Assembly: GCA_021767785.1 (NCBI GenBank)
Contig: JAASSR010000005.1
Coordinates: 1-51,333, forward strand
Direction: 5' to 3'
DNA length: 51,333 bases
Source of the DNA: Methanolobus sp.
GTDB lineage: Archaea > Halobacteriota > Methanosarcinia > Methanosarcinales > Methanosarcinaceae
The translations under genes and the position numbers were made by a program. The notes under the pieces are model-generated. The model worked only from the letters and a program-made list of their open reading frames with translations, had not been told where the DNA came from and did no database searches. Below are positions 1 through 51,333 of this stretch, in pieces; the stretch's first letter is position 1; each line of letters starts with the position of its first letter.

Positions 1-118
1 CACAGCGGCAGGGAAATTCCTGTACCCATACCGAACACAGAAGATAAGCCTGCCAGCGTTCTCTGCTGTACTTAAGTACGAGAGTCTTTGGGAAACAGAG
101 ATCGCTGCCAGCTCACTT
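1..118 (+). rRNA. rrf: 5S ribosomal RNA, 5' end truncated by window start
   Basis: Archaeal 5S signature 'CCTGTACCCATACCGAACACAGAAGATAAGCCTGCCAGCGTTC' followed by the characteristic 3' half 'GGGAAACAGAGATCGCTGCCAGCTC'; exact 3' end approximate. Confidence 0.85.
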
Positions 119-677
119 ATAATACTAAATTAAAACCTGCTTTTTTCCTGCAATACTTGAGTAAATGCATAGATGGAACTCTAACCTTTTAATGATCTTA
201 ATCAAATAAAGATTAAAATGAATATCTTTTTGTTTTGTCAGTAAAGCATAAATCTGTCACGCGCAAAGCGCGGCACATTATATATTTTTGAAGAAGAATG
301 TGCTACATTTTAATTAAAATTTGTTATTTATATAAATTGGGATTAATATTATGTATAATATTGTTTATCTTATATACTCAAAAGCACCTTTATAGAATAA
401 CTTACGTGCTAATATTGTTTCTCTCTTGTTCAATAAATGGGGCTCAACAGCCCTCCTTTTATTTTTTTGATTTGATTTACTCTTATACTGTAAGTTTTAT
501 CCAGCCCTGTACAGGTATTGCTAATTTTTTCCTTTTCCCTATTTGCCTCCTCAACAAATCTGCCCTATCCCTCCCATTTTTCGGTTTAAGAACATTACTA
601 TTGCGAGAGCACCTATCGGAAATAATTATACGGATTAAAACAAATGTTCACAAGAATAGTACAATGTGGGGAATCAA

Positions 678-2102
678 ATGAAAGAATATGATCTAATTAT
701 TATTGGCTCCGGCTCAGGTATGAACTATGTAAATGCAATGCTGGATGTAGATCCTGAGATGAAAGTAGCTCTCATCGACAAGGATGAACCTGGAGGAATA
801 TGTCTTACAAGAGGCTGCATTCCCTCAAAAATACTTCTTTACCCGGCAGAGATTGTACGGGATATTGAAAAAGCAGGTGATCTCGGTATAAGTGCATCTA
901 TCGAAAATATTGATTTTAAGGTAGTAATGGAGAGGATGCGTTCATATGTATCAGAAGACATTGAAAACGTAAAACATGGTTACACTCATATTCCCAGACT
1001 GGACTTTTACAATGAAACGGCAGAGTTCATATCCCCGTATACTCTGAAGGTAGGTGATGAGATCATCAGCGCTGAAATGATCTTCCTGTGCACTGGTTCA
1101 AAGCCTTCTATTCCTCCTGTAAAAGGTCTTGAAGATATTGGTTATCTTACCAGTGATGATGTATTGAAACTGAATGAATTGCCTGAGAGTCTTGCTATCA
1201 TAGGTGGTGGGTATATTGCAGCGGAATACGGTCATTTCTTTTCAGCAATGGGTTCAAAGGTCACTGTAATTGGCAGGAACCCAAGATTAATTCCTGAAGA
1301 AGAGCCGGAAGTATCGATTCTGGCAAAAAAAATGATGTCTGAATATATGAATATACTCACTGATTATGAGGTTGTGGAAGTAAAATCCTCTTCATACACT
1401 AAAAAGGTAATAGCCAAAGATCGTCAGACAGGTGAAAATAAAGAGATCATAGTTTCAGATGTTCTTGTGGCTACAGGCAGGAGTCCGAATACCGATATTC
1501 TGAAACCGGAGCTTGGAGGAATCGAAACTGATGAATATGGCTGGATAAAGGTTAATGAGCATCTGGAAACTTCCATGGACAATGTCTGGGCTTTTGGCGA
1601 TGCCAACGGAAAATACCTTTTCAAACATGTTGCAAATCATGAGTCAACAGTTGTCTATTATAATGCTGCACTAAAAAAGAAGGCAAAAGTAGATTATCAT
1701 GCGGTTCCATACGCGGTTTTCTCGTATCCTGAGGTTGCCGGTGTGGGAGTGACCGAGAGGCAGGCTATTGATGAATACGGAGAAGAGAATATTGTCATAG
1801 GTTTCTACCGTTTCCAGGATACTGCAAAAGGCGTGGCAATGTCTCTTGGGGATGAGTTTGTAAAGGTAATATTGGAAAATGGTTCTCAAAAGATACTTGG
1901 TGCTCACATAATAGGTCCCCAAGCTTCAGTTCTCATACATCAGATAATACCGTTAATGTATACTGATACTCAGGATGCAGGTCCTGTAATGTATGCCATG
2001 GACATTCATCCGTCCCTGAGTGAAGTAGTTAAAAGAGCATTTTATTCCAGAGTGCCTGTCAATGAATATCACATGATAATGCAGGCCTATGGATTGGAAT
2101 GA
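678..2102 (+). CDS. Dihydrolipoamide dehydrogenase-like pyridine nucleotide-disulfide oxidoreductase
   Basis: N-terminal FAD motif IIGSGSGMNYVN, redox-active GGICLTRGCIPSK, NAD motif AIIGGGYIAAEYGHFFSAMG, C-terminal dimerisation domain 'HIHPSLSEVVKRAF'; ATG at 678 preferred over GTG at 666. Confidence 0.85.
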   Translation: MKEYDLIIIGSGSGMNYVNAMLDVDPEMKVALIDKDEPGGICLTRGCIPSKILLYPAEIVRDIEKAGDLGISASIENIDFKVVMERMRSYVSEDIENVKHGYTHIPRLDFYNETAEFISPYTLKVGDEIISAEMIFLCTGSKPSIPPVKGLEDIGYLTSDDVLKLNELPESLAIIGGGYIAAEYGHFFSAMGSKVTVIGRNPRLIPEEEPEVSILAKKMMSEYMNILTDYEVVEVKSSSYTKKVIAKDRQTGENKEIIVSDVLVATGRSPNTDILKPELGGIETDEYGWIKVNEHLETSMDNVWAFGDANGKYLFKHVANHESTVVYYNAALKKKAKVDYHAVPYAVFSYPEVAGVGVTERQAIDEYGEENIVIGFYRFQDTAKGVAMSLGDEFVKVILENGSQKILGAHIIGPQASVLIHQIIPLMYTDTQDAGPVMYAMDIHPSLSEVVKRAFYSRVPVNEYHMIMQAYGLE

Positions 2103-2130
2103 ACTGAATAGTGGAAAAATATAGAATAGA

Positions 2131-2151
2131 AGAGAGAACTAAGTTCTCTCT
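2131..2151. terminator. Hairpin terminator between convergent genes
   Basis: 9-bp perfect stem AGAGAGAAC-TAA-GTTCTCTCT followed by T-rich tract (ttttttattgttttttt). Confidence 0.6.
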
Positions 2152-2172
2152 GTATGATTTTTTATTGTTTTT

Positions 2173-3075
2173 TTATTCCTGGGTTCCAAGAACTTCATCG
2201 ATCTTCTCTGGATGTTCATCGAGCCACTTAGCAGCCGCTTCTTCGGGGGTCATTCCAGCATCGATGTCGATCATAATGGATTCAATATCAGAAAGGTCCA
2301 TTTCAAAATTCTGGATAAGCTGATTAAACTCAGGTCTGTCCTCTTCGAAACCTGTTCTTGTAAGGATTATAAGGTCATCACTTTCTCCGTAAACTCCCTG
2401 TGAATCTTCAAGGAATTTCAGACCTTCCATACGGGCAAATGTCCAGTGTGGTCTCCATAGGGTTACTACTACCCACTCTTCATTATCTATCTTGTCCTGA
2501 AGTTCAGTAGCCATTCCAACGGTACTGCTGGAGTATATCTCATATCCCTCAAGTTCGTAATCTGCAACACAGCTTTCAGTATTTTGCATGATACCGGCAC
2601 CTGGCTCGATTCCGCTGATCTGACCATTGAACTTGCTGGCATTGCCTTTAAGTTCCTCTATAGTGTCTATAGGAACGTATTCAGGAACTACAAGACCGCA
2701 TTTTGCACCTGTGGCAACAACCTGTGCCTTATTCAGGTCTTCTCCGTATTGTTCCCAGTAAGGTGCCTGGGTTGCAGGTAACCATGCATGGAATAGAACA
2801 TCTATATCCCCCTGTGCTGTTGCCTGGTAAAGACCTCCAAGATCTGCGCTAACAGTTTCGTATTCGTATCCTCCTTCATCGAGGATCTGGAAGAATACAT
2901 TTGCAGCAGCACGTGAGTCATCCCACTGTACTACTCCTATCTCTACTGGTTCCTGTGTAACTTCTTCTGTTATGTCCTCTGTTGCATTTTCTGCATCCTG
3001 TGTAGTACAACCTGAAATGATCAGGGTACTTGCTACTATTAGACATATTAATATCTTTAAAAGCTTGGATCTCAA
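2173..3075 (-). CDS. Glycine betaine/proline-type ABC transporter substrate-binding protein (copy 1), lipoprotein
   Basis: Lipobox 'LIISGCTT', OpuAC/ProX-like motifs 'HAWLPATQAPYWEQYG', 'GIEPGAGIM', 'WVVVTLWRPHWTF'. Confidence 0.88.
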   Translation of the reverse strand: MRSKLLKILICLIVASTLIISGCTTQDAENATEDITEEVTQEPVEIGVVQWDDSRAAANVFFQILDEGGYEYETVSADLGGLYQATAQGDIDVLFHAWLPATQAPYWEQYGEDLNKAQVVATGAKCGLVVPEYVPIDTIEELKGNASKFNGQISGIEPGAGIMQNTESCVADYELEGYEIYSSSTVGMATELQDKIDNEEWVVVTLWRPHWTFARMEGLKFLEDSQGVYGESDDLIILTRTGFEEDRPEFNQLIQNFEMDLSDIESIMIDIDAGMTPEEAAAKWLDEHPEKIDEVLGTQE

Positions 3076-3155
3076 ATTATCACCTCTAATATTTGTACTA
3101 ATGATAGGTTAGTTAATTAAAAAAAAGAAATAGGGATGAAATAAGGATAATTTCC

Positions 3156-4052
3156 TTATGCAGCATCGCCTATCCATTCATTTACCTTTTCAGGATTTGC
3201 ATCTACCCACTTTTGAGCAGCTTCTTCTTCTGGAACACCATCTGCAAGGTCTGCCATTACAGACTGGATGTCATCATGTGTCCACTCAAATCTGCTGATT
3301 ATTCCATAGAGTTCAGGCTTATCTTCCTGAAGTCCCTGTCTTGCCAGGGTTTCAACGTGGTCTGCTTCACCATAGACTCCCTGTGGGTCATCAAGATATT
3401 TCAGATCGAATTTATTGAATGTCCAGTGTGGTGTCCATAGTGTTACAACGGTCCACTCTTCATCTTCAATTGAACTCTGAAGGGAAGCTGCCATACCTGC
3501 ACTGCTGCTTGCTACAAGCTCATAATCCAGACCATATTCATCTATGGCAGTTTCTGTTGTAGACATGATTCCGGCTCCAGGGTCGATACCAATGATCTCA
3601 CCATTGAACTGTTCCTTATTTTCATTGAGTTCTTCAATTGAATCAATGTCCACGTATGTTGGAACCACAAGTCCTATACGACAGTCTTCAAGATTTACTG
3701 CTACACTGTCTATCTGGTCGCCATACTGTTCCCAATAGTTCTTCTGGGTCTTCGGAAGCCATGCGGAAGTTGTAAAGTCGAACTGGCTGTCGGCAAGACC
3801 CTGGTAGAGAGCACCTGCATCTACAGCTATTATTTCTACATCATAACCTGCCTGCTCAAGGACAAGTTTCATGACATTGGTACTGGCTATCTCGCCATCC
3901 CAGAGAACATAGCCGATACTTGCTTCCTTTGTTACGGTCGCTTCATCTGTTCCATTATTATCTCCGGTTGTGTCCTGATCAGTACATCCGCTTACCATGA
4001 CAAGCATGGCAAGCATTATAAGTACTGAAAAAAACTTGATTTTTTCTTTCAT
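3156..4052 (-). CDS. Glycine betaine/proline-type ABC transporter substrate-binding protein (copy 2), lipoprotein
   Basis: Paralogue of preceding ORF: 'TSAWLPKTQKNYWEQYG', 'GIDPGAGIM', 'WTVVTLWTPHWTF'; lipobox 'VMVSGCTD'. Confidence 0.88.
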   Translation of the reverse strand: MKEKIKFFSVLIMLAMLVMVSGCTDQDTTGDNNGTDEATVTKEASIGYVLWDGEIASTNVMKLVLEQAGYDVEIIAVDAGALYQGLADSQFDFTTSAWLPKTQKNYWEQYGDQIDSVAVNLEDCRIGLVVPTYVDIDSIEELNENKEQFNGEIIGIDPGAGIMSTTETAIDEYGLDYELVASSSAGMAASLQSSIEDEEWTVVTLWTPHWTFNKFDLKYLDDPQGVYGEADHVETLARQGLQEDKPELYGIISRFEWTHDDIQSVMADLADGVPEEEAAQKWVDANPEKVNEWIGDAA

Positions 4053-4129
4053 TTTATCACTACTCTAAATATCACTATACTGAGTATTCATTGAAAGCCC
4101 ATTTGGGCTGTAAGGTTTAATAAGTTTTA

Positions 4130-4960
4130 TTATTTTGGTGTAAGATTCTGCGTGAGCCTGTCAAGTACAATTGCAATTATCACAATTCCAAGACCTGCTT
4201 CAAATCCCTGTCCTATGTCTACTCTCTGAATACCTACAAGCACCTGATATCCAAGTCCTCTTGCACCGATCATGGCCGCAATTACAACCATGGATAATGA
4301 GAGCATTATACACTGGTTCACACCTGCCATTATTGTAGGAAGTGCTACTGGCAGTTCTACTTTAAACAGTTTTTGCAGCGGAGTTGTACCAAATGCAGTT
4401 GCCACTTCATTTAATTCCACTGGTACCTGGCGTATACCAAGGTTAGTAAGACGTATGGCAGGCGGCATTGCAAACACGATGGTTGCAACAAGTCCGGGGA
4501 CATTTCCCAGTCCGAAAAAAATAACTGCGGGAATAAGATATACAAAAGAAGGCATTGTCTGCATAAAGTCAAGTATTGGTTTGACCACATGGAAGATCGT
4601 TTCATTCTTTGCAGCCAGAATTCCCACAGGAATACCCACCATAAGAGCCACAAGTGCAGATGCTAACACCAGGGCAATAGTTTCCATTGAAAGGCTCCAT
4701 AGCCTCATGTTATCAATTAATAGAAATCCTATTGCAGTTCCGATTGCAAGTGTCAGGTTCTTTCTGGATACAAGGTAGACTAATACGGTAATTAAGACAA
4801 TAAATGCAATAGGCGGCAAAAACATTAGTATATCTTTAAATCCGGATATAAGAAAATCAATGAAAGTACTGAATATATCCATCAAAAAACCGAAATAATC
4901 ATTCAACCAGTAAACACCTGATTCAACAGCTTCACCTACAGGTATTTCAGGTAACAGCAT
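4130..4960 (-). CDS. Glycine betaine ABC transporter permease (ProW/OpuAB-type)
   Basis: Multi-TM protein with 'LDFMQTMPSFVYLIPAVIFFGLGNVPG...PPAIRLTNLGIRQVP' and 'MVVIAAMIGARGLGYQVLVGIQ'. Confidence 0.9.
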   Translation of the reverse strand: MLLPEIPVGEAVESGVYWLNDYFGFLMDIFSTFIDFLISGFKDILMFLPPIAFIVLITVLVYLVSRKNLTLAIGTAIGFLLIDNMRLWSLSMETIALVLASALVALMVGIPVGILAAKNETIFHVVKPILDFMQTMPSFVYLIPAVIFFGLGNVPGLVATIVFAMPPAIRLTNLGIRQVPVELNEVATAFGTTPLQKLFKVELPVALPTIMAGVNQCIMLSLSMVVIAAMIGARGLGYQVLVGIQRVDIGQGFEAGLGIVIIAIVLDRLTQNLTPK

Positions 4961-4961
4961 T

Positions 4962-6155
4962 TTAATCCTCCTCCTTCATCGCCAGGGCACCAAGTATGCT
5001 ACCTCTGACTATTACTCCTAAGAGCTTTTTATTATCATCAACAACAGCTTTTGGTAAAGCGTTCTCTGCCATAATGGGTATTATTTCATTTATAGGCATA
5101 TCAGGAGCTATCATAGGAATATCTGTTATCATTACATCCTTGATCTTCTTCTTTTCCTTAGCTGCCTGAGCAGCATCATCAACACACAACATACCCTTTA
5201 TTTTCTTATCAGGATCCACTACGAATATGGATGATATCCCATGTTTTTTCATAAGTTGCAGTGCAACTGTGATCTCTGCGTTGATGGATACGACCGGATC
5301 AGGACGCTTCATGACATTATCTGCAGTAAGTATTTTTGTCCTGTCAACACCGGCAACGAATTCTGATACATAGTCATCTGCCGGTTTTGTCAAAATTTCC
5401 TCTGCAGTTCCTATCTGGGATATCATTCCATCTTTCATGATAGCTATACGATCTCCCAGTTTAAGGGCTTCATCCAGATCATGGGATACAAAAACAATTG
5501 TTTTTTTGAGTTTGTCCTGAAGTGCGATCAATTCATCCTGCATTTCGGATCTTATTAAAGGGTCAAGTGCACTGAAAGCTTCATCCATTAGCATTATATC
5601 AGGATCTGTGGCAAGTGCACGTGCAAGTCCTACTCTTTGTTGCATTCCACCACTTAACTGTGATGTTTTACTTGATTCATGACCTTTCAGGCCCACTTTT
5701 GCAATAGCTTCCTCAGCTTTAGCATACCTTTCATTTTTTGGTACACCTTGTATCTCAAGTCCGAAAGCAACGTTATCTATAACAGTTCTGTGAGGAAGCA
5801 GAGCAAAGCTCTGGAAAACCATACTCATCTTCTTTCTTCTGGCTTCTGTTAGTTCCTTATCTGTCATGGTGGCAATATCATCTCCATCAATGAGGATATG
5901 CCCATCACTGGGTTCTATAAGGCGGTTCAGACAGCGTAAAAGAGTTGATTTTCCCGAACCAGAGAGTCCCATAAGTACAAAAGTCTCACCTTCATAAACA
6001 TCAAAATTAACATTATAGAGACCGACTGTTTGCTTTGTTCTTTCAAAAACTTCCTGTTTTGAAACCCCTTGCTCAATTAAAGAAATTGCTTTTTGAGGCT
6101 TCTTGCCAAACACTTTAGCAAGGTTGCGTACTTCTATTTTTTTTGTTCTGCTAAT
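4962..6155 (-). CDS. Glycine betaine ABC transporter ATP-binding protein with C-terminal CBS domains (ProV/OpuAA-type); the ORF track starts at GTG 6113 but the conserved N-terminus extends to ~6155
   Basis: Walker A GLSGSGKST, signature LSGGMQQRVGLARA, Walker B DIMLMDEAFSALDP; C-terminal CBS pair; upstream in-frame codons encode ...KKIEVRNLAKVFGKKP. Confidence 0.88.
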   Translation of the reverse strand: MSRTKKIEVRNLAKVFGKKPQKAISLIEQGVSKQEVFERTKQTVGLYNVNFDVYEGETFVLMGLSGSGKSTLLRCLNRLIEPSDGHILIDGDDIATMTDKELTEARRKKMSMVFQSFALLPHRTVIDNVAFGLEIQGVPKNERYAKAEEAIAKVGLKGHESSKTSQLSGGMQQRVGLARALATDPDIMLMDEAFSALDPLIRSEMQDELIALQDKLKKTIVFVSHDLDEALKLGDRIAIMKDGMISQIGTAEEILTKPADDYVSEFVAGVDRTKILTADNVMKRPDPVVSINAEITVALQLMKKHGISSIFVVDPDKKIKGMLCVDDAAQAAKEKKKIKDVMITDIPMIAPDMPINEIIPIMAENALPKAVVDDNKKLLGVIVRGSILGALAMKEED

Positions 6156-6215
6156 TTTAATACCTCAGTTGAGAGAAGATCATTTGAATTACTTTCACTT
6201 ATTTTTGTCTAGGCA

Positions 6216-6246
6216 ACCTATATTAACTTATCGTTTTAATATAGGT
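6216..6246. promoter_or_regulatory. 11-bp perfect inverted repeat upstream of the betaine transporter operon (candidate operator)
   Basis: ACCTATATTAA-CTTATCGTT-TTAATATAGGT. Confidence 0.5.
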
Positions 6247-6392
6247 AAAAAGTAAGTATTATATTATTTTGTTTTGGTTATTATCCTATATAATTTTTTT
6301 AAATCTATAATCAAATTATATGCAGGATGGAATATACAAATAAACTCATATATTAATTTGTTTTCCAAAATAAAGATTTCAAACAATTAGTG

Positions 6393-6855
6393 TTAACCTT
6401 CTCTTACATTTACCGGTATTTCATATATAAAAGTGCTGCCTTTTTCGGGTTCACTGTTCACCCATATAGTTCTATCATGCAGTTCTACAAATTTTCTTAC
6501 AAGAGCAAGCCCAAGGCCGGTACCTTCATAAAGGCGATTGAAACCGTTATCTATTTGTGTGAATGGTTGAAACAGTTTTTCTTGTTCTTCCCTGGAATTG
6601 CCAATGCCGTTGTCAATTATCCGTACATGTAATCCATCAGCTTTTCTTGTAATATATATTTTGACCTTTGATCTTTTCCGCAGGGATATTGACAAATTCT
6701 GCAAAAGAAGGGTTACATCCAAGATATTTTCCTTCAGTATCCTTGAAAAAGACCATATCAGGAATAGAATTTAAAAGTCCTGTAAGCTTTGATGTTTTTT
6801 TATTAAGCTCTCTCTGGTTGATCCGATGCTCTTTGACAAGGTATCCCATACTCAT
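6393..6855 (-). pseudogene. Remnant of a PAS-containing histidine kinase with internal deletion and frameshift
   Basis: Frame 1 encodes a PAS start 'LLNSIPDMVFFKDTEGKYLGCNPSFAEFVNIPAEKIKG'; another frame resumes in the HATPase_c domain 'VKIYITRKADGLHVRIIDNGIGN...GTGLGLALVRKFVELHDRTIWVNSEPEKGSTF'; the H-box and N-box are missing. Confidence 0.75.
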
Positions 6856-7061
6856 TCTCTTGAATTACACTATTTCTTTTAAAGGGAAGCTTTGTTAAGA
6901 GAATTAGAGTACTAATGTTAGTATATTAATATTTTTTTGATACACAGATGTTCATTTGAGTGAAAAAATATAATATCAATACAAAAATCAGAAAAGTTGT
7001 AAGTTTAAATTAATCTGCAAAAAAAGTAAAAAAGGGTGAAAATCCCTTTACAATATTACTT

Positions 7062-8705
7062 TTATCTGAACCACTTATTGTAGCGCTTGTTTGAATTCTT
7101 ATCATTCAAAGCATCGATGGCTTCCTGTGGAATGTAGAACTTATCATCTTCACTGAGTTCTTCATTTCCATCGCTCATGGGAGCTGCTACAACAATACCT
7201 TCAAGATCATACTCAGTATCGTCGATCCTGAGAATGTCCTTGCTTACAGGAAGTTCAGCAACCACTTTGCCATTGTCTATGACAATAACCGGGTTCTTGT
7301 CATCTGATGTATCCAGTGACCATTCGTCTTTTTCGAAAGCATCGTTTATCTCTACGAACAGCTCTTCACCTACTTCTTCAAGCTCGAAGCCGAATGCATC
7401 AGCAACACAGGTTGCAATTTCGGTGTTGTCAAGAAGTCCGGTTGGTTTTTCAGGTCCGTATGCCCAGAGAGGTACATCTCCGCCTGTATGTCCGCCTGTG
7501 GTCCATCCGATCTCTACTGTTCCTTCCCCACCTTTAAGAGGGTTCACGAGCTCTTCGACTGTAAGGTCAGTATAAGATGTGTCGTAGTTTCCTATTGCCA
7601 TTCCGCCTGTATTGTGGTCAGGGAATACAATAACCAATGTGTGTCCATCCTCTTCTGCGAAATCTACAGCTACCTCTACAGCTTCATCGAATGCAAGAAA
7701 GTCAGTGACCATGTATTCAGGGTCATTTGCATGTCCTGCCCAGTCAACCTGGCTACCCTCAACCATAAGGAAGAATCCGTCTTTGTCCTGTGAGAGAAGT
7801 TCTATTGCTTTGTCTGTCATCTCTGAGATTGATGGCTCTTCAGTTCCTTCACGTCCCAGTTCTGAGTTCATGTGGCTCGATGCGAACATTCCCCATGCTT
7901 TACCTGATTCGAGTTCTTTCATTTCATCTGCTGTGGTTACGTACTGATAGCCCTCTTCAAGAAGAACTTCTGTGAGATTTTCACCATCTGTACGCTTGCC
8001 TCCGTCCTCTTCTGTAAGGAGGTGACGTTCTGCTCCGCCAAATACAACATCAATATCCTGGTATACCATGTGCTCCATTATCTCATTATCCATTCCTCTG
8101 TCATGGATATGAGCTGCATAGGCAGCAGGTGTTGCATGGGTTATACGGGATGTTGCAATAAGACCTGTTGCTTTACCTTCCAGCTTTGCTCCTTCAAGTA
8201 CAGTTGCCATTGGTGCGTAAGGTTCAGCCATTTCATCTTCATCAAGGGTTGTGAGCAGGTCTTCGGTCCTTGGTCCTACCCCAACGAACCTTACAGTGGT
8301 CTTCTCACCGGTTGCAAAAGCTGTTGCTGCTGCAGCAGATCCGGTTATAACAGAGTTTGCCATGTATGTTGAAACCATTCCGGTTACCATGCTGTCAAGC
8401 TGGAGCTCTTCTCCACTGTACCAGCGTGCAAGGGTCTGGATATCCTGATCGCATCCGTCTGGTACCATTACAATAACATTTTTGATCTTCTGTTTTGATT
8501 TATCGCTGTATTTGTAATCATCATCTTCCCAGCCGTACATGTAGTCATCATCGTGCCATCCATATACGTTATCGTCGTCTTCATCATTCCACTTGTTTGT
8601 AGTTTTACCTGCCAGAGCGGAAGCAGCGCTTCCCAGGACAAGCATCCCTACTACAATAAAAGCAAAAAATAATTTTGTTCTTTTCTCAATCATACTATCA
8701 TCCAA
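7062..8705 (-). CDS. Secreted alkaline phosphatase (PhoA family) with Asp-rich N-terminal repeats
   Basis: Catalytic 'NSVITGSAAAATAFATGEKT', 'MVEGSQVDWAGHANDP', 'VVFPDHNTGGM', 'TTGGHTGGDVPLWAYGP'; N-terminal hydrophobic signal. Confidence 0.9.
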   Translation of the reverse strand: MDDSMIEKRTKLFFAFIVVGMLVLGSAASALAGKTTNKWNDEDDDNVYGWHDDDYMYGWEDDDYKYSDKSKQKIKNVIVMVPDGCDQDIQTLARWYSGEELQLDSMVTGMVSTYMANSVITGSAAAATAFATGEKTTVRFVGVGPRTEDLLTTLDEDEMAEPYAPMATVLEGAKLEGKATGLIATSRITHATPAAYAAHIHDRGMDNEIMEHMVYQDIDVVFGGAERHLLTEEDGGKRTDGENLTEVLLEEGYQYVTTADEMKELESGKAWGMFASSHMNSELGREGTEEPSISEMTDKAIELLSQDKDGFFLMVEGSQVDWAGHANDPEYMVTDFLAFDEAVEVAVDFAEEDGHTLVIVFPDHNTGGMAIGNYDTSYTDLTVEELVNPLKGGEGTVEIGWTTGGHTGGDVPLWAYGPEKPTGLLDNTEIATCVADAFGFELEEVGEELFVEINDAFEKDEWSLDTSDDKNPVIVIDNGKVVAELPVSKDILRIDDTEYDLEGIVVAAPMSDGNEELSEDDKFYIPQEAIDALNDKNSNKRYNKWFR

Positions 8706-8896
8706 CCTCTTTCAAGGTTCATCGGTCGGACTTTAGGTTCAGAACATTAGTACTTTGCACCAATAAAATATGTAGTTAAATAATGTTTTTTCTTTATAGG
8801 GAGTGCTATATAATTGATGAGATATATAAGGCCTATATTCAGATATGATTGCTCTATAGACTCTCTTTATTCTATAGTTTTCAGAAAAATCAAAAA

Positions 8897-9682
8897 TCAT
8901 TTCTTGTTATTATTTCTGATATTACTGTAGTACATACATTCATCCCTGCTGAACAATGGCATTTCTATATCATCTTCTGCTATCTGAACAGGTGCACCTC
9001 TGATAAGCACGGCAGGCACGCTTTCTCCGGCTTCCCCCATCAGTAACTGGGAGGCAGAAACAAGATTGTCAGCTACAGCTTTTCGGGTAATTGTCATTTC
9101 CTTTCCAAAAAGATCAAGAGTTCCTCTGGCATCTTCCACAGGTACCATTCCGGAAGTTCCAAGTGCAATTCCAACACAGCCAAGACGCAGGGGTTGTGTA
9201 CGACTGTCACCAACAATAACCCCTATTTTACATTTGCAGTGTTCTTTTATTTCCCTGCGGATCCTGCCGGCACTCTCCTGAGAATTTTCCGGAAGAAGAA
9301 CAACATGACCTTCAGGTGCGTTCGAGCTATCAATACCGGCATTAGGTGCCAGTGTACCTTTTGTGATAGTAAGTGCTGCTCCCGGTACTCCACCGAATAT
9401 CTCATCACATTCCTGAAGTATCAGTTCCATTTCTCTCGGGTCAAGCAGGTACTCATCTGCCAGTTTTTTTGCTTTATCACAGGGATTGATATCATCAAGA
9501 CGAACAAGGCGCCCCTCGGCTGTTGCAAGCGGTGATTCTGCGATTATGAGGATATCGTTGTCCTGTAATTGCATCCCCTGTTCCTCCAGGGAATCGATAA
9601 GGATCCTGGAGATGCTGTCACCCGGTTTTATGGTCGGTGTTCTTATTCCAAACATTTGCAAGGACGGGAAATATGCCTGCAT
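8897..9682 (-). CDS. CofE-family (F420-0:gamma-glutamyl ligase-like, COG1478) protein in the folate operon
   Basis: 'GIRTPTIKPGDSISRILIDSLEEQ', 'CKIGVIVGDSRTQPLRLGCVGIALGTSGMVPVEDARGTLDLFGKEMTITRKAVADNLVSASQLLMGEAGESVPAVLIRG'; start ATG overlaps the upstream gene's stop (TAATG). Confidence 0.8.
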   Translation of the reverse strand: MQAYFPSLQMFGIRTPTIKPGDSISRILIDSLEEQGMQLQDNDILIIAESPLATAEGRLVRLDDINPCDKAKKLADEYLLDPREMELILQECDEIFGGVPGAALTITKGTLAPNAGIDSSNAPEGHVVLLPENSQESAGRIRREIKEHCKCKIGVIVGDSRTQPLRLGCVGIALGTSGMVPVEDARGTLDLFGKEMTITRKAVADNLVSASQLLMGEAGESVPAVLIRGAPVQIAEDDIEMPLFSRDECMYYSNIRNNNKK

Positions 9683-10929
9683 TAATCCTCCTCTGTAAGG
9701 TAAGTTTTCATGATCTTTATAGCACAGTAATCTCCGCACATTGAGCATGGTCCTTCTTCAGGACACATCTGAGACGGTCTGTCAGGATCAATTGCAATCT
9801 CAGCCTGTCCTTTCCAGTCAAAAGCAGCTCTTTTTGTGGCAAGCAGAAGATCACTTTCATCCAAACCGTATTTCATGGAATCTCCTATATGTGCTGCTAT
9901 CCTGAATGCAATAAGTCCTTCCCGGACCTGCTGAGGATCCGGCAGAGAAAGATGTTCTGCAGGTGTTATGTAACATAGATAATCCACACCTGCTCCGCTT
10001 GCCATACTGGCACCCACAGCTCCTGCAATATGATCGTACCCGACAGCAATATCAGTCGGAAGAGGACCAGCTACAAAAAGCGGGAAATCAGCCACATCTT
10101 TGTACATCTTTACAGAATCCGGTATCTCAGATGCCCGGATATGACCGCCCATGCCATTAATGATCACCTGTACGCCCATACCGTTTGCTCTTTTTGCAAG
10201 GGAAGCGTTTGTTTCTATTTCCATAAGCTGTGCACCGTCTTTCAGGTCATGAACACAGCCGCTTCTCATAGTGTTACCAAGAGAAAGTACAACGTCGTTT
10301 TCTCTTAGTATCCTTATTATTTCATCAAAATGTTCTATGAAAGGATTTTCGCAAGCGTTGAGAAGCATGAAACTGCTGGTGAATGATCCACCCTTGGACA
10401 CCATACCCATTACCCTGCCGGTTCCTTTAAGTTTTTCAAGCATTTTCCTTTCAACACAATGAATGAGTATCGAACTGACCCCCTCTTCAACATGTATTTT
10501 CAGATAGGTAAGGATGTCATCAAAGGTGACATTATCCATTCCACATTCGACAATCGTCTGGTAAATGGGAACAGTTGTAACCGGAAGTTCAGTGTTCTCA
10601 AATACGGTCTTTCTGATGGATGAGATATCTCCTCCCATGGATAGATCTGTGATGGTTGCAGCACCATATTTCTGTGCGATTTTCACTTTCTCTATCTCTG
10701 AATCAGTATCAATTGAAGCCGATGATGTGCCAAGGTTCACGTTGATCTTGGTGCTTGCTCCTTTTCCAATTGCAACAGGAGGACACCCTTTACGTGTCAT
10801 TATGACAAGACTGCCATTTGCTACTCTTTCCCTGACAAGTTCTTCTTTAATTCCCTCTTTTTTTGCGACTTCAAGCATCTCAGGTGTGATACTGCCACTT
10901 TTTGCATGATCGATCTGCGTTTTCAGCAT
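9682..10929 (-). CDS. ThiC-family radical SAM protein (diverged paralogue)
   Basis: ThiC-like fold signatures 'VAIGKGASTKINVNLGTSS', 'VSKGGSF', 'GPLPTDIAVGYDHIAGAVGASMASGAGVDYLCYITPAEHLSLP', C-terminal Cys cluster CSMCGDYC. Confidence 0.85.
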   Translation of the reverse strand: MLKTQIDHAKSGSITPEMLEVAKKEGIKEELVRERVANGSLVIMTRKGCPPVAIGKGASTKINVNLGTSSASIDTDSEIEKVKIAQKYGAATITDLSMGGDISSIRKTVFENTELPVTTVPIYQTIVECGMDNVTFDDILTYLKIHVEEGVSSILIHCVERKMLEKLKGTGRVMGMVSKGGSFTSSFMLLNACENPFIEHFDEIIRILRENDVVLSLGNTMRSGCVHDLKDGAQLMEIETNASLAKRANGMGVQVIINGMGGHIRASEIPDSVKMYKDVADFPLFVAGPLPTDIAVGYDHIAGAVGASMASGAGVDYLCYITPAEHLSLPDPQQVREGLIAFRIAAHIGDSMKYGLDESDLLLATKRAAFDWKGQAEIAIDPDRPSQMCPEEGPCSMCGDYCAIKIMKTYLTEED

Positions 10930-11810
10930 TGGTCTTTCTTCCTGATATCGGCCATTTCAAGTATTTTTGGTATATTATTATGTTTTCCGATTGGCATCAT
11001 ATGAGTTCCCCGACAGAGCTTCTTTAGTTCGGTAATGGTTTGTGCACAAACGGACATGCCCTCATCAAGAGGTTTTTCTGTATTTTCCATTGTATCTATT
11101 ATATCATCAGGCACATTGATACCCGGAATATTCCGGTTCATGAAACGTGCCATTTTTGCAGACTTCAGCGGGATAACTCCTGCAATAACCGGGACTTCAA
11201 TATCACTGATAGATTCCATAAAAACTTCGAATTTGCCGATGTCATAAACAGCCTGGGTCTGGATAAAATCAATTCCTGTTTTCGCTTTTTTTCGCAGTTT
11301 CATCATCTGTGCACTCTTTGATTGATCTATGTTGCTAACAGCACCAACTAGAAAATCAGGTGGATTGTCTATCCTGTTGCCTGCAAGGTCATAACCTTTC
11401 TTTATTTTCTTTATAATTGAAAGAAGCTGCACGGAGTCCAGATCATAAACCGGTTTTGTCTTCGGATGGTCTCCTTTTGTGGTATGGTCTCCTGTCATGA
11501 CACAGATATTCCTGATCCCCATTGCATAGGCTCCCAGGAGGTCGGACTGAAGTGCAAGCCTATTCCTGTCCCTGCAGGTAAGCTGCATGATCACTTCATG
11601 CCCTGCGTCAAGTAAAGTTCTGCTTACTGCAAGAGGACTCATACGCATAACAGCTCTCTGGTTGTCGGTGACATTCAGTGCGTCAACCAATTCTCTGATA
11701 TGCTCTGCATCTTCAATGACTTCTTTCAGATCAGTTCCTTTGGGTGGACTGATCTCTGAGGTTATCAGAAAATCTTTTGATTTGAGTTTATCTTTGAAGG
11801 TTAGGGACAT
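10923..11810 (-). CDS. metF: 5,10-methylenetetrahydrofolate reductase
   Basis: 'ITSEISPPKGTDLKEVIEDAEHIRELVDALNVTDNQRA...ICVMTGDHTTKGDHPKTKPVYDLDSVQLL...FIQTQAVYD' typical of MetF. Confidence 0.88.
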   Translation of the reverse strand: MSLTFKDKLKSKDFLITSEISPPKGTDLKEVIEDAEHIRELVDALNVTDNQRAVMRMSPLAVSRTLLDAGHEVIMQLTCRDRNRLALQSDLLGAYAMGIRNICVMTGDHTTKGDHPKTKPVYDLDSVQLLSIIKKIKKGYDLAGNRIDNPPDFLVGAVSNIDQSKSAQMMKLRKKAKTGIDFIQTQAVYDIGKFEVFMESISDIEVPVIAGVIPLKSAKMARFMNRNIPGINVPDDIIDTMENTEKPLDEGMSVCAQTITELKKLCRGTHMMPIGKHNNIPKILEMADIRKKDQC

Positions 11811-11922
11811 CGTAGCCTTAATATGCAGGTTCTATTTTTAAACTCATCGCGGAAGTTGCCAAAAATTGTTCACTTATATCAGAGAATATTCAGGATCACA
11901 GTATAATTAAAATAAAAACAAA

Positions 11923-12534
11923 TCATTCACTTAGTTCTTCCACTGTCCATACCTTTTCAAGAAGGTCAAGTCTTCCCTTCTTTTCCATTTTGTTGAATAT
12001 TAATTCCCATGCACAGTCCTTTTCAGGATCAACTTCACATTTTCCTTCAACAGCTCCTCCGCAGGGACCGTTCAAAAGCCGCTTCGGGCATTGTCCCTTT
12101 GGACATATACCGCCAAAATAATATATTTTGCAATCTCCGCACATGGCACAGAGTTCAGGTATCACTTCTCCCTGTGAACGTCCGCCAAGCGATTCGGTAT
12201 TATTGGAGGGATAAACAGGCACATCAACTATACCTGAAATTATAGAAACCCCGCTTCCACATGCCATTACAAGAATAGTCTTTGCATCATTTATGGCAGT
12301 ATTCTTTTCAACAAGTGAATCAAAGGATGCAACACTACAGGCAGCACTCGGGATGACCCATCCGACTATATTCTTCCCCTCGTCCTCAAGACGCTTGCAC
12401 ATTTCAAGGACTTCAGGCTCACCTCCCACATGCAATTTAGCAGCACATGCATTACACCCAACAACAAAGATGTCATCTTTGTCTTTCAGTAGTTCAATAA
12501 CTTCTTCAAAGGGTTTTGCAGATGAGATTATCAT
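11923..12534 (-). CDS. metV: Methylenetetrahydrofolate reductase C-terminal-domain protein (MetV-like, zinc/Cys-rich)
   Basis: Cys-rich 'CAMCGDCKIYYFGGICPKGQCPKRLLNGPCGGAVEGKCEVDPEKDCAWELIF' and position next to metF. Confidence 0.82.
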   Translation of the reverse strand: MIISSAKPFEEVIELLKDKDDIFVVGCNACAAKLHVGGEPEVLEMCKRLEDEGKNIVGWVIPSAACSVASFDSLVEKNTAINDAKTILVMACGSGVSIISGIVDVPVYPSNNTESLGGRSQGEVIPELCAMCGDCKIYYFGGICPKGQCPKRLLNGPCGGAVEGKCEVDPEKDCAWELIFNKMEKKGRLDLLEKVWTVEELSE

Positions 12535-13766
12535 AGTTCCCTCTGGTAACGATGCTTCACATCCATGTCATTTTCAAGAGTTTCAGCTATCATCTCTGCA
12601 ATGAGTGGAAGGTTCCGTGCCTGATATGCGAGCTTATGTACCAGTTTTTCGAATTGCAGCAGAGTACCGATAATTAGCACATCGGTCTTTTCAGTTTCGT
12701 GTGACACTGCATCACGCTCAAGGGCTGCATCGCCGCCCCTTGCAAGTATCTCCTGTTTGATTATCAGAGCTTCGGTGGTGCTGATATTGTTCACTCGTAT
12801 AACCTTGCTCACGGTCTTCTTTTTCATGACCTTTGCACCGGTGTCTGTAACATTCATACTTTTCATTAAATATTCAGCATCATCCGGATGGGTAATGTCT
12901 ATGAGGCTGACTTCAGAATCTCTGGATCTTACGGAAGAATCTCGTTTTCTGATTGCATTTGCAACTTCTACAACGTCTTTAGTCTCCGGAATATCATGTG
13001 TCCTTATTATGTGAGCACCTTTATGGACCACTAGTGCCGTTGCAGCAAGACTTCCGTATAGTCTTTCACTTGCAGGCTTGTGCAGCACTGCATCAATGCA
13101 TGATTTTCTTGATATGGCTGCAAGAAGTGGTTTACCAAAGACTTTCAGGCTCTCGAACTGGTCAATAGTCTCAAAATCAAATACAGGGTCTTTTTCAGGG
13201 GTCCATTTTCCTATTGCAGGATCAAGTATCAGTTTGTCTGCATCTATTTCCTTTGCTTCAACCCTGTCAATAATATTTGCCAGAGATCTCATGATCGCAT
13301 CCATGCCGATGGGGTCTCCGGGAATTTTCTCAGATGCCATGACTACAGCAGGACAATCATAGTCCGCCATTATATCGATCATTTGAGGGTTGGTAGTAAA
13401 TCCGGATACATCATTGATTATGTCTGCACCATGTTTCAGGGATTCTTCTGCAACGTTGGAATAAACCGTATCTACGGAAATAAGTGCATCCACGTTGTCA
13501 TTCAGAATGTCCAGTGCAGGGATCATGCGAGCAAGTTCTTCTTCCTTATTGATAACCGGTTTTGCAAGTGGCCATGTGGAACGTGCACCGATATCAATTA
13601 TGGCTGCGCCATCATCACTCATCTTTTGTGCCACATCAAGAAGAGAATCGTTATCTACAACAGAGCCTTTGTAAAAGGATTCTTTGCTGAGGTTGATGAC
13701 ACCCATAAGTCTTACAGGATGTTCATCACCAACTTTCAAGCCGCAAATGTCTACATCAATAACCAT
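12531..13766 (-). CDS. folP: Dihydropteroate synthase with extra C-terminal domain
   Basis: 'LMGVINLSKESFYKGS', 'DDGAAIIDIGARSTWP', 'INDVSGFTTNP', 'KLILDPAIGKW', 'AISRKSCID', 'HIIRTHDI'; 4-nt overlap with metV. Confidence 0.85.
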   Translation of the reverse strand: MVIDVDICGLKVGDEHPVRLMGVINLSKESFYKGSVVDNDSLLDVAQKMSDDGAAIIDIGARSTWPLAKPVINKEEELARMIPALDILNDNVDALISVDTVYSNVAEESLKHGADIINDVSGFTTNPQMIDIMADYDCPAVVMASEKIPGDPIGMDAIMRSLANIIDRVEAKEIDADKLILDPAIGKWTPEKDPVFDFETIDQFESLKVFGKPLLAAISRKSCIDAVLHKPASERLYGSLAATALVVHKGAHIIRTHDIPETKDVVEVANAIRKRDSSVRSRDSEVSLIDITHPDDAEYLMKSMNVTDTGAKVMKKKTVSKVIRVNNISTTEALIIKQEILARGGDAALERDAVSHETEKTDVLIIGTLLQFEKLVHKLAYQARNLPLIAEMIAETLENDMDVKHRYQREL

Positions 13767-13853
13767 TATTCAACCTGGTGATATTAATCAAGGTTTATTT
13801 GATCGGAGTAAAGATAAAAATAGTATTTTCTTTATAAAATATAAATATGCTTA

Positions 13854-14714
13854 TCAGTTGTCCTTAGCTGCCATAAGCACATGTTCCATTAGAATTGCTA
13901 TGGTCATGGGACCTACTCCACCCGGGACAGGAGTGATAAGTGATGCTTTCCTCACAACATTGTCGTAATCAACGTCACCGTAGACTTTCCCTTCTTCCTC
14001 GGTGATACCTACGTCAAAGATAACCGCACCCTCCTTTATCATGTCTGCTTTGATCAGGTGTTTCACACCGGTCCCAACTACAAGGATATCAGCTTCCATG
14101 GTGAACTTTTTCAGGTCATCGGTGAAAACGTGACACACGGAAACCGTTGCATTTCTGTTTATAAGCATTGCAGCCATAGGCTTTCCAACAACATTGCTGT
14201 GTCCGACAACGACTGCATGTTTTCCCTGAACATCAACATCGTATTCTTCCAGTGCCCTGATAACACCTTTTGGGGTACATGGTACAAGCCCCTCATCGCC
14301 TATCAGGAGCTTTCCCATATTGTACGGATGGAATCCGTCTGCATCCTTTTCAGGGTCAATGGCAAGCATTGCGGCTTTGTCATCCAGATGTTCTGGCAGT
14401 GGCAGCTGGAGGAGGATTCCATGTATGTCTTTTCTTGAGTTGAGTTCCCGGATGCGCTGCATGAGTTCTTCCTGTGTGGTGGGTTCGGGCATGTAGTGGT
14501 CCTCTGCGTGGATGCCTACCCTGTCACATGCCTTGTGTTTGAGGCGTACATACAGTTTTGAAGCAGGATCCTCGCCTACAAGTATGGTTGCAAGTCCAGG
14601 TGTGATTCCCTTTTCAGCCTTAAGCTCGTCAACTCCCTGCTTTACCTTTTCTTCCACTTTCTTTGAAAGCTTTCTGCCATCTATTTTCCTGGAATCGTAG
14701 TTCTCTTCTGCCAT
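13854..14714 (-). CDS. folD: Bifunctional methylenetetrahydrofolate dehydrogenase/cyclohydrolase
   Basis: '[14 protein letters not shown]', '[14 protein letters not shown]', '[14 protein letters not shown]', '[13 protein letters not shown]', '[21 protein letters not shown]'. Confidence 0.95.
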
Positions 14715-14757
14715 TGTGCAAACACCTGTTTAGTTTTCTATACAGGACCTGCTTTTT

Positions 14758-15993
14758 TTATTTGTAGACTGGAAATCCGCTGCACAGCTGCTCAATATCT
14801 GAGTTTACGCTATTAAGGACCGCATCGTTATCGAGATTGTTAATAACATCTGTAATGTATCCTGCGATCTCCTTCATCTGTTCTTCCTTCATTCCTCTTG
14901 TTGTTGCAGCAGGGGTACCGATCCTTATTCCGCTTGTGATGAAAGGACTTCTTGTTTCGAATGGGATGGTGTTCTTGTTAAGTACGATGCCTGCCCTGCT
15001 CATTGCAGCTTCTGCGTCTTTTCCTGTGATATCGAATTTGTTAAGGTTAAGGAGCATGACATGGTTATCAGTACCGCCGGAAACAATGTCAAACTCTCTG
15101 TTTTGAAGTTCTTTTGCAAGTACTCCTGCATTTTTCACTGTCTGGAACTGGTCTGACTTGAACTTTTCACCCATTGCTTCCTTGAATGCAACAGCTTTTG
15201 CTGCTATTACATGCATCAGAGGTCCGCCCTGAATTCCGGGGAAAACTGATCTGTTCAGGTCCTTTGCAAGTTCTTCTTTGCACATTACCATTCCTCCCCT
15301 TGGTCCTCTGAGTGTTTTGTGAGTTGTGGTTGTAACAAAATCAGCGTAAGGTACCGGGCTTGGATGTGCACCTGCGGCTACAAGACCTGCAATATGTGCT
15401 ATATCAGCTAACAGATAAGCACCCACTTCATCTGCAATATCCCTGAATGCTTTAAAATCAAGAGTTTTGGAGTATGCTGAAGCACCACAAACGATCATCT
15501 GTGGTTTGTTCTCCATTGCCATTTCCATGAGTGCATCGTAGTCAAGAGCTTCTGTCTCTTTGTCAACGCCATATGGTACTATATTATAGAGTTGTCCTGC
15601 AAAATTTACAGGGCTTCCGTGTGAAAGGTGTCCTCCGTGTGTGAGATCCATTGACATGATGGTATCTCCGGGTTCAAGGACTGAGAAATAACATGCCATA
15701 TTGGCACCGGAACCTGAGTGTGGCTGCACGTTTATATGTTCTGCACCAAAGATCTCCTTTGCCCTTTCAATGGCCAGATCCTCTGCAACGTCCACATATT
15801 CGCAACCTCCATAGTACCGTTTTCCTGAATATCCTTCTGCGTATTTGTTTGTCATGACAGAGCCCTGTGCTTCCATTACGGCACGGCTTACATAGTTCTC
15901 TGATGCTATCAGGTTCAGTTTGTAATCCTGACGATTTGCCTCAAGCCTTAAGGCCTCTGCAATATCCGGGTCTATTTCTGAAATGTAAGACAT
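14758..15993 (-). CDS. glyA: Serine hydroxymethyltransferase
   Basis: '[40 protein letters not shown]', PLP motif '[18 protein letters not shown]'; ATG 15993 preferred start. Confidence 0.96.
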
Positions 15994-16066
15994 TGTTATC
16001 AACCATTAATTCGATATCAGTAGCTGTTATGTCCCTGGTGGTCAGGGTATTATTGGTTAGTATGGG

Positions 16067-16678
16067 TTAATTTCTGTGTACTACAATCCGACCTTCCACT
16101 TTAAGCTTACCCTCAACGAATAATTTGACTGCTTCAGGGAAGATCCTGTGTTCCTGTTCAAGTATACGGTTTGCAAGGGTTTCAACCGTGTCATCCTCAA
16201 GTACAGGTACACATTTCTGTATAATTATGGGGCCTGTATCCATCCCTTCGTCTACGAAATGGACTGTACATCCACTGACCTTCACTCCGTAATCAAAAGC
16301 CTGCTGTTGTGCGTGAAGTCCTTTAAAAGAAGGAAGCAGTGCGGGATGGATGTTTATTATCCTGTTGCGATATGATTTAATTAGATCTTTCCCGATAAGA
16401 CGCATATAACCCGCAAGAAGAACCAGGTCAACATCATTGTCCTCAAGAACTTTCATTATCTCATTCTCATATTCCTTTTTACCAGGATGATCGGAAGGAT
16501 CTATGAATACATCGCAAATACCATGATTTCTGGCACGTTCAAGTGCATAGGCATCTCCAACATCGCTGATAACGACAGAAATCTTTGCATCCTGAATGTA
16601 GCGGTTCTCTATATTATCTATTATTGACTGGAGATTCGAACCTCTTCCTGAAACAAGTACTGCGATGTTAGTTGTCAT
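16067..16678 (-). CDS. purN: Phosphoribosylglycinamide formyltransferase
   Basis: 'IAVLVSGRGSNLQSIID', 'LVLLAGYMRLIGKDLIKSYRNRIINIHPALLPSFKGLHAQQQAFDYGVKVSGCTVHFVDEGMDTGPII'. Confidence 0.95.
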   Translation of the reverse strand: MTTNIAVLVSGRGSNLQSIIDNIENRYIQDAKISVVISDVGDAYALERARNHGICDVFIDPSDHPGKKEYENEIMKVLEDNDVDLVLLAGYMRLIGKDLIKSYRNRIINIHPALLPSFKGLHAQQQAFDYGVKVSGCTVHFVDEGMDTGPIIIQKCVPVLEDDTVETLANRILEQEHRIFPEAVKLFVEGKLKVEGRIVVHRN

Positions 16679-16771
16679 TGTAGGTTCTAAAAGATATATC
16701 TGTATATTAGCGTTTTGATTTACTGCATGCACAGCTAATATAAATGTACTCTGTTTATAAGAAGAAGCACA

Positions 16772-17743
16772 TCAAATATTGATATTATGTTTTTTTGTTC
16801 TCTCTTCGATGAGCTCTGCAAGCTCCTCGGTTCCTGAGAGTTTGTCAAGTTCGTTCTTTTCGATAAGGACAGTGTTCTCAACAGTTTCTGACCTTAGCTG
16901 GCCGCCTTTTATGATATATACTGATTTTGTCCTTGTAACGCATGATATGCTGCTCATCAGATCTGCACGTTTTATCATTGCACTACTGTAGGTACTCACA
17001 CCTGTTAATAGTGTATCGGATGTATCCCTGGATATGGCCTTGAATGGTGCCTGACTTGTAGACATCACCTGATAACCCAGGGTGTATAGCATGCTCAGGA
17101 TTCCATCATCAGGTTGTATTTGAGGTATTTTTTCCTGAGAATTTTTTGCATTTGTCTCTTTCTCAAAACAATGAAGAATATCAATTGATTTAGCAATGGC
17201 AACGTCCAGAAGATCCTCCAGATGGAGAACGATCTCTATTGAGGCATCCATCCCTCCTTCTTCGTATTTACTTATGGTTCTTCTGGAGACGCCAAGTTCA
17301 TTTGCAAGTGTTCCCAGTGACATCTCGGTCCTTTTGCGTGCTTCTTTAAGGACATGTCCGTCTATTGAAACATAAAGTCCTCCGGGTGCAGCCGATACAA
17401 GAGGTGGTATATTTTCGACAAAATAATCATAAAGGGTCTGTACACTGACAGCAGGAATATCATAACGCATATACACTACGCTGTCCTCAAGCATCTGATC
17501 CCTTGTTTTTGCTCCGATGAGGATTGCTGTCCCTTCGAGATAACGAGCAAGACTTTTCATCTCTCTTGCGGTTTCCTCATTCAGTCCGTCAATATTGTAC
17601 AATACTTTACAAAAGATAAGCGTATCGTTTTTCCTTGCTGCAAGGTCAAAGCTCCTTGGTCTTATATTGCAACGTTTTGATACCATGAAGCCTGCTTGCT
17701 GTAATACATCAATGATCTGATGCACCAGTATCTCTTTTGTCAT
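16772..17743 (-). CDS. Archaeal HTH (XRE-type) transcriptional regulator, COG1395-like
   Basis: Central HTH 'LKEARKRTEMSLGTLANELGVSRRTISKYEEGGMDASIEIVLHLEDLLD' with archaeal N-terminal domain 'RSFDLAARKNDTLIFCKVLYNIDG'. Confidence 0.8.
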   Translation of the reverse strand: MTKEILVHQIIDVLQQAGFMVSKRCNIRPRSFDLAARKNDTLIFCKVLYNIDGLNEETAREMKSLARYLEGTAILIGAKTRDQMLEDSVVYMRYDIPAVSVQTLYDYFVENIPPLVSAAPGGLYVSIDGHVLKEARKRTEMSLGTLANELGVSRRTISKYEEGGMDASIEIVLHLEDLLDVAIAKSIDILHCFEKETNAKNSQEKIPQIQPDDGILSMLYTLGYQVMSTSQAPFKAISRDTSDTLLTGVSTYSSAMIKRADLMSSISCVTRTKSVYIIKGGQLRSETVENTVLIEKNELDKLSGTEELAELIEERTKKHNINI

Positions 17744-17878
17744 GACTAAATAGGCATTGTTTGCACATCTATATATACTTATCCAGGATTGTATTTTGAA
17801 TTTTTCATACGTGTGTTTTATTTTGCGCTATCTGTATATTTAGCGAGTAAATTATTTATCTGATGTGCAGAAATACTG

Positions 17879-17890
17879 TTGTATATACAA
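17879..17890. promoter_or_regulatory. 12-bp perfect palindrome in the divergent regulator/histidine kinase intergenic region
   Basis: TTGTATATACAA. Confidence 0.35.
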
Positions 17891-17994
17891 AGTCAATATT
17901 TATCACACTTATTGGAAATCTGCCTGGTGAGAATATGAATATCATACTTCAGAATAAGAAACGATCACGATAATTTTGGAGTTAATTGATAGCC

Positions 17995-19896
17995 ATGTTT
18001 AACAGGATAGAGCTAACAGATGCAAGAATAGTCTTAATCTCTTTTTTTCTTGGTTTATCTCTGTGGCTAATTGATTCATCCTTAGATCATTTTTTTATTT
18101 CAGGCTCTTTTTCATTTTATAATCTCATCATGGAATTTCCTTTGTATAAGATCTACAAGAGTTTATTGATAGTGATATTTTTTCTTTTATTTGGTCTGAC
18201 CCTTTCAAAAACAGGTTATATCCCAGTCCGCCCTGACCATAGAGCGATGCGGAATAAGGAAAAAAAAGATAATATGCTGGATATACTGGCAATACCTGTT
18301 ATTATTCTGGATTCCGAAGGCAAAGTATCGTTTGTAAATAGCCATACACTTCAGCTGACAGGTTATGAAGAGAAACATTTATCGGGAGATCAGTGGTTTG
18401 AAAAAATGGTTCCTGAGGATTCCAGGTCTGAATTACTTGGCTTATGGGACAGTTTCGTTTCAGATGAGATCGATCATGTTAATGATCTTGAAGTCCCCGT
18501 TAGAATGGCTGACGGTTGCATCAAGACCTTTTCATGGAATGCAGTTGCATTTAGAGACGATAAAGATGATTTTCAGGGTGTTCTTATTTCCGGTGAAGAT
18601 GTAACCCGTATCAAAAAAGCGGAAAAAGCACTCATGCTTGATGAATCAAGACTAGAAGCCCTTGTAGAATTAAACCAATTCTCTGGTTCCACTATGAACG
18701 ATATCCTTAATTTTTCTCTGGAGAAGGGCGTGGAACTGACTGAAAGTAAGATCGGTTATATTGGTTTTGTTAATGAGGATGAAGCAACAGTGAATATATA
18801 TGCATGGTCAAGAGCATCAATGGATCTTTGTCGTGTTGAACTTATAAGAAAAACTTATCATTTTGAAGAAATGGGACACTGGGGAGAGCCGATAAGACAA
18901 AGAAAACCTGTGATTACAAATGATTATTCTGTGGATCTGCCTTCAAAAAAAGGTTTTCCGAAAGGCCATGTGACTGTTTATAATCATCTTGGTATTCCTG
19001 TTTTCAATGATGACAGGATAGTAATGCTTGCAGGAGTGGGAAATAAAGATGATGATTACAATAGTTCTGATATAAGACAGATAACTCTTCTTATGGAAGG
19101 TACCTGGAAGCTCATAGAAAGGAAAGAAAGTGAAGAGAGAATAAAAAAATATGCAGACGAACTTGCAAAGAATAACAGGGAACTTGAGTCTCTGGATCGA
19201 ATGAAAGACGAGTTCATGGCTAACATTACCCACGAGCTAAAAACACCTCTTATCCCTATAAAGGGATATAGTGAACTTCTTTTCGAAGGTCATCTCGGGA
19301 AACTGGATCAAGAACAAAAGAAAAGTGTTGGAGTTGTTTTGCATAATGCTGAAAGGTTGCAGAAATTAATAGACTCATTATTATACATGCAGAGCATCCG
19401 CTCGGGAAACATACAATATCACCTGGATTCAATAAGCATCAATGATTTACTGGATAAGGTCACAGATGACCTGAACTCTTTTTCTGATGAGAATACTCCT
19501 GCTCTTTACAGGGAATATAATAACTCTCTTCCTTTTATATGTGGAAACACAACCTATCTGGAACAGGTGTTTTTCCATATCATCGAGAATGCTTTTAAAT
19601 TCACTCCTCCGGAAGGCTCGGTAACTATTTTTGCTTCCCGGGAGAAATGGAATATCCATATTATTGTAAAAGATACCGGTATAGGCATATCAGAGAATGA
19701 GATGCCATATATCTTCAAACGTTTTTATCAGGCAGACGGATCTCTTACCCGGCGCTATGGTGGCAATGGGCTTGGTCTGTACCTGTGCAAAAGCATAGTA
19801 GAAGCACATGGCGGCTCTATCAGGGCTGTAAGTGAAGAAGACAAAGGGACAGAAATACATGTTTTTCTTCCGATCATTGAAGGAGATAAAATCTGA
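17995..19896 (+). CDS. Membrane sensor histidine kinase (2 TM, PAS, GAF-like, HisKA, HATPase_c)
   Basis: PAS 'LAIPVIILDSEGKVSFVNSHTLQLTGYEEKHLSGD', H-box 'FMANITHELKTPLIPIKGYSELL', 'DTGIGISENEMPYIFKRFYQADGSLTRRYGGNGLGLYLCKSIVEAHGGSI'. Confidence 0.92.
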   Translation: MFNRIELTDARIVLISFFLGLSLWLIDSSLDHFFISGSFSFYNLIMEFPLYKIYKSLLIVIFFLLFGLTLSKTGYIPVRPDHRAMRNKEKKDNMLDILAIPVIILDSEGKVSFVNSHTLQLTGYEEKHLSGDQWFEKMVPEDSRSELLGLWDSFVSDEIDHVNDLEVPVRMADGCIKTFSWNAVAFRDDKDDFQGVLISGEDVTRIKKAEKALMLDESRLEALVELNQFSGSTMNDILNFSLEKGVELTESKIGYIGFVNEDEATVNIYAWSRASMDLCRVELIRKTYHFEEMGHWGEPIRQRKPVITNDYSVDLPSKKGFPKGHVTVYNHLGIPVFNDDRIVMLAGVGNKDDDYNSSDIRQITLLMEGTWKLIERKESEERIKKYADELAKNNRELESLDRMKDEFMANITHELKTPLIPIKGYSELLFEGHLGKLDQEQKKSVGVVLHNAERLQKLIDSLLYMQSIRSGNIQYHLDSISINDLLDKVTDDLNSFSDENTPALYREYNNSLPFICGNTTYLEQVFFHIIENAFKFTPPEGSVTIFASREKWNIHIIVKDTGIGISENEMPYIFKRFYQADGSLTRRYGGNGLGLYLCKSIVEAHGGSIRAVSEEDKGTEIHVFLPIIEGDKI

Positions 19897-19950
19897 TCTT
19901 CTTTAATAGGAATCATTTAACAATGATCAGGGATATGTGCTATTGGTCCA

Positions 19951-21255
19951 ATGAGTTGTGAATACACCAAAATGATAATCGGCATGGATGACACGGATTC
20001 CAGAGAGGGTATGTGCACCACATATCTCTGTGCCCTTTTAAAAGATGAACTACGATCATTTGCAAAATTAATATCCGAACCTATACTTGTCCGCCTAAAT
20101 CCTACTATTCCATATAAGACCCGCGGGAATGCGGCGGTCGCTCTGCTGGTGGAATGTGGGGACCCTGAAAGAATAGAGGACCATGTAGCCGGAAAAGTTG
20201 GTTCCATGGCATGTCTTGATAATGAGAATACCAATCCTGGTATTGTATTTCTAACAGAGGACAGATTTGGTGATGCTAAAGATAAGCTCAGTGATTTCTT
20301 CAGACAGGCTGTAAAGGATGTCATTACAATAGGTGAAGCAAAAGAACTGGCATCAGAACTGTCTATTAATTATAGGATATTCAAGAACGGACGTGGTCTC
20401 ATTGGTGCACTTTCCGCATGTGGTGCAATGCTTGATTCCCGGTGGGATCACACTTATGAATATATTGCATACAGGAAAATGGATAGCTGGTGTACATGTC
20501 GTTCGGTAGATGAGCCTTCTGTCTTTGAAGCGGACAGACAAACATATCCTGATACCTGGGATACTGTAGATATAAAGAATAATACGATAGTTTGTGTTCC
20601 TCACTCTGGTGATCCGGTACTTTATGGTATCAGAGGAAAAGACGCTCCATCGGTGGAAAGAGCTGCCTCTTTTATAAGTTCAGAACCTGTTGACCGTATA
20701 TGTATTTTCAGAACGAATCAGGGTACTGATATGCATCTGATCCCTGTGTCAGAGATAAGTGATATTGAAGAAATGCATTCTTATATTCTTGAAGGAAATG
20801 TTTTTTCAGAGCCTGTTACTATAAGGGGCGGTCACACTATATTCTCTCTTAAAGATATCAAAGGGGGTATTATTGATTGTGCTGCATTCGAGCCCACAAA
20901 GAACTTCAGGGATCTGGTACGAAATCTCATTCCCGGTGACAGGGTTGTTGTTTATGGCAGTGTTACCGAAAGAACCGTGAATATTGAAAAGATGAAAATA
21001 GTCGGTCTTGTATCGAAGTATGAGGTTCGCAATCCCCCATGTCCTTTATGTGGTAAGAGAATGAAATCAGCTGGTTCCGGACAGGGCTATCGTTGCAGGA
21101 AATGCGGGACAAGTTCTATGTTCGCCGAAAGATTTGAAGTTAAAAGGGACGTAACATGTGGTTTTTATGAAGTTCCTCCATGTGCCAGACGCCATCTTGC
21201 AAAACAGCTTCTTAGATTTGAAGAAGAGGATATTCCTGTATTTCCTTCCAGATAA
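19951..21255 (+). CDS. tiaS: tRNA(Ile2) 2-agmatinylcytidine synthetase
   Basis: 'IIGMDDTDSREGMCTTYL', OB domain and C-terminal zinc ribbon 'CPLCGKRMKSAGSGQGYRCRKCGTSS', 'VPPCARRHLAKQL'. Confidence 0.92.
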   Translation: MSCEYTKMIIGMDDTDSREGMCTTYLCALLKDELRSFAKLISEPILVRLNPTIPYKTRGNAAVALLVECGDPERIEDHVAGKVGSMACLDNENTNPGIVFLTEDRFGDAKDKLSDFFRQAVKDVITIGEAKELASELSINYRIFKNGRGLIGALSACGAMLDSRWDHTYEYIAYRKMDSWCTCRSVDEPSVFEADRQTYPDTWDTVDIKNNTIVCVPHSGDPVLYGIRGKDAPSVERAASFISSEPVDRICIFRTNQGTDMHLIPVSEISDIEEMHSYILEGNVFSEPVTIRGGHTIFSLKDIKGGIIDCAAFEPTKNFRDLVRNLIPGDRVVVYGSVTERTVNIEKMKIVGLVSKYEVRNPPCPLCGKRMKSAGSGQGYRCRKCGTSSMFAERFEVKRDVTCGFYEVPPCARRHLAKQLLRFEEEDIPVFPSR

Positions 21256-21318
21256 TCTTCTTATGATCCTGGTTATTATATAATTCGGAGAGGATACGGG
21301 CCTTTGGCCAAACTTAAT

Positions 21319-22137
21319 TTACCTGAGGCTTTTCAAATCTGCAATAGCAGGTGCTTTTTGTTTATGCAGGTTCGCGTTAATCCTTTTTAAGACCGAATCC
21401 CTCTGTTTGACTGTAAGACCAAGGGTGTTCTGTGCAACCTGGGGACTTTCTCCTTCAAGCAGCAGAGAGAGGAACCTGTCAACCAGTTCATATGTGATCC
21501 CGAGTTCTTCCTCATCGGTCTGATCTGGCCACAGTCTGGCAGAAGGAGCTTTATTTATTATATCTTCCGGAATCCCTATCATCCTTGCCATTTCCCTGAC
21601 CTCTGTTTTGTATAGGTCACCAATAGGTTCAATGTCAACTCCGCCATCGCCGTATTTTGTGAAATATCCGAGCAGTATCTCGGTCTTGTTTCCGGTACCT
21701 ATGACCATTCCTGGCATTATGTTCGCGTAATAATATAGTACTGACATACGTATTCTTGCTTTGAGGTTACCATCTGCATGTGAATTTGATTTGCAGCTTT
21801 CGGGAATTGTATTCATGTATCCGGCAAGTATCTCCGAAATGTCCAAAGTCCTGAATTCGATCCCAAGCCTGCTTGCAACTTCGGTGGCATCAAGTACATC
21901 CTCTGCAGGTGTGAGCTTAAGTTCAGGCATATGTATGCCAAGCACATTATCCTTACCTATTGCTTCAACTGTCAGATAAGCTGTCAGGGCGGAATCGATA
22001 CCTCCGCTGATCCCAACAATTGCTGTTTTTACACCTGCTTCAGTTGTTTTTTCCCTGATGAAGTCAATGATGATATCTTTAGCTTTTGAGATGTCCATTT
22101 TATCAGGCCTGTAGTCTTTAATTCTGAATATCTTCAA
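21319..22137 (-). CDS. nadE: NH3-dependent NAD+ synthetase
   Basis: 'IVGISGGIDSALTAYLTVEAIG', 'VIGTGNKTEILLGYFTKYGDGGVDIEPIGDLYKTEVREMA', 'SARLWPDQTDEEELGI'. Confidence 0.95.
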   Translation of the reverse strand: MKIFRIKDYRPDKMDISKAKDIIIDFIREKTTEAGVKTAIVGISGGIDSALTAYLTVEAIGKDNVLGIHMPELKLTPAEDVLDATEVASRLGIEFRTLDISEILAGYMNTIPESCKSNSHADGNLKARIRMSVLYYYANIMPGMVIGTGNKTEILLGYFTKYGDGGVDIEPIGDLYKTEVREMARMIGIPEDIINKAPSARLWPDQTDEEELGITYELVDRFLSLLLEGESPQVAQNTLGLTVKQRDSVLKRINANLHKQKAPAIADLKSLR

Positions 22138-22232
22138 TTGTACTTATCTGTTGGCTTTGCCGGGCAGCGCAAAAAAACTTATTCTTTGGCTGAAAAAGAG
22201 TTATCTATATTCAGAAAGTATCAGGTGCTATT

Positions 22233-22712
22233 ATGGAATACTATATTGCCGATTCTGCAGTCTTTATAATGGGGACAGGGATTGAAGCTTACCGGATCAT
22301 AACCATCCCTTCTGTGACAGATGAACTGAAAAGTAATGAAGCATCCATGCGCTTTGAACTTGCCCGTGAGAACGGTGCACGTGTGGAAATTCCGGATGCT
22401 GACTGTCGTGAAGATGTCCTGAAAACAGCAAAACATACAAAGGATATTGAGGAACTATCTTCCACGGATCTTGATATACTTGCCAAAGCACTGGAATACA
22501 AAGGCATTTCCATACTTATGACAGATGACTATGCAGTGCAGAATGTTGCCAGGGCAATGGGTATAAAGGTCAGGTCCGTGGTCCAGAAAAAGATCAAGGA
22601 TGTGCTTGTATGGCAAAAGGAATGTGTGGGATGTAGAAGGCGTTTTGAAAGTGGTGATATATGTCCTGTATGTGGTTCTTCACTTAAGAAAAGGCGTAAA
22701 AGAAAAATATAA
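22233..22712 (+). CDS. nob1: Nob1-like rRNA maturation endonuclease (PIN + zinc ribbon)
   Basis: PIN start 'YYIADSAVFIMG', 'LSSTDLDILAKALEYKGISILMTDDYAVQNVARAMGI', zinc ribbon 'CVGCRRRFESGDICPVCGSSLKKR'. Confidence 0.88.
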   Translation: MEYYIADSAVFIMGTGIEAYRIITIPSVTDELKSNEASMRFELARENGARVEIPDADCREDVLKTAKHTKDIEELSSTDLDILAKALEYKGISILMTDDYAVQNVARAMGIKVRSVVQKKIKDVLVWQKECVGCRRRFESGDICPVCGSSLKKRRKRKI

Positions 22713-22764
22713 CATCTCTGTTGTTATATAACAGATAAAGTTAAAGATAATATGCGGGATTCAC

Positions 22765-23376
22765 ATGAAGAATATTGAAAAATTGATCCAAAAGGCCCTT
22801 GAATTGCAGGCTAATGGTCTTGTTACAAGGCAAATTGCAGATGAACTCAACGTTTCCCGGGAGACGGTCACGTGGCTTTTGACCCGTGCGAAAAAGGAAG
22901 AAGTACCTCCGGCACCTAAAGATATTTCTGTTAACTGGAGCAGCATTGGTAAGAGTGCGTACAGAATGCACCACATCAGTATTGCTATGTGTGATATGGT
23001 AATGGACACAGTTGAAAGCACAGGAACCGACATAGATCTGGTAGTTGGTATAGGTCTGAGTGGGGTACCTATTGCAAGTCTCATAGCAGAAGAGCTCAAC
23101 ACCGAGCTTTCAGTATATCATGCTTACAATGAGCAACATGATGAATCAAGATTGCAGGGAGCTTTCAGCAGGAATTTTGCAGGTATCAAAGGTAAGAAGT
23201 GTGTCATAGTGGACGATGTGATCACCACCGGTAACACAATGAAAGATGTTATCAACCAACTAAGAAGTTCCGGTGCAAAACCAGTGGCTATAACGGTACT
23301 TGTGGATAAGACCGGTTCAGAATCCATATCTGAAGTCCCTGTACATGCTCTTGTACGTATTGTACGTGTGGACTGA
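22765..23376 (+). CDS. gfcR: HTH-phosphoribosyltransferase regulator (GfcR/PyrE-like)
   Basis: N-terminal HTH '[25 protein letters not shown]'; PRTase motif '[39 protein letters not shown]'. Confidence 0.88.
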
Positions 23377-23400
23377 AAGTAGAATAATAAAATAATATCA

Positions 23401-23422
23401 GTAGGAGTTATTCCACTCCTAC
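23401..23422. terminator. Hairpin at convergent gene ends
   Basis: GTAGGAGT-TATTCC-ACTCCTAC, 8-bp stem; overlaps the last codons of the minus-strand gene. Confidence 0.4.
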
Positions 23423-25531
23423 GGCACCTATTTTCTCTACGAGTTTAGAAAGCACTTCTGTTCGCATACCTTCTACGAACTTGATACTTCCTACTACCAG
23501 ATGTCCTCCGCCGTTCACTCCACCACCTTTTACTTCTTCATGGAGCTCCCTGACCATGCGGGGTATGTTCATCTTTACACCTTTTGAGCGGATAACTGCA
23601 AAATCAGGTCCGAAACCTATTGTTATTACCGGCTTTCCTTCATACTTCTTACACAGCCTGTCGTGCACCTCGCCCGATGTCTTTCCTGGTGGTGGGAATG
23701 TGAACTTGTGTGCGTAGTTCTCAACGTCCAGAACATTCAGAATGGCTCCATTGGGCAGGTCCTGGGACTTAACATGGGACATACATACATCTATCTGTTC
23801 TGATATCATCTCGTTTGCCTGTTCGCAAAGCAGTTTCACAAGATTCCTGTGGATCGTGTGGTCCCCGAAGTCAAGTATGTCGTCAAGGATACCTTTTCCG
23901 TTATTGAACTTCAGCCAGTACGCCTCGAAATCAAGTGCAAGGGCAATATCTTTCAGATCCTGAAGAGTGTACCTGTCGGACACCATTTCTATGTATTTCT
24001 CCGCTTCTTCCGCATCTGAACGATCACCTACAGCAGCCACAGCAGGAAGATGTTTTATCTCCTTCTCTACATCAATATTTATCATGCGTGCGACCTCTGT
24101 ACAGAGCATACCTGCTGTCATTCCGAAATCACCCCCTACATGTGCTGGATTAACATGGGCTAAGAGGTATTCATCAACTTCCTCGTCAGGATGATGGTGA
24201 TCGACAACTATCATCTGGATGCCGTATACTCTTGCCTGTTTCATTGCAGGTACGTCTTCCAGGGTGGAACCATTGTCCACACTGACAACAAGGGGCATCT
24301 TCTGTCCATGTCTTGCAATATCTTCCAGGGCGAAACTTATGTCACGAACAACATCTGTTACCTCATAGAATGGTGCTTTTGACGGTGCTCGTTTGTAGAA
24401 GTAATACTCTCCGTCCTGTCCGTTCACTTCTTTTATGAGAGGAATGATGGCCTTTTCTATTGCCAGTCCTGCGGTCATTCCATCAGCATCTGCATGGTGG
24501 CGCAATAGTATCGGTGTTGATTTTATGATTGCTTTCCTGATCTCCTTTGCAACTTTTTTCATGGCGGGCCTGAGTTTCTCGAGTACCTCACTCTCGACCA
24601 TGTACTCTATTTCATACGGTTCTGCTCTTTTGTCGATGGCAGCTTCAATTCGTCTGAGTATCTCCGCTTCCTTTGGACCTGTGAGGCGTTTCATGCTCTG
24701 TATTTCCAGCTGAACACTATCGCCTCTGGATGTTATCTCCCCGGTAGCTGCTACTATCATATCCGAAACAATTCCAGGATAAGCTCTCTCACCCGCACTT
24801 TCAAAGGCAGCACCCGATATCTGGCCAGTTTCATCTGCAATGGTGAATATGGTAGGTCCTGCGGTTTGTTTGACCTGAATTACCTCTCCTTCTACTCTTA
24901 CAGTCTTACCGACCATTTTGGATACTTCACTTGCAAGCTTTACAGGCAGGTTCTTTTCAAGTTCTATGGTCTGGTATTCTTTAATCTTATGTGGTACCAG
25001 GTCCATTTTTCCTTTGGATTTGATTTCTTTGAGGTTGACGATCACAGCTTCTCCAACGTCTAACGAACCTTTCATGTTACTGGAATGTATCAGACCTCTC
25101 AGGTTTGAGTTAAGATCAACGAACACGCCGAAATCAGCGATGTTCCTGACTGTGGAATGATACATTTTCCCCACTTCCATTTCATCAATGGTGCAGGAGT
25201 TGTCAAGTTTATAGACTATCTGTTTTCTGGCACAGGCGGGACATACCTCTTCACCTTCATACAATCCATCTATACTTGCTCCGCATACTTTACATTTATA
25301 AAAAGCACCTTTTCCGGAACAGGCTGTACATTTATCTTTTATCTCTATCTCTCCGCTTCCCCCACAGTTACTGCAGACAGAACCGTTTTTTAAAAAATCT
25401 GCCATATCCTTCTCTGAAAGCTTCATCAGGTCTACGGATTTGGATTTCCCGCTTCCTTTGCATTCGGGACATTTATCAGTGCCGGTGACACTATAGCCTT
25501 TACCGTTGCACTCTATACATTTCTCGCTCAT
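23408..25531 (-). CDS. Archaeal RecJ-like DHH phosphoesterase with DnaJ-type zinc finger, S1 and OB domains (COG1107-like)
   Basis: CxxCxGxG repeats, S1 'KMYHSTVRNIADFGVFVDLNSNLRGLIHSSNM', 'ILLRHHADADGMTAGLAIEKA', 'VVSVDNGST', 'VVDHHHPDEEVD', DHHA1 'GGGVNGGGHLVVGSIKF'. Confidence 0.92.
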   Translation of the reverse strand: MSEKCIECNGKGYSVTGTDKCPECKGSGKSKSVDLMKLSEKDMADFLKNGSVCSNCGGSGEIEIKDKCTACSGKGAFYKCKVCGASIDGLYEGEEVCPACARKQIVYKLDNSCTIDEMEVGKMYHSTVRNIADFGVFVDLNSNLRGLIHSSNMKGSLDVGEAVIVNLKEIKSKGKMDLVPHKIKEYQTIELEKNLPVKLASEVSKMVGKTVRVEGEVIQVKQTAGPTIFTIADETGQISGAAFESAGERAYPGIVSDMIVAATGEITSRGDSVQLEIQSMKRLTGPKEAEILRRIEAAIDKRAEPYEIEYMVESEVLEKLRPAMKKVAKEIRKAIIKSTPILLRHHADADGMTAGLAIEKAIIPLIKEVNGQDGEYYFYKRAPSKAPFYEVTDVVRDISFALEDIARHGQKMPLVVSVDNGSTLEDVPAMKQARVYGIQMIVVDHHHPDEEVDEYLLAHVNPAHVGGDFGMTAGMLCTEVARMINIDVEKEIKHLPAVAAVGDRSDAEEAEKYIEMVSDRYTLQDLKDIALALDFEAYWLKFNNGKGILDDILDFGDHTIHRNLVKLLCEQANEMISEQIDVCMSHVKSQDLPNGAILNVLDVENYAHKFTFPPPGKTSGEVHDRLCKKYEGKPVITIGFGPDFAVIRSKGVKMNIPRMVRELHEEVKGGGVNGGGHLVVGSIKFVEGMRTEVLSKLVEKIGAVGVE

Positions 25532-25919
25532 TGTATCTAGTGTTAGATAGTGTACGTTGGATTTATGTTTTTGCTTGCATGCAGATTAAAGAAATATTGT
25601 TTATTTATATATTATACTTGTATATCTATTATCAGATAGCGTTTTTTTAACATTGTTTGAAATAATTAACATCAAAATCAATCACATTAATAAATAATAA
25701 ATGAGTTCTGTTATTTGGTGGGTCTGAAATGTTATTTCAATAATAACAGCTTGCTTTCATACTTTCGTGTACATCCCCTCAACAAGAAATCAGACCCAAC
25801 CTTCTATAAACTCACTGTGCTTTTTTTGATTGGCTCAACACGCTAACAGAGACCGGTATCTTTTTAATAATCAATTCCTTTATATATATTTACATAAGTT
25901 TCTCTAGGAGAGTGGTTAT

Positions 25920-26690
25920 ACGGAATTAATAGATTTTATTTTACCTTTAGCTATTGTGTTAGTTCTGATTCTGTCAAAAGCAATCAAGATAGTCAATGAA
26001 TATGAGCGTGTGGTTATCTTCCGTCTTGGAAGGCTAAGTGGTGTAAAAGGACCTGGTCTGTTCCTGATAATTCCTATTATCGATTCTGTTGTGAAGGTTG
26101 ACCTGCGTGTTGTCACTATTGATGTACCCAAACAGGCAGTAATCACAAGGGATAATGTAACAGTTGCTGTTGATGCGGTGGTCTATTATCAGGTAATTGA
26201 ACCTTCAAAAGCTGTTAATGAGGTTGAGAACTTCAAGTATGCAACGGCTATGCTTTCACAGACAACGCTGCGTGATGTTATTGGTCAGATCGATCTTGAT
26301 GACGTGCTCTCAAAAAGAGATGATATCAACAAAAGCATCCAGGAGCTACTTGACGTCTCAACCGATCCCTGGGGGATCAAGGTCACAAGTGTGACTTTAA
26401 GGGATGTCAGTATTGACGATGCCATGCAACGTGCGATTGCAAAGCAGGCGGAGGCTGAACGTGAGAAGCGCTCCCGTATCATACTTGCAGATGGTGAGTT
26501 CATTGCTGCTACTAAAATGAAAGATGCTGCACGCATGTATGCAGAAGTACCTGTTGCCATCAAACTCAGGGAATTGCAGACCTACGCTGAAATTGCACGG
26601 GAAAGGAACATGATAGTTGTATCCAGTTCTGGTTCAGATGATATTGCAGATATAGTAGCGATGTCAAAGGCCTTTTCAAACAAGGAATGA
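25920..26690 (+). CDS. Slipin/stomatin-prohibitin (SPFH) family protein; ORF track starts at GTG 25956, conserved TM anchor begins ~25920
   Basis: 'IKIVNEYERVVIFRLGRLSGVKGPGLFLIIPIIDSVVKVDLRVVTIDVPKQAVITRDNVTVAVDAVVYYQV'; upstream in-frame ELIDFILPLAI. Confidence 0.9.
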   Translation, partial: TELIDFILPLAIVLVLILSKAIKIVNEYERVVIFRLGRLSGVKGPGLFLIIPIIDSVVKVDLRVVTIDVPKQAVITRDNVTVAVDAVVYYQVIEPSKAVNEVENFKYATAMLSQTTLRDVIGQIDLDDVLSKRDDINKSIQELLDVSTDPWGIKVTSVTLRDVSIDDAMQRAIAKQAEAEREKRSRIILADGEFIAATKMKDAARMYAEVPVAIKLRELQTYAEIARERNMIVVSSSGSDDIADIVAMSKAFSNKE

Positions 26691-26701
26691 ACGGAGGGAA
26701 T

Positions 26702-28030
26702 ATGAAACATAAGTTCAGGTCATACCTGAGCATTTTTCTTTTTTTGATATTATTTTTGTCTCAGTTATCAGGTCTGAGCTGCGCAGCCAATGACCGTAAA
26801 GTTCTTGTGCTTGAGGTCTCGGATTCCATTACTCCGGTATCTGATGATATTGTTGAGGACGCAATAGCCTTTGCTGAGAATGATAACTATGAAGCTCTGG
26901 TGATCACTCTCAATACTCCGGGTGGAGGTCTTGATGAAACGCTTAACATAATAGAACAGATATCTGCAACAGATGTTCCTGTGATAGGCTATGTTTATCC
27001 AGAAGGCACAAAGGCCTGGTCGGCAGGTACCCTGATCCTGATAAGTACGGATATTGCAGCAATGGCACCCTATACTGTTATAGGCTCGGCTCAACCGGTT
27101 ACTGTGACAACCGGAGGTAGTGAACCTGTTGAAGATGCAAAGATAATTAATGCTCTTGTTAAAAGGGCAACTGAGAATGCCAGGAAATATGATCGAAACC
27201 AGACCGCTGCAGAACAGTTCATTACAGAAAACCTTAACCTTGATGCAGATACGGCCCTTAAATATGATGTTATTGAATATGTTGCCTCTGATCTTGATGA
27301 CCTGATGTCACAGGTGGATGGTGAAGAGGTAAAGGGCAGTGTTCTCAATACGGATGGTGCTGATATTACCTTTTATGAACCATCCCTGAGACTTTCGTTC
27401 CTGAACATAATATCAAACCCCATAGTGTCGTCTCTGCTTTTGCTTCTTGGTGTTTATGCAGTGATCCTCGGAATTTCCAATCCGGGTTTCGGTGCTGAAC
27501 TTTTCGGTATAGTTGCCATAGCTCTGGGACTCATAGGTACTGGTTTTGATGTGAATATCGGTGCATTGTTCCTGATAATTGTCGGTGTACTGCTTATGAT
27601 ACTTGAATTCCAGGCTCCGGGTTTCGGGGTTTTCGGTATCGCGGGTTTTGTGTGTATAATTGCAGGTAGCGTATTACTTGCTCCTACGGATTTCCCGCGC
27701 AACTACACTCCGGCGGAATTCCAGAGGACACTTATTATTTCGGTATCCACACCTACTATTATTCTTGGTCTTTTCCTGATATTCGTGGTCTATAAAGTGT
27801 TCGAAGTGAGAAGAAAAAGGCCGCTTTTCGGAGAACTTGTTGGTGATACCGGAAGGGCTACCGAACCCATCGGAAATGGCCTGGAGGGTTACATTCTTCA
27901 TCGTGGACAGTACTGGAAGGCACGTTCTTCGGAGACCATCGAAAAAGGGGATAAGGTTAAAATCATCGAAAAAGACGGTGTTGTGCTTGTGGTCGAAAAA
28001 CAGAAGGATGAAGAGAAAATAGAACAGTAG
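26702..28030 (+). CDS. nfeD: NfeD-family membrane-bound serine protease (ClpP-like)
   Basis: 'ALVITLNTPGGGLDETLNIIEQI', 'GTLILISTDIAAMAPYTVIGSAQPV', TM block with NfeD C-terminal OB domain; partner of slipin. Confidence 0.9.
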   Translation: MKHKFRSYLSIFLFLILFLSQLSGLSCAANDRKVLVLEVSDSITPVSDDIVEDAIAFAENDNYEALVITLNTPGGGLDETLNIIEQISATDVPVIGYVYPEGTKAWSAGTLILISTDIAAMAPYTVIGSAQPVTVTTGGSEPVEDAKIINALVKRATENARKYDRNQTAAEQFITENLNLDADTALKYDVIEYVASDLDDLMSQVDGEEVKGSVLNTDGADITFYEPSLRLSFLNIISNPIVSSLLLLLGVYAVILGISNPGFGAELFGIVAIALGLIGTGFDVNIGALFLIIVGVLLMILEFQAPGFGVFGIAGFVCIIAGSVLLAPTDFPRNYTPAEFQRTLIISVSTPTIILGLFLIFVVYKVFEVRRKRPLFGELVGDTGRATEPIGNGLEGYILHRGQYWKARSSETIEKGDKVKIIEKDGVVLVVEKQKDEEKIEQ

Positions 28031-28083
28031 TTATTTATATTAAAATAAAAGGATGAGTAATAGAAATGAAATCTGAAAAGTTT

Positions 28084-29403
28084 CTATTTTCTTTTCACCA
28101 TTTCTATTACACGACTTTTCTTTTCAGTCGCTTTGATCGCTGCATTATCAATAGCTTTTTTCATCTCATCAAAGTCTCGTGGATTTTCATCACCTATCAT
28201 CTTTTTGATAGGTGTGTATGCAGATTCTCTGAAGCGTGGTGTGAAATCTTTTGCAGTACCGTCAATGATCAATTCGGCTCCAGTTCCTTCGACCACTTTC
28301 CCTATGACCGTGATGTCAACATTCGCACTACGAACTGTTTTCATAATATCTTCTGCATATTCTTCCGGTGCTATGATGAGTAAAGCATCGAGTGATACTC
28401 CAAGATAGTCTATCTCAAGGGATTCAAGCATATCATATACTACCGCATTCACAAGTTTTTTCATTTCTTTCTCTTCAAAGACAAGTTTCACACCTGCGGT
28501 TCTTGATATTTCCTTTGCATCCCCCCGGATTCCGCCGTTTGTGACATCTGTCATTGCATGGATGTGTTTTACAAGACCTGAATCAAGTAGTTTTTCACAT
28601 GCCTCAAGGAATTTTATGTTGATGGTTTCATCCACTACATCGTGCATCCCATAGTACAGTGCGGTTGTGGAAACAGTTCCTCCACCGGCCCCCTCTGTCA
28701 TGAGTATGACATCACCGACCCGGGTCTGCTCTCTGGACGTAAGGTCTGTAGCTACTCCAACAGCTCCCACACCTCCGGTCATGCGTTCTCCGATCACCAT
28801 GTCACCACCTATCCTCAGAGTGCTTCCGGTAATGAGAGGGATTCCCGAAAGTTCAGAAACTGCGGTTATGCCTGCAATATGGTCAAATATCTTGCCCACA
28901 TCTCCGTCATCGGCTACATGGATGTCTGAGAGCATTGCCACGGGTCTTGCACCCATGACATATATATCACGGAGAGCTGCCCTTGCAACATGGAATCCGG
29001 CAAGGAATGAGTAATCACTGAGTCTGGAATGCATTCCGTCAACTGTGAGGATGATATATTCTCCTCCGTCGGTTTTGATAACTCCTGAATCGTCAAGGTG
29101 TGTGGTATCTACGATTGCCTTTGTTTTTCCTATTACTTCTGCTATTTTCTCGTGGGTGTAAAAATCACCAAGTCCCCTGGATCCGACCCCGAAATCCCCC
29201 ATTGTCACGCCTGATACAGTGGGTTCCAGTACATCCCCCTCCAGTTCAAGGGTTGCTCTGGCTTCTGTTAGGGTTGCCTGTGCAAGTTTACGGGCGTGTT
29301 CGGGATCCGTGTCCTTTACTTCCAGTATTCTGGTGGTGAGTTTTTTTTCCAGTTCAGGCTCATTTTTCCTGAGCCCCTTTTTTGCATAGCCTTCGATATC
29401 CAT
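28084..29403 (-). CDS. AIR synthase-related / HypE-like protein (COG1973-like)
   Basis: 'DDSGVIKTDGGEYIILTVDGMHSRLSD', 'ARAALRDIYVMGARPVAMLSDIHVADDGDVG', 'DVILMTEGAGGGTVSTTALYYG', 'HAMTDVTNGGIRGDAKEIS'. Confidence 0.82.
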   Translation of the reverse strand: MDIEGYAKKGLRKNEPELEKKLTTRILEVKDTDPEHARKLAQATLTEARATLELEGDVLEPTVSGVTMGDFGVGSRGLGDFYTHEKIAEVIGKTKAIVDTTHLDDSGVIKTDGGEYIILTVDGMHSRLSDYSFLAGFHVARAALRDIYVMGARPVAMLSDIHVADDGDVGKIFDHIAGITAVSELSGIPLITGSTLRIGGDMVIGERMTGGVGAVGVATDLTSREQTRVGDVILMTEGAGGGTVSTTALYYGMHDVVDETINIKFLEACEKLLDSGLVKHIHAMTDVTNGGIRGDAKEISRTAGVKLVFEEKEMKKLVNAVVYDMLESLEIDYLGVSLDALLIIAPEEYAEDIMKTVRSANVDITVIGKVVEGTGAELIIDGTAKDFTPRFRESAYTPIKKMIGDENPRDFDEMKKAIDNAAIKATEKKSRVIEMVKRK

Positions 29404-29407
29404 GTTA

Positions 29408-30022
29408 TCATCCCTGGCACATAGCAACAAAATTTTTCAGTATCTTAAGCCCCACATCACCGCTTTTTTCAGGGTGGAACTGAGTTCCTATTACATTTCC
29501 TGCATCGTTTACGACGGCGGCTGCAAAGTCAGTTCCATATTCACAGGAAAGTAGTGTATTCTTTTCACTTGTATCTACATAATATGAGTGTACAAAGTAA
29601 AAAAATGAACCATCAGGTATGTCTTTAAAAAGAGGATGTTGCTGTGTAATTCTGATGGAGTTCCATCCCATGTGAGGGACTTTGAGATCGGAATGCGGGA
29701 ACCTCAGTACTTTTCCCCTTACAAGGTCAAGACCATCTGTAAGGCTGCCTTCCTCTGATGTGGTCATCATCATCTGCTGTCCCAGGCAAATTCCAAGCAT
29801 TGGCTTACCTGTTGCAACATATTCATCAATGGTGCTTTTTACTTTCTCTATATTCTTCATTGCGTCCCTGAATGCGCCAACTCCCGGAAGGATGACTCCG
29901 TCAGCGTTTTTAATATCTTCAGGGTCACTTGATATGAGTACGTCGGCACCTGCGTATTCCAGTCCTTTGCGGACACTTCTCAGGTTACCAAGCCCGTAGT
30001 CGATGATAACAATCCTTTTCAT
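29408..30022 (-). CDS. hisH: Imidazole glycerol phosphate synthase subunit HisH
   Basis: 'RIVIIDYGLGNLRSVRKGLEYAGA', 'GVILPGVGAFRDAM', 'MLGICLGQQMM', 'HMGWNSI', 'VIGTQFHPEKSG'. Confidence 0.96.
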   Translation of the reverse strand: MKRIVIIDYGLGNLRSVRKGLEYAGADVLISSDPEDIKNADGVILPGVGAFRDAMKNIEKVKSTIDEYVATGKPMLGICLGQQMMMTTSEEGSLTDGLDLVRGKVLRFPHSDLKVPHMGWNSIRITQQHPLFKDIPDGSFFYFVHSYYVDTSEKNTLLSCEYGTDFAAAVVNDAGNVIGTQFHPEKSGDVGLKILKNFVAMCQG

Positions 30023-30206
30023 GTGAGAATTAAAGAATGGTTTTGCTACATGAATGTAACGATTATCATACATGTATGTCGATCTTGCTGGTTTGAGCAT
30101 TATCTGCTGGCCAGTTGGCTTGATATTGGATATTCTATGCTAATAGATCAAAATTATTCATGACACAATATAAAAAATCAGTAACAAATCAATAAATTTA
30201 TATTCA

Positions 30207-30719
30207 ATGTATTTTTTGTTAGCATCTGGTGATTTTTTGACCAATTTTGAAAAACTGTTCAATGATGATAGGGCCATTGAGCTTCCTATCAATATTGTTG
30301 TAATGCTGGTGGTTGGTATGGTTGCCCTTGCGGCACTTGTGGCAATAATTCCTCCGCCTACGAAGAATATGTCCGTGAATATTATCCATTCAGGGGAGAA
30401 TGGTACTAGCCCGGTATCAGGCAACACTGTTATGATCGACTCGTCAAATGCCGATTCTTTCAATATCGATGTGAATATGACAGTGACCGATCCTGATGGC
30501 TATCCTGTCAGAGATGCAAATGTGGTTCTGCGTGGTCTTGGTGGCGTGGCAACGGGTGTAACTGATGATGAAGGTTGTTGCAAACTCTTCACTGCCGATG
30601 GTTCGTCTCTGAGTCTTGGTTCCAATCAGAACGAAGGAACCATGGACCTGACAATATCGGCCAATGGATTCTATGATTTCGAAAAAACAGATGCTGTAAT
30701 GATAGTCAGGACCAGCTGA
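30207..30719 (+). CDS. Membrane-anchored/pilin-like protein with carboxypeptidase-regulatory-like beta domain (paralogue 1)
   Basis: 'NDDRAIELPINIVVMLVVGMVALAALVAII' helix followed by 'VTDPDGYPVRDANVVLRGLGGVATGVTDDEGCCKL'. Confidence 0.65.
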   Translation: MYFLLASGDFLTNFEKLFNDDRAIELPINIVVMLVVGMVALAALVAIIPPPTKNMSVNIIHSGENGTSPVSGNTVMIDSSNADSFNIDVNMTVTDPDGYPVRDANVVLRGLGGVATGVTDDEGCCKLFTADGSSLSLGSNQNEGTMDLTISANGFYDFEKTDAVMIVRTS

Positions 30720-30749
30720 TCCTGACATTTTTTTATTTCCCGGTTTTTT

Positions 30750-31181
30750 ATGTTCTCAGATGAATCCGCATCTGTAGGTCTTCCCATAAGAATCGTGGTG
30801 CTTACAGTGATCGGCATGACAGGTATATATGTTATACTTACCGCTGTGATGAGCACACCATTTGTACCGGATACCATGTTCGCATCCTCAAATTGCAGCA
30901 GCTTCAACCTTCCCGGAGGAACAGGTGATTCTCCTGACCTGACAGTCCATGTCTTTGACAATGGCGGAAAGCCTGTAGGTGGTGCAAATGTCATAGTATG
31001 GGGTCCTGAAAGAAAAAAAGTTGCAGGCGGTGTGAGCGATGCTGGCGGTGAGTTCAGCTACAGGTTGCTGAACATTTCTCTGCCTCCTGGTAAGACAGAG
31101 GGCTACCTTTCCGTTAAAGTGATGCAGGAGGGTTATATGGATTACAGCAATGATTTTCTTGTAAAAGTTAAAAAGATATGA
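30750..31181 (+). CDS. Membrane-anchored/pilin-like protein with carboxypeptidase-regulatory-like beta domain (paralogue 2)
   Basis: 'SDESASVGLPIRIVVLTVIGMTGIYVIL' and 'VFDNGGKPVGGANVIVWGPERKKVAGGVSDAGGEFSY'. Confidence 0.65.
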   Translation: MFSDESASVGLPIRIVVLTVIGMTGIYVILTAVMSTPFVPDTMFASSNCSSFNLPGGTGDSPDLTVHVFDNGGKPVGGANVIVWGPERKKVAGGVSDAGGEFSYRLLNISLPPGKTEGYLSVKVMQEGYMDYSNDFLVKVKKI

Positions 31182-31240
31182 GATATCTTTTCAGGGAATT
31201 CATCGATCTATTTTTGCATTACTGATTCTTCTGGTGTGAT

Positions 31241-31897
31241 TCAGGTTCTGTTTCTGTTAACAATGTAGAACTTCAGGAGGACTGCTGCGGCAAAAACAAA
31301 AGCTATCCCGAATGAGAAATTGGCTGAACGGATAATATCCCACCGCTCTTCCATTATGAGATATCCTGTGATAGCAAGGATGAGTGCACCTATGATGCCT
31401 GAAAGCTCTACAGGAACTTTCACGGAACCGATATTGATGCGGTTGCGATTCTCGGTTTTTTCAAGAAGAATTCTGAGACGCGATATCTCATTTTGCATCT
31501 CAGCAGAAAGAGATTCATAGCCCTGAGAATCGTTTTTTTGTTGTTGCTCAATTTGTTCGCTGAGTTCTTTATTCTCTTTTTGTAACCCTTTTATTTGTGA
31601 GTTCAGCTCTGAGATCTCAGAGCTCATTTCTAGTATCCGTATTTCTATTTCTTCTTGATCTGGACTGTTCTGTTTTAGTTTATCAAGCTCTGTGAGAATA
31701 GAAGCTATATATGTCCTTGTCTCTTCAATTGTTTCTTCAAGATCATTCTCATATTCCGGAATAGTATCTTCAGAAGGAATATCAACAGAAAGTCTGCGTT
31801 CCACTGCACGTAATCGTTTTTCAACACTTCTCAGGTTCTGATCAAGGGAGTGTAACCTGCCGTTGAGATCTTCTCTTACCTGTTCTTCGTTTTTCAT
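31241..31897 (-). CDS. Hypothetical coiled-coil protein with two C-terminal TM helices
   Basis: Long heptad-like region (LRSVEKRLRAVERRL..., EISELNSQIKGLQKENKELSEQIEQQQ) then two hydrophobic segments. Confidence 0.6.
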   Translation of the reverse strand: MKNEEQVREDLNGRLHSLDQNLRSVEKRLRAVERRLSVDIPSEDTIPEYENDLEETIEETRTYIASILTELDKLKQNSPDQEEIEIRILEMSSEISELNSQIKGLQKENKELSEQIEQQQKNDSQGYESLSAEMQNEISRLRILLEKTENRNRINIGSVKVPVELSGIIGALILAITGYLIMEERWDIIRSANFSFGIAFVFAAAVLLKFYIVNRNRT

Positions 31898-31952
31898 AGG
31901 TCTGTACCACCAGACCTGTCTTTTTTACTTAGAGTATTAAAAATATTCGATT

Positions 31953-32246
31953 TTACTCGGATAATTGAAGAGTTATATATTCAGAATTTATATCAACAAT
32001 ATAGTACTTTTCTTTGTTCAGGACAATAGATGATGATTTTTTAGGAAAATAAAGGTTCAGGGCGTGTCCCTGATAATCTTTTGAAAAAAGCAGACCAATG
32101 GGAAATGTGTTCTCTGAAGACATTCCGCAGTACATCATGTCTTCTGTGTTTCCAAAGAAGCTTTTGTTGATGTTCTTTCTTTCACCTATTCCAGGGGTGA
32201 ATGTCTCGGTCATGGTTATTGATCCGTTTTTCTGTTGCTGTTGCAA
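31953..32246 (-). CDS. Small hypothetical protein immediately downstream of ugd
   Basis: 97-aa ORF on the same strand as ugd; no family recognised; true start may be internal (MTETF or later). Confidence 0.4.
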   Translation of the reverse strand: MQQQQKNGSITMTETFTPGIGERKNINKSFFGNTEDMMYCGMSSENTFPIGLLFSKDYQGHALNLYFPKKSSSIVLNKEKYYIVDINSEYITLQLSE

Positions 32247-32261
32247 TTCATGTGTTCCGTT

Positions 32262-33557
32262 TTACCAGCAGATGCCTTCGTAATCTATCTCTGTGCTGAT
32301 CTTTTTCGGATTGATTAGATGCCTGCCATCGATTACCACACGGTTTTCCATGAGGTCGAACTCTTTGTTAAGGTTCCTGAACTCGTCCCATTCAGTCATT
32401 ATGAGGCATCCTTCGGCCTCTTCGAGGGCCTCGGATGAGGACTTACAATATGCGATCTCAGGAAAGAGTTCCTTCATGCTTTGCTCGGCCATGGGGTCGT
32501 ATGCAGCTATATCAGCTTCCAGACGCAGCAGTTCGCTTATCACCGGAATGGATCTGGACTCTCTTATATCATCAGTGTCGTTCTTGAAGGCAAGACCCAG
32601 TATGGCTATTCTCTTATTTTTGAGATCACCGATCTTCTTCTGCAGTATTTCCACCATTTTCAGTGGCTGCCTGTCATTGACACCAACAACGGAATTGAGC
32701 AGTTGAGGTTCGTAATCTATTTCCTTTGCCTTGCTTATGAGAGCTTTAACATCCTTTGGAAAGCATGAGCCGCCAAAGCCTGCTCCGCAGTTGAGGAACT
32801 GGCGCTCTATCCTGAAGTCCGTTCCCACGGCATCCATGACCTCATATGTGTCGATGCCAAGCTGTTTGCAGATGTTTCCTACTTCGTTGGCAAAGGAGAT
32901 CTTGGTTGCGAGAAGTGAGTTGTTGACGTATTTGATCATCTCTGCTGTTCTGGGATTGGTGTGAGTGACCTCACAATCAAGTCCGCGATAGAGCTCTGAT
33001 ACAACAAAAGAGGACCTCTCATCTATCGCACCAACAACTATCTTGTCTGGATGCATGAAATCATAGACAGCCTTGCCTTCCCTGAGGAACTCCGGGTTCA
33101 TGACAACACCAAAGTCCTTTCCTGCCTTTTTTCCGGAGTACTCTTCTACCATCGGAAGTACTACCTTCTCGGTTGTTTCAGGCACGACTGTGCTCTTTAC
33201 AACCACTACATGATAGTGATCTTTCTTTGCAATGGCTTTCCCAAGGCTGGCACTTGCAGCTTTGACTATTGAGAGGTCAATGCTCCCATCTTCTCCGGAT
33301 GGTGTTCCCACGCAGATAAATGAAGCATCGGAGTTCTCTACTGCATAGTCATAATCCGATGTGGCAATGAGTGTCTTCTGGCTGTACTTTGCCAGCAGTT
33401 CATCCAGTCCCTCCTCCCAGATAGGTGCGATCCCTGCATTGATCTGTTTTACTTTTTCCTCGTCAATGTCAATGCAGATTACTTCATGCCCGAGTTCCGC
33501 AAAACAAGCCGCTGAGACAGACCCGACATAGCCCGAACCAATAATGGATACTTTCAT
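32262..33557 (-). CDS. ugd: UDP-glucose/UDP-sugar 6-dehydrogenase
   Basis: 'VSIIGSGYVGSVSAACFAELGHEVICIDID', 'NPEFLREGKAVYDFMHPDKIVVG', 'NCGAGFGGSCFPKDVKAL'. Confidence 0.95.
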   Translation of the reverse strand: MKVSIIGSGYVGSVSAACFAELGHEVICIDIDEEKVKQINAGIAPIWEEGLDELLAKYSQKTLIATSDYDYAVENSDASFICVGTPSGEDGSIDLSIVKAASASLGKAIAKKDHYHVVVVKSTVVPETTEKVVLPMVEEYSGKKAGKDFGVVMNPEFLREGKAVYDFMHPDKIVVGAIDERSSFVVSELYRGLDCEVTHTNPRTAEMIKYVNNSLLATKISFANEVGNICKQLGIDTYEVMDAVGTDFRIERQFLNCGAGFGGSCFPKDVKALISKAKEIDYEPQLLNSVVGVNDRQPLKMVEILQKKIGDLKNKRIAILGLAFKNDTDDIRESRSIPVISELLRLEADIAAYDPMAEQSMKELFPEIAYCKSSSEALEEAEGCLIMTEWDEFRNLNKEFDLMENRVVIDGRHLINPKKISTEIDYEGICW

Positions 33558-33706
33558 GATAGGATTCTCCTTTTAGGTTAAGATTGTTTGGGAGTGTATA
33601 TTAGGATTTGGTATGTGAATTTTGTAAAATAATTTCTCAAAAGCAATTTATTAATATATTCTTAACGTCCTTCTCTTTACAAATATTGATTGTGAATGTG
33701 GGTGCT

Positions 33707-36700
33707 ATGAAATCAGGATTGTATGAACATATTGTAAACGAATTTCTTTCTGAAAACTTGTTCAATATTGATGATAAGCATAAACATTTATCTCGGCTAA
33801 ATGATGCTGATAGTAACGATTACTTATCACAATATCTGTATAGGGTTCTTTCTCACGCTTTATCCGAGATCAAAGGCGATAAGGAAGGAAAATCAAAGAT
33901 TGATAAACAGATAGAACTATGCAATGAAATAGTAGATATTTTAAATCGTTATGGTATCGAAACTCAAGGTTTAGATGTCTCTGAAACTGCTGAAAAACTC
34001 ATGGCTGTTTTAGATGAAAACCTGAGTGTTGATTTCTCACGTCCTGATACTCCACTTTCTTTAGGTGCATTACTTACAGGTACAAGGCAGGACCCCTCGT
34101 TAGTTTCTCAACTTAAAAAAGAGATATTATCATCTGATAGAGTAGATATTCTTTGTTCATTCATTAAATGGAGTGGCATAAGAATACTCCAAGAAGAACT
34201 AAAAGATTTCACTTCAAGAAAAGGAAGTGAATTAAGAGTTATAACGACCAGTTACATGGGTGCAACGGATTCAAAGGCAATTGAATTTCTAGAAAGTTTG
34301 TCCAACACAACTTTGAAAGTCAGTTATGATACTAGAAGAACTAGATTGCACGCAAAAGCCTACTTATTTGAAAGACAAACTGGCTTTTCTTCTGCATATA
34401 TCGGTTCTTCCAATATCTCCAATGCAGCATTAACAGATGGGTTGGAATGGAACATAAAAATTAGTCAATATGAGCAACCATTCCAATGGGCTAAAATAAA
34501 AGCTACTTTTGATACTTATTGGAACGATAGAGAATTTGAGACTTATAAGAAAGATGACAAGTCTAGATTGATAAAGGCGTTGAGAGCAGAAAAATACGAT
34601 AATAATACTGAATTTGTGATGCCAAATTTTGATTTAACGCCATATCCATTCCAAAAAGAAATACTCGAATCAATATGGGCAGAACGTCAACTGCATAGAA
34701 ACAAACACTTAATTGTAGCTGCAACAGGTACAGGAAAAACTATGATTGCAGCTTTTGATTTCAAGAAATTCAGGCAGGAGTTTTTTGAATCCAACAAAAG
34801 AGAACCACGCTTATTGTTCATAGCACATAGAGAAGAGATATTAAAACAATCGATGTACACATTTAGAATGGTTCTAAGAGATCATAATTATGGGGATATG
34901 ATGGTTGGTGGAAACATTCCATCAACTACGGAACAAATATTTGCATCAATTCAGACATATAACTCAAAAGAAATTCATACTCTTTTAGAATCTGAATATT
35001 TCGATTATATTGTAGTGGATGAGTTCCATCACGCAGCAGCACCGAGCTATAAATCACTTTTAGATCATGTAAATCCTAGCTGTCTCTTAGGTTTAACTGC
35101 AACTCCAGAACGTGGTGATAACTTGGATGTTAAGAAGTTCTTTGATAATCACATAACTGCCGAAATTCGTTTGCCAGATGCAATAGACAGAAAGTTGTTG
35201 TGTCCTTTCCAATATTTTGGTATTACCGATAGTGTTGATTATTCCAAGTTGAAATGGGAACGTGGTGGTTATGTTCAAAGTGAGCTTAGTGAACTTTACA
35301 CTGCAGATGATCACCGTGCAGAAATGATTTGTGAAAAAACAGTAAAGACTGTTTTAGATATCAAAAACGTTAAAGGTTTAGGTTTCTGTGTTTCAAAAGC
35401 ACATGCAGAATACATGTCTGGAATATTCAATAAATATGGTATTCAAAGCGAATATTTAACATCAGATTCCACTAAAGATGTGAGAAAGTTTGTTCAAAAA
35501 CGATTGTTAAATAAGGAGATCAATTTCATTTTTGTTGTAGATTTGTACAATGAAGGAGTTGACATTCCAGAAATAGACACAGTTCTCTTTTTGCGTCCAA
35601 CTGAAAGTTTAACCATATTTTTACAACAATTAGGACGTGGACTTAGATTAAGTGATGATAAAGACTGCTTAACGGTTTTGGATTTTGTAGGACAAGCAAA
35701 CAAAAACTATAGATTCGATTTGAAGTTCAAAGCATTGATTGAAAATATAGGTTTAGATATCGCTTTAGAAATAGAGCAAGGATTCCCACATTTGCCTGCT
35801 GGCTGTAGTATAGAATTAGAAAGGAAATCTAAGGAATACATATTAGATAACATTAGCCAGGTTCTCAATCTAAGACGACAAACAATTGTAAATAGAATTT
35901 CTAGTTTTGTTGCTGACACAGGAATGGAATTGTCTTTTGAGAATTTCATAAATTACTATGATTTAGACCTCGATGATATCTACAAAAAGATGTGCTGGTC
36001 ACGAGCACTAGCAGAAGCTGAAATTATTGATGATTTCACTGAACCTGCTGAAAAACAATTAACTAGCGGTCTAAGAAGAATTCAACATATAGATGATAGC
36101 AATTATATTGATTGTATTCTCAGGCATTTAAATGCTAAACATTTAGATGAAGATTCTCTCTCTAAAAAAGAAAGATACTATCTAACAATGTTTGTTCTAA
36201 CTATTTGGAATAAAGAAAAGTTTTCTTCATTAAAAGATGCATTTTGTAAGTTGCTAGATAATCCTGTGATCTATGATGAAATAATCATGCTTCTAGAATA
36301 CAAAATGAGTATCATAAAAACTATTTCTCCTGAGTTAACATTGCCATACGTTTCATCTCTAAATTTGAATTCTAAATACACACAAGCAGAAGCACTTGCT
36401 GGACTTGGATATTTTGATTTGCAATATAATCATACTATACAAACTGGAGTATTATATGTCAAAGACAAGAAGACAGATGTGTTTTTCATTACATTAAACA
36501 AGAATGAAAAGGACTATTCTCCAACTACTATGTACAATGACTATGCAATTAATGAAAATCTCTTCCATTGGCAAAGTCAGGTATCAACGAGGGTTGATTC
36601 AAAAACTGGACAGAGGTATATCAATCACAAAGATATGGATCAAACAATTCTTCTTTTTGTGAGAATAAACAAGAGTGTCAATTCTTTAGCTCAACCCTAT

Positions 36701-36826
36701 TATTTCTTAGGTCCCGCAGAATACGTAAGTCATGAAGATGAAAAACCTATCAATTTTGTATGGAAGCTAAAGTATTCAATGCCTGCTCACTTATTAAGAG
36801 AAACTGCAAGACTTATAGTTGGATGA
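33707..36826 (+). CDS. PLD-nuclease / SF2 helicase fusion with DUF3427-like C-terminal domain (candidate defence or DNA-processing enzyme)
   Basis: HKD-type 'RLHAKAYLFERQTGFSSAYIGSSNIS'; Walker A 'VAATGTGKTMIA', DEFH box 'VVDEFHHAAAPSY', 'LLGLTATPERGD', motif VI 'QQLGRGLRLSDDKDCLTVLDFVGQ'; start ATG 33707 after GGGTGCT. Confidence 0.88.
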   Translation: MKSGLYEHIVNEFLSENLFNIDDKHKHLSRLNDADSNDYLSQYLYRVLSHALSEIKGDKEGKSKIDKQIELCNEIVDILNRYGIETQGLDVSETAEKLMAVLDENLSVDFSRPDTPLSLGALLTGTRQDPSLVSQLKKEILSSDRVDILCSFIKWSGIRILQEELKDFTSRKGSELRVITTSYMGATDSKAIEFLESLSNTTLKVSYDTRRTRLHAKAYLFERQTGFSSAYIGSSNISNAALTDGLEWNIKISQYEQPFQWAKIKATFDTYWNDREFETYKKDDKSRLIKALRAEKYDNNTEFVMPNFDLTPYPFQKEILESIWAERQLHRNKHLIVAATGTGKTMIAAFDFKKFRQEFFESNKREPRLLFIAHREEILKQSMYTFRMVLRDHNYGDMMVGGNIPSTTEQIFASIQTYNSKEIHTLLESEYFDYIVVDEFHHAAAPSYKSLLDHVNPSCLLGLTATPERGDNLDVKKFFDNHITAEIRLPDAIDRKLLCPFQYFGITDSVDYSKLKWERGGYVQSELSELYTADDHRAEMICEKTVKTVLDIKNVKGLGFCVSKAHAEYMSGIFNKYGIQSEYLTSDSTKDVRKFVQKRLLNKEINFIFVVDLYNEGVDIPEIDTVLFLRPTESLTIFLQQLGRGLRLSDDKDCLTVLDFVGQANKNYRFDLKFKALIENIGLDIALEIEQGFPHLPAGCSIELERKSKEYILDNISQVLNLRRQTIVNRISSFVADTGMELSFENFINYYDLDLDDIYKKMCWSRALAEAEIIDDFTEPAEKQLTSGLRRIQHIDDSNYIDCILRHLNAKHLDEDSLSKKERYYLTMFVLTIWNKEKFSSLKDAFCKLLDNPVIYDEIIMLLEYKMSIIKTISPELTLPYVSSLNLNSKYTQAEALAGLGYFDLQYNHTIQTGVLYVKDKKTDVFFITLNKNEKDYSPTTMYNDYAINENLFHWQSQVSTRVDSKTGQRYINHKDMDQTILLFVRINKSVNSLAQPYYFLGPAEYVSHEDEKPINFVWKLKYSMPAHLLRETARLIVG

Positions 36827-36860
36827 TGTTTTCTATATCGAAAAGCCATTTAACCCCACC

Positions 36861-37082
36861 ATGTCCTCCAACAACACCAACATATGCTCCGTAGAACAAC
36901 CCAGCAGCCTCGATAGCAGAATTCACAGATGGCTGCAGAATCCTCTGAAGATACTCGGTCCCTATGTCAGGGAAGGTATGGAAATTCTGGAAATAGGCTG
37001 CGGTCCGGGATTCTTCACAATGGATATGGGTCGGATGGTCGGGAAGAGCAGGAGTGTGGTTTTGGGAAAGCTTGAGTTCTAA
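36861..37082 (+). pseudogene. Truncated SAM-dependent methyltransferase remnant
   Basis: 'SSLDSRIHRWLQNPLKILGPYVREGMEILEIGCGPGFFTMDMGRMVGKSRSVV' covers motif I only, then stops. Confidence 0.75.
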
Positions 37083-37113
37083 CGTTGGAATATTTTGACT
37101 GAATGTTCTCTCA

Positions 37114-37333
37114 AGGTTTACGATTTTTCTTCATAAGGTCGGTTATCGTTAACTTTACGACTTAACGATAGCAAAAATCGAACCTAAAATCAGCATCATT
37201 AACCTGCATGTAAGACATGATTTATCGTTAACCCCAAGTTAAAGATCTTGCTTAACGCTAACCCCCAAATCAACCTATCGTAAACTTATATGCAGGTGAC
37301 CACAAAACCACATTCAAAATGTAGTCACCTGCA
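37114..37333. repeat. Dense inverted-repeat/iteron-like intergenic region
   Basis: CGATTTTT/AAAAATCG (37121-37128/37173-37180) enclosing TATCGTTAA/TTAACGATA (37144-37152/37162-37170); more ATCGTTAAC-like boxes at ~37223 and ~37278; TGCAGGTGAC/GTCACCTGCA at 37291-37300/37324-37333. Confidence 0.7.
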
Positions 37334-37405
37334 AACTCCACATCACTCAATCTTTATTACTTATAAACACATAGAAAAATTTAGAACATCTTTGCCGTAG
37401 GTATT

Positions 37406-37852
37406 ATGATAGAAAGAGCTCCGTGTCTTGATAAAGAAGAACTTCTTCCCCTTTTGAGAGAATTCTTTCTTAATGAAGAATCAGTTGAGCTTGCTTATCT
37501 TTTTGGTTCGGTGGCAGAGGACACGGCAGGTCCGTTGAGTGATGTGGATATCGGTGTTTATCTTTCTGGGACACTAACGGAAAAAGAAAGGATCTACAAA
37601 CGTATCGACCTGATAAATGAACTTTCAGACCTGCTGAAAAGTGATAAAATAGACGTTATCGTGGTCAATGATGCAAGTCCTGTCCTTAGATTTGAGATCA
37701 TAAGGCCAAATGTTACTATATTTTCACGGGACGAGGATCTGCGTGTGGATGTCGAGCACCGTATCATGTCAGTATATCTTGACTGGAAATACTATGAGGA
37801 TCGCTTGAATCGGCATCTGCTTGAAAGAATTTCAGAAAAGGAGCTGGTTTAA
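37406..37852 (+). CDS. mntA: MNT-domain nucleotidyltransferase antitoxin (MntA-like)
   Basis: 'AYLFGSVAEDTAGPLSDVDIGVYLSG' (GSX9SDxD) and 'DVIVVNDASPVLRFEIIRPNVTIFSRD'; stop overlaps next start (TAATG). Confidence 0.9.
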   Translation: MIERAPCLDKEELLPLLREFFLNEESVELAYLFGSVAEDTAGPLSDVDIGVYLSGTLTEKERIYKRIDLINELSDLLKSDKIDVIVVNDASPVLRFEIIRPNVTIFSRDEDLRVDVEHRIMSVYLDWKYYEDRLNRHLLERISEKELV

Positions 37853-38274
37853 TGCTTACTGATGAGAAGATTCTCCGAAAGCTCAGTTTCATGCAAAAAT
37901 GTGTGAGCTATTTGAAATCTGTAGATGCAGGCAGCAAAGAACTGGAAGATAATTACCAACTGCGCAGTGCAGTAGAAAGGAATTTCCAGCTCGCAATTGA
38001 AAGTGCCATAGACATAGGAGAAATGATCATTTCCAGAGAAGGTTTTCAAAGGCCGGATATCTACAGAAATGTGTTTCTGATCCTCGGCAGGAATAACATA
38101 GTCCCTACCGATTTCGCAGAAGAATTCTCAAAAGCAGCCGGATTTAGAAATGTCCTTGTTCACATATATGAAGAAATAGATATAGATATTCTGTACATGT
38201 TCCTGACAGAAAGACTGGAAGACTTCGATGAATTTGCCGGATATATTGCGGAATATCTGAACAAAGAACTCTGA
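37852..38274 (+). CDS. hepT: HEPN-domain RNase toxin (HepT, DUF86-like)
   Basis: 'AAGFRNVLVHIYEEIDIDILYMFL' contains RX4HXY; preceded by 'QLAIESAIDIGEMIISREGFQRPDIYRNVFLILGRNNIV'. Confidence 0.92.
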   Translation: MLTDEKILRKLSFMQKCVSYLKSVDAGSKELEDNYQLRSAVERNFQLAIESAIDIGEMIISREGFQRPDIYRNVFLILGRNNIVPTDFAEEFSKAAGFRNVLVHIYEEIDIDILYMFLTERLEDFDEFAGYIAEYLNKEL

Positions 38275-38289
38275 ATTCATGGGGATACC

Positions 38290-38335
38290 TGCTGATTATA
38301 TTTATATTTGATATGTCAGCATTAAGGCTTTTTTA
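38290..38335 (+). terminator. Hairpin plus T-run after hepT
   Basis: TGCTGA...TCAGCA (38290-38295/38316-38321) followed by ttaaggcTTTTTT. Confidence 0.45.
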
Positions 38336-38359
38336 ACTTTACCATTGTCCTCTTCACAG

Positions 38360-39913
38360 TCAGATCCCATAGGGCTGGTCAAATGCTATTCCTGTTATCA
38401 TCCAGTCCATTCCGTTCTTCTGTAACCTGAAATATACAGGCACAACTGACATTTCATCCTCATTACCCATAATATCAAAACTGACAGCAGTACAGTTCGC
38501 TTCAATAACTGCAAGATCATCTGTCATATTGGTTGACACAATATGGTACTTCTTGATACCGCCGGGCTCTATTCCATTATTGGCAAACATCATTTCAATA
38601 CTTGCAGGTACAAGAAAGTCCTGTCCCTGGCACAGATGGAAAGCGATATTGAACTTTCCTTCATTTACAGCACTAAAGATGTCTTTGACAACAGACTCTG
38701 CAGCATCGGTATCTGAAGAAGAAAGGTATTTACCTCCGATACTCTCCTGTATCACAGGACTCTGTATCAAATAACCGGCACCTATCATAAGAACAGCAAT
38801 CATGAGAACCTGATATATCGCCTTTTTTCTTGTTCTTTTACGTTTATTTGCAGCTGGCTTTTCTTTTCTGGGAGGTGTGGTTCCGTGAAAGGTTCTTAAT
38901 TTTCTTTCCGAGCTGAAAGATTCCTGGGGATACGATGCAGAAGGAATATTCTGACTTTTTTTCTTCTTCTGTTTATTTTTGACCTCTTTTAAATATCTGT
39001 CATACATCCTGGCAATATCCGTATCTTCAGAGTTCCGGTAATTCCTGCCATTGGCTTTTGCAGAGCTGATGTCACTTATTCGTACAACACTGTTTTCGGT
39101 AGTCAGTGAAGGATCACTCTTGACTAGCGACAGATTACTTTTCTTGCCACTCTGCATAACAGAATCTATGATGCTTATTACATGCTCGTTCCTGATAGCT
39201 CCGACATTTCTTGCTTTTGCGGAACTTGCAGTCGTAGCAAAATGTGTGAGCTGGGAAACGATCTCATTGAGAAATGCCTGTACTCCATGCGCTCTGTCAG
39301 AAACTGCCCTGAACATTACCTGTGTCAGACCTTCGTTTTCTTTGATGAGAGCCGTAAGAAGATAGTAAGCTTTCTCTCCAATGGCTTCACTGGAAAAATA
39401 AAGTACATTGCCTTCTTCGATGGTATATCCGTCGACTGCATAGAGATTTGAGGAGCATGTCCGCATAAGAAAAGAAGTTATTTCCTCCGCATTGATCCCT
39501 TCAAAATTTATACCCGTTTCAGTGGAATATCCTTTTTTGGAAAGTTGCAAAAACTGCCTTTTTGTCATGCTCCTTGAGCGGAGAAAAGGGCAGATACAAT
39601 GCACCTCCTTCGGTCTCATTGTGATCGTATGCTTTTCCCATTTAGGGTCCCTGTAGGTTATAATGGCATCAATTTTCTCATTGTTGACACATTCCATGGG
39701 CTTCAATATGAACCTGGCTGTCCTGGTTATGGTAGGAGGGATATTGTCCAGTTTCAGAACTCTGTTATCCTTTAACTTGAAAAGATATTCGTTGTAATCA
39801 AAAATGATCTGTATGTCCGAAATGACAAATCTCGTATTGTTTGTGATCCTTATTCCGAATGCAATATTGTTGTCCGGAAGAATCTCATATCCGCGTTTTA
39901 CCTCAATTTCCAT
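38360..39913 (-). CDS. Multidomain membrane protein of unknown function (Ig/appendage-like N-terminus, central alpha/beta domain, TM, C-terminal NTF2-like domain)
   Basis: 'GIRITNNTRFVISDIQIIFDYNEYLFKLKD...YRDPKWEKHTITMRPKEVHCICPFL'; Lys/Arg-rich linker, TM 'IYQVLMIAVLMIGAGYLI', C-terminal 'AAESVVKDIFSAVNEGKFNIAFHLCQ'. Confidence 0.65.
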   Translation of the reverse strand: MEIEVKRGYEILPDNNIAFGIRITNNTRFVISDIQIIFDYNEYLFKLKDNRVLKLDNIPPTITRTARFILKPMECVNNEKIDAIITYRDPKWEKHTITMRPKEVHCICPFLRSRSMTKRQFLQLSKKGYSTETGINFEGINAEEITSFLMRTCSSNLYAVDGYTIEEGNVLYFSSEAIGEKAYYLLTALIKENEGLTQVMFRAVSDRAHGVQAFLNEIVSQLTHFATTASSAKARNVGAIRNEHVISIIDSVMQSGKKSNLSLVKSDPSLTTENSVVRISDISSAKANGRNYRNSEDTDIARMYDRYLKEVKNKQKKKKSQNIPSASYPQESFSSERKLRTFHGTTPPRKEKPAANKRKRTRKKAIYQVLMIAVLMIGAGYLIQSPVIQESIGGKYLSSSDTDAAESVVKDIFSAVNEGKFNIAFHLCQGQDFLVPASIEMMFANNGIEPGGIKKYHIVSTNMTDDLAVIEANCTAVSFDIMGNEDEMSVVPVYFRLQKNGMDWMITGIAFDQPYGI

Positions 39914-39986
39914 TTCGGTGAAATTTAATTATTTATAAATATAAATATGTTTTGAAGAAGTAACTTTGTGAGATCTATGAAGGAGA

Positions 39987-41828
39987 TCAGATCTCCTTTA
40001 CCCACAGGACTTCGCCCTCATCCACAGCATCAAGGATATCGTCGGCAACATCGGAATCTACTCTTACTTTGATATCTCCGTGTCTGCCCACTGTAGCCGA
40101 GAAAAGGAAATGTTCACCGGCGTAGACTTCCACATCAGCACCTGCAGCTTCGGTGATATTGAGGATCACATGCTTTTTGGTGCGCTCGATTATCGGGTGA
40201 TGCTCCTTGTTCTCACGCATCTTTCGTTCTTCTTTTGACTCGAACTTACGTACATCTATGTGGATGCCAAGGGCTCTTTCGATATCATCTATGGTCTTTC
40301 CACCTTTACCTATCACTCTGGGCAGATCTTTGTCCCTCACATGCACCAGGGCCCTGTTGTCGGATATCATCTCTACTTCTACCGGTCCGCTTGTATAGTC
40401 ACTGATGAAATCCTGCACCTCTCCTTCGGCCAGTTTCCAAGAAGGACTTCTCTGCTGTCCTTTTTCCAGAGGCATAACAACAACCTGTTCACCGTATGTG
40501 TATATCTCGAACTCGCTCTTGCCTGTTTCAAGATCTGAAACCAGGATCACTGGTCTTGCAAGGTCAGCTTCCATCATTCCGGCAGGAACCTTTACAGTGA
40601 ATTCAAGTATCTGTACCTTTGCGATCTCGCCCCTGTCGATGAATATCACTGTGTCAACGACCTGCGGGATCACACCGAGTTCGACCCTGCCGATAAGCCT
40701 CTGGATCGCATCAACTGCACGGTTGGCATGTACAACACCTATCATGCCCACACCAGCAAGTCTCATGTCCGCAAAGGTAGCAAAATCCTTTGTTTTGCGC
40801 ACCTCGTCATATATGGTGTAATCCGGGCGCACAAGGAGCAGTACATCTGCGGTGTTCTCAAGGCTGCCATCAAGAGGCGCATACTGGGTGATCTCCCCCG
40901 GAACCTGCAGATCGCGAGGTGATTCCATTGTCTTGACAACAAAACCTCTGTCATTCAGATAGGTAGCAACTCCTGCAGCAAAAGTGGATTTTCCTGCACC
41001 TGGAGGCCCTGCGATCAGTACTCCTCTCTGGGTGCGTATCCTTTCCTTAAGCACATTGCTCAGGCGGTACTCATCCAGTGATACAGAGGCCACCGGACGT
41101 ACAATTGTTATCTCCACATCATCGGAAAAAGGTGGATTTGATATGGCTATTCTCATATTTCTTATCTGGAGTACCGATGCTCCGCTGAAGGACATCTCAG
41201 TAAAGGATCCAAGATCTGAGCGTGCCCTGTCAAGCAATTCTCTGGATATTGCTTTCAGTTCCTGGTATGTGCAGGGCTCATCCCTTATCTTCACATATTT
41301 CACATCTCCGATGGACCCTTTTTTTGCCATTGGAGGCACCTTATTTTTCAGATGAACTGACATGGTATCCGGTGTGAAGAACTCATCTGCGATAAGTGGC
41401 CCGAAATCTTCCATGGGGGTTTTAACAAAGTCAACATCAATTCCCTTTGCCATTGCAACGAGGGACTGTACCCTGTCACCGGTTACGAACTTTGCATCAA
41501 GTTCCAGAGCAGTTTCCCTTATAAGGGCATCTATCTCTCCGCCCTTGGCAAGCTTTACCTGGTCAAGATTGGGTCTTTCTCCGGTGAAAAATAATTTGAT
41601 AATATTATCTGCAGCATATCTCTGGAGTTCCTGTATCTCTTCAAGACCTTTATATCCGACTTCAAGTCCCCGATTGGCCTGGGCTTCCAGCTCAGCCATG
41701 ACGGCCTCCGGTACATGGATTTCTACATTTTTAGATTCGCCATCACGTATCCTGCCCGAAAGGATTCCGTCTATGACAGCACTTGTATCAGGCACTATCT
41801 TTCGCATTTTCTGCTCACTTTTTTCCAT
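39987..41828 (-). CDS. PINc-domain, PilT-type ATPase with KH domain (COG1855-like)
   Basis: N-terminal PIN 'IVPDTSAVIDGILSGRI', Walker A 'IAGPPGAGKSTFAAGVATYL', KH 'LPRVIGKGGKTIDDIERALGIHIDV'. Confidence 0.93.
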   Translation of the reverse strand: MEKSEQKMRKIVPDTSAVIDGILSGRIRDGESKNVEIHVPEAVMAELEAQANRGLEVGYKGLEEIQELQRYAADNIIKLFFTGERPNLDQVKLAKGGEIDALIRETALELDAKFVTGDRVQSLVAMAKGIDVDFVKTPMEDFGPLIADEFFTPDTMSVHLKNKVPPMAKKGSIGDVKYVKIRDEPCTYQELKAISRELLDRARSDLGSFTEMSFSGASVLQIRNMRIAISNPPFSDDVEITIVRPVASVSLDEYRLSNVLKERIRTQRGVLIAGPPGAGKSTFAAGVATYLNDRGFVVKTMESPRDLQVPGEITQYAPLDGSLENTADVLLLVRPDYTIYDEVRKTKDFATFADMRLAGVGMIGVVHANRAVDAIQRLIGRVELGVIPQVVDTVIFIDRGEIAKVQILEFTVKVPAGMMEADLARPVILVSDLETGKSEFEIYTYGEQVVVMPLEKGQQRSPSWKLAEGEVQDFISDYTSGPVEVEMISDNRALVHVRDKDLPRVIGKGGKTIDDIERALGIHIDVRKFESKEERKMRENKEHHPIIERTKKHVILNITEAAGADVEVYAGEHFLFSATVGRHGDIKVRVDSDVADDILDAVDEGEVLWVKEI

Positions 41829-41888
41829 AATTATGCTTATGTTTTGGGACTATATAATTAAGTTACCACACATTGAGAGCAAAGATCC

Positions 41889-42260
41889 TTAATACACATC
41901 TTCAGGATCAAAGACCTTCTCTCCTACCTGCGTACCATCTATGGTCCGGTAAAAACATGATCTGAATCCTGTATGACACGCACCACCTTTCTGCTCTACC
42001 AGAAGCAGTACGGCATCCATGTCGCAATCGATCCTGATCTCCACAACCTTTTGTGTATGTCCGGAACTTTCGCCTTTCTTCCATAGACTTTGTCTGCTGC
42101 GACTCCAGTAATGTACAATACCTGATTCTATTGTCCTGTCCAGTGCTTCTTTATTCATGAATGCACACATAAGAACTTCTTTTGTTTCGCTGTCCTGAGC
42201 AATGGCCTGTATCAGACCGTTATCATACTTCAGATCTTGAGTTTTTATCATGTGCATCAC
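41889..42260 (-). CDS. hisI: Phosphoribosyl-AMP cyclohydrolase
   Basis: '[58 protein letters not shown]', '[27 protein letters not shown]'. Confidence 0.97.
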
Positions 42261-42344
42261 TAATTGCTATATACTATAAAATACTATTATACTTCAGTAT
42301 TAATATAATTGTTAACAAAATAATTAGTCATTTGGGGCATAATC

Positions 42345-43109
42345 ATGGATTACAGTTTTGATGGTACAGGCGGATACAGAATTCCCACAGGTATAGCCGG
42401 ACTTGATGTGCAGCTAGGAGGAGGAGTACCTCCCGGAGCTACGATTCTTATTCTTGCAGAACCCGGGGCGAATTCAGATATTTTCGCCCAGCAGTTCGTA
42501 TATGGTGGTCTTCTGAACAACGAGGATGTTTTTTATTTCACATCGGAGCATCCTGCGCAGGAGATCGTTGATGAGATGGAGGAAATGAAATGGGATGTTG
42601 AAAAGTATGTTGAGGGTGGCAGCCTTAAATTTATTGATGCTTATGTCCCCAGATTCTACAATGTACTTCCCAAAGAGTTTACAAACAACATTTCTGCCAA
42701 GGATTTCCTTAAGAAAGGCATAGATTCAATGGGTCTGCTTAAAGCTACAGTGACTCAGAAAAGAGAAAACAAGTATCGCGGTGTTGTGGATTCTATCTCA
42801 TATTTCCTGCGCGCCTATAATCTCAACAGTGTGGTCGATGTCATTGAAATGGTGTCGTCCATTGGCAAGGCCACAGGAGCTATTCACCTGATACTGATGA
42901 CAAGCGGAATGCATGACTCCATTACTGAAAATACTCTTCGCCATATATGTGACGGAGTTATAGAGTTCAGGATAAAAGAACGGGGTAGTGAGATCGAACG
43001 CAACATTATGATACGGAAGATGCGAGGAATGATTGTTCCTAACAGGACGATCTCTTATATGGTCACACAGAAGGGAATAGAGCTTGAGACCACTACTCGT
43101 GTTCTTTAA
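42345..43109 (+). CDS. KaiC/RAD55-like RecA-superfamily ATPase (HTR-like)
   Basis: 'GIAGLDVQLGGGVPPGATILILAEPGANSDIFAQQFVYGGL', 'GDVFYFTSEHP'-type region, RecA-like layout; the P-loop is degenerate (AEPGANSD). Confidence 0.8.
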   Translation: MDYSFDGTGGYRIPTGIAGLDVQLGGGVPPGATILILAEPGANSDIFAQQFVYGGLLNNEDVFYFTSEHPAQEIVDEMEEMKWDVEKYVEGGSLKFIDAYVPRFYNVLPKEFTNNISAKDFLKKGIDSMGLLKATVTQKRENKYRGVVDSISYFLRAYNLNSVVDVIEMVSSIGKATGAIHLILMTSGMHDSITENTLRHICDGVIEFRIKERGSEIERNIMIRKMRGMIVPNRTISYMVTQKGIELETTTRVL

Positions 43110-43208
43110 TATGAAATGTTATCTTTTGATAACACATGCTTTTTTACCTTCATATTTTTATTCTCAGAAAGCTTTTTTAATTAATCGGCAAAAAGGATAA
43201 TGATCATA

Positions 43209-44426
43209 ATGAAACAGAACTTAGTGCGAATTTTGAGGGATATTTTCACATCATCAGGTTATGATGTGTCGGACTCTTTCAGGTATGACCTCGTTACTGA
43301 GAAAAACGGTGCAAAGACCTTCATCAGGCTATCATATAATCCGGATGTGGAAGATGTCAGGGACTTTGCAGGCCAGATCTCAGAAGGTAAAGGTCTCTAT
43401 ATCATGGCAGGAGAGGGAAGTGAGGAAATTCTCCGTCAGGCAAAGGCTTCAGGTCTTAATATCTGGAGTCGCGATGACATGGCTTTGAAAATTGGAAGGG
43501 CGGTGCTTGCAGATATGGAAGGTACGACTTCGGAACTTGATCTGCTTGAACCGACCATGGAAAAACCAGCAAAAAACAATGTAGATGAGGTTGCCAAGGA
43601 AGCTATAAATGCCATATTCGGAACAGGCTCTTCTCCTCATGTTGAGAAAAAGGTCTTTGAGGCTGAATTTACTTCAAAACCACCAAAAAAAGAACCTCAG
43701 GTGGAAAGGGTTACTGAAGTACAATATTACCGGCCGGGTAGTGTTTCTGAGGAAAGTTTCTCTGAAAGGTCATTCCCTTCAAATGATTCAGATGAACAGG
43801 AAGTACAGGAAGAACCTCCTGTTGAAGCATCTGTATCATCATCACAGGCTCGGTCAGGAACTCCGATTGTTATGAATCTTCATTCTTCTCCTGTGAAAGT
43901 TTCTCTGGAAAACGCATTCTCCATAGCTGCAGTTCACGTTTCCGGAGCCAGTGATGCTATGTTGAAATTCGTACCTTTCTGGAAGTATAGCTATTCTCTT
44001 GGTGTGGAGCACCGTTACCGCTCCAAGATAGTGGATATATCAGGCAATGGTTCAGGTTGTATGAACGCTCTTAACGGCAATATCGAGACAATGCATCTTG
44101 ATGCTGTTCAGAAAACCATTGAGGTTCCTGATGTGGAATATGATGTAAAGATGCCTGTTACTTCTGAAGAAGAAGCTAAACAAGAACTTCTTGATATGAT
44201 TATAGAAGAACATACGCGGGATATCCGGTTCGATGATACTCAGGGAGAAGCAATTATTTCCGAGCATAAAAGGTTTAAGCCGGCACCTTCAGATATTAAC
44301 CTGGAGATGGAACTTGCCTATGTTCCTGTATGGGATGTTAAGGGACTGAAAAACTCTGTTGAGATCAATGCCTATAACGGGGATGTTTTGAAAAACCCTG
44401 TAGATGATGATGTAGAGTTCGTATGA
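43209..44426 (+). CDS. Hypothetical protein with restriction-endonuclease-like N-terminus, disordered linker and duplicated C-terminal module
   Basis: Coherent 400+ aa ORF with normal codon usage; 'KFVPFWKYSYSLG...MNALNGNIE' resembles 'AYVPVWDVKGLKNSVEINAYNGDVL'. Confidence 0.65.
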   Translation: MKQNLVRILRDIFTSSGYDVSDSFRYDLVTEKNGAKTFIRLSYNPDVEDVRDFAGQISEGKGLYIMAGEGSEEILRQAKASGLNIWSRDDMALKIGRAVLADMEGTTSELDLLEPTMEKPAKNNVDEVAKEAINAIFGTGSSPHVEKKVFEAEFTSKPPKKEPQVERVTEVQYYRPGSVSEESFSERSFPSNDSDEQEVQEEPPVEASVSSSQARSGTPIVMNLHSSPVKVSLENAFSIAAVHVSGASDAMLKFVPFWKYSYSLGVEHRYRSKIVDISGNGSGCMNALNGNIETMHLDAVQKTIEVPDVEYDVKMPVTSEEEAKQELLDMIIEEHTRDIRFDDTQGEAIISEHKRFKPAPSDINLEMELAYVPVWDVKGLKNSVEINAYNGDVLKNPVDDDVEFV

Positions 44427-44460
44427 CCTTGATGTTATCCATGTAAATCGCCAAAATCAG

Positions 44461-44476
44461 TTCGTATCAGTACGAA
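44461..44476. promoter_or_regulatory. Palindrome TTCGTA-TCAG-TACGAA next to the TATA box; candidate MsvR binding site
   Basis: Perfect 6+6 inverted repeat directly upstream of TATA-like ATTTATATATC (~44480-44489). Confidence 0.65.
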
Positions 44477-44559
44477 TAATTTATATATCAAAAACACATA
44501 TAAGGGATTACCCGGTAGTCACCTTATAGTAATTTTAATCAAATAATGAGGAATCAATA

Positions 44560-44883
44560 ATGGTAGAAGTAACTGACAAAGCAGCAGCTGAGTTAAAATC
44601 ACTGCTTGAAGAACAGGAAAAACAGGATCATGCTCTTAGAATTTTCATTGCTGGTATGAGCTGCTGCGGTGTGCAGTATGGAATGTCACTGGAAAATGAT
44701 ATCAGCGAGGAACATGACCTTGTGGTTGAAGATAACGGTCTTAAGATCGTCATGAACAAGGATGATGCAGATGGTCTTGCCAATGCAACCATTGACTACG
44801 TGGATGGTCCTTCCGGAAAGGGCTTCATCATTGACAACCAGGCCGGTAGTGCCTGTGGTACATGTGGTGGCGGTTGTTCTTAA
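44560..44883 (+). CDS. HesB/IscA-family iron-sulfur assembly protein
   Basis: 'VEVTDKAAAELKSLLEEQ...LRIFIAGMSCCGVQYGMSLE' and C-terminal 'GSACGTCGGGCS'. Confidence 0.9.
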   Translation: MVEVTDKAAAELKSLLEEQEKQDHALRIFIAGMSCCGVQYGMSLENDISEEHDLVVEDNGLKIVMNKDDADGLANATIDYVDGPSGKGFIIDNQAGSACGTCGGGCS

Positions 44884-44938
44884 GCAACTATTTAATAGTA
44901 GTAGGTCATTTGGCTAATTCATAATAACAGGTGATTAC

Positions 44939-45289
44939 ATGTTTCCGGGAATAGGTGGCAGGGGTATGAACCCTGCAAAAGTCAAACAGATGATGAAACA
45001 GATGGGTATCAGCATCACAGATGTCAATGATGTTGAGCAGGTGATTATAAGGACGGCAGACAAGGATATTGTTTTCAACGATGCCAATGTTTCTATAATG
45101 AATGCACAGGGTGTGGATACCTATCAGGTGGTCGGGACTCCGGAAGAAGTTGCCAGGGAATTAGAAATACCTGATGATGATATAAGACTGGTTGCAGAGC
45201 AGACAGGTGTTACCGAGGATCAGGCACGTGAGGCACTTAAAGATGCCAAAGGTGATCTGGCTGAGGCAATACTTGCACTCTCATCTTAA
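44939..45289 (+). CDS. nac: Nascent polypeptide-associated complex protein (NAC alpha, UBA domain)
   Basis: '[16 protein letters not shown]', '[35 protein letters not shown]', UBA '[37 protein letters not shown]'-type. Confidence 0.95.
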
Positions 45290-45383
45290 ATCTTTTTAAA
45301 TCCTATCTTTTTCTTATTTTATTTTTGTAGAAATTCCTGTTATCAGCGGGTTTTGAGTAATAACCGCGGATAAACGCCGTTGC

Positions 45384-45419
45384 ACACAGATAGTGATTCT
45401 TACCTGTGTATATCTGTGT
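45384..45419. repeat. 9-bp inverted repeat in nac-acs intergenic region
   Basis: ACACAGATA...TATCTGTGT, followed by a T-rich tract; could be a terminator or dispersed-repeat remnant. Confidence 0.4.
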
Positions 45420-45560
45420 TCCCTTTTAAAAATGTTTTTAGCAGGCATTTTACTCCCTGAAGATGTGCGTCTCTGGTTTATTATAATATCTTTGTTCTCT
45501 ATTTTGTTTCAAGACCACAATAGGTATATATTACTATCATGATTATACATGTTAATTGAA

Positions 45561-45690
45561 ACCTTCCTGTTCAAGTTACAGGCTTTTTTCAAGAAGGTCC
45601 CTTTCATGTCCCGGGTTCCTGCTGGAACCTTTGTTTGTTCTTCAAAATGACATGATATGGTTGCCAAGAAAGATAGATCTGATCTATCTT
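45561..45690 (+). promoter_or_regulatory. Multi-hairpin leader upstream of acs with terminator-like hairpin
   Basis: ACCTTC/GAAGGT; CCTGT/ACAGG + CTTTTTT; GGTTCC-TGCT-GGAACC; AAGATAGATC-T-GATCTATCTT. Confidence 0.5.
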
Positions 45691-45748
45691 GAGATATTTC
45701 AGTATAATCTGGAAAACTTCATGAATAACAATAGTAAATGGTGATGAC

Positions 45749-47638
45749 ATGTCTGAGAATTTTGATGTAAAACTGGATAGTAAAAGCTACCTTCCGGATA
45801 TTTCCGTGAAGGATGATTCCTGGATACAGGATTATGAAGCTGCATACAATGAGTTCCTGAAAGATCCTGATAAACACTGGGAGAATGTTGCCGAAGAACT
45901 TGAATGGTTCGAAAAATGGGACAAAGTAAGAGAATGGAACCATCCATATGCAAAGTGGTTTACCAATGCCAAAATGAATATAACCCATAATTGTCTGGAC
46001 AGGCACGTTTTCAATGGCAGGAAAAACAAAGTTGCTATGATATGGGTGGGTGATGATGGTAAGGAAGAGATTCTTACTTACCGCCAGCTTTACCGTGAAG
46101 TAATGAGGTTTGCTAATGGTCTCAAGTCACTTGGAGTAGAAAAAGGTGACAGGGTATGTATTTACATGCCTTTTGTTCCGGAACAGATCATAGCAATGCT
46201 GGCATGTGCCCGTATAGGTGCGGTTCATAGTGTTGTTTTCGGAGGGTTTGGAGCCAATGCACTGCATTCAAGGATAAAGGATGCACAGGCAAAGATCGTT
46301 GTTACTGCAGATGCGAGTCTCAGACGTGGAAAGCGCCTTGACCTTAAATCCATTGTGGACGATGCCGTGGTAAATGCTTCAAGTGTGGAAAAGATCGTTG
46401 TTCTCAGAAGAATGTCTCCTCAAATGGAACTCTTCTCTGAGATCGAGGTAGATTTCTACGAGATAATGGAAGATGTTGAGAAGGAATGTGAACCCGAGGT
46501 CATGGATTCAGAGGATCCGCTATTTATTCTCTATACAAGTGGGACCACAGGCCCTGCAAAAGGAATAGTTCATACCTGTGGTGGCTACATGGTGGGCACA
46601 TATTACACAACAAAGAATATGTTCGATCTGAAAGAAAGTGACGTTATGTGGTGTACTGCAGATCCCGGATGGATCACAGGTCACAGTTACATAGTCTACG
46701 GTCCCCTCTCAATGGGTGCAACGATCCTGATATCCGAAACAACACCTGATTATCCTGATCCAGGTGTCTGGTGGAGTATGATAGAGGAATTTGACGTAAC
46801 TATCTTCTACACTGCACCGACTGCTATTCGTATGTTCATGAGAATGGGTGAGGAATGGCCGGATAGGTATAATCTCAGCTCACTGCGCATACTTGGTTCG
46901 GTGGGGGAACCCCTCAACCCTGAAGCATTTGAGTGGTATTACAGGGTCATAGGCAAGGAAAAATGCCCGGTCCTTGATACCTGGTGGCAGACCGAGACAG
47001 GCATGCATATGCTGACAACAACTGTCGGAGAACCCATGAAACCGGGATTTGCGGGCAGACCTGTACCGGGTGTGATTGCCGATGTGGTGGATGAGAACGG
47101 AGACCCTGTTCCTGCAGGTACCGGTGGATTCCTTGTTATAAAAGAACCGTGGCCTTCCATGATGAGGACGGTTTACGGAAACGATGAGAAATATCGTCAA
47201 TACTGGAACACTATCGGGAACTATTACAAGGCCGGTGACCTTGCTGTGAAGGACGAGGATGGTTATATCATGATCCTGGGTCGATCGGATGATGTATTGA
47301 TAGTTGCAGGTCACAATATCGGAAGTGCTGAAGTTGAAAGTGCTCTTGTGTCCCATGAGTCTGTAGCAGAGGCGGCAGTTATAGGAAAACCGGATCCTCT
47401 AAAGGGAGATTCTATCAAGGCTTTCATCATACTGCGTTTAGGTTACAAACCCGGAGACAAGCTCAAAAAGGACCTGCTTTATCATATAAGGATGAATCTT
47501 GGTCCGATTGCCATGCCTTCAGAGGTGGAATTCGTGGAATCCCTCCCCAAAACACGCAGCGGTAAGATAATGAGGCGCCTGCTCAAGGCGCAGGAACTTG
47601 GTCAGGATCCGGGAGACATATCCACACTGGAGGATTGA
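45749..47638 (+). CDS. acs: Acetyl-CoA synthetase (AMP-forming)
   Basis: 'ILYTSGTTGPAKGIVHTCGGYMVGTYYTT', 'DPGWITGHSYIVYGPL', 'DTWWQTETGMHM', 'LPKTRSGKIMRRLLKA'. Confidence 0.96.
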   Translation: MSENFDVKLDSKSYLPDISVKDDSWIQDYEAAYNEFLKDPDKHWENVAEELEWFEKWDKVREWNHPYAKWFTNAKMNITHNCLDRHVFNGRKNKVAMIWVGDDGKEEILTYRQLYREVMRFANGLKSLGVEKGDRVCIYMPFVPEQIIAMLACARIGAVHSVVFGGFGANALHSRIKDAQAKIVVTADASLRRGKRLDLKSIVDDAVVNASSVEKIVVLRRMSPQMELFSEIEVDFYEIMEDVEKECEPEVMDSEDPLFILYTSGTTGPAKGIVHTCGGYMVGTYYTTKNMFDLKESDVMWCTADPGWITGHSYIVYGPLSMGATILISETTPDYPDPGVWWSMIEEFDVTIFYTAPTAIRMFMRMGEEWPDRYNLSSLRILGSVGEPLNPEAFEWYYRVIGKEKCPVLDTWWQTETGMHMLTTTVGEPMKPGFAGRPVPGVIADVVDENGDPVPAGTGGFLVIKEPWPSMMRTVYGNDEKYRQYWNTIGNYYKAGDLAVKDEDGYIMILGRSDDVLIVAGHNIGSAEVESALVSHESVAEAAVIGKPDPLKGDSIKAFIILRLGYKPGDKLKKDLLYHIRMNLGPIAMPSEVEFVESLPKTRSGKIMRRLLKAQELGQDPGDISTLED

Positions 47639-47707
47639 TCTCTTCCTTTTATTTAAAAATAGTAACAGTTATGAATTATTCTTTACTATTACTTACAAGT
47701 GATTATC

Positions 47708-48499
47708 ATGATAGACTTTTTTGATCTTTATCTTTCGGAAGACTGCCCTTACGGTGATGAGACCACGGAATTTCTTTGTATAGAAGGAAATGGAAAACTT
47801 CGGATAAAATCAAGGGAACATGGTGTGGCTGCCTGTATGGATGACCTTGCGGCATTCTACAGGAAAAAAGGTCTTGAAGTGGTTGGCATGGTTGAAAACG
47901 GGGAGGAGTTCAATCCTCATGATGTTATATTTGAAGCTCAGGGGGATCTCCCCACTCTCTTTAAATTATGGCGTATCTCACAGACCTTCCTCTCAATGGT
48001 ATGTTCCATTGCATCAAAAACCCGTTTTGCCGTTGAGCTGGCAAGAAGATCCAATCCTGACATAATGATAGCTACAAGTCGTAAGACTCATCCGGGATTT
48101 CGTAAATATGAACTCAAGGCTGTAAAAACAGGAGGCGGAGATCATCATAGAAATTCTTTAAGTGATTCGATACTTGTTACCCAGAATCATCTGGATGTTA
48201 TGGAAAAACAGGTAAAGCTCAAAGCCATGCGCAAGATAGAGATCGAACCCCGTACCAGAGAAGAGGCACTTGAATCCGCTCCGATGGCCGACATGCTCCT
48301 TCTGGATCATTACAGTCCTGAAGAGCTGGAAACGTTTGTGCCGCAATTGCGTGAAATAAATCCTCATCTGGAGATTGCTGTGGGTGGTATAGATCTCAAT
48401 ATGATATCCGAATATTCAAAACATGTGGATATTATCGTCACAACCGCTCCATATTATGCCAAACCTCTTGACCTTACTACGCGGATTAAGAGGATGTGA
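47708..48499 (+). CDS. ModD / quinolinate phosphoribosyltransferase-like protein
   Basis: 'LYLSEDCPYGDETTEFL', 'ARRSNPDIMIATSRKTHPGFRKYELKAVKTGGGDHHRNSLSDSILVTQNHL', 'LEIAVGGIDLNMISEYSKHVDIIVTTAPYYAKPLDL'. Confidence 0.85.
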   Translation: MIDFFDLYLSEDCPYGDETTEFLCIEGNGKLRIKSREHGVAACMDDLAAFYRKKGLEVVGMVENGEEFNPHDVIFEAQGDLPTLFKLWRISQTFLSMVCSIASKTRFAVELARRSNPDIMIATSRKTHPGFRKYELKAVKTGGGDHHRNSLSDSILVTQNHLDVMEKQVKLKAMRKIEIEPRTREEALESAPMADMLLLDHYSPEELETFVPQLREINPHLEIAVGGIDLNMISEYSKHVDIIVTTAPYYAKPLDLTTRIKRM

Positions 48500-48522
48500 A
48501 TATATTAAGTAAGCGAAAAGTG

Positions 48523-48650
48523 TTTATATCAATACCAACATGGTTGTGTATGCATTGCGCATGACCGATTTGGAGAGGTCAGTGATTCCGGGGGTTTGAA
48601 ATATAGTGATTATGTTTCCGGTCAGAAAGTAAACAGTGTGAATTATTAAA
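48523..48650 (+). ncRNA. Candidate small RNA or long leader with strong BRE/TATA promoter upstream of thioredoxin
   Basis: GCGAAAAGTGTTTATATC (BRE+TATA-like) ~180 nt upstream of the ATG; TGACC(48562) can pair with GGTCA(48577) or CGGTCA(48619). Confidence 0.3.
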
Positions 48651-48705
48651 ATAATTAATTTATTAACTACAAATATTGAATATATATGAATATAGAGGTG
48701 TTTAT

Positions 48706-48975
48706 ATGAGCAAACCCGAACTTTTAGATTTCAGTGCAACCTGGTGTGGCCCCTGTAAGATGCAGAAACCCCATCTTGAAAAAGTGGAAGCAGAACTTGG
48801 CGATCAGGTTGATGTAAAAGAAATAGACGTAGATAATAATCAGAGTCTTGCGGCTCAATATGGTATACAGGCTGTTCCAACCCTGATAATTGTCAAGGAT
48901 GGGCAGATGGTAAAGCGCTTTACAGGGCTTACAACATCAGGCATTCTTATTGAAGAACTCAAAAAGGTGCTCTGA
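48706..48975 (+). CDS. trx: Thioredoxin
   Basis: 'LLDFSATWCGPCKMQKPHLEKVEAEL...VKEIDVDNNQSLAAQYGIQAVPTLIIVKDGQMVKRFTG'; RBS GAGGTG before ATG 48706. Confidence 0.95.
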   Translation: MSKPELLDFSATWCGPCKMQKPHLEKVEAELGDQVDVKEIDVDNNQSLAAQYGIQAVPTLIIVKDGQMVKRFTGLTTSGILIEELKKVL

Positions 48976-49059
48976 GCACCTGTCTTTATTTTTATTGCTC
49001 GTTATTTTTGAAAAAACGTAAATAGATTAAGGTCGTTCCAGTTTCGAGGGTTACAGCAA

Positions 49060-50073
49060 TTGCAGGAACTGGTTGATCTCGGAGTGATGATTTTCAGGGA
49101 GAAGAACTCCCGTGGTTCTTTCAAGCCACATATTTCTGTGAAGTTCAGGTCAGCTGAAGGAAAACTTGTCACATTTTCTGTAGATACCACGCGAACACCT
49201 GCGAAATATCAACAACCTGATGCTTATCTTATCACACATGCTCATTCCGACCATCATGGTAAGTCTGCCATGCTGTCTGAGAGCGCTGTATGTTCAGAGA
49301 AGACCGCACTTGCACTTGAGATACGTCATGATCGCAAATATGCCGGAAGGACATTCAAGGTCGGTGAGACCATAGACATCAAGGGTGTCAAAGTACGGAC
49401 ATTCCCTAATTTTCACACAGTTGGTTCTACCTCTTTTATGTGGGAGAACGAACTTGGTACAAAGATACTTGTGACAGGTGATGTCAAGGATGCTTCAATG
49501 CTCCCCGAGTGTGATGTACTTATTACCGAAGCGAATTATGGTGATCCGGGAGATGCGACCTGCTATTTTGATGACGATCTAAGCGGATTTGAATGTGCTT
49601 TCAGGGACGATCCTTCAATTGCTTTTGGAGCATATGCTTTTGGAAAAGCACAGAGGGCAGTGGAACTGTTAAGGGGTTTCGGTTATGATGGGATAATTGA
49701 GATGGACGAACAATCCCTGTCCCTTACGCGTACTTTGCTTGAAGATGCCGGAGAACTAACACACCTTGGCGGATCCTGTGGCGATTGTATAAGTGTGGTT
49801 CCTCCCTGGGATCTTGATAAGCTTCCTGATCATATTTCCAAGTATGTAATGACAGGACGTAGTGATTATCGGTATCCTGCCATCCAGATAAGTGACCATC
49901 TGGATGCCCGGGGTCTTGAGTCAATGGTAAAGGATATAGCCCCTGAGATCACAGTTGTGTACCATCCAAAAGGACATCGCCCGGCAAGATTTGCAAAACA
50001 TCTCGGAGCTATAGGTTTTAATGCTCTCTCGATTGACAAGATAAGTAACGTATTGAGCAATGAATTCGTCTGA
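49060..50073 (+). CDS. Metallo-beta-lactamase-fold hydrolase
   Basis: 'AYLITHAHSDHHGKSAM', 'TFPNFHTVGSTSFMWENELGTKILVTGDVKDASML'; TTG start tentative. Confidence 0.82.
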   Translation: MQELVDLGVMIFREKNSRGSFKPHISVKFRSAEGKLVTFSVDTTRTPAKYQQPDAYLITHAHSDHHGKSAMLSESAVCSEKTALALEIRHDRKYAGRTFKVGETIDIKGVKVRTFPNFHTVGSTSFMWENELGTKILVTGDVKDASMLPECDVLITEANYGDPGDATCYFDDDLSGFECAFRDDPSIAFGAYAFGKAQRAVELLRGFGYDGIIEMDEQSLSLTRTLLEDAGELTHLGGSCGDCISVVPPWDLDKLPDHISKYVMTGRSDYRYPAIQISDHLDARGLESMVKDIAPEITVVYHPKGHRPARFAKHLGAIGFNALSIDKISNVLSNEFV

Positions 50074-50159
50074 TAATCTCTCAGGCAGGATAAACATTTA
50101 TATAAGTATCTGTTTTTATAGTACCAAATCACCCAAGTTGTACCAGGAGATCAGATCAA

Positions 50160-50573
50160 TTGTCAAAATCATCCAAGAAAAAACAATCTGCAGCCAGGGC
50201 CAAAAAAGAATCCGGTGATGATGCAGAAGCAGCTCCTAAATCGTCCGGTACCGTTGCAACCAAATTTAAAGTCAGGACCCCGGAAGAAAAGAAACAGGCT
50301 CATGTGGAAGGTATCATCAAAACGGCAGTTGCGGCTATTATTGGTGTAATAGCGGGAGCATTGGCCTATCTTCAGCTTGGTGTTGGAGATGATCCTACTG
50401 TGAAATGGTATGCAATACTGACCATCATTGCAGCGCTGTCCTATTATGCCATGAGAGTTATATTCCCGGCTCTCAAGATCAAAACAAAGGAATTCGGATT
50501 TAAGGACTGGTTCTATGTTGAGTTCATAGTTATAGACTTCTGTCTTGTAACGTGGACACTGCTCCTTAATTGA
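50160..50573 (+). CDS. Small membrane protein with basic N-terminal tail, unknown function
   Basis: TTG start after GGAGATC; Lys/Ala-rich tail then three hydrophobic segments. Confidence 0.65.
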   Translation: MSKSSKKKQSAARAKKESGDDAEAAPKSSGTVATKFKVRTPEEKKQAHVEGIIKTAVAAIIGVIAGALAYLQLGVGDDPTVKWYAILTIIAALSYYAMRVIFPALKIKTKEFGFKDWFYVEFIVIDFCLVTWTLLLN

Positions 50574-50625
50574 TCTCCTCTTTTTCCATCTTATCCACTC
50601 ACTTTATAACTAACAGGGATTTTAC

Positions 50626-51333
50626 ATGCGAATTGCCATATTGAACAAAGACAGATGTCAGCCAAGACGTTGTAGTCATGAATGTGAAAAGTACTGTCCC
50701 CGGGTCAGAACAGGGGACGAGACAATTGTTTTCGGGGAAGACGGTAAGCCGTTGATATCCGAAGAGATGTGTGTGGGCTGTGGAATTTGCGTCCATAAAT
50801 GTCCTTTTGAAGCTATAATGATAATAGGTCTGCCTGAAGCTCTCACAGAGCCGACCCACAGGTACGGTCCAAACGGCTTCGCCCTCTACGGTCTTCCTGT
50901 TCCTCAGGTAGGAAGGGTTACAGGTATACTCGGACCGAATGGTATTGGTAAAAGTACCGCAGTACAGATCCTCTCGGGTACAATGGTACCGAACTTTTCT
51001 CAGGAGACAGGTAACTGGGAAAAGGTACTAGAGCACTATTCCGGTACAGTTCTCTATGATTATTTCAGTGATGTTGTGGATGGTAATGTCAGGGTATCAC
51101 AAAAACCTCAGTACGTTGACATGATACCAAAAGCTTTCAAGGGCAAGACAAGTGAACTTCTGGACAGGACTGATGAGAGGGGTTCACTTCCGGAACTCAT
51201 CGAACGTCTTAATCTTTCACATGTTCTTGATCGAAAAATAACAGAACTCAGTGGCGGTGAACTCCAGAGAGTTGCCATTGCTGCCTGCGCGGCCAAAGAT
51301 GCCGACTTCTACTTCTTTGATGAAATAAGTCCC
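50626..51333 (+). CDS. ABCE1/RNase L inhibitor (Rli1) ribosome-recycling factor, 3' truncated by window end; missing from the ORF track
   Basis: ATG 50626: 'MRIAILNKDRCQPRRCSHECEKYCPRVRTGDETIV...EEMCVGCGICVHKCPFEAIMI', 'GILGPNGIGKSTAVQILSGTMVPN', 'ELSGGELQRVAIAACAAKDADFYFFDEISP'; open to 51333. Confidence 0.97.
   Translation, partial: MRIAILNKDRCQPRRCSHECEKYCPRVRTGDETIVFGEDGKPLISEEMCVGCGICVHKCPFEAIMIIGLPEALTEPTHRYGPNGFALYGLPVPQVGRVTGILGPNGIGKSTAVQILSGTMVPNFSQETGNWEKVLEHYSGTVLYDYFSDVVDGNVRVSQKPQYVDMIPKAFKGKTSELLDRTDERGSLPELIERLNLSHVLDRKITELSGGELQRVAIAACAAKDADFYFFDEISP

Follow-up and report, generated by a model that had tools for sequence, protein, structure and literature searches.

A diverged ThiC paralogue in the tetrahydrofolate operon of Methanolobus as a candidate gene for p-aminobenzoate supply

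The folate operon and its ThiC-like gene

The window, i.e. the whole stretch of 51,333 nucleotides from Methanolobus sp. that was analysed, contains a run of genes on one strand in the order purN-glyA-folD-folP-metV-metF-thiC3-cofE-like, in which ThiC3 designates a diverged member of the ThiC family. Together with a regulator gene the run comprises the following features:

8897-9682, minus strand: CofE-like gamma-glutamyl ligase paralogue (FolC2-type); read from the ATG of TAATG it has 261 aa (PF01996)
9682-10929, minus strand: ThiC3, diverged ThiC-family radical-SAM protein of 415 aa (open reading frame, PF01964, own clade, AlphaFold model)
10923-11810, minus strand: MetF, methylene-tetrahydrofolate reductase (PF02219)
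11923-12534, minus strand: MetV, zinc-finger partner of MetF (PF12225)
12531-13766, minus strand: FolP, dihydropteroate synthase, the step using p-aminobenzoate (pABA) (TIGR01496, 212 bits, above the cut-off; SRKS and RTHD motifs kept)
13854-14714, minus strand: FolD (profile matches)
14758-16002, minus strand: GlyA, serine hydroxymethyltransferase (profile match)
16067-16732, minus strand: PurN, GAR formyltransferase (profile match)
16772-17743, minus strand: HTH regulator upstream of purN (PF01381)

As pointed out in an earlier note on this DNA, thiC3 overlaps metF by 7 nt and has TAATG in common with the cofE-like gene; both readings were confirmed, the overlap being ATGCTGA. Since the stop codon of thiC3 lies within TAATG, the cofE-like gene likely starts at position 9682. 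The HTH regulator heads the operon in several genera and was detected in the same place in L163, L165, L181 and L182. According to PMC9012536, MetF, MetV, FolP, FolD, GlyA and PurN constitute the known tetrahydrofolate (H4F) biosynthetic cluster of the Methanosarcinaceae (see also Buchenau & Thauer 2004), which is the operon housing ThiC3. A search for ThiC in that article gave no match, and no description of the ThiC3 clade, or of ThiC3 as a part of the H4F cluster, was found in the literature searched.

The cofE-like gene product passes the NCBIfam F420 CofE model, yet it goes together with FolP and is absent where FolP is absent, and a probable true CofE (36% identity) is encoded elsewhere (G000:C119:5504-6190). 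Judging from these sequence comparisons this paralogue probably acts as a gamma-glutamyl ligase on folate and carries the name CofE wrongly. Its consideration as a specific partner of ThiC3 was rejected, as it accompanies FolP with or without ThiC3. At its C-terminus the window FolP is extended by about 140 aa, a feature also present in Methanotrichaceae and in families f11, f17 and f21; the FolP matches in Methanomicrobiales end after the DHPS domain. Past the folate operon (2173-6113 and 7062-8705) we detected genes for an alkaline phosphatase-like protein and a glycine-betaine ABC transporter-like set (two binding proteins, permease, ATPase), the latter recurring beside the operon in Methanolobus.

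The assignment of the open reading frame at 9682-10929 to the ThiC family, from which the earlier note had started, proved correct, since ThiC3 is homologous to PF01964 over its whole length (499.5 bits, positions 1-419 of 420 in the profile search). It passes the NCBIfam ThiC model PRK13352 (500.6 bits, cut-off 410), but with 423.2 bits it stays below the cut-off of 460 of the ThiC equivalog model TIGR00190. A score of 378.2 bits against the TIGR04386 cut-off of 700 places it outside BzaA/BzaB, which are ThiC paralogues with a different product, as presumed for ThiC3. The best PDB match of the AlphaFold model (pLDDT 94.4) is Arabidopsis ThiC 4s26, a complex of the enzyme with a ribonucleotide and SAH (TM 0.94 on the query, 1.8 Å rmsd, 36% identity). 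The closest named match of ThiC3 is found in Methanolobus profundi (90%), and the window genome accordingly falls with Methanolobus.

ThiC paralogues and the substrate site

The genome encodes three ThiC paralogues, namely ThiC3, a canonical ThiC (L001) with the motifs SLGDGMRPG, VEGPGHVP and TDIAPGYDH, and a BzaF-like protein (ThiC2, L002) with the motifs STGNGMRAG, VEGPGHVP and SDIGAGRDH. The second, canonical ThiC that the earlier note had considered informative is thus present. In a quick tree of 149 sequences (LG+G4, SH-aLRT support, without a characterised BzaF as anchor) ThiC3 forms a clade of its own with 68 rows and support 100, which lies outside canonical ThiC and bears on the phylogenetic question raised in the earlier note. 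ThiC2 including L002 falls into another clade apart from ThiC3 (27 rows, support 100), and L001 is located among canonical ThiC, whose euryarchaeal set comprises 31 rows (support 99). The ThiC3 clade has members in Methanosarcinales, Methanomicrobiales, Methanocellales and Methanotrichaceae and in one Altiarchaeales genome. Among the genomes examined in detail none carries ThiC3 as its sole ThiC.

ThiC2 (L002:1498-2787) combines N228S with D383N (Arabidopsis ThiC numbering, as throughout) and is present in nearly all these genomes; on the basis of its sequence it is likely the archaeal BzaF, making 5-hydroxybenzimidazole for factor III. In a Methanimicrococcus-like genome (G050) ThiC2 is the only remaining ThiC, which agrees with the reported inability of this group to make thiamine de novo and its complete cobamide pathways. 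A frameshift splits ThiC3 in the Methanoculleus genome G156 (L178:7001-8219; L078 is apparently the same contig) and may represent either recent decay or a sequencing error.

The motifs SLGNTMRSG, IINGMGGHIR, TDIAVGYDH and CSMCGDYC are all present in ThiC3 as the earlier note had stated, which regarded each of them as an alteration. This holds for the first two. CX2CX3C, however, is a feature of practically all short-form ThiC proteins in the alignment, among them the canonical one encoded in this genome, and Nitrospirota, Halanaerobacter and other bacteria and archaea have TDIAVGYDH in their canonical ThiC; both being ordinary, they were rejected as marks of a changed function. Of the rewriting noticed in the EGPGH motif, the loss of the proline and the extra residue apply clade-wide, whereas the replacement of E422 by N is confined to Methanolobus (14/68 ThiC3 sequences), the other 54 having retained E. 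The earlier note had named two outcomes as speaking against a changed function: of these, ThiC3 being the only ThiC does not apply, and normality of the motifs applies to only two of the four.

According to the ThiC annotation rule M257, Y286, H322, the SRG and DGLR motifs and Y449 are contact sites of ThiC. The corresponding positions in the window and the two motifs discussed above are:

10648-10650, minus strand: T94, equivalent of substrate contact M257; T/S in 67/68 ThiC3 and C in one, M in all canonical ThiC and ThiC2
10393-10395, minus strand: K179, at the place of R343 (SRG substrate motif); 67/68 ThiC3 have K, canonical ThiC and ThiC2 have R throughout
10273-10275, minus strand: N219, equivalent of D383; 68/68 ThiC3 and 27/27 ThiC2 have N, 52/52 canonical ThiC have D
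10141-10158, minus strand: N258-H263, a loop that reads NGMGGH where EGPGH is usual; longer by one residue, proline lost, metal-ligand histidine kept
10075-10077, minus strand: F285, at the place of substrate contact Y449; 67/68 ThiC3 have F, canonical ThiC and ThiC2 have Y throughout
9724-9747, minus strand: CSMCGDYC, CX2CX3C [4Fe-4S] motif, ordinary for short-form ThiC (alignment, sequence reading)

With T, K, N, N and F at the positions of M257, R343, D383, E422 and Y449 the window protein departs from the canonical contact set. In the alignment P424 is replaced by G in 68/68 ThiC3 sequences and one residue is inserted, resulting in the loop EGxGGH. Retained are N228, Y286, H322, S342, G344, R386, the three cysteines, and H426 and H490 as ligands of the metal. 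None of the 68 sequences deviates in the cysteines, metal histidines or ribose contacts; in the window protein the cysteines and metal histidines are those of CX2CX3C, H263 and H326.

Compared with ThiC (TIGR00190; AtThiC 4S26-4S28, CcThiC 3EPN), ThiC3 has the same fold, CX2CXnC cluster, metal histidines, N228, Y286, H322, S342 and R386, but differs by D383N, R343K, Y449F, M257T/S, P424G, the inserted residue, its separate clade and a context of folate rather than thiamine genes. With BzaF, for which ThiC2 is the candidate archaeal orthologue, it shares the ThiC fold and the change of D383 to N; unlike ThiC2, which has S at position 228, it keeps N228. The EGxGGH loop, SKG and F449 are further differences, as is the separate clade. 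Taking into account the kept cysteines and metal ligands, the changed contacts and the fit of the model to 4s26, the catalytic machinery appears to be retained and the substrate pocket rebuilt. In AtThiC, D383 forms a hydrogen bond with N3 of 5-aminoimidazole ribonucleotide (AIR); the D383A variant gives no HMP-P and D383N is partly active, while E413Q and E422Q use up AIR and yield no HMP-P (PMC11117688).

Gene neighbourhoods and distribution of ThiC3

A folate or one-carbon gene lies within 6 kb in 30/70 ThiC3 loci; the gene is unlinked in 40/70. The linkage occurs in independent lineages, including f11, f21 and Altiarchaeales. Linked loci were detected in Methanolobus, in Methanococcoides-like G055, Methanosalsum G102, Methanohalobium G061 and Methanohalophilus-like G064, and in families f2, f3 and f5 (Methanoperedens). 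The gene order is GlyA-FolD-ThiC3-PurH-FolP-CofE2 in G153 (f21), ThiC3-PurH-FolP-CofE2 in G137 (f11) and GlyA-FolD-ThiC3-two genes-PurN in the Altiarchaeales locus L069. A stand-alone AICARFT domain of PurH is encoded between ThiC3 and FolP (L157:6035-6976, L160:6043-6978) and thereby adjoins ThiC3, for which the purine intermediate AIR is a possible substrate. In Methanosarcina, Methanomethylovorans, Methanomicrobiales, Methanocellales and Methanotrichaceae ThiC3 is located outside any folate operon, so that the association described in the earlier note extends to several lineages and not to these solo loci.

A version of the operon without ThiC3, in which the cofE-like gene comes next after MetF, exists in M. 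barkeri MS, M. thermophila TM-1, M. hollandica (tentative species names) and a Methanimicrococcus-like genome. In M. acetivorans and the M. mazei-like genome G110 a DUF1638 gene fills the slot between MetF and the cofE-like gene (L181:9075-9887, L180:8032-8844); its product was rejected as a pABA transporter, as no sign of a transporter was found. M. acetivorans encodes ThiC3 outside the folate operon, at G103:C1:316986-318218; we take G103 to be strain C2A of this species, and the species names given to genome handles are likewise tentative.

Within the order ThiC3 was found in 92/133 genomes and is absent from 41 (at least 58% identity, counted by hand). All nine FolP-negative genomes of the order lack ThiC3 (9/9); since eight of them form one clade, this corresponds to about two independent events. 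Family f4 is devoid of ThiC3, FolP and the cofE-like paralogue in all 8 genomes, matching the lack of H4F genes reported for ANME-2c in PMC9012536. ThiC3 is also absent from genera g3, g4 and g5, from 22/26 genomes of g11, from 2/5 of g9 and from a few fragmented genomes. The genus g11 is presumably Methanosarcina, partly according to named matches.

In the phylum as a whole, genera of Methanomicrobiales and Methanotrichaceae show a patchy occurrence of ThiC3, and the search revealed none in haloarchaea, Archaeoglobi or ANME-1 (group names inferred, partly from gene content). FolP was present in all 63 methanogen genomes tested in the phylum. Many methanogens possess FolP and lack ThiC3, among them M. 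marisnigri, M. soehngenii and most Methanosarcina (tentative species names). The patchy loss inside genera is the pattern of a gene for a scavengeable compound. As ThiC3 is lacking in these FolP-containing methanogens and also in ANME-2c and Archaeoglobi, whose methanopterin needs pABA, it cannot be the sole archaeal source of pABA.

Supply of p-aminobenzoate and the presumed role of ThiC3

FolP depends on pABA, and so does RFAP synthase for methanopterin. The latter enzyme is present in the window genome. The same metabolic gap as by ThiC3 would be filled by PabA/PabB/PabC, which belong to an unrelated enzyme family. No protein above the PabB cut-off was found in the methanogens tested. The ThiC3 genomes tested encode at most one full-length chorismate-binding enzyme each, which where checked was the archaeal TrpE (PIAGT motif, TIGR01820). 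The haloarchaea, for which PabABC has been proposed (PMC8305020), possess three or four chorismate-binding copies that likewise stay below the PabB cut-off, so that the copy number rather than the cut-off is informative. An exchange of ThiC3 for PabB was rejected: two chorismate enzymes of full length occur in a single genome of the order, G045, and both are of the TrpE type. They belong to two anthranilate synthase sets that differ in type, and one set lies in a trp operon (L185:978-2969, L184:1128-2810). No match to PabB/TrpE-type models was found in the Methanomicrobiales genomes G211, G366, G401, G256, G414, G297 and G306, of which G256 and G414 carry ThiC3; according to their gene content these organisms may be tryptophan auxotrophs.

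M. thermophila TM-1 reportedly requires pABA, and in Methanococcus maripaludis dehydroquinate is said to be the branch point of the pABA route. For Methanococcus a new pathway in common with that of the aromatic amino acids has been reported (Porat et al. 2006). A dependence on folic acid or pABA is reported for M. barkeri (Buchenau & Thauer 2004, as cited in PMC9012536), and Methanohalophilus strains, where reported, need no growth factors or biotin alone (PMC6491703). ThiC3 was detected in 8/8 genomes of the genus matching Methanohalophilus; the coincidence of its presence there with its absence from pABA-dependent M. barkeri concerns few species, partly different strains and tentative names. 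The active-site motifs of FolP are alike in ThiC3-positive and ThiC3-negative species, suggesting that pABA itself is likely the aryl substrate in both; a different aryl substrate in ThiC3-positive species was rejected for the same reason. RFAP as the substrate of ThiC3 would be circular, since RFAP is made from pABA.

ThiC3 is very probably not simply the thiamine enzyme, and a role in the supply of a folate or pterin cofactor seems likely. Its divergence and its link to folate are well supported. Evident at the sequence level are the separate clade, the altered contacts, the canonical ThiC in the same genome, the folate-operon context in several lineages and the absence of PabB. Regarding its product we favour pABA or a direct precursor, with a probability of roughly 0.45. 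ThiC3 would then be a neofunctionalised ThiC. As a [4Fe-4S] radical-SAM enzyme it would still bind the 5'-phosphate of a ribonucleotide, for which AIR supplied by purine synthesis is the most likely choice, and rearrange this substrate to a product that is not HMP-P. It would supply the aryl part of folate; the adjacent FolP would join the pABA to the pterin, the CofE-like ligase would glutamylate the product, and the same pABA may also feed RFAP synthase and thus methanopterin. In its full form, a chorismate-independent pABA synthase acting on AIR and serving class II methanogens and ANME archaea in the synthesis of both folate and methanopterin, this proposal is tentative. We know of no precedent for AIR-to-pABA chemistry. 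The conversion would need seven contiguous carbons, i.e. imidazole C4-C5 and all ribose carbons, with loss of two nitrogens. The earlier note had proposed that ThiC3 does not make HMP-P and may provide an aryl precursor; the canonical ThiC, the own clade, the changed contacts and the folate linkage agree with this, and the aryl product is what we infer from them.

The clade-specific contact changes and the folate context would also suit the formation of another ring or fragment, such as an aryl or heterocyclic group for a pterin cofactor, or a lower ligand of cobamides different from 5-hydroxybenzimidazole, and the solo genes of Methanomicrobiales and Methanotrichaceae point in the same direction. 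We regard this as a possible but rather doubtful reading, given that the FolP motifs do not vary with ThiC3, that the patchy loss fits a scavengeable compound and that no cobamide genes were recognised beside ThiC3.

That ThiC3 is a second HMP-P synthase, perhaps for other conditions, is improbable. The PRK13352 assignment and the partial activity of AtThiC D383N would be in line with it, but the TIGR00190 score is too low (423 vs 460), five or more contact positions are changed, and a canonical ThiC accompanies ThiC3 in the same genome, ThiC3 never being the sole ThiC in the genomes examined in detail. No TPP riboswitch was found at the ThiC3 operon, and none near the other ThiC copies tested, including upstream of the canonical copy.

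The formation of 5-hydroxybenzimidazole from AIR by BzaF (PMC11117688) provides a family precedent for ThiC3 as a BzaF-type synthase of the cobamide lower ligand, and D383N is common to ThiC3 and the ThiC2 clade. This function is nevertheless quite improbable, since ThiC2 is the better candidate, occurring in nearly all these genomes and being the only ThiC left in G050, and since ThiC3 lacks the ThiC2 signatures N228S and P387A, sits with folate genes and falls outside the BzaF-like clade (support 100 each, in the tree without a characterised BzaF). A non-catalytic regulator or scaffold of the folate/one-carbon operon, to which the many catalytic-site changes might point, is highly improbable in view of the strict conservation of cysteines, metal histidines and ribose contacts in 68 sequences and the persistence of ThiC3 as a solo gene outside the operon.

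Returning to ThiC3 as a putative source of pABA, we place it in a known family as a variant with a new function and do not regard it as a family of its own. Since PRK13352 passes the ThiC3 clade, the thiamine annotation of its members is probably wrong in many methanogen genomes, even if the product is not pABA. For the supply of the p-aminobenzoate ring in methanogens and ANME archaea ThiC3 is a concrete candidate gene, which is also present in a genetically tractable species, M. acetivorans. If the proposal is true, it would explain the pABA requirement of some Methanosarcina, and pABA synthesis would be the third ring-building reaction of the ThiC family.
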